Virus record (IMG/VR): IMGVR_UViG_3300043410_000291
Coordinates: 1 to 29,044 of that record
Direction: 5' to 3' (one strand)
Length of the DNA: 29,044 nt
Source: a virus
The notes below the pieces were generated by a model. That model saw nothing but the letters and a program-made list of their open reading frames with translations. It had not been told where the DNA came from and did no database searches. Every line of letters begins with the position of its first letter. The first letter of the stretch is position 1. This document shows, one piece after another, positions 1-29,044 of the stretch. A program made the translations under genes and the position numbers.

Positions 1-3000
1 CCATGGTTATTACAATCCAATGAAGCACCAAAGTTTTCACCAGGACGCAAATCATCTAAATTGTCAATAGGATATAGTTGCTGTGTCAATACAAACTGAA
101 CACTGTCAACCGTAACGATATCACCAGCTTTCATGCCAATAGTACCAATGATAATCAAGTTGCTAATTACAACAAATTTACTAGGTGACAGCAACGAACC
201 GTTAACATATATTCTAGTTTGATTGTTAGGTGTAAACGCTAATGCAATTACGTAAGGACTATATTTACCCTGGTCATATTGTACTTCTACGTTCTGGCGT
301 AGTCTATCATAATAATAAACTGTGCCAGTGTGTTCTTGTGTTAGACTATAGTTATCTAACGGAGCGCCAATAAACACCGTACTGCCGTCATAATTTGTTG
401 CTAGACTAGCACCAAATGAAGACCCTGATTTTACAGGACCAACACCATCATACCCCAAGAATCCTGATATGCTAAAGTTAATAGTAGCAAAGTAAATGTA
501 TGAGTCGGCTGCTGCTGTGTACTCGATTGGTTCTGCGGTATAGAACGTGGTTTTATTACTTGCAGAATTATATGTTGATGTGACAACTGTATGCACAGTC
601 TCGTCACTGAATGTAACTTTATAAACATTTGCCCCAACTGCTACTGCTGGTTCGGATGGTGCAAAGAACATTTCAGTTGTGTAGAAAGTTGTTTCGTTTG
701 CTGATATATTATATGATTCTGCCGATATCGTGACTAGTCTAGTACTGACAGGACCTGTGTTAGCAAAAGCAACTATGTCACCGTTTGTCAATAAACTTCT
801 TCTATCACCTGATACAATGAAATAATCTTGACCTCTAGGTACATTGTATTTTACAGTGAAACCCACCGGATCATATTCAGTAACAAAGCTAACTCGTTGT
901 CCATTCTCAATCATGCTTCTAACATCACCTGATACAACGAACTTTTTATCTTTCAGAATAGTCGGGCTTGCTAAATCAAGACCTGAACTAGTATAAGTTA
1001 ATGTCGAATCTCTTTGGAATGCTATCACTGTATCTTCGGTCTTTGCACCAATATACAATATATTACCGTCACCTGAAATATCCATTGCTTCTCCGGCTCT
1101 TCCACCGATTAAAGTAATAGTCTGCTCTAATGTAATGCTATCAATGACACCGTACTCAGGTAGTCTGTAAACAAGGATTTGAGACAAGGTGTTGCCTGGC
1201 TTTGATATTATCATCAAGTCTTGGCTGTATGTAATATACGTACCAAACTCGCCACCTTCAGTGATTACACCACGAACATAGAATACCCCATTAGGAGTCT
1301 TTGCATAATGATAAACAGTACCAGTGCCAACATCAGACACAAAATACCCAACTTCAGGTACATATGCAACTGCCGATCCAAACTGCTGTGTGGCAGTGAT
1401 AGGATCTAAGAATGTATATTCGTAGTTGTTTGTCTTTTCATAAACTGTCCAACTTCCCTGAACGTTTTGGTCCACCCATACTCTATTAGTCGCATACTCT
1501 GCATTCAATAAAGGTAGTGAACTAATGTCTCTTGCAGTTGCTACACGTTGGCTCTGTAATAAGAAACTCAAACCAGTTCCATTGATAGATGTTACAGTAT
1601 TATCAATTGTTAGTGGGATGATAATCGACATGAAATCAACTACATATGATACTAAGTGATAGCCATCAACTCGTGCATCGAAATTAAGAATGCCCATAGC
1701 CTGATTTTCATACAACCCATGTGGCTTATTAAAGAATACAGTAGTAGTTCCATTTAAGTTATTAACTACACTAGTGACTTGTGCTCCAGTTGATACTGGT
1801 GTGAATACTTGCCATGTATTATCTTTATCTGCTAGCCATAGATATTCATTTTTATAGACGGATGCAATCGCAGTGTCCGCTAAGTCATCTAATGTATATC
1901 CAATTTCAACTACGTCATCTAAATTCACATATCCTGCACTAGGTAATTTTTCTACATAGTCTTGTGATAGTGTAGGCATGATATTTGCCGAAGTGATAGG
2001 TCTACCGTAATTAACTATATTTGATAATGGAATCTGTTGCTGTGCATCAATTACTGCGGTCCCCTTAACAATACCAACGATACTAGGGTTACCAGTCAAC
2101 ACTGCTTCATTTAACGTAAATTCAGTAAAGTTTTGATTCAACAAACCACCGTACTCAGTAGACTTGATAGCCCAGTTTTCGTGTGCGGTATAGTTCAATG
2201 TGTTTTGATGTAGGTTGATACCTTGCAACTTAGTAACACTAGCCACTGTTCCTTTAGAGCTAATCATGTCCTTATAAACATTAACTTGTGTGGAATCTGT
2301 TAAGTCGGCATCTACTAGATAGTTTCTAGGTCTGTAGCCAATCAACGAGAAGCCTAAAAGGTCTTCGTCATTCTCTAAATTAGGTTCAGTTGTGCTATAG
2401 AACATTGTCGCTTCATATGCTCTAGTACTAGGGTTAGGTAACAATCCCTTTTGAATATCGTTGTAACTTGTTTTGATCCATTGATTATAATCGAACGAAG
2501 TACTTGGTAAAATTACAATAGCATCAGCCATGTAATATTCATTTTTGTATTTTACAATCGTGCCCTTAGTGTACTTTGCATTCTCTTGCCAATTTTCAAT
2601 GTTATCTTGATTTAAGATAAAGCCGGCGGCATTTACTTGACCGTTCCACTCGGCAGTCTTCTTACCTTTAACCAAGATACGCTGTTGGCGCAAGCCAGTG
2701 GTTAAATTGTAAATCACATCATTAAACACTGTTGAGTTATCAAAGATAACCACATGTTCTACTGTACTCATGTTTGCTCTTAACAAACATAAGCTATCAC
2801 CTTCATTTAATGATTTGATGCTGAACTCAGTACCATTGCGGTTAATGAACAAGTCATTCAATGCGATTGGAATTAAGTTTTGGTTTAAAATAAAGTTTTC
2901 TTTGTACATTGTCAATGGTTGAACAATGTTGTTTTCTTTATTAATTACAATATTTCTTGCACATGGGTTCAAGTTGATAGAACTACCTACTTCCCAACCA

Positions 3001-6000
3001 GTTTGTGCCCAGTGAATCGCTTCCGCTGTCATCTGATCCCAGTTTAACTCGATGCCATTTTCAACATCATTGAACAACATACCTTGACTATTCAAGTACA
3101 ATCCGTATCCGCGCAAGAAATCAGCCAAGTCATCCAATGTGCGGAATTCTTGACCATATGGAACATACTTAGTTTTAGAATAGTATGTCTTTGGAACCTT
3201 AACGGTAAAGTTGTCAATGGTTATCGTATCGTACAAACCGTTATTAGACGAAACCTGAGAAACGAAATATGTTTTGTTCTGACTATTACCGTATACTCTG
3301 TATCCGTTTTCAGAACGTTGTACAATAACTGAACTAAAAATGATAGTGTCGTTTGGTTCATTGTTATACAACATGATAGAGTAACTATCATCAGGAATCA
3401 ACAAGCTATTGTTTGCGCTAGTATTAGAACCCTTCTCAACATAGAAGTTCAACAAGTCTTTATCACTAAATCCGGCTAATCTATATGTCAATCTAACATC
3501 TAAGTTCTTAACCAATGTTGAAATTGTATCTGTACCGTTAACACCGAATTGGTACAAATAATCAACTAACCAGTTAACATAACTATGAACTGCTGCGCCA
3601 GAACCATATACCTTCAATGAAGTAACAGTATCACTGTAACGATTATCATACAAGTAACGGTTGAATTCTGCGTTGTACTTATAGTGGTCGATGTTCTTAC
3701 CTAAAGAGAAGAACTTTGCCGGTTTTGTCAATGCAATGATACGCATTAAGTCGAACGGCCATGAGCTACTCTTTCTATAGCTGTATTCGACTGGGCCCAT
3801 GTCACCAACTGACCAATTAGTGTTGAATGTACTTCTGTCATATGAACCTAATAAGAATTCAAACGGAGACTTTAGATTACCAGTAGAATCAACCGGTATG
3901 ATATCTAACAAGCCATCACGAATTCGTTTAGGATTAACGTATGCATCACCGTCGTTCCAGATGTATCCATTAGCAATATCTTGCCACATGAACAAGTTAT
4001 CACCTGTGTATGGTGCTGCACCGTATCGAGTATCCCACCATGATGGCTTGCTAGTTAATCCTAGTATTTCCCATGGCATAGTGTGAGGGTTACTTGTGTC
4101 ATACAACCATAAGAATACACCTCTCCAGTTACCTTGTGCAATAGTCTTATTATCGAACACAAAGGTAGATTGGTTGTAGTTATATGTATATGGATTGGTT
4201 GAATTGTAATACTGTGTGGTATAGTCGATTCTATTCAAACCAACCCAATTCAAATATTGCAATGAATATAAAGTATTGAATGTCGCAAAATCTACACCAA
4301 CATCTCTGAATTGACCTGGAACTACTTCATCGTATGAGACAGGAACTAGTGCATCAACTTTCAAGTTGTTATAGATTCTAGTTTCAAACTCTAACAGAAC
4401 CTTGTCTCTGTAATCTGCTAAAATACCGTCTTCATATGTTCCATACAACTTTGTGTACGAGCCATCATGCCCGCGGATAAAATACGCAGGGTTAATATAT
4501 GTTTCATCTAAGATGACACTAGGAACAAACGCAGGATATAGACCCAACTTAGTAGGAGTGTTAGGAACAAAGCTACCGTATGTTTGGTCATATTCTTTGA
4601 TAGTAACAATATCATTGTTCACTAAATCCATAGTGACAATTAAACTAGGTTTAGTATCAGATACTACGTAATCTACTCCTCGAATCAGTTGCGTTGTTTC
4701 GATTACGCCGTTTACTCGTCTTGTCAAGTAAACCAATACACCATAATAGTTAGCGTTATTGAAATCGTAAACTCTACTTAAGTTAAATGTACTTGTATCT
4801 AGTTGTGTTTTAAATGAATATGAATTAGTGATGTACGCATTCTTAGATGGAATCATGTCAGACCAAAAGAATGGGTTAGCGTCAATCTTTGTTTCTGAAA
4901 TCTTTTCCATCACATCATCTAGGATGTATGATGGTGATTCTAATGAAGTATATTCGTTGTTAGTCAACACATAGATTAACGATGCTTTAAATTTTGCATA
5001 TTCGTTGCTATTAAATGCCAACGCATCAAAGAAATTGTTGTCATTATTACGTAAGAACGCAGCCGCGTTTACGACTGACGCACTGTTTTGAATAATTTTT
5101 GTACCGTATGGCACAACATTACCTAAATCTCGATAGTTGTTAGGTCCAAATGCCACACCAACAAAGTCTGGCGCATTGTTACAAATGCTCTTGTAGTGAC
5201 CTCTAATGTCACCTAAGTTAATAGAAGTGATTTGGTCGTTGAACGGGTTGTGGTCTAAGTTAGACGGGATTTGATAATATCCCGTGACCGAAGACTGGTC
5301 ACTATACAACATTATATCAACATGTGTGCCAATTACAGGTGTTACAGCCAATACAATAGTAGTTGTGTTCTCACCAACTGTCATTGTAAATTCAGTATTG
5401 GCAATTCTTGCATTATCAACGTATACAACTACAACCGGCCATGGTGTAGATGATTGTGCTTTTGCTGCAATATCTAGAACATAAGTTGATGGATCAACTG
5501 CGGTAGCACTTGCAGTCAAGTTAAACACTTGATATTGGAAACTCTCAGCCGGAGCTGTCTGCCATCCTAGCATTCTAGTATAGTCTGCTCTATTTGCATA
5601 CATGTACACATAACCCGCATTGACTGCCTGAGTGAGTGATTCACTGTTCAATACATAATCAAATGTTTGGGTATTCAATGAAACATTGAATGCTATATCC
5701 CCTAAGTTATTCAATGAGCTATACTTGATTGGGAACCCCAAAACCGGATCATTTGCACCAGTACCAGTTGCATACTCAAACAATGTGCAACCCTCAAAAG
5801 TATTACTTGGATAGAAATCTTTATCACCATAACTAACACCGTTCGAATCGAATACATCAAATGTAGGTGGTTGGTTAACTCTTTCTTTCTGTTGCCCAAC
5901 GATCCAATCTGTACCATCAAAATATACAGTACGACCTTGGTATACACTACCTTGAGTAATTACAGTCTGATTATCAAAACTTACATTACCTGATACAGCA

Positions 6001-8234
6001 AGAGATAATGTTACGACTGGTTCCGAAACACCAGTAACTGAAGTTAATGCAACTTCCCAAATCTTATTACGGACTTCAACGTCAGTATCACCTGCAAAGA
6101 TAATAGTTGCTCCGTCATATAGATATGACGTTGCACCGTCTGGATTGAATTCAGATACAGGTCGACCTGCAACTTGGTTAAACGCATCAGTGATAGTGAA
6201 GTTAACAAAGCTAGTATTTGGTTTTGCTTCAGTTCCGCTATTGTAAAGTTTTAGATTAGGATAGAATTCTAGAATAGGGCGCTTTGCTCTACTGTCTGGA
6301 TTGCCCAATGCATTTGTACTAATCGGACTTGCAGGTGCATTTGCAATAGTTGTATTCAATACATCAATATGGAACCAACGATTACTGCGACTCCATGCGT
6401 TTTTGTTGACACTATTTCTAGCAATAGTAATATAGTCAGGATCTGCTGGGTAGTATAAAGTTTCGCCATATGAATATGCGTCATATGGATTGCCGTCAAA
6501 CGGAGTAGTGTACGCAGTGCCGAATGGTTCTGGTATATCAAACTCATCGACCGGAAGCAATTCAATGCTAGTACCAACACCTTCAACGTAGAATTGTGTT
6601 TTGTTATATGATTCTGGGAAGACTGTACTAGTGAATTGAACTTTCAATCCGTTGGTAAGTTTAATACCATTAGGACTTGTATAATTCTTTTTACCCAAGA
6701 TATCAGAAATATCAATTACAGTGTCAGTTGGTTGATCTACTAGCTTAATAATACCATAGATTTCAGCATTAGAGCCATCTTGGTAGTACAAGGTATCTAA
6801 TGCAGCGGTTAGCATCGGGATCAAAATGATTTCGCTATAACTATTCTTAGCAAAATTTCTACCAATATACTGATTACCATAACGTACAGTGATCTTTGTA
6901 TTGTCAACAATAGTAGCAATTTCTTCTAGATTAATAACAAGTTCATCTTGATCGTTACCTACTAAGTTTACTTTATAGAAGTGTTTGTTAATTTCGCTAG
7001 GGACTGAACCTTCGAACTGTCCATAATCAGTAGTTCCGGTCATTAATCCAGTGGCATCAGTTAGTGCCCAGTCACCTGATAATGCAGGACCACCGGGTTC
7101 AATTGATACAGTAAATGTGGTGCTACTATCAATAGTTCTAATAAAATAAGTTATACTATTCTTTATGTTACCGAACAATGCACCCGTGAATGTAATTGCC
7201 CCGTTGATATCAAAACCACTAGTAGATGCACATGTTAATAAATTTGTACCAGACTCTGTTTCAGTTATTGTAGTTGAAACACTAGGTGTTAGTGAATTTG
7301 AATCGAACACGTCCCCATAGAACGTACTAATCATGCCCATAGTTCCTGGCTTTGTGCCATAGAACAATAATGTCTTATCCTCGATATTTACACCATCAAT
7401 AGTAGACAACTCAGAGTAACGCTTACCGTTAATGTCTTTGAATGCTAAAGTGGTTACCAAATCAACATATTGATTTCCCGGATATACATAGTCATCTTGT
7501 GCTGTTGACAACGGTACTTCGAAAGTAACAGTACCATTATTTGTTCCGTTATTATCAACACCTAGTACTTCACGTGTACTGAAGTTAGGTCTGGAAGGAT
7601 CGGCACCACTTAGACCTTGTTGAGTTTGAATATAGAAGTTACTAGCTTGTTCAACCTCAAATTGGTATATACCACCTCTAACCAAAGTGATAACTGGATT
7701 CAATTGGTCTACTTTAACAATGTCATTATTGAATCTATAACCCAATGGTTGTTCAACTACGTTGTAAATCAAAGACTTGTACAAAGTAGTTGTTGTTAAA
7801 CTTACTGGCTCAGGGCCAGTTGGCAACCAATAGTATTGGCTGTAGTTGATAACTTTATCTAAGTCTACAAAACTATCCCATGAATAGAATTGATTGCTGA
7901 ATAAACTATCGTTGTTTTTAGTTGTTCCGCCTTGCAAAGTTAAGCTATCCAACAAACCTGGATAGGTAACTAAGTCGACCGCAGATGAAGTATCATTCTT
8001 CTTAAAAATAACTGCAGGATCTAATTGATAGTTAGTTCTGACTTGACTAGGTTCAACTAGATATTTGTCTGATGCACTTACACCATATCCAAATTTGCTA
8101 CCCACGTATCCTTGAATTCTTTTAAAGTCCGGCTGCTGTACTAGTTGGTCTAGTGTAGCTGACAGAAATTGATTATTAGTTTTTGTTCTAAAAATTTCTG
8201 GTAAGAAATCAATTGTTCTAACTTTTGTTACCAT
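1..8234 (-). CDS. Giant baseplate wedge / tail structural protein at the gp7 position (partial)
   Basis: One uninterrupted leftward frame starts at ATG 8234 and is still open at the window edge, giving more than 2744 residues. It begins 14 nt after the gp6 stop, with TAGG about 10 nt before the ATG. The N-terminus (MVTKVRTIDFLPEIFRTKTN) and an internal block near residues 1250-1280 containing GHDGSYTKLYGTYEDGILAD are of a type I recognise from large virion proteins of marine T4-like phages. Its place directly after gp6 matches T4 gene 7 (wedge protein), but it is over 2.5 times the length of T4 gp7. From about residue 2285 it has FG-GAP/beta-propeller-like units: FGSAVAYVPEVGYFV, EFGTYITYSQDLMII, AMDISGDGNILYIG, FGASLATNYDGSTVFIGAP (about 2607), and FGASLD at the edge. 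That suggests a propeller-type adhesive or structural domain. The virion role is secure in outline; equivalence to gp7 is inferred from position. Confidence 0.8.
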   Translation of the reverse strand, partial: MVTKVRTIDFLPEIFRTKTNNQFLSATLDQLVQQPDFKRIQGYVGSKFGYGVSASDKYLVEPSQVRTNYQLDPAVIFKKNDTSSAVDLVTYPGLLDSLTLQGGTTKNNDSLFSNQFYSWDSFVDLDKVINYSQYYWLPTGPEPVSLTTTTLYKSLIYNVVEQPLGYRFNNDIVKVDQLNPVITLVRGGIYQFEVEQASNFYIQTQQGLSGADPSRPNFSTREVLGVDNNGTNNGTVTFEVPLSTAQDDYVYPGNQYVDLVTTLAFKDINGKRYSELSTIDGVNIEDKTLLFYGTKPGTMGMISTFYGDVFDSNSLTPSVSTTITETESGTNLLTCASTSGFDINGAITFTGALFGNIKNSITYFIRTIDSSTTFTVSIEPGGPALSGDWALTDATGLMTGTTDYGQFEGSVPSEINKHFYKVNLVGNDQDELVINLEEIATIVDNTKITVRYGNQYIGRNFAKNSYSEIILIPMLTAALDTLYYQDGSNAEIYGIIKLVDQPTDTVIDISDILGKKNYTSPNGIKLTNGLKVQFTSTVFPESYNKTQFYVEGVGTSIELLPVDEFDIPEPFGTAYTTPFDGNPYDAYSYGETLYYPADPDYITIARNSVNKNAWSRSNRWFHIDVLNTTIANAPASPISTNALGNPDSRAKRPILEFYPNLKLYNSGTEAKPNTSFVNFTITDAFNQVAGRPVSEFNPDGATSYLYDGATIIFAGDTDVEVRNKIWEVALTSVTGVSEPVVTLSLAVSGNVSFDNQTVITQGSVYQGRTVYFDGTDWIVGQQKERVNQPPTFDVFDSNGVSYGDKDFYPSNTFEGCTLFEYATGTGANDPVLGFPIKYSSLNNLGDIAFNVSLNTQTFDYVLNSESLTQAVNAGYVYMYANRADYTRMLGWQTAPAESFQYQVFNLTASATAVDPSTYVLDIAAKAQSSTPWPVVVVYVDNARIANTEFTMTVGENTTTIVLAVTPVIGTHVDIMLYSDQSSVTGYYQIPSNLDHNPFNDQITSINLGDIRGHYKSICNNAPDFVGVAFGPNNYRDLGNVVPYGTKIIQNSASVVNAAAFLRNNDNNFFDALAFNSNEYAKFKASLIYVLTNNEYTSLESPSYILDDVMEKISETKIDANPFFWSDMIPSKNAYITNSYSFKTQLDTSTFNLSRVYDFNNANYYGVLVYLTRRVNGVIETTQLIRGVDYVVSDTKPSLIVTMDLVNNDIVTIKEYDQTYGSFVPNTPTKLGLYPAFVPSVILDETYINPAYFIRGHDGSYTKLYGTYEDGILADYRDKVLLEFETRIYNNLKVDALVPVSYDEVVPGQFRDVGVDFATFNTLYSLQYLNWVGLNRIDYTTQYYNSTNPYTYNYNQSTFVFDNKTIAQGNWRGVFLWLYDTSNPHTMPWEILGLTSKPSWWDTRYGAAPYTGDNLFMWQDIANGYIWNDGDAYVNPKRIRDGLLDIIPVDSTGNLKSPFEFLLGSYDRSTFNTNWSVGDMGPVEYSYRKSSSWPFDLMRIIALTKPAKFFSLGKNIDHYKYNAEFNRYLYDNRYSDTVTSLKVYGSGAAVHSYVNWLVDYLYQFGVNGTDTISTLVKNLDVRLTYRLAGFSDKDLLNFYVEKGSNTSANNSLLIPDDSYSIMLYNNEPNDTIIFSSVIVQRSENGYRVYGNSQNKTYFVSQVSSNNGLYDTITIDNFTVKVPKTYYSKTKYVPYGQEFRTLDDLADFLRGYGLYLNSQGMLFNDVENGIELNWDQMTAEAIHWAQTGWEVGSSINLNPCARNIVINKENNIVQPLTMYKENFILNQNLIPIALNDLFINRNGTEFSIKSLNEGDSLCLLRANMSTVEHVVIFDNSTVFNDVIYNLTTGLRQQRILVKGKKTAEWNGQVNAAGFILNQDNIENWQENAKYTKGTIVKYKNEYYMADAIVILPSTSFDYNQWIKTSYNDIQKGLLPNPSTRAYEATMFYSTTEPNLENDEDLLGFSLIGYRPRNYLVDADLTDSTQVNVYKDMISSKGTVASVTKLQGINLHQNTLNYTAHENWAIKSTEYGGLLNQNFTEFTLNEAVLTGNPSIVGIVKGTAVIDAQQQIPLSNIVNYGRPITSANIMPTLSQDYVEKLPSAGYVNLDDVVEIGYTLDDLADTAIASVYKNEYLWLADKDNTWQVFTPVSTGAQVTSVVNNLNGTTTVFFNKPHGLYENQAMGILNFDARVDGYHLVSYVVDFMSIIIPLTIDNTVTSINGTGLSFLLQSQRVATARDISSLPLLNAEYATNRVWVDQNVQGSWTVYEKTNNYEYTFLDPITATQQFGSAVAYVPEVGYFVSDVGTGTVYHYAKTPNGVFYVRGVITEGGEFGTYITYSQDLMIISKPGNTLSQILVYRLPEYGVIDSITLEQTITLIGGRAGEAMDISGDGNILYIGAKTEDTVIAFQRDSTLTYTSSGLDLASPTILKDKKFVVSGDVRSMIENGQRVSFVTEYDPVGFTVKYNVPRGQDYFIVSGDRRSLLTNGDIVAFANTGPVSTRLVTISAESYNISANETTFYTTEMFFAPSEPAVAVGANVYKVTFSDETVHTVVTSTYNSASNKTTFYTAEPIEYTAAADSYIYFATINFSISGFLGYDGVGPVKSGSSFGASLATNYDGSTVFIGAPLDNYSLTQEHTGTVYYYDRLRQNVEVQYDQGKYSPYVIALAFTPNNQTRIYVNGSLLSPSKFVVISNLIIIGTIGMKAGDIVTVDSVQFVLTQQLYPIDNLDDLRPGENFGASLDCNNH

Positions 8235-8248
8235 TATTATTACCTATG

Positions 8249-11200
8249 TTATGCGTTTGGTTGTAGTTCACTTGGAGTCAATGCTGATATTACGGCAATG
8301 TCTGTTGCTTGGGTTGCGTTAACGAAAATCTCGTATGGTGCTGAACGTATTTCATACAAATCACCGAAACTTAAGTTAGGGTCATTTGGTACTAGAACGA
8401 CAGAGCTTACTAGATCGCCGATTACTGAATGCAAATATGCACTTAGTTCACTGAAATAGAATGTGTCTCCAAAGTCCCAATTGTCAATACTGAAGTAGTT
8501 ATTCATTTCAGTCAACACCGCAGTTTTAATTTCACTTTCACTTGCAGTAGTTGTCGCAGCTTTAATTACTTTGATAGTTGCACGTAGCTGAGGTGCAGCC
8601 TTGTCACCAAACAATGGTTTAAACTTTGCACTATTCATTACAACACTATCAGAAAGCATCTTGTATTCGTTGATATTAGTATACGAGCTAGACAACTCAT
8701 TGATAGATGGGCTGCTAGGTTCGGCAACAGTACCAGTTGTGTCACGTATCCAATTTTGATATTGAACGTAATATGTCTGTGTCAACAAGTACAAATCAAT
8801 AATGTTTGTAGTTGCTGGGTCGATACGTACAGTGTCACCTGAGATATGCTTGTATTGGAAGAACAATCCTTGACGACCAGTGCTCACACTATAATCAGCT
8901 TGTAACTCTAAGTTAACAATGTTTGCAGATGTAGTATCGTTCACTGACTTATAGAACTTATTTTCTAACACAGCGTAGTAAACTTGTCCAACTGGATATT
9001 CGTACTTGATAACACCGATATCAGCTTTTGTCCCATAAGCATACACAACATCAGATGTTGGGACCATTTCATATCTGCTCAATAAATTTGCATCAGTAAT
9101 GCGACGGAAGAAGCAGAAACGAGTATAGTTTGATGTGCCTGGTATATACCCGGTTACATCAGCAAAGAAGTCTGGATCTTTAAATCCACCAACTTTAGTC
9201 AAATCAGACATACTAACTTCAACACTGAAGTCATCTACATAACCGTCAGATTCAGTTGTTTGACCAATGATTCTTACTTGCTTATCTCTAGGCAATGGAT
9301 AGTTAGAATTTGGCTGAGAGTTTGTTTTTAGAATGCTGATAAAGTCTTGCATCAACTTCCCAGTCGATGGATCATAAATTACTTTATCTCTATCAAAAGT
9401 AAAACGTACATCATATACACTACCAAAATAGTACGCTACACTACGATATGATACTTGATATCTACCTGATCCCAAACTTTGAAACTTAATAAAGTAACCA
9501 GTGTTGTTTGATGCACTAGTAGACCAACGCTCTTGGTTTGCTAGTAAGCTATTATCATACACCATTGTGAAGTTTTGATTCAAACGAATTTTTGTTACAC
9601 ATTCTTGAATCAACGTGGTACCAAATACATTAGTTAATGAAGGAATGATAGATGTTAATATTGCACCCTGTGGGATGTTGTTTGTTAACGTGACTGGGCC
9701 TAATCCAGTATTCAAATTACCGTCGCCGGCGTTGAAGCCATCACCCACAACAGATGATACGCTTGTCCAAAGTGTTGTCTGGTCACTGGATGTTGCTAAG
9801 CCAGCAATCAATCTATTATCAGGACCAAAGAAGTAACCTGCAGGTGCAGAGAATTGTATCACTGCGCCATCTGTAATATACTTCACGGTACCAGCTGCAT
9901 AGATACCAACTGAGATCGGGCTAGTACTAGGTGACGTTACATAAAAGTAACCACTTGATGCCCCGGAGATATTACTAGTCTGGTGCCAATAAACAACTGG
10001 ATTTAGTTCATCAGGTACATATCGTGTGCATGTTTGTGTGTAATATTGATAAGCACGTTCGCTACCTAACAAGCTGGGCAATGTTTCTGTCAAAAAATTG
10101 ACAATATCATTTGTTGTGCTGGCAGTGAACACACTTGAACCGTCGTTGGTATTTTCATATAAACCACCGTCATCAGCAAAATCATTTGTGCTTGAGTACT
10201 TTGCACTTGGGTCTAATAAGTCAAAGTTGCGACTTGCACCAACACTGCTACGGTTAATTGCTTTGCTCTTAATGATAGAACTGTACAATGTAAACGGGAA
10301 GTTGTTATAGTCTTCTCCGTTAACCATACGATTCTGTGTGTAGTAACGTTGCGGGGCACGTTGCTTGATCTCTGCTAATGTTTCACGAGGTTGTGCCGTA
10401 GAGATTGGCAACTGTAAGTTTAAACTTAACGTCAATGTCTCTTGTCTTCCAGTACGGCTTACATATGGAATACTAACAGTGATGTTTTGGAATTCGCTTG
10501 GGTCAATCGTATAAGCTAGACCGTTGCTAGAACGAACTAACGCAAAGAAGTTACCAACTGGAATAGCACTAAACACACCATCACCAAATACATAAGTTAC
10601 TTGGTCATTAGTACGTGAAGTTACACTGAATACTTTCTTACCACTGGCTAATTTCTGTAGGTTTGCATTCTCGTAGACACTCTCTACTTGTTTCCATTCA
10701 GTGAATGTTCCAGTGTTAGAGTTTGCTTCATACAACCAGGTATCTTCATTGTTGATGCCCTGAATATTAATGTCAACCGCTTGGTTACTGATTTGCTCAG
10801 GTACTGTAAAGTTGTAGGTCTGTAATGCACCTTGTTTAAAATACATAAAGAATCCAGTGTTTGGACTTCCGTAACCTAACTTATCATTGCGGTATGTGAT
10901 GTTAAATGTTGTTGCGTTCCCCGGAGGAATTTCGTACACAGTGTCACTGTCTACACTAGTAACACTAACCCCTTCAAAGTTCATAGCGACGCCGTCGACT
11001 GTGGCTCCAAACGGAACAGTTGGCAATGCTCCAGTAGGTAGCACAATGCTATACTCATCTGTTTTGATGTTCAAAATTGTTTTGCTATTACCTGGTTTAC
11101 CGACTTTTTGTGTGTCAATCAATGCAGCGTTAACGACTGTGTTAAACTGCTCTTGCCAGTTTGGGTTTGCTGGATCGTTCCAAAGAATAGTGGTATTGCT

Positions 11201-11611
11201 TAGGTTCAAGTTATTGATATCACGAACTTGTTCGCTTGTGGACAACGCTGTAATTTTAATAAAACCCTGTCCAGCAAGGGTTCGTTTAGGTGTGTATGAT
11301 ACTAAGTTGGCAAGTTTGATAACTGAATCTCTACGTTCAGCCGTATCAATAAAGTTTTCACGAGCATTCATGTCACCACGGAAACTCATTGCTTGACCCA
11401 TGTAAGCCATTACGTCTAATAATGCGCTAAATTCGCTGGATTCGATGTAGTCGTTGAAGGTTTCGGGGTAATAGATTCGAAGGTAATCTACGAATGTCTT
11501 ACGCAGTGTTTCATAATCATAGCTTTGGAAGTCCGCTTGGCTATAATTTTTGTAGATTGATTTCCAATCATTAACACCGAAAATGCTTGATTGTCGTGAA
11601 CTTGTGGCCAT
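8249..11611 (-). CDS. 6: Baseplate wedge protein gp6
   Basis: This 1120-residue protein is the T4 gp6-type wedge component, which forms the inner ring of the baseplate (baseplate-J-like family). The N-terminal 150 residues are characteristic: IFGVNDWKSIYKNYSQADFQ, then an EFSALLDVMAYMGQAMSFR block and a DTAERRDSVIKLANLVSYTP block. T4 gp6 is about 660 residues, so this version carries several hundred extra residues, mostly central and C-terminal beta-rich sequence. The start is ATG 11611, with AAAGAG about 10 nt upstream and a GATAAATA late-promoter motif 18 nt before the ATG. It follows gp25 and precedes the giant gp7-position gene, as in T4 (25...6-7). Confidence 0.92.
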   Translation of the reverse strand: MATSSRQSSIFGVNDWKSIYKNYSQADFQSYDYETLRKTFVDYLRIYYPETFNDYIESSEFSALLDVMAYMGQAMSFRGDMNARENFIDTAERRDSVIKLANLVSYTPKRTLAGQGFIKITALSTSEQVRDINNLNLSNTTILWNDPANPNWQEQFNTVVNAALIDTQKVGKPGNSKTILNIKTDEYSIVLPTGALPTVPFGATVDGVAMNFEGVSVTSVDSDTVYEIPPGNATTFNITYRNDKLGYGSPNTGFFMYFKQGALQTYNFTVPEQISNQAVDINIQGINNEDTWLYEANSNTGTFTEWKQVESVYENANLQKLASGKKVFSVTSRTNDQVTYVFGDGVFSAIPVGNFFALVRSSNGLAYTIDPSEFQNITVSIPYVSRTGRQETLTLSLNLQLPISTAQPRETLAEIKQRAPQRYYTQNRMVNGEDYNNFPFTLYSSIIKSKAINRSSVGASRNFDLLDPSAKYSSTNDFADDGGLYENTNDGSSVFTASTTNDIVNFLTETLPSLLGSERAYQYYTQTCTRYVPDELNPVVYWHQTSNISGASSGYFYVTSPSTSPISVGIYAAGTVKYITDGAVIQFSAPAGYFFGPDNRLIAGLATSSDQTTLWTSVSSVVGDGFNAGDGNLNTGLGPVTLTNNIPQGAILTSIIPSLTNVFGTTLIQECVTKIRLNQNFTMVYDNSLLANQERWSTSASNNTGYFIKFQSLGSGRYQVSYRSVAYYFGSVYDVRFTFDRDKVIYDPSTGKLMQDFISILKTNSQPNSNYPLPRDKQVRIIGQTTESDGYVDDFSVEVSMSDLTKVGGFKDPDFFADVTGYIPGTSNYTRFCFFRRITDANLLSRYEMVPTSDVVYAYGTKADIGVIKYEYPVGQVYYAVLENKFYKSVNDTTSANIVNLELQADYSVSTGRQGLFFQYKHISGDTVRIDPATTNIIDLYLLTQTYYVQYQNWIRDTTGTVAEPSSPSINELSSSYTNINEYKMLSDSVVMNSAKFKPLFGDKAAPQLRATIKVIKAATTTASESEIKTAVLTEMNNYFSIDNWDFGDTFYFSELSAYLHSVIGDLVSSVVLVPNDPNLSFGDLYEIRSAPYEIFVNATQATDIAVISALTPSELQPNA

Positions 11612-11629
11612 ACTGTTGTCTCTTTATTG

Positions 11630-11637
11630 TATTTATC
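11630..11637 (-). promoter_or_regulatory. Late promoter motif GATAAATA for gp6
   Basis: Read leftward the sequence is GATAAATA, one mismatch from the T4 late -10 element TATAAATA, which is recognised by gp55-bearing RNA polymerase. The 18 nt spacer to the gp6 ATG leaves a leader of about 12 nt that includes AAAGAG. Confidence 0.7.
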
Positions 11638-11657
11638 ATAAAGAAAAACAGTGGTTT

Positions 11658-12107
11658 TTATGCAGGTATTGCTTTTCCTGATGTTTGATCGAATAGAATT
11701 GCTAGATTCTGTACCTCGTTGAATGGACTAATTGCTAGTTCTAATTCAAGTAAAATGCCGTTATCTTGGGGGTAAGATTGAACACTATTCAATATAATTC
11801 TAGGATCTTTACTAGCCATTCTACGGATCTCTGCTTCAATTTCAATTCTAACATCAAACGTATTTGGTTCAAACACAAAGCTCCAAAGACTTGTTCCGTA
11901 TTCGGGTCTTCCCGGCTTTTGTCCTTGCGGAATGTTCAATGAATTCAAGAAGTCTTGTATCACTAAATCTTGGTCAACTAACCTAAATTTCTTAGTAACT
12001 CTGATAGGATTGTTTATCGAGCCGGCGCCGCCATCTACTCCAGTGTTAACTTGAGTTGAGCGAACTGCTTCTAATTGTGCTGTACTAAAACCAAAATATG
12101 TTGCCAT
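11658..12107 (-). CDS. 25: Baseplate wedge protein gp25
   Basis: This 149-residue protein belongs to the GPW/gp25 family, conserved wedge proteins that dock on the sheath/baseplate junction. The visible core is GTSLWSFVFEPN, then RIEIEAEIRRMASKDPRI, then ILLELELAIS at the C-terminus. The frame runs upstream to a GTG at 12158, but that would overlap the spike gene and add 17 uncharacteristic residues. The ATG at 12107 (MATYFGFSTAQL) has AGGA 6 nt upstream and a late-promoter motif 16 nt upstream, so it is preferred. It lies 22 nt after the spike gene and 46 nt before gp6. Confidence 0.9.
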   Translation of the reverse strand: MATYFGFSTAQLEAVRSTQVNTGVDGGAGSINNPIRVTKKFRLVDQDLVIQDFLNSLNIPQGQKPGRPEYGTSLWSFVFEPNTFDVRIEIEAEIRRMASKDPRIILNSVQSYPQDNGILLELELAISPFNEVQNLAILFDQTSGKAIPA

Positions 12108-12123
12108 GATATATCCTATAATG

Positions 12124-12131
12124 TATTTATT
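12124..12131 (-). promoter_or_regulatory. Late promoter motif AATAAATA for gp25
   Basis: Read leftward, AATAAATA differs from TATAAATA at the first base only. It overlaps the TAA stop of the upstream spike gene and lies 16 nt before the preferred gp25 ATG, followed by an AGGA ribosome-binding site. Its position also supports the 12107 start. Confidence 0.6.
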
Positions 12132-15123
12132 AACTGACTGGTGGCACTTTGCTTGCACCGAAAGGAATCTTAGGAATTCTAACGTCTCCTAGCAACGCAG
12201 CAGACCTTTCTTCAATAGCCGCTGCTGAGAAAGTAGCATCAGCAACAGTCGGGGCTTTCTCGTCGCCTGGGCCGCCTAGTCCCATAGACGACAATGCTCC
12301 GTCTAACTTAGACTTTGCTGATGCTAGTAAGTCCTTAGATGCAAGACCATCTAATCCACCTGAGTTTAATAATTTGTCTTTCAACCCAGCAATGGATGTT
12401 CCTATCCCACTGATGCCTTTGCTGACCGAACTAGCAATGCCTGATAACGCACCGGTGACACTAGATAGGCCCGGAATTGAACTACTACTTGGAGCACTAG
12501 CATTTACGACATTACTAATTGATGCTGCCCCAGCCGGCAATCCCGGAATATTTGGAGTACCCGCAGTTGACGGTGCTGTTACTTTAGCTACTAGACCCTT
12601 AACTGTACTAGTAATTCCTGCGACTCCGCCTAATTTATCTGTCAATCCACCTGTAGCAGCACTTGCAATTTTATTCAAACTACTAGAGTTAGCTGACAAT
12701 GCTTTGCCCAATGAATCAGTAGCCGATCCAAATGCTGATTTGAGTTTGTCTCCCAATTCACTCATAGACGGTAATCCACTTGTTAATCCTTCTGTGTTCT
12801 TCTTCGCAACTTCAGTTGATTCTTGCTTAGAAGGTAATAGACTTTGAGGTATACCTGCCTTCAGTGCTTTGTAGCTATCGGCGATGCCACCAAATACGCC
12901 GGCGACTGCTCCTTTAGCACTATTGAGCAATGAAGATCCTGCACCCGACAAACTACTCATAGCTTTGTCAGCTAGACCGGATGCAAAATTACCACTAGAC
13001 ACTGCGCTGCTAGGAGACATTAGTGAATTAGCAAATCCTTTGATTTTTGATCCGGCTGCATCTGCTAAATTCATTGCACTTGACATTGCATTCTTTGCAA
13101 AATCAACCGTTGCTTTAACTCCAGCAGTTGCCGCACTCAATATCAAACCACCGGTTTGAGTAGGACTTTCTTTACCAGTAATCAACCCAGTCTTCTTCAA
13201 TGCAGCTTCACCTTGTGCTAACAATGAAGTAGCTGCGTTTGTTTGCGCTGGAGTACTTCCTGTAAATGCAGTCAATGTTTTAATTCCATCCTTACCTGTA
13301 AAGAATGTAGGTGCAAATGCTTTCTCTAACGGTGCGCCCGCTTGAATTGCTTTATTAATCGCAATGTCGGCGCCCGGTTTTAATGTTCCGGCGGCGCACA
13401 TCTGAGTTGGATTCATAGCCATTGCACCAACTGATGCAACTTTGGCACCATTAACATCAACTACACCTGCAGTAGCTTGAACTGCATTAGCAGCAGGCCC
13501 AGTGGCAGCATTTACTGCCATCTGAGATACCAATGTGCCAGATGTTGCTTTATCTAATGTTGGACTTGCTGCCTTTGCATTAGCAACCGTTGATGCAACT
13601 GCTGGACTAGTTTGTGTCATCGGGGCAGTAGATGCTGCGCTGTTTACCTCAGACACACCCTTTGATGGGGCAGCAGGTAGTTTAGCATCTGCGCTTGGAT
13701 TCACTTTTACATCTACACCCTGATTAGCATTTGCCCAAGGTGCATGTGCCGGAGCACGTGACGTAATACTCTTTAATATACCCGGTGCTGGTATATACCC
13801 TTTCGCAGCATCAGCCAAAGTATCAGTGTGTGCGATAACCGGGATAGGTGGAACATCAGCAGGTGATAACGATGCTGTACCTGTATTCAAATTAACCTTA
13901 CTACCGTTGATGAAAGTTTGTCCACCGCTAGCCAGACTAGCTTCGCCGGCGCCTGATATACCAACTTTGCCGGCAACCTTGACAGTATGATCTCCTTTGG
14001 TTTGATGCTTGAACAATGTACCAGTAAGCATCGAAGTTGTTTCCGTACTTTCTACTTTTATGTTCTTTGCAGCGATGTTCAAGTCTTTAGCTGCGTTGAT
14101 GTTTATGTTCTTGTCAGCATGTAAATTCAAATCACCCTGAGTTCTAATGTTAACTGAGTTAGTAGAGTACATATCAATTGTACCCTCTTTGCCCATTTCA
14201 ATATAACTTTGTCCGTTAGCATGGATAATAAACAACGTCTGTGCATAGTCGTTCATCATAATCATATGACCACTAGATGTACGCAATCTAGTTAGCTGGT
14301 CTCTACCCTGGGCATCACCGTCATCCATTACAATCGAATGGCCACCGGTGCGACCAATAACTTTAAACACAGAATCACTAGCTGTACTGTCTATTGCTTC
14401 GCTGATTGTTTCATCGTCATATCCACCTGAATAGATAGGTCTACCTGGAGTACTCATACCAAATACTCTGCTAGGACTTTCACGCACACTGCTACTAGAG
14501 ATTGCACCTCTGTCAGGATCACGCAATAATCCTTGCTTATTCAAAATAGCTGCTTGATAGCTGTGTATAGGTCTAGGTTCATCTGCTGGCGTTGGACTGT
14601 TGCTTTGCTTTTTGTTAGCATCATTATACTCGCTAACTGGTAATCTCACTGCACCACCATAACTTTCAGCTTCACCTGCGTTTGGAATAACATTGCTGCT
14701 TGCTCCTACAGCAGGAACCATGTGAGTCAAACTAGGCTGAGGTATTCCACCTATGTAGTAACCCATAAGAGGATCACCGTTGATGAATATACATATTACT
14801 TCTGAATCTAAATCAGGGGGCGTAGCCCAGAACCCGTAACTGTTTCTGTTTCCAACATATGTACCGTGTGCATCAGGACTACCCGTGTTCGGTGTGTTGC
14901 CAAAGAATGGACTTAGATAACTAACTGTAGTCCAGTTATCAGGGTTATTAGAATCAGGTCCTTGCAATCTATTCAACTGCACTTGAATCTTACCGGAACG
15001 CAAAGGATCTATATTGTTTTTTACAATACCTACGATCGGATGTGGGTATAACGTTGCGCCGCCTCGGTCATCTTTAAAGTCGCTCGTTGCGCCCCGTTGC
15101 TTAATAAAATCTTCATTAGCCAT
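12130..15123 (-). CDS. 5: Baseplate hub/central spike protein, gp5/Vgr type, with long C-terminal extension
   Basis: This 997-residue protein corresponds to the gp5-type spike at the centre of the baseplate. Residues about 25-135 look like the OB-fold domain (YPHPIVGIVKNNIDPLRSGK, then ICIFINGDPLMGYYIGG). Residues about 250-410 are spike-like, with RTGGHSIVMDDGD and then short beta-helix repeats such as GDLNLHADKNININAAKDLN. I see no T4-type lysozyme domain between these two parts. After the helix there are about 585 residues rich in Ala, Ser, Gly, Lys and Thr, including a more compact stretch around 575-690 (QMCAAGTLKPGADIAINKAI), ending in KIPFGASKVPPVS. The ribosome-binding sequence AAGGAAG sits in the last codons of the preceding gene, whose TAA ends 2 nt before this ATG. 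Assignment is by domain order and neighbours. Confidence 0.85.
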   Translation of the reverse strand: MANEDFIKQRGATSDFKDDRGGATLYPHPIVGIVKNNIDPLRSGKIQVQLNRLQGPDSNNPDNWTTVSYLSPFFGNTPNTGSPDAHGTYVGNRNSYGFWATPPDLDSEVICIFINGDPLMGYYIGGIPQPSLTHMVPAVGASSNVIPNAGEAESYGGAVRLPVSEYNDANKKQSNSPTPADEPRPIHSYQAAILNKQGLLRDPDRGAISSSSVRESPSRVFGMSTPGRPIYSGGYDDETISEAIDSTASDSVFKVIGRTGGHSIVMDDGDAQGRDQLTRLRTSSGHMIMMNDYAQTLFIIHANGQSYIEMGKEGTIDMYSTNSVNIRTQGDLNLHADKNININAAKDLNIAAKNIKVESTETTSMLTGTLFKHQTKGDHTVKVAGKVGISGAGEASLASGGQTFINGSKVNLNTGTASLSPADVPPIPVIAHTDTLADAAKGYIPAPGILKSITSRAPAHAPWANANQGVDVKVNPSADAKLPAAPSKGVSEVNSAASTAPMTQTSPAVASTVANAKAASPTLDKATSGTLVSQMAVNAATGPAANAVQATAGVVDVNGAKVASVGAMAMNPTQMCAAGTLKPGADIAINKAIQAGAPLEKAFAPTFFTGKDGIKTLTAFTGSTPAQTNAATSLLAQGEAALKKTGLITGKESPTQTGGLILSAATAGVKATVDFAKNAMSSAMNLADAAGSKIKGFANSLMSPSSAVSSGNFASGLADKAMSSLSGAGSSLLNSAKGAVAGVFGGIADSYKALKAGIPQSLLPSKQESTEVAKKNTEGLTSGLPSMSELGDKLKSAFGSATDSLGKALSANSSSLNKIASAATGGLTDKLGGVAGITSTVKGLVAKVTAPSTAGTPNIPGLPAGAASISNVVNASAPSSSSIPGLSSVTGALSGIASSVSKGISGIGTSIAGLKDKLLNSGGLDGLASKDLLASAKSKLDGALSSMGLGGPGDEKAPTVADATFSAAAIEERSAALLGDVRIPKIPFGASKVPPVS

Positions 15124-15125
15124 TG

Positions 15126-17762
15126 TTATCTTCCTTGTGAGCCTCGGCCCTTACCTGCGTTTTGTCCTGAACCAAATAGTTTACTTAACCACGATTCTTT
15201 GTTAGTAGGTGCTTCACGTTCCTGAGACGGTGCCGGTGTCGCTGTACTTGGTTTAGGTGTAGTATCTACATAATCATCTGACGGTGCAACTGATTTGAAT
15301 GTTGCCGGAGCTGCCGCTGCTGCATTAGCCTCTTTACTTGCATCTTTAAATGATTTACCTGCAAGAGCTGGTGCCGGTTCTACCTTCTCCTCAGCTGGAG
15401 TTGTCTTTCTAGTATCAGTGGTCGTTTTCGTTTTATCGTCACGTTTGCTTGGGTCATCTTTAGTATTCTTCTTATCACCAAAGTTAGGCAAGATCGTTTT
15501 CAGATCCTGTGTGAACACACCTCTACTAAACTTGCTTACAACTTTCATAAGCATATAAACCATTCTACCTTGCGTCATCTTTTCGATTTCAGCTGGATAG
15601 TCCCAAAACATAATGTTCTCATTAGGCTTCAATATACCAGTCGTGTTATCATAATCTTCAACTTGGCTAAACCCTATCTCAATAAAGACTTGTCCACTAC
15701 TAGCGTTAATCGTGTAATCTTCACCGTACCATTGTTTAAACGATGTTGTTATAGATCCGGCTTCAGTTGGCATCAAATAATCAGGATCACCTAATATCTT
15801 AATCTGAGCCTTGACTTGATCTCCTGGGCTATATAAGAATGTTTTTAGTTCGTTCTGTAACTCAAACTTACCCGGCAACTTACCAGTTGGGTCTGCACCT
15901 TGCCCTGGGCCCGGATTGTTAGGAGTTTTGTTTGCGGGTTTGTTATTTGCTGCATCACTAGACAATGCACTAGTCAAATAATACAATAGGTTATATTGCA
16001 TTTCATAATTCAATACTTCTGTGTTTTCTCCGCTATACCAATACTTGTAAATTTTATGTGGGCCATAATATGTTGTTGGTGCCCCGGTTACTAATGAACG
16101 AACATATGGAATTTGATACTTCTGAATAATGTAAGTTATGCTATATGCAAAGTCTTGACGAATTTCATCAAACCCTTTAATCTTAACGTGGGTTCTTACA
16201 TTGTACCAATATAACTTTTTAGGATTAGCATTTTCATTAAAAGACTCATCATTCTCTTGTACTTCTTGAACTTCTTCTTTGTCGAACACTTTCATTGCAT
16301 CTCTAAGATATGTACTTTGTGTAATGATTTGGTCGATTGCAGTAAGAATGGGCGTGCCTTCAGCTATCTTAATTGTTCGTTTGCCCTTTGATACAGTAGT
16401 TGCGCTGGGGCCCTGTGATGTTCTTACGTTCGATGGGCCAGATGCCATCGGGGCAAAGTTCTTTACATAAAAATCCTTATCAACAAGCAATGCTTCACCG
16501 ATCCCAGATTCTGGTTGAAACACAACGTTATAGTCGTCATCAATCATCTGTTTCTTTTCTTTTTCAGATTTATTAGTGATGCTTTTTTGTTGTTCATTTA
16601 TCTTGTCAAACAATCCTGACCCTTTGCCACCTAGTGCTGCCTCTACTGTGTCGGCTGATATACTGAAACCAGTCTTAACAACACCTCGTTTAACACCCAA
16701 ACCAACTTGTTCATTCATTAACTTGGCAGTTACATCATACACCGTAACTTTGTTTTCCATTTTGAATGTTAGTTTAGTAATCACAATAGGGAACGCTCGT
16801 TCAAATGCAGCGTTTGTGTCAGTCTTTGTTCCACTGACGCCATCATCCACTGGTTCTGTCACTGGATTTCCGTTACTATCATATCCGTAAAATCTTACAA
16901 CCAATAAGAATGGACTCATCAACGCTTCAGTCTGTTGAGCTATACTTCTTTTAATACCTGCACGTTGTTGCAAATCTACTTCTGCTTTTACTAAACGAGA
17001 AGGGAATGTCATGCCGTACGGTTCATACAATTTAAATTTGAAATCAGATTGATTGCCCGCAGTTGACGTTTCTTTCGCATTCGTCAATGTTGTAATTTCT
17101 AAATCATCAATACCAAAATCAAACTCGAAATACTTATTTCTTGGACTATCTAATTCTTTAGATACGCCGGCGCTTTGAACAATAAGTTCTAAGTCTTTAG
17201 TGATCCATCTGTCATTCTCATAGAAGCTATTATAAGCATCAGGAGTGATTGCATACAAACTTAACTTATATGTCACACTACTGAACTTACTTAATGGATT
17301 ATACTGTCGTTTGTTTGGCTTAGAATTAGCGTCGGTGTTTGACGCAACTTCTTTTTGTAGTGGAGTGCCGTCGGGAGCAAGCGATGAAGATGTAGTAGCT
17401 GCGTCTGTATTATTTGATAAGGTCTGACTCTTTGATGTGATGGCATCATCTGGTGGAACTTCACCGATTACCTTTGGCTTGTTAAGTTCAGATTCTTTGA
17501 AGACTTGCGGTGTTGGTGTTTTGCCGGCTGCAATATTCTGTTCAATCAGAGTAATATATCCAGCAACATCATTGCTTATAGTATCTGCACTGTCATAGCC
17601 GCCGGCACTATAACCTTCAGCGACATACGGTGCCAAAGATGACTGTAAACCTTGCAATTGACCTAGTATAGCAGGGTCGGCATTTCCCGCAGCACGTGAT
17701 GCCGAAGTAATAGCCTTATAATTAGCTATAAGGTTTCTGAATTCAGTGGTTGATGTTGCCAT
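15126..17762 (-). CDS. Baseplate hub-like structural protein (gp27-position candidate)
   Basis: This 878-residue structural protein has a Ser/Thr/Asn-rich N-terminal 160 residues and a folded core from about 160 to 770. The core includes KFSSVTYKLSLYAITPDAYN, EFDFGIDDLEITTLTNAK and, near its end, MVYMLMKVVSKFSRGVFTQD. A Lys/Pro/Ala-rich tail of about 100 residues follows. It sits between gp53 and the gp5-type spike. In contractile tails the spike is carried by a gp27-type hub protein, and the core's beta-rich style and final motif are compatible with such a hub, but I cannot prove homology by eye. The start ATG 17762 lies one base after the gp53 stop (TAAGATG), and the stop is 2 nt before the spike ATG, so the three genes are probably translationally coupled. 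Confidence 0.6.
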   Translation of the reverse strand: MATSTTEFRNLIANYKAITSASRAAGNADPAILGQLQGLQSSLAPYVAEGYSAGGYDSADTISNDVAGYITLIEQNIAAGKTPTPQVFKESELNKPKVIGEVPPDDAITSKSQTLSNNTDAATTSSSLAPDGTPLQKEVASNTDANSKPNKRQYNPLSKFSSVTYKLSLYAITPDAYNSFYENDRWITKDLELIVQSAGVSKELDSPRNKYFEFDFGIDDLEITTLTNAKETSTAGNQSDFKFKLYEPYGMTFPSRLVKAEVDLQQRAGIKRSIAQQTEALMSPFLLVVRFYGYDSNGNPVTEPVDDGVSGTKTDTNAAFERAFPIVITKLTFKMENKVTVYDVTAKLMNEQVGLGVKRGVVKTGFSISADTVEAALGGKGSGLFDKINEQQKSITNKSEKEKKQMIDDDYNVVFQPESGIGEALLVDKDFYVKNFAPMASGPSNVRTSQGPSATTVSKGKRTIKIAEGTPILTAIDQIITQSTYLRDAMKVFDKEEVQEVQENDESFNENANPKKLYWYNVRTHVKIKGFDEIRQDFAYSITYIIQKYQIPYVRSLVTGAPTTYYGPHKIYKYWYSGENTEVLNYEMQYNLLYYLTSALSSDAANNKPANKTPNNPGPGQGADPTGKLPGKFELQNELKTFLYSPGDQVKAQIKILGDPDYLMPTEAGSITTSFKQWYGEDYTINASSGQVFIEIGFSQVEDYDNTTGILKPNENIMFWDYPAEIEKMTQGRMVYMLMKVVSKFSRGVFTQDLKTILPNFGDKKNTKDDPSKRDDKTKTTTDTRKTTPAEEKVEPAPALAGKSFKDASKEANAAAAAPATFKSVAPSDDYVDTTPKPSTATPAPSQEREAPTNKESWLSKLFGSGQNAGKGRGSQGR

Positions 17763-17763
17763 C

Positions 17764-18066
17764 TTATATTCCTAACGCAGTCTTCAATACAGGTAGTTGT
17801 GGAATGTATATACTTGCACCTGTTACAAAATCGAACAAGGGATCTACTAGTTTGTTTGGGTTTCGTTGTGCGAATACCCACCATAAATTACCATCTTCAT
17901 ACAAGTCATATGCAAGTAGATCAGGTCTCAAATGATAAGTGGGAGTGATTTCCCAAAGCATATCATTAGGGTTTAACGGAATGGGTCTGTTCGTCATAAA
18001 ATCTAAGTACTGGTTGTTGTACGTAGGTGTTAGATAATATGGACTTGATTGTGTATAACTAGGCAT
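17764..18066 (-). CDS. 53: Baseplate wedge protein gp53
   Basis: This 100-residue protein closely matches the gp53-type wedge protein that helps close the wedge and attach wedges to the hub. Recognisable parts are LLAYDLYEDGNLWWVFAQRN and DPLFDFVTGASIYIPQ, a LysM-like pattern typical of the family, preceded by NDMLWEITPTYHLRPD. The frame runs two codons further, to a TTG at 18072, but the ATG at 18066 overlaps the stop of the preceding gene as TAATG. That is a standard coupling arrangement, so I chose it. Confidence 0.9.
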   Translation of the reverse strand: MPSYTQSSPYYLTPTYNNQYLDFMTNRPIPLNPNDMLWEITPTYHLRPDLLAYDLYEDGNLWWVFAQRNPNKLVDPLFDFVTGASIYIPQLPVLKTALGI

Positions 18067-19457
18067 TACCAAATACCTCCTTTAATTAGTTTACCTTTTG
18101 CGTACTCAGTCACGCTGAAGTTATTAGCTATATCGTAGCGAGTAACAACTGGTACTAATCCCAACTGTATACTTAATTTAGTCGGAACATATGTTGCTTG
18201 ACTATTTGACAATTGACTGAATGTTGGTTCACTACTAATTCCGCCCTTGTTCAACTTACTTGATCCTAGTCTGAACAATGAACTCAATGAGAACCCTTTA
18301 CTAGTAGCTGCCGGAGCAGAACCATATGACCCAACGTTCTGACCAGCCCATTGGGTTGTGCTACCTGCTCTAATATAATCTACATCGTTAGGTAAATTGT
18401 ACGCAAAACTTGTAACTAATAATGGGTGGTCACTGTATTGATATTGACCGTAACCAGACAAGTAGCATAACGGAGGAGGAGTACCTGCTCTTGGATTAGC
18501 ATCTTTACCGTAAAACATTTTTGTAACAGATTTAAAGAAATGAATCACAGCTAACATATACAACGCTTCTGTTGTATCTTGCGCTGTAAAATCTGCTTGG
18601 ATAGATAGTTCATCCACTGAACTATTCTTATAGAAATATTGCTTGTAGTTAGTGTGGACGATATCGCTAGGATCGTAGTTTGCACGATATGAACTACTGA
18701 TTGCAGGCGTATATGGGAAGATGACTCCGCCGGTTGCTTTAAGCGGAAATAATAAGTCACCTTGTTTACAGCTTGGGTCATTATACAAATATGTTGCACC
18801 TTGTGCTAATTGTAATTTAACTCGCCAATCTTCTTGTTGTCTTGCGTTTCGTTGAACTGATTCAACTGCCTTTGCACGTACTGCGTTTACACTCGTAGCC
18901 GTCCAATTACCCTCCGGGTTGCCGGCTGCTGCTTCTTCTTTTGCAAGCTGTGCTCTATTATCTGCTTGCTGTTTTTCTAATTCGGCTTTAGCTTCTTTAG
19001 TTAACTGTGGATCATCAGTTGCATCAATTACTGTTTGTTCAGTTGGGCTCGGACTATCTTCAGTGCGCTGGGCATCTAACGCAGCTTGCATTGGATCATC
19101 TGCCACTGTTTTCTGAGCAGCTTCATTTTCTTGTTGAGCAGCAGCGGCAGCAGCGATTCCTTCTTTATCAACAGTAGCCGGAACATCAGCCTGTATTTTT
19201 TTGTTAGCGTCAATTGCTGCCAATTGCGCCGCAGTTTTTTCTTCTTGTGCTATTACTTCAGGTGTTTTGGGGTTGTTGGCATTTTGGATGGCAGCTGCTG
19301 CTTGAATGCCGGCAAGGTCAACTGTCCCCTGAGCAACGGGATTTACTGTTTTGTTAGCTTCAATTCTTGCCAAGGCTGCGGCTACTTCAGGATCCGCTTT
19401 TTCAATCCCGCCCTGTGCTGCTGCGGCAGCTTTAATACCTTCTAAGTCTATTGCCAT
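18066..19457 (-). CDS. Tail tube cap/initiator-like baseplate protein with Ala-rich repeat N-terminus (gp48/gp54-like candidate)
   Basis: This 463-residue protein is the first gene of the leftward late operon. Residues 1-120 contain about two and a half degenerate repeats beginning DLEGIKAAAAAQ (4), DLAGIQAAAAIQ (47) and DKEGIAAAAAAQ (97). Each of the first two also carries a LARIEANK/LAAIDANK segment. A charged Gln/Glu/Ala-rich stretch follows, to about residue 205. The folded C-terminal part has GGVIFPYTPAISSSYRANYD, HTNYKQYFYKNSSVDELSIQ and YMLAVIHFFKSVTKMFYGKD. This pattern of tube-like strands plus a helix resembles tail-tube-related proteins, so gp48 or gp54 is my best guess; T4 has no such repeat tail. 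The start ATG 19457 has AAAGG about 12 nt upstream and a GATAAATA motif 24 nt upstream. Confidence 0.55.
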   Translation of the reverse strand: MAIDLEGIKAAAAAQGGIEKADPEVAAALARIEANKTVNPVAQGTVDLAGIQAAAAIQNANNPKTPEVIAQEEKTAAQLAAIDANKKIQADVPATVDKEGIAAAAAAQQENEAAQKTVADDPMQAALDAQRTEDSPSPTEQTVIDATDDPQLTKEAKAELEKQQADNRAQLAKEEAAAGNPEGNWTATSVNAVRAKAVESVQRNARQQEDWRVKLQLAQGATYLYNDPSCKQGDLLFPLKATGGVIFPYTPAISSSYRANYDPSDIVHTNYKQYFYKNSSVDELSIQADFTAQDTTEALYMLAVIHFFKSVTKMFYGKDANPRAGTPPPLCYLSGYGQYQYSDHPLLVTSFAYNLPNDVDYIRAGSTTQWAGQNVGSYGSAPAATSKGFSLSSLFRLGSSKLNKGGISSEPTFSQLSNSQATYVPTKLSIQLGLVPVVTRYDIANNFSVTEYAKGKLIKGGIW

Positions 19458-19481
19458 TGTGTTTAAACCTTTACTAAATAG

Positions 19482-19489
19482 TATTTATC
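19482..19489 (-). promoter_or_regulatory. Late promoter motif GATAAATA for the leftward baseplate operon
   Basis: Read leftward, GATAAATA lies 24 nt before the ATG of the first gene in the baseplate block, with AAAGG in the leader. It is the same 8-mer found before gp6 and gp20, so it is probably this phage's form of the T4 late -10 box. Confidence 0.7.
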
Positions 19490-19521
19490 GCATCAAAAAT
19501 ACCCGTTTTTTACTATTATCG

Positions 19522-19550
19522 TTGCATTTTTACAACGAAAGTAGTACAAT
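19522..19550 (+). promoter_or_regulatory. Sigma70-like promoter for gp55
   Basis: TTGCAT (19522-19527) and TACAAT (19545-19550) are separated by 17 nt. The -10 box is one base off TATAAT, but the -35 matches only TTG. It lies 25 nt before the gp55 ATG. A host-type promoter suits a gene that must be expressed before late transcription. Confidence 0.5.
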
Positions 19551-19575
19551 AGTATCAACATAATAACGGAGAACT

Positions 19576-20472
19576 ATGTCCCTAATACCCCACAAAAAAC
19601 CAGTAAATTATCTTAATAATAAAGACATTCTGAAAGAGATTCATTCTAGTAAAAACGCATATTGCACATTCTTAGATCCATTAAACGACCATAGATATGA
19701 TTACATTGTTGATATGCCCACAGAATCCATAGAGAATAGTCTTGCACACGCAAGTAAAAGTGAAACTATACAGGAAGCTAAAGAAACTAGAGCAGCCAGA
19801 CTAAGTGTAGAAACCGGAACTAAGATTGACCCGAATGATATCCCAGTAACCGATTTAGTGTTTAGAGTTATGACCTGGGATCATGTCCCAGTCGCCCCGA
19901 AAGCTCCTAGAAAAACTGACAAAAAGAAAACTGCCAAAGATATCTTTGAATTCGAAGACGAGTCCGAAGAGATTTTTGCAGATTTAGAAGACACTACTAC
20001 TAAAAAAGAAGTTGACGACATGGTTCATGTTAAAGTTAACTTCCCTCCATTCCAGCATTATAGAATGGATTCTAATAATTCATTCCAATGCATCGGAAAG
20101 AGTCACTGGAAAGGTTCATTAGAAAACGGTGAGTTCTCAAAGGATCATGGTAACATCACTAACAAACTTGCCCGCATGTACATTATGATGTGTGAGAAAT
20201 ACGCTATGAAGTTTAACTGGCGTGGGTACACGTACAATGATGAGATGCGTAACAGTGCCATTCTACAACTTACATACGTTGGTCTACGTTTCAACGAAGC
20301 CAAATCAGCTAACCCATTCGCATACTACACAGCCGCTATTACAAATAGTTTCTGTCGTGTCTTAAACTCTGAAAAGAGGAACCAAAACATTCGTGATGAC
20401 ATTTTAGAGATAAACGGATTGAATCCAAGTTGGAGTCGTCAATCTAGTTCATCCACTTCATACGAAGAATAA
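19576..20472 (+). CDS. 55: Late-transcription sigma factor gp55 (enlarged)
   Basis: gp55 is the small sigma-type subunit that directs host RNA polymerase to late promoters. The N-terminal YLNNKDILKEI (12-22) matches the start of T4 gp55. The sigma region 2-like part lies at about 195-272, with MCEKYAMKFNWRGYTYNDEM, LRFNEAKSANPFAYYTAA and SFCRVLNSEKR. T4 gp55 is 185 residues; this one is 298. The extra length lies mainly between about 31 and 165 and includes TDLVFRVMTWDHVPVAP, a Lys-rich run and an acidic run (FEFEDESEEIFADLED). I do not see a copy of the T4 C-terminal clamp-binding LDFLYE motif; the tail is Ser-rich and ends in YEE. The start ATG 19576 has GGAG 5 nt upstream. Confidence 0.88.
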   Translation: MSLIPHKKPVNYLNNKDILKEIHSSKNAYCTFLDPLNDHRYDYIVDMPTESIENSLAHASKSETIQEAKETRAARLSVETGTKIDPNDIPVTDLVFRVMTWDHVPVAPKAPRKTDKKKTAKDIFEFEDESEEIFADLEDTTTKKEVDDMVHVKVNFPPFQHYRMDSNNSFQCIGKSHWKGSLENGEFSKDHGNITNKLARMYIMMCEKYAMKFNWRGYTYNDEMRNSAILQLTYVGLRFNEAKSANPFAYYTAAITNSFCRVLNSEKRNQNIRDDILEINGLNPSWSRQSSSSTSYEE

Positions 20473-20487
20473 TATTTTTATTTAACC

Positions 20488-20513
20488 AGAGGGGTTGTTT
20501 TTACACTCCCTCT
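20488..20513 (+). terminator. Weak stem-loop downstream of gp55
   Basis: AGAGGG (20488-20493) can pair with CCCTCT (20508-20513) around a 14 nt loop. It lies 16 nt after the gp55 stop, has no clear T-run after the stem, and overlaps the candidate gp47 promoter. It may be a weak terminator, a regulatory hairpin, or chance. Confidence 0.3.
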
Positions 20514-20524
20514 TCCTGTATACT
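20495..20524 (+). promoter_or_regulatory. Sigma70-like promoter for gp47
   Basis: TTGTTT (20495-20500) and TATACT (20519-20524) are spaced 18 nt. The -10 box is one base off TATAAT. Transcription would begin at about 20531, essentially at the gp47 ATG (20532), where no Shine-Dalgarno is visible. Confidence 0.45.
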
Positions 20525-20531
20525 ACAACTT

Positions 20532-21545
20532 ATGACTAACCTTTTTAAAAAAGCCGCTGTGTTCACTGATATTCACTTTGGATTGAAGTCGAACAGTTTA
20601 CAGCACAACCAGGATTGTACCAATTTTGTAGATTGGTTTGTTCAAGAAGCAAAGAAAGAGGGTTGCGAAACCTGTTTCTTCTTGGGCGACTTCAATCACC
20701 ACAGAGCAAGTATCAATATTCATACATTGCAATTTGGATTACAAGCACTTGAAAAACTCAACAATGCGTTTGATAAAGTTTACTTTATCCCGGGCAATCA
20801 CGATTTGTATTATCGTGACCGTCGAGACATTCATTCAGTGGAATGGGCACGACATTTACCAAACGTAGAAATCATCAACGATTTTTACGAAAAGGGTGAT
20901 GTAGTTATTGCCCCGTGGCTTGTACAAGAAGATTACAAGAAACTTCAAAAGATGAAGGGTAAATATCTGTTTGGACATCTAGAACTTCCACGCTTCTACA
21001 TGAATGCCATGGTTGAGATGCCCGATCACGGTGAGATTAACGAAGAACATATGACTGGCTTTGATAAAGTATTCAGTGGTCATTTTCACAAACGTCAATC
21101 TCGTAAAAACATTTGGTACATCGGTAACGCATTCCCGCATAACTACGCTGACGCCGGCGATGACGCACGTGGCATGATGATGTTAGAGTGGGACAAAGAA
21201 CCCGAGTTCCGTAGTTGGCCAGGTCAACCTTTGTATCGTGTATATAAACTAAGTGATATCTTAGAAAACCCTAAGGGGTTGCTATTACCTGACAGTCATG
21301 TTAGAGTACATCTTGACATTGATATTAGCTACGAAGAAGCAAACTTTATTCGTGAAACATTAATCCCTGAACACAAACTACGTGAAATGTCATTGATTCC
21401 AATGAAAGTAGACCATGTAGAACAAGATGGAACAGGCAGTTTGAAGTTTGAGTCAGTAGACCAAATCGTCATTGACCAAATTAACTCAATCGAATCAACT
21501 ACATTCGACAAAAAGATTTTGCTAGAGATTTATAACAACCTATGA
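20532..21545 (+). CDS. 47: Recombination endonuclease subunit gp47 (Mre11-type)
   Basis: This 337-residue calcineurin-like phosphoesterase is the nuclease half of the gp46/gp47 complex, which resects DNA ends for recombination-dependent replication. Metal-ligand motifs are in order: FTDIHFG (D13, H15), LGDFNHHR (D53), PGNHD (N89, H90, D91), FGHLE (H149) and SGHFHKR (H184, H186). All the expected motifs look intact, and the length is close to T4 gp47 (about 339). The stop overlaps the gp46 start as ATGA, the usual coupled 47-46 order. No ribosome-binding site is evident before ATG 20532. Confidence 0.95.
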   Translation: MTNLFKKAAVFTDIHFGLKSNSLQHNQDCTNFVDWFVQEAKKEGCETCFFLGDFNHHRASINIHTLQFGLQALEKLNNAFDKVYFIPGNHDLYYRDRRDIHSVEWARHLPNVEIINDFYEKGDVVIAPWLVQEDYKKLQKMKGKYLFGHLELPRFYMNAMVEMPDHGEINEEHMTGFDKVFSGHFHKRQSRKNIWYIGNAFPHNYADAGDDARGMMMLEWDKEPEFRSWPGQPLYRVYKLSDILENPKGLLLPDSHVRVHLDIDISYEEANFIRETLIPEHKLREMSLIPMKVDHVEQDGTGSLKFESVDQIVIDQINSIESTTFDKKILLEIYNNL

Positions 21546-23611
21546 TAACATTAAAGAACATTACACTAAGAAACTTTCTATCAATCGGACAAGTAACACA
21601 AGCAGTAGACTTCAACAAACAAGACTTAACACTTATTCTAGGTGAGAACTTAGACTTAGGTGGCGACGGTGCTCGTAACGGAACAGGCAAGACTACGTTG
21701 ATTCAAGGTCTTTCGTATGCTTTGTTTGGTAATCCAATTAACTCAATTAGAAAAGATAACTTAGTGAATAGAACTAACGGCAAGGCTATGTTAGTTACAC
21801 TTGAATTCACAGCAAACGGTATTGATTATAAGATTGAGCGTGGTCGTAAACCTAACGTCTTGCGTTTCTACGTTAACAACACGTTACAGAAGCAAGACGA
21901 TGCACAAGGTGAGAACAAAGAAACACAAGCACAGATTGAGAAGATTTTGTGTATGGGTTCTGACATGTTCAAGCACATTGTTGCATTGAATACTTACAGT
22001 GAACCGTTCTTGGCATTGAAGTCAAATGAGCAACGTGAAATCATTGAGCAGTTATTGGGTATCACACTTTTGTCAGAGAAGGCAGAAGTCATTAAGAACA
22101 TGCTACGTGATACTAAAGATAGTATTTCACAAGAAGAATTTAAAGTTAAGGCCGTTGAAGAGGCTAACAAACGAGTTAAAGAACAGATTGACAGCTTGAA
22201 GCGCCGTAAGAACCTATGGCAAGCTAAACATGAAAGCGACTTGGCATATTTGGTCGGTCAGTATGACGACTTATCCAAGATTGATATCGATGCTGAATTG
22301 TTAGCACACAAAGACCTTGTCATTTGGAATACACAAAAGACACAACAAGAAACATATGATGCATTGATTGCTCGTCAGATTGCATGGCAACAAAAATATG
22401 ACAAGGAAGTAGAAAAGTTAAAGAACGACTTAGCCAAACTTGATGCGATTGACATTGTTGAAGAAATTAATAACCATCGTCAACTAGCAGAACACATTAA
22501 GAAGCAAGCTGAATTGGATCAGCGTGATAAAGATTTGGCTCGTCTTACTAAAGACATTGACAAAGAAGATAAACTAATTAAAAAACTCTTACTTGAGATT
22601 GAAACTCTTGAGGCTCACAAGTGTTATGCTTGTGGTCAAGACTTTCATGACCAACAACATACAGAAGTATTAGACGGTAAACGTGAACTACATCGTGAGG
22701 CGCAAGCACATGCTACTAAGTTGTTGAACGAATGGAATGAACTTCGTTCTAATCAAATCTTTGTACCAGAGAAGCCAAAGACCCACTATAAGACAGAAGC
22801 AGAAGCGATTCGTCACGGTAGTGAAGAAAATAACTTAGCAATTAAGATTTTAGAAAAACAAAAAGAAGTTGACCCATACAGTGAACAACTCAAAGAATTA
22901 AAGCAAGTTACGTTAGGTCCGCAACCAAAGACACACTACGACACAGAGACTAAGGCAATTGAACATAGGTCTACTGTGAACAATTTACTTGATTCGATTG
23001 CCAAGAAAAGCGATGAAACTGATCCATACAGTGAGCAAATCAGTGAAATGGAAGCACATGCGTTGCAAGAAGTTAATTTTGACAAGATTAACACACTAAC
23101 AAAGACTATGGAACACCAAAAGTTCTTGTTAGATATTCTAACTAGCAAAGATTCATTTGTGCGTAAGAAGATTATTGACCAAAACTTGAGTTATCTCAAT
23201 GGTCGATTAACACATTACTTAGATGCAATTGGTTTGCCTCACCAAGTTGTGTTTAAAAACGACCTGCAAGTTGAAATTACTGAGTTGGGCCGTGAACTTG
23301 ACTTTGACAATCTATCACGCGGTGAACGCAACCGTCTAATTCTAGGTTTGAGTTTCGCATTCCGTGATGTTTGGGAGAGTTTGTATCATCCAGTCAACAC
23401 ATTGTTTATTGACGAATTGATTGACAGTGGTTTAGATACGATGGGTGTTGAAAACTCTATCGCAATTCTAAAAGACATGTCACGTAAGCGTAACAAATCA
23501 ATTTGGCTTGTATCTCACCGTGAAGAATTAGCAGGAAGAGTCCCTAGCGTCTTAAAAGTCGTAAAAGAGGGCGGTTTTACGTCATACTCTACTGCGACTG
23601 ACATAGAATAA
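21542..23611 (+). CDS. 46: Recombination endonuclease subunit gp46 (Rad50/SbcC-type ATPase)
   Basis: This 689-residue protein is the ATPase half of gp46/gp47. The Walker A region is about 34-52 (GENLDLGGDGARNGTGKTT). A long coiled coil runs from about 170 to 560 and is broken by a zinc hook CYAC (C361, C364). The ABC signature NLSRGERNRLILGLSFAF is near 589, Walker B with D-loop TLFIDELIDSGLD is near 620, and the H-switch WLVSHREE is near 657. All ATPase motifs are present. The length is somewhat greater than T4 gp46 (560), mostly in coiled coil. Inside the coiled coil a KTHY(K/D)TE(A/T) segment occurs twice, about 50 residues apart. The start overlaps the gp47 stop by 4 nt. Confidence 0.95.
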   Translation: MITLKNITLRNFLSIGQVTQAVDFNKQDLTLILGENLDLGGDGARNGTGKTTLIQGLSYALFGNPINSIRKDNLVNRTNGKAMLVTLEFTANGIDYKIERGRKPNVLRFYVNNTLQKQDDAQGENKETQAQIEKILCMGSDMFKHIVALNTYSEPFLALKSNEQREIIEQLLGITLLSEKAEVIKNMLRDTKDSISQEEFKVKAVEEANKRVKEQIDSLKRRKNLWQAKHESDLAYLVGQYDDLSKIDIDAELLAHKDLVIWNTQKTQQETYDALIARQIAWQQKYDKEVEKLKNDLAKLDAIDIVEEINNHRQLAEHIKKQAELDQRDKDLARLTKDIDKEDKLIKKLLLEIETLEAHKCYACGQDFHDQQHTEVLDGKRELHREAQAHATKLLNEWNELRSNQIFVPEKPKTHYKTEAEAIRHGSEENNLAIKILEKQKEVDPYSEQLKELKQVTLGPQPKTHYDTETKAIEHRSTVNNLLDSIAKKSDETDPYSEQISEMEAHALQEVNFDKINTLTKTMEHQKFLLDILTSKDSFVRKKIIDQNLSYLNGRLTHYLDAIGLPHQVVFKNDLQVEITELGRELDFDNLSRGERNRLILGLSFAFRDVWESLYHPVNTLFIDELIDSGLDTMGVENSIAILKDMSRKRNKSIWLVSHREELAGRVPSVLKVVKEGGFTSYSTATDIE

Positions 23612-23645
23612 TTTTAAGTAGCTGTTTACTAGCATAAGTACTGAT

Positions 23646-24176
23646 ATGTCATCACCACAGAAAAACAAAGGATCAGGTTACGAGAGAGAAGTTGCAAAAT
23701 TTCTCTCTGAAACATACGGAGAGTCGTTCATTCGTGCTCCTGGATCCGGCGCTTATGTGGGTGGCAAGAATCAAGCAAGAACCCAATTCTTGCACGAAGG
23801 TCAGATTCGGTCTTTCAAGGGCGATATTGTTCCAGGTGAATCATTCACTAAGATGAACATTGAATGCAAATTCTATGCTGACTTTCCGTGGCACTTAGTT
23901 CTTACGGGCGAGTGTAAACAACTTGATTCGTGGCTAGAGCAACTACTTGATGTAGAAGACGAAGGCGACTTAAACATTCTTTTTATGAAGTTTAATCGTA
24001 AGGGTCAATATGTCGCAGTCCAAGGCAAGCTAACATGGAAGGCAGATAATGTCATTTTCTATAGCAGCAAGAAATGGGGCGATTGGATCATCATGGAGCA
24101 TTCTAGCTTCTTCAATCTCAATACAGAGTTAGTTAAATCTTATTCTTGTTCAACAACAGACACCACGTCAAAATAA
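23646..24176 (+). CDS. Hjc-like Holliday junction resolvase / PD-(D/E)XK nuclease
   Basis: This 176-residue protein has the layout of archaeal-Hjc-like resolvases: GSGYEREVAKFL with E13, RAPGSGA at about 30-36, GDI with D60, and IECKF with E73 and K75. These form the E...D...ExK active site of the PD-(D/E)XK fold. It would cut branched DNA such as Holliday junctions; T4 uses the unrelated endonuclease VII (gp49) for this job. It follows gp46 after 34 nt in the same direction, which fits a role with gp46/47. There is no good Shine-Dalgarno before ATG 23646. Another PD-(D/E)XK function, such as a general endonuclease, is possible. Confidence 0.75.
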   Translation: MSSPQKNKGSGYEREVAKFLSETYGESFIRAPGSGAYVGGKNQARTQFLHEGQIRSFKGDIVPGESFTKMNIECKFYADFPWHLVLTGECKQLDSWLEQLLDVEDEGDLNILFMKFNRKGQYVAVQGKLTWKADNVIFYSSKKWGDWIIMEHSSFFNLNTELVKSYSCSTTDTTSK

Positions 24177-24216
24177 AAAACAACACTTAATAAAAGCAGA
24201 CACAAAGTTCGCATAA

Positions 24217-24224
24217 TATAAAAA
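24217..24224 (+). promoter_or_regulatory. Near-consensus late promoter before the structured intergenic RNA
   Basis: TATAAAAA differs from the T4 late box TATAAATA at one base. A start 6-7 nt downstream, about 24231, falls just before the first hairpins of the structured region. In AT-rich DNA such a match can arise by chance. Confidence 0.35.
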
Positions 24225-24256
24225 TTTGTTGGCTCTACTGAGAGTCCTCCTTGAGA

Positions 24257-24597
24257 TTGTACAGATCGTGCTGTGCCGTCAGAGTCTGGAGTATGCGTAT
24301 ACAGTAATGTGTACGGAACACCGAGAAGGCAATCGGCAAAGCGAACCTTCAATGAGTCTATATCTTATTCTATCTTGCGGATATAGAACATGCGTTGCTG
24401 AACGAAGTATACCCGAGCGAGGTATAATAAGTTCAACTACAGTCCCATAAACTTTACAGGGCAACCGGTGGCGTATAGTAACAAAAACAGTTGACTATAC
24501 GGGGAATAGATGGCTAAGGATGACGGGCATGGCAAGTTTTTCCAATGGTAGTGCTAAATTAGCACTACCATGGCTTCTAAGCGGCAATGTATTCCCC
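24257..24597 (+). ncRNA. Candidate large structured non-coding RNA, unknown family
   Basis: This region between the resolvase gene and the gp26 unit has no convincing protein frame but many stems. They are: 24259-24264/24271-24276 (6 bp); 24296-24302/24309-24315 (7 bp); 24357-24364/24380-24387 (8 bp); 24399-24403/24431-24435 with inner 24408-24413/24421-24426; 24472-24479/24494-24501 (8 bp); and 24501-24508/24590-24597 (8 bp), which encloses the hairpin 24545-24571 (11 bp or more). The first two stems each contain one U-G pair when read on the + strand, and this would be an A-C mismatch on the other strand, so + is the likely sense. The stretch looks richer in G+C than its flanks. It is not a tRNA (no T-arm) and I cannot match it to tmRNA, RNase P RNA or a group I intron. 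Its ends are uncertain. Confidence 0.5.
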
Positions 24598-24645
24598 ACT
24601 AATAAAGTTGTTAAAACATCTCCAGTTTAATTAGTTTGAAAAAAC

Positions 24646-24706
24646 AATACCGAGATTTACGAACGAAGTGAGTAAAGTGAAGGTATTAGATGAACGAAGT
24701 TCATCT
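24646..24706. repeat. Paired inverted repeats with GAACGAAGT core
   Basis: There are two adjacent hairpins. AATACC (24646-24651) pairs with GGTATT (24682-24687), with inner TTTAC (24656-24660)/GTAAA (24672-24676). Directly abutting it, AGATGAAC (24688-24695) pairs with GTTCATCT (24699-24706) around a GAA loop. The 9-mer GAACGAAGT occurs at 24661 and 24692, and also at 24400 in the structured RNA. They lie between convergent genes, so a bidirectional termination role is possible, but neither hairpin has a strong T-run. Confidence 0.55.
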
Positions 24707-24757
24707 TTAAAGTAACCCTAAATAATTGTAATTTAGAATATATGGCTTGGTACGGGA

Positions 24758-24988
24758 TTAGAAGAAGGGAAGTTTCGTATTCTTTGTAGTTTCCAAATTT
24801 GATTCAATCAAATCATTAATGGCTTCTCTTTCGTGGATGCTCATATTCATAATATCATCAAACCCAACACCCCCGCGCATATACCAAGCCATCTTCAACG
24901 CATTTGATTTGATGACTTTACAATCTTCCTCCATCTGATCGATTAACTTCTTAATACCCTCGGAGTCGAGGTATAGAAGTCTTATGCG
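24758..24988 (-). CDS. -1-frame extension of gp26 (MAWYMRGG...LPFF segment), probably made by frameshifting
   Basis: This frame overlaps the end of gp26 and is in its -1 frame. From 24988 it encodes 76 residues: RIRLLYLDSEGIKKLIDQ, then MEEDCKVIKSNALKMAWYMR, then GGVGFDD, ending TKNTKLPFF. The pattern MxWYMRGG, a short helix with an ER motif, then ExTKxxxLPFF, is one I associate with small proteins beside gp26 in T4-like phages; some annotations label them as hub assembly factors. The only in-frame ATG is at 24934, giving a 58-residue product without a good ribosome-binding site. The 25 codons above it, back to a TAA at 25012-25010, contain no ATG, GTG or TTG, yet 18 of them read like protein. 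A gp26 fusion of about 349 residues by -1 frameshift is the simplest reading. Confidence 0.75.
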   Translation of the reverse strand, partial: RIRLLYLDSEGIKKLIDQMEEDCKVIKSNALKMAWYMRGGVGFDDIMNMSIHEREAINDLIESNLETTKNTKLPFF

Positions 24989-24994
24989 AAAAAA
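24946..24994 (-). promoter_or_regulatory. Candidate programmed -1 ribosomal frameshift signal at the end of gp26
   Basis: On the minus strand the gp26 codons GAT TTT TTC GCA TAA contain the heptamer T TTT TTC (24994-24988) in the X XXY YYZ register needed for -1 slippage. After a 7 nt spacer (GCATAAG) comes a hairpin: ACTTCT (24980-24975) with AGAAGT (24951-24946), ATACC (24974-24970) with GGTAT (24958-24954), and TCG (24969-24967) with CGA (24962-24960). The loop is ACTC; there is a bulged TA and a bulged G. That is 14 bp in all. The gp26 stop lies within the spacer. Confidence 0.7.
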
Positions 24995-25806
24995 TCGGAA
25001 ACGTTTATGTTAAAGGGTTGTTGATATTCATGTGAGCAATGAACACACTTAAACTCTAATGGTTTAGTATCAGTAGATTTTTTCAAGTCAATCGTATGGT
25101 CACGAATGGTTTCATATGTCTTCTTGTCACAATTAGATAGGTACTCTTGTATATACTCTTTTTCCATTACAGTAGCTTCTGGAACTTTGATATATTCAAT
25201 TGTTTCGACAACTAATTTCATTGCAAGTTCTTGCATACGACCAATCAACATACTAGTTTGGTTCTCACGCTCATCACTAGCTTCCATGTTTTGTATCATG
25301 GTTAGTGCTTTTTGTACTTCAAACTGTTGTGTGCTTGCCTCATTGATTTTTTGATAATCTAGTGGTTTGAACTTAACTTGAACATCTGAAATATTCAATG
25401 GAACATTGTATGCACCGGCTTTATAGTTACCTAACATAGCTGATAAGTTAACGTCAAACTTGCTAATTTCTTCACAGCTTGGGCATGTGGTTTCAATTTC
25501 CATGTTAGAACCGTTCGTGGCAATTTTGATAGCTAGTAACAATGCATCCAAGTCAATTTGTAGAATTTTCCATGGATCTTTGATGTTTGGAACACAACTT
25601 CTGATAATCTCAGTTACAGCAACCCCGTTGAATAAAGCGTCAGGTGTACGGGTAGTAATCTCATCAATCGCTGTCATGGGATAGATAGGAAGCTCGCCGT
25701 TTTCAGGCATATCAATAATGCCCGGAGCATAGCCCTTACCATTAGATGGTAGTTTAAAGTATAATGCAGGGCGACGGAAGTACTGTTTTAAAGGGTTATT
25801 AGACAT
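24982..25806 (-). CDS. 26: Baseplate hub/tail assembly protein gp26-like
   Basis: This 274-residue protein resembles the T4 gp26-type hub assembly family. It has an N-terminal RRPALYFKLPSNGKGYAPG, IYPMTAIDEITTRTPDALFN at about 41-60, and two Cys pairs, CPSC (C108, C111) and CVHC (C254, C257), that probably bind one zinc. T4 gp26 is about 208 residues. The start ATG 25806 has a strong AGGAGA ribosome-binding site. The gene is divergent from the tape-measure gene, 67 bp away. Its last codons carry the slippery sequence described at 24946-24994. By analogy with lambda G/GT it may act as a tape-measure chaperone, with the shifted form made in smaller amounts; that role is inferred. Confidence 0.8.
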   Translation of the reverse strand: MSNNPLKQYFRRPALYFKLPSNGKGYAPGIIDMPENGELPIYPMTAIDEITTRTPDALFNGVAVTEIIRSCVPNIKDPWKILQIDLDALLLAIKIATNGSNMEIETTCPSCEEISKFDVNLSAMLGNYKAGAYNVPLNISDVQVKFKPLDYQKINEASTQQFEVQKALTMIQNMEASDERENQTSMLIGRMQELAMKLVVETIEYIKVPEATVMEKEYIQEYLSNCDKKTYETIRDHTIDLKKSTDTKPLEFKCVHCSHEYQQPFNINVSDFFA

Positions 25807-25854
25807 TGTTTCTCCTAGAATGGGTATTTTTAAACACTAAATACAATTATACCA

Positions 25855-25862
25855 TATTTATG
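25855..25862 (-). promoter_or_regulatory. Late promoter motif CATAAATA for gp26
   Basis: Read leftward, CATAAATA is one base from TATAAATA and lies 48 nt before the gp26 ATG, whose leader contains AGGAGA. The 67 bp gap also holds a weaker rightward ACTAAATA (25836-25843) that could serve the tape-measure gene. Confidence 0.55.
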
Positions 25863-25873
25863 TACCCTAAACC

Positions 25874-28603
25874 ATGAGTGAACCTTTTACACCCGAACAA
25901 ACCGAACAACTAAGAGTATTCGTAGACTTGCTTGGCCAAGCCAACCGCGAAGCCGATCCTTCAATCAAAGCTAAACAAGAAGAAGCTAAACGTGCCAAGG
26001 AAGCAGCCGACCGACTGAAGGCAATGTCAGAAACTATCCAAACTAGCGTATTGTCTAGTTTTGGTACTTTCAGTAAAGGATTGATGAGCACTGAGCAGGG
26101 ATTGAACAAGTTCAGTGGTTCTATTACTGGGATTACAAACACAGTAGGATCACTTGCTGGTCAATTTGGCTTTGCTGGTAAAGTTCTAGGTGGATTCATC
26201 AAAGTAATCGGTGAGATCGCCGGTGCTAGTTTAAAGCAAAACGATGACTTAATGAAGTCATACCAGAACCTTAGTGACATGGGATCTGTGGCTACAGGTG
26301 GCTTAGAAGGATTAGCAAACCAATTACATAGAGTAGGTCTTGTTGCTAGTGAAGCAGAGAAATTTGAGAAAGCATTAAAACCAGTCACCGGACAAATGGC
26401 AATGTTTGGTGGTGCAGTAACCCAAGGCAGAGACAAGATGGTCGAAGTCATGGCCGGCTTGATTGGTCCTAATAACCAATTCGAAGTAAGTCTAGCTAGA
26501 TTAGGTTATAGCACACAAGATATTCGTGAAGGCGCAGCCGACTTTGTGCAACGTCAAGCTAGATTAGGTCTAGCACAAACTAAATCAACAGAACAACTAC
26601 GTAACGAATCACACAAGTACATGACAACTATGAAAGAGTTGCAAGAACTTACCGGTATGACTCGTGACGAACAACAAAAAGCAATGGACATGCAAATGGC
26701 TGATGCTCGTATGAGTATTCACTTGCGTGGGTTGAAAGATGATGAAGCTAGAAACTTGTCACAATACTTGGTATTGTATGAACAAAGATTTGGTAAAGAA
26801 GCAGCAGCCGGCTTGAAGGATCGTATTGTTAACGACGGTAGATTGACTACTGATTTGGCAGCTGGATCTTATCAATCAGCTACAACTGCATATGCCGATG
26901 CAATCCAAGCACAAAAGAAGGGTGTGGGTCAATTCGCTGATTCATTGAATAACACTGCTGATGTAGTTAAACGTAGAATGGATACGTTTGGTGGAACATT
27001 AATGACTAGTGATAGTGCCATGAAAGATTATGGCTTAACTAATGAATTGATGAATGGCGCATTAGCAACTAATCGTTCTACTACCGCTGGCGTTACTAAG
27101 CAGCTTAAAGAAATGGGCGAGATTAGTGCTAATGGTAGCGAACGTTTAAATCAAAACATTGTTAATGAACAGAAGATGAGAGCCATCAGAATCATGGGCG
27201 ATAAAGCATTGTATGAAGTTGGCAACTTGACTGTAGGTATGTTCACTAAGTTGATTGATATTGGCTACAAGTTTGCTAAGTTCTTGGCAACTATGATTGA
27301 CAAGATGAGCCCATATATACCGGGCATGAGATCAACTAACATAGCCGCTCAATTTAGAGATATGGATGATATCCAAGCTGATAAAGAAAAGATTGCACAG
27401 TCGAGAGCAGATATAGAACAGCGTTTGGTTGACTCACAACGACAATTAGCTAACACACAAGAAGGTAACCTCTATTATGCATTGAGAATCAAGCAAGAGC
27501 AAGAGAAACAAGAAGAACTAAAAAAGAAACTAACAGAAACACAAGACAAACAAGAAAAGGTTGCACTAGAAACTAAGATTAAAAATTCTCAAGACGAGAT
27601 TACCAAGTTAAAAGAGCAGAAAGAAAAAGTCGATAAAGACAGCAGAGTCGCCAACGAAAATATTGCAAAAGCACATAGAGCCGAAATTGAACGCTTGAAG
27701 AAAGATTTAGAAAAACTCAAGGATGATGAAAATAAAGTCACCGAAGAAGAAGTAGAAATGGCTAAGAAGACAGTACCTGGCTTCGGTACTATGAAGGCAG
27801 ATACTGGATTGAAAATTGCCGGTAGTCAAGGTATGACAACTGATGCCGGAGGCAAAGAAGTAAGTAAAGAAAAACTAGCACAGCGTCAAGCTGCCGCGGC
27901 AGAACTTAACAAAACATCACCAGAACGCTCACAAGAAATCTTGAACAAGATTTCATTTAAGAATAAAGCAGAGAACACAGGTGGAGGTGACGTTGATCCT
28001 GCACTTTATGGTCTAGCTGAAAAGGTAAACGCATTGTTCCCTGGTGCAACATTCACTGCTATGAACGATGTGTATCATCAAGTGAAGCGCCCGAACAGCA
28101 GACATACTGCTGGTAAGGCTCTTGACTTTGCATTAGGTGCAAATGCACCAAGGACACCTGAAGAAGCTGATGCTATCAAAGAGAAACTAAAAGATATCGG
28201 TGCAAGTAAAGTTCTTGATGAGTATTTTAGAGACAAGACTGATAGCACAACCGGCGGTCACTTCCACTTAGAAGTTGCTAGACACGGTGGTTTGTTTTCG
28301 GGCCCGTCGAATGGTTACCCAGTTATGCTTCACGGTAAAGAAAGCGCATGGCCAGAAGAAAAACTTAAAGGGATGTTAGCAGAAGTTCAAAAGGGAAGTA
28401 TCGAACAGTACAAGAATGAACTAATGAACGAGTTGGGCTTGAAAAAGAGTACAACAGCGACTACTACAACACCGACAAATATGGATCCTGAAATGATGTC
28501 CAAATTATATGAAATGATGGAACAGAAGTTCAATACTATGATTTCTAGACTAGAGACAAACAATAGTCTCAGTGAAGACATATTAACATACACTAAGGCT
28601 TAA
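25874..28603 (+). CDS. Tape-measure protein with C-terminal M15-type peptidase domain
   Basis: This 909-residue protein has the features of a tail tape measure: a helical N-terminus, Gly-rich hydrophobic segments (about 92-119, FGFAGKVLGGFIKVIGEIAG, and about 445-480), and a Lys/Glu/Gln-rich coiled coil at about 495-632. T4 gp29 is about 590 residues. A separate domain at about 715-815 carries SRHTAGKALDF (S742, H744, D751) and GHFHLEV (H796, H798), the SxHxxGxAxD and HxH zinc-site motifs of the M15/VanY-like D,D-/L,D-peptidases. It probably cleaves peptidoglycan cross-links during DNA entry. A short amphipathic C-terminal region follows. The ATG 25874 has no clear Shine-Dalgarno. It is divergent from gp26 and precedes the portal gene. 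The tape-measure assignment rests on composition, length and context; the peptidase motifs are direct. Confidence 0.8.
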   Translation: MSEPFTPEQTEQLRVFVDLLGQANREADPSIKAKQEEAKRAKEAADRLKAMSETIQTSVLSSFGTFSKGLMSTEQGLNKFSGSITGITNTVGSLAGQFGFAGKVLGGFIKVIGEIAGASLKQNDDLMKSYQNLSDMGSVATGGLEGLANQLHRVGLVASEAEKFEKALKPVTGQMAMFGGAVTQGRDKMVEVMAGLIGPNNQFEVSLARLGYSTQDIREGAADFVQRQARLGLAQTKSTEQLRNESHKYMTTMKELQELTGMTRDEQQKAMDMQMADARMSIHLRGLKDDEARNLSQYLVLYEQRFGKEAAAGLKDRIVNDGRLTTDLAAGSYQSATTAYADAIQAQKKGVGQFADSLNNTADVVKRRMDTFGGTLMTSDSAMKDYGLTNELMNGALATNRSTTAGVTKQLKEMGEISANGSERLNQNIVNEQKMRAIRIMGDKALYEVGNLTVGMFTKLIDIGYKFAKFLATMIDKMSPYIPGMRSTNIAAQFRDMDDIQADKEKIAQSRADIEQRLVDSQRQLANTQEGNLYYALRIKQEQEKQEELKKKLTETQDKQEKVALETKIKNSQDEITKLKEQKEKVDKDSRVANENIAKAHRAEIERLKKDLEKLKDDENKVTEEEVEMAKKTVPGFGTMKADTGLKIAGSQGMTTDAGGKEVSKEKLAQRQAAAAELNKTSPERSQEILNKISFKNKAENTGGGDVDPALYGLAEKVNALFPGATFTAMNDVYHQVKRPNSRHTAGKALDFALGANAPRTPEEADAIKEKLKDIGASKVLDEYFRDKTDSTTGGHFHLEVARHGGLFSGPSNGYPVMLHGKESAWPEEKLKGMLAEVQKGSIEQYKNELMNELGLKKSTTATTTTPTNMDPEMMSKLYEMMEQKFNTMISRLETNNSLSEDILTYTKA

Positions 28604-28605
28604 CA

Positions 28606-28613
28606 GATAAATA
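28606..28613 (+). promoter_or_regulatory. Late promoter motif GATAAATA for gp20
   Basis: GATAAATA lies 2 nt after the tape-measure stop and 7 nt before the gp20 ATG. With T4-like spacing, transcription would start at or next to the ATG. No Shine-Dalgarno is visible before gp20, so this transcript might be leaderless, or gp20 may also be read from upstream. Confidence 0.55.
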
Positions 28614-28620
28614 TCTAACT

Positions 28621-29044
28621 ATGTCATATAAAAAGCGTTTCTCCAATTTAACCGGGCAGTTAAGTCCTATTTCCGGCAACAACAGCAACGCCGGTGCCTG
28701 GAACAATGGCGCTGGCATGAACAACAGTCAAACTGGTGGCTGGAACAACACAGATTTTGGTTACAAGAACTATCAAAGTCGCTTACCTGAAGTTTACACA
28801 GGTCATCCAAACCGTATTGAACGATATAATCAGTATGAAATGATGGATGTAGACGCTGAAATTAACGCATGTTTAGACATTATTTCAGAGTTCAGTACAC
28901 AAAAAAACGAACAAAATAACACTCCTTTTGAGATAGAATTTCATGAGGATCCTACTCCACACGAAGTAGAACTAGTCAAAAAACAACTACAACAGTGGTG
29001 TAAATTGAATGAATTTGATACTAGAACATTCAAAATCTTCCGTA
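28621..29044 (+). CDS. 20: Portal vertex protein gp20 (partial, N-terminus)
   Basis: Only the first 141 residues are present; the frame is open at the window end. The core NQYEMMDVDAEINACLDIIS is the conserved N-terminal portal motif of T4-like gp20. The portal is the dodecameric ring at the head vertex through which DNA is packaged. The first 50 residues include an unusual Asn/Gly/Trp-rich linker (GNNSNAGAWNNGAGMNNSQ) before the conserved YQSRLPEVYTGHPNRIERYN. The start ATG is 17 nt after the tape-measure stop. Confidence 0.93.
   Translation, partial: MSYKKRFSNLTGQLSPISGNNSNAGAWNNGAGMNNSQTGGWNNTDFGYKNYQSRLPEVYTGHPNRIERYNQYEMMDVDAEINACLDIISEFSTQKNEQNNTPFEIEFHEDPTPHEVELVKKQLQQWCKLNEFDTRTFKIFR

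Follow-up and report, generated by a model that had tools for sequence, protein, structure and literature searches.

A probable -1 frameshift in gp26 and two predicted tail assembly chaperone isoforms in an uncultivated T4-type phage lineage

The window analysed here is a 29,044-nt stretch of viral DNA (IMG/VR record IMGVR_UViG_3300043410_000291, positions 1 to 29,044), which carries a gp26 homologue and, overlapping its end, a short open reading frame (ORF) in the -1 frame (Table 1). The gp26 ORF is a member of PF12322, with a match of 50.3 bits at a cut-off of 24.5, and was assigned to phrog_150 with an E-value of 6e-17. T4 gp26 and T4 gp51 both belong to PF12322 as well. The nearest match in an isolate showed about 32% identity. 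An AlphaFold2 model of the protein (pLDDT 89.6) resembled models of the T4-like 'baseplate hub assembly protein', and all other fold matches were unnamed phage proteins. When the model was compared with the PDB using Foldseek, no match was obtained at E <= 0.001 and no solved tail assembly chaperone was alike; a profile search of PDB sequences with gp26 gave nothing significant. Since no solved structure matches the gp26 fold, we make no claim of homology to lambda G or HK97 gp13.

Table 1. Features of the gp26 locus and its neighbourhood, in window coordinates
Feature	Position	Strand	Description
gp26 homologue	24982..25806	-	274 aa; PF12322, T4-type short tail assembly chaperone / 'baseplate hub'; phrog_150
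Slippery heptamer T_TTT_TTC	24988..24994	-	invariant in both sets of relatives; codon statistics
Spacer GCATAA	24982..24987	-	6 nt; contains the gp26 stop codon
Putative stimulatory hairpin	24945..24981	-	15 predicted pairs, two small bulges
-1 frame extension	24758..24987	-	76 aa after FF, plus stop; predicted C-terminus of the long form; homology to the T4 gp51 C-terminus
58-aa ORF that a gene finder would call separately	24758..24934	-	inside the extension; ATG at 24934, weak ribosome-binding site
Putative tape measure protein, divergent neighbour	25874..28603	+	909 aa; adjoins gp26 in 35 related loci; putative identity

Read on the minus strand, gp26 ends with ...GTT TCC GAT TTT TTC GCA TAA. 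The original prediction had placed T TTT TTC here in the correct register for a -1 shift, and this is indeed the case (GAT TTT TTC GCA TAA); its coordinates were all accurate. The 0-frame product stops one codon past the slip site. Among the ORFs of the window, TTTTTTC occurs in frame only once in 9121 codon positions. The -1 frame is open from the heptamer to 24758 and reads FFRIRLLYLDSEGIKKLIDQMEEDCKV...MAWYMRGG...LPFF (a longer excerpt, translated from the heptamer, is FFRIRLLYLDSEGIKKLIDQMEEDCKVIKSNALKMAWYMRGG...LPFF). As had been predicted, translation in this frame runs for 18 codons after FF without a start codon and leads into the MAWYMRGG...LPFF segment; the first start in the -1 frame is ATG24934.

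A tape-measure gene had been claimed to lie 67 bp from gp26. The distance was borne out, and the ORF adjoins gp26, but it is transcribed divergently and lies outside the gp26 operon, and its identity as a tape measure is putative. Pfam and PHROG searches with this 909-aa ORF gave no match. Its residues ~700-801 form a domain similar to regions annotated as endolysin, tail fibre protein or lysozyme domain, at about 35-38% identity, in the Erwinia phages Joad and RisingSun and in Pseudomonas phage EL. In KVP40 and HTVC008M, an annotated tail tube gene is followed by gp26, the small ORF and a long ORF; in HTVC008M, the long ORF is annotated as a putative tape measure and follows after one intervening ORF. 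P-SSM2, S-SSM5 and S-PM2 are arranged alike, except that the ORF in place of the tube gene is unannotated. In these five isolates, gp26 and the small ORF have a placement like that of G/GT.

Two further observations concern the surroundings of the locus. A stretch of ~580 nt without recognised genes (24177-24757), bounded by a resolvase-like gene on one side and by the end of the extension on the other, contains a near-perfect inverted repeat at 24544-24572 (ATGGTAGTGCTAA/TTAGCACTACCAT); Rfam and tRNA scans of the window, this stretch included, found nothing. Downstream of baseplate-type genes, a very long minus-strand ORF (3-8234) encodes at least 2744 aa and reaches the end of the contig.

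Conservation of the heptamer was assessed in two sets of relatives. A viral contig scan with the window's gp26 yielded 66 relatives; 61 genes with an intact 3' end, including those of the window and Atu_ph07, constitute the window-type set. The second set comprises 82 cyanophage/KVP40-type genes, namely 80 loci from a scan with the gp26 of cyanophage Syn9 and two KVP40-type loci. TTTTTTC was present at the same place in 61/61 window-type genes and in all 82 genes of the second set, counts that come from related, non-independent sequences and carry no combined p-value, although the two sets are deeply diverged. The conservation that the original prediction had proposed to examine is thus complete for the heptamer. 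Among isolates, T_TTT_TTC was found in Atu_ph07, Phosso, GAP32, PA5oct, 121Q and SCTP-2, as well as in P-SSM2, Syn9, KVP40, phiW-14, YB07, S-SSM5 and S-PM2, while HTVC008M, phiM12 and XacN1 carry T_TTT_TTT in place of T_TTT_TTC. In the jumbo Xanthomonas phage XacN1 (~2440-2690 of its locus), T_TTT_TTT is a possible slip site, and the 0 frame ends about 12 codons beyond it.

A homopolymer run is a typical site of sequencing or assembly errors, and such an error could have split one gene into two frames. This explanation has a practically negligible probability and was rejected, because the same frame relation is shared by well over 100 independent contigs and isolate genomes.

Codon statistics indicate that more than the amino acids is conserved. 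In 123 of 123 distinct genes, FF was encoded by TTT TTC and preceded by a codon ending in T, and the residue before FF varied (D, N or S in one set; S, A, N or G in the other). From the codon usage of the same genes, a T-ending codon followed by TTT TTC is expected at 0.12-0.17 per sequence. Elsewhere in these gp26 genes, Phe-Phe pairs are encoded by mixed codons, and T_TTT_TTY was not found at all in about 30,400 codon positions. The occurrence of T_TTT_TTC therefore exceeds chance by far. These numbers bear on an alternative according to which the small ORF is a separate gene, translated from a start codon that belongs to it or through termination-reinitiation where gp26 stops, and the run of Ts reflects only a conserved Phe-Phe. 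We consider this very improbable. Conservation of Phe-Phe leaves the invariant T + TTT TTC unexplained, and phages with two PF12322 genes retain Phe-Phe yet encode it as TTC TTT (see below).

The properties of the extension also speak to this alternative. The small ORF is annotated separately in P-SSM2, S-PM2, KVP40 and Atu_ph07 (as 'gp51', 'baseplate hub assembly catalyst' or hypothetical protein), and in KVP40, phiM12, phiW-14 and YB07 the gp26 stop overlaps an ATG of the -1 frame (TAATG or TGATG). The start in the window, ATG24934, has a weak predicted ribosome-binding energy (-1.8 kcal/mol compared to -7.3 kcal/mol for gp26); however, many window genes, several real ones among them, score weakly too, so that Shine-Dalgarno strength is not decisive. 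In each of the 61 window-type genes, the -1 frame runs on for about 75 codons past the heptamer, and a W-Y/H/W-M/L-R-G core is found in all extensions except those of two near-identical loci. These two (L052 and L053, 3322-3561) keep the slip site and have a divergent extension without the WYMRGG motif, which ends in ...GKGVQEEL.

For the analysis of selection, 24 distinct members of the subclade to which the window belongs were compared. In codons 2-20 after the slip, pN/pS was lowest for the -1 frame (0.51), with values of 0.82 for frame 0 and 1.44 for the third frame, and pN was below pS in 97%, 67% and 17% of the sequence pairs, respectively. Purifying selection on the codons before the ATG, for which the original prediction had suggested looking, is thus present in the -1 frame. 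Moreover, codons 2-33 contain no ATG, GTG or TTG in 10 of 48 distinct relatives from the window's clade, so that these lack a start ahead of the conserved core, and among the clade's members the first start codon is found at differing positions. In 53 of the 61 genes, the heptamer is preceded at a distance of 1-4 codons by a -1 frame stop, meaning that in these genes the -1 frame can be entered only at or after the slip. An AlphaFold2 model of the extension (pLDDT 88) was helical, with a single helix over residues 11-40 that includes the codons before the start; in this predicted model, initiation at MAWYM would truncate the helix, and initiation at ATG24934 would cut it in half. Pfam and PHROGs searches with the extension gave no significant match. 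Taken together, the selection on pre-ATG codons, the relatives lacking a start, the upstream -1 frame stops and the helix spanning ATG24934 make independent initiation of the small ORF unlikely in the window's clade.

A hairpin starting about 6-7 nt after the heptamer was predicted in the window (-15.3 kcal/mol for 67 nt). The original prediction had described a 7-nt spacer and a 14-bp hairpin; the hairpin itself was recovered, although it was computed as 15 pairs with two bulges and the spacer as 6-7 nt. Compared with dinucleotide shuffles, its stability is unremarkable (z -1.3). Compared with sequences coding for the same -1 frame peptide, a null model that we prefer as more relevant, it is considerably more stable (-14.6 vs -5.1 +/- 2.4 kcal/mol, z -3.9). 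Over 46 distinct sequences, the mean z was -2.31 in codons 2-17 after the slip, and ranged from -0.39 to +0.34 in the remaining extension. The 5' arm begins 6-7 nt past the heptamer in the window's subclade, and the 3' arm shifts between subclades. RNAalifold found no consensus structure for 22 aligned sites, and pair counting for covariation did not exceed shuffles; given these results, we do not claim covariation. Spacer and hairpin, whose conservation had likewise been put forward for examination, are for the most part retained within the window's subclade. Several relatives, namely L028, L031, L037 and L054-L063, have no hairpin. The hairpin is likely to be a lineage-dependent stimulator of slippage.

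The relation of the extension to T4 gp51 was resolved with family profiles, as the single T4 gp51 sequence matched the window-clade profile only weakly. In hhalign comparisons, the window fusion aligned with the cyanophage fusion across the junction (P 97.9%, E 5e-13), and the cyanophage fusion aligned, again across the junction, with the full-length T4 gp51 family (P 98.4%, E 6e-15). The cyanophage extension matched the gp51 C-terminus with P 92% and E 5e-7; the match of the window extension alone was weak (P 28%, E 6e-4). Via this chain of profiles, from window fusion to cyanophage fusion to gp51, the long form carries a gp51-type C-terminal extension. In line with this, the KVP40 record notes that the small ORF resembles the C-terminus of T4 gp51, and cyanophage records label their small ORF gp51.

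Two PF12322 genes were found in T4, RB49, RB43 and two further Straboviridae-type genomes. Every other isolate genome with a match (cyanophages, KVP40 and jumbo phages) and three window-type contigs had one; SCTP-2 had no PF12322 match in this copy-number scan, though its gp26 is recognisable. The slip site tracks copy number, being present with one PF12322 gene and absent with two (5/5 two-copy genomes). Judged from their sequences, the slip site is universal among the one-copy genes examined. The pattern that would have favoured a separate gene, i.e., homologues with a canonical start for the small ORF and no slippery site, was not seen; the slip site is missing only where a second, in-frame fused copy exists. 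At the 3' ends of gp26 from T4 and genome G002 (L096 and L112), Phe-Phe is kept and encoded by the non-slippery TTC TTT. It looks as though the duplication that gave genes 26 and 51 had been followed by disarming of the slip site.

Given that one-copy phages have the slip site, two-copy phages lack it and gp51 corresponds to the long form fused in frame, gp26 and its extension would constitute a chaperone pair like lambda G/GT. The original prediction had proposed such a T4-type counterpart, and it is supported by the gene order in isolates as well as by the extension being homologous to the C-terminus of gp51. The slip site, the coding selection in the -1 frame, this homology and this gene order can be read directly from the sequences. 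We conclude that the gp26 gene very probably encodes two tail assembly chaperone isoforms by means of a -1 frameshift on T_TTT_TTC.

Slippage itself, its rate and the chaperone roles are what we infer, as follows. Most ribosomes would reach the TAA at 24982 and produce the 274-aa short form. A minority would slip back one base, with the tRNA-Phe in the P and A sites re-pairing on TTT_TTT, and in the window's clade the hairpin starting 6 nt downstream would aid this step. Slipped ribosomes would then read the -1 frame to 24758, and the resulting long form of ~349 aa would possess an additional alpha-helical domain. If lambda G/GT is a guide, coating of the tape measure may fall to the short form and recruitment of the tail-tube protein to the long form, the two being made in a set ratio. 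T4 would make the equivalent pair from separate genes, with gene 26 encoding the short form and gene 51, an in-frame fusion, the long form.

In KVP40, phiM12, phiW-14 and YB07, the heptamer (or T_TTT_TTT) coexists with the stop-start overlap, and reinitiation could contribute there in addition. It is conceivable that the slip site works and yields the fusion, that some lineages with a TGATG overlap additionally produce the extension as a free peptide, and that the window makes the fusion only. This seems rather unlikely to us, as T4 gp51 has the extension only as a fusion and the window's clade has no conserved separate start. Production of the two isoforms by frameshifting remains our preferred reading. 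With some hesitation, we lean towards the view that the T_TTT_TTC frameshift of gp26 is ancestral to essentially all T4-type phages, including the jumbo phages and the window's lineage. T4 and its close relatives would be the exception, in which the isoforms became fixed as genes 26 and 51 and the slip site was disarmed to TTC TTT, and several lineages, including that of the window, would have added a hairpin that tunes the ratio.

T4 gp26 and gp51 have been listed as hub assembly chaperones, gp51 being required and absent from the final particle (PMC3004832). Tail assembly chaperone genes of T4-like phages (gp26, gp51) were identified by Vladimirov, Gautam & Davidson (Virology 2022;566:9-15, doi 10.1016/j.virol.2021.11.003), according to articles that cite this work. 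In two of them, poly-T slippery sequences are described as recognised -1 signals in the TAC-N genes of T4-like phages (PMC12846349), and some T4-like phages are said to dispense with frameshifting and to have a short gene plus a fused long gene (PMC10885494). The original prediction knew of no such shift in T4-type gp26, which, judged by these articles, looks wrong. This arrangement has apparently been reported before in T4-like phages, and the window's gp26, not new in principle, is a new, divergent member of the described chaperone type. Aspects that may be new are the breadth, which takes in jumbo phages and an uncultivated clade, the TTC TTT order of T4, read here as disarmed, and the evidence for the hairpin. 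In most of the cyanophage, Vibrio and jumbo-phage genomes that have it, the tiny ORF that follows gp26 and is labelled 'gp51' or hypothetical is probably the end of a long chaperone and not a gene. If so, such records, including those of reference genomes, merit annotation as a frameshift CDS.

In lambda, the short protein G and the minor long form GT, made by a -1 frameshift, are encoded beside the tape-measure gene. The window resembles lambda in its short form and predicted -1 frame long form, and the slippery heptamer differs; neither the PDB profile search nor Foldseek revealed similarity of gp26 to a solved tail assembly chaperone. With respect to P2 E/E+E' and the chaperones of other myophages, e.g., Vandenendeviridae, the window has T_TTT_TTC, whereas an invariant GTTTTT motif is reported for Vandenendeviridae in PMC12846349. 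In contrast to T4-type gp26/gp51, the window has a divergent gp26 from an uncultivated lineage, a longer extension with the WYMRGG motif, a downstream hairpin and a divergently oriented putative tape-measure gene. It shares with T4-type gp26/gp51 the family PF12322 and, as predicted from its sequence, short and long isoforms, the long one with the gp51 C-terminal extension.
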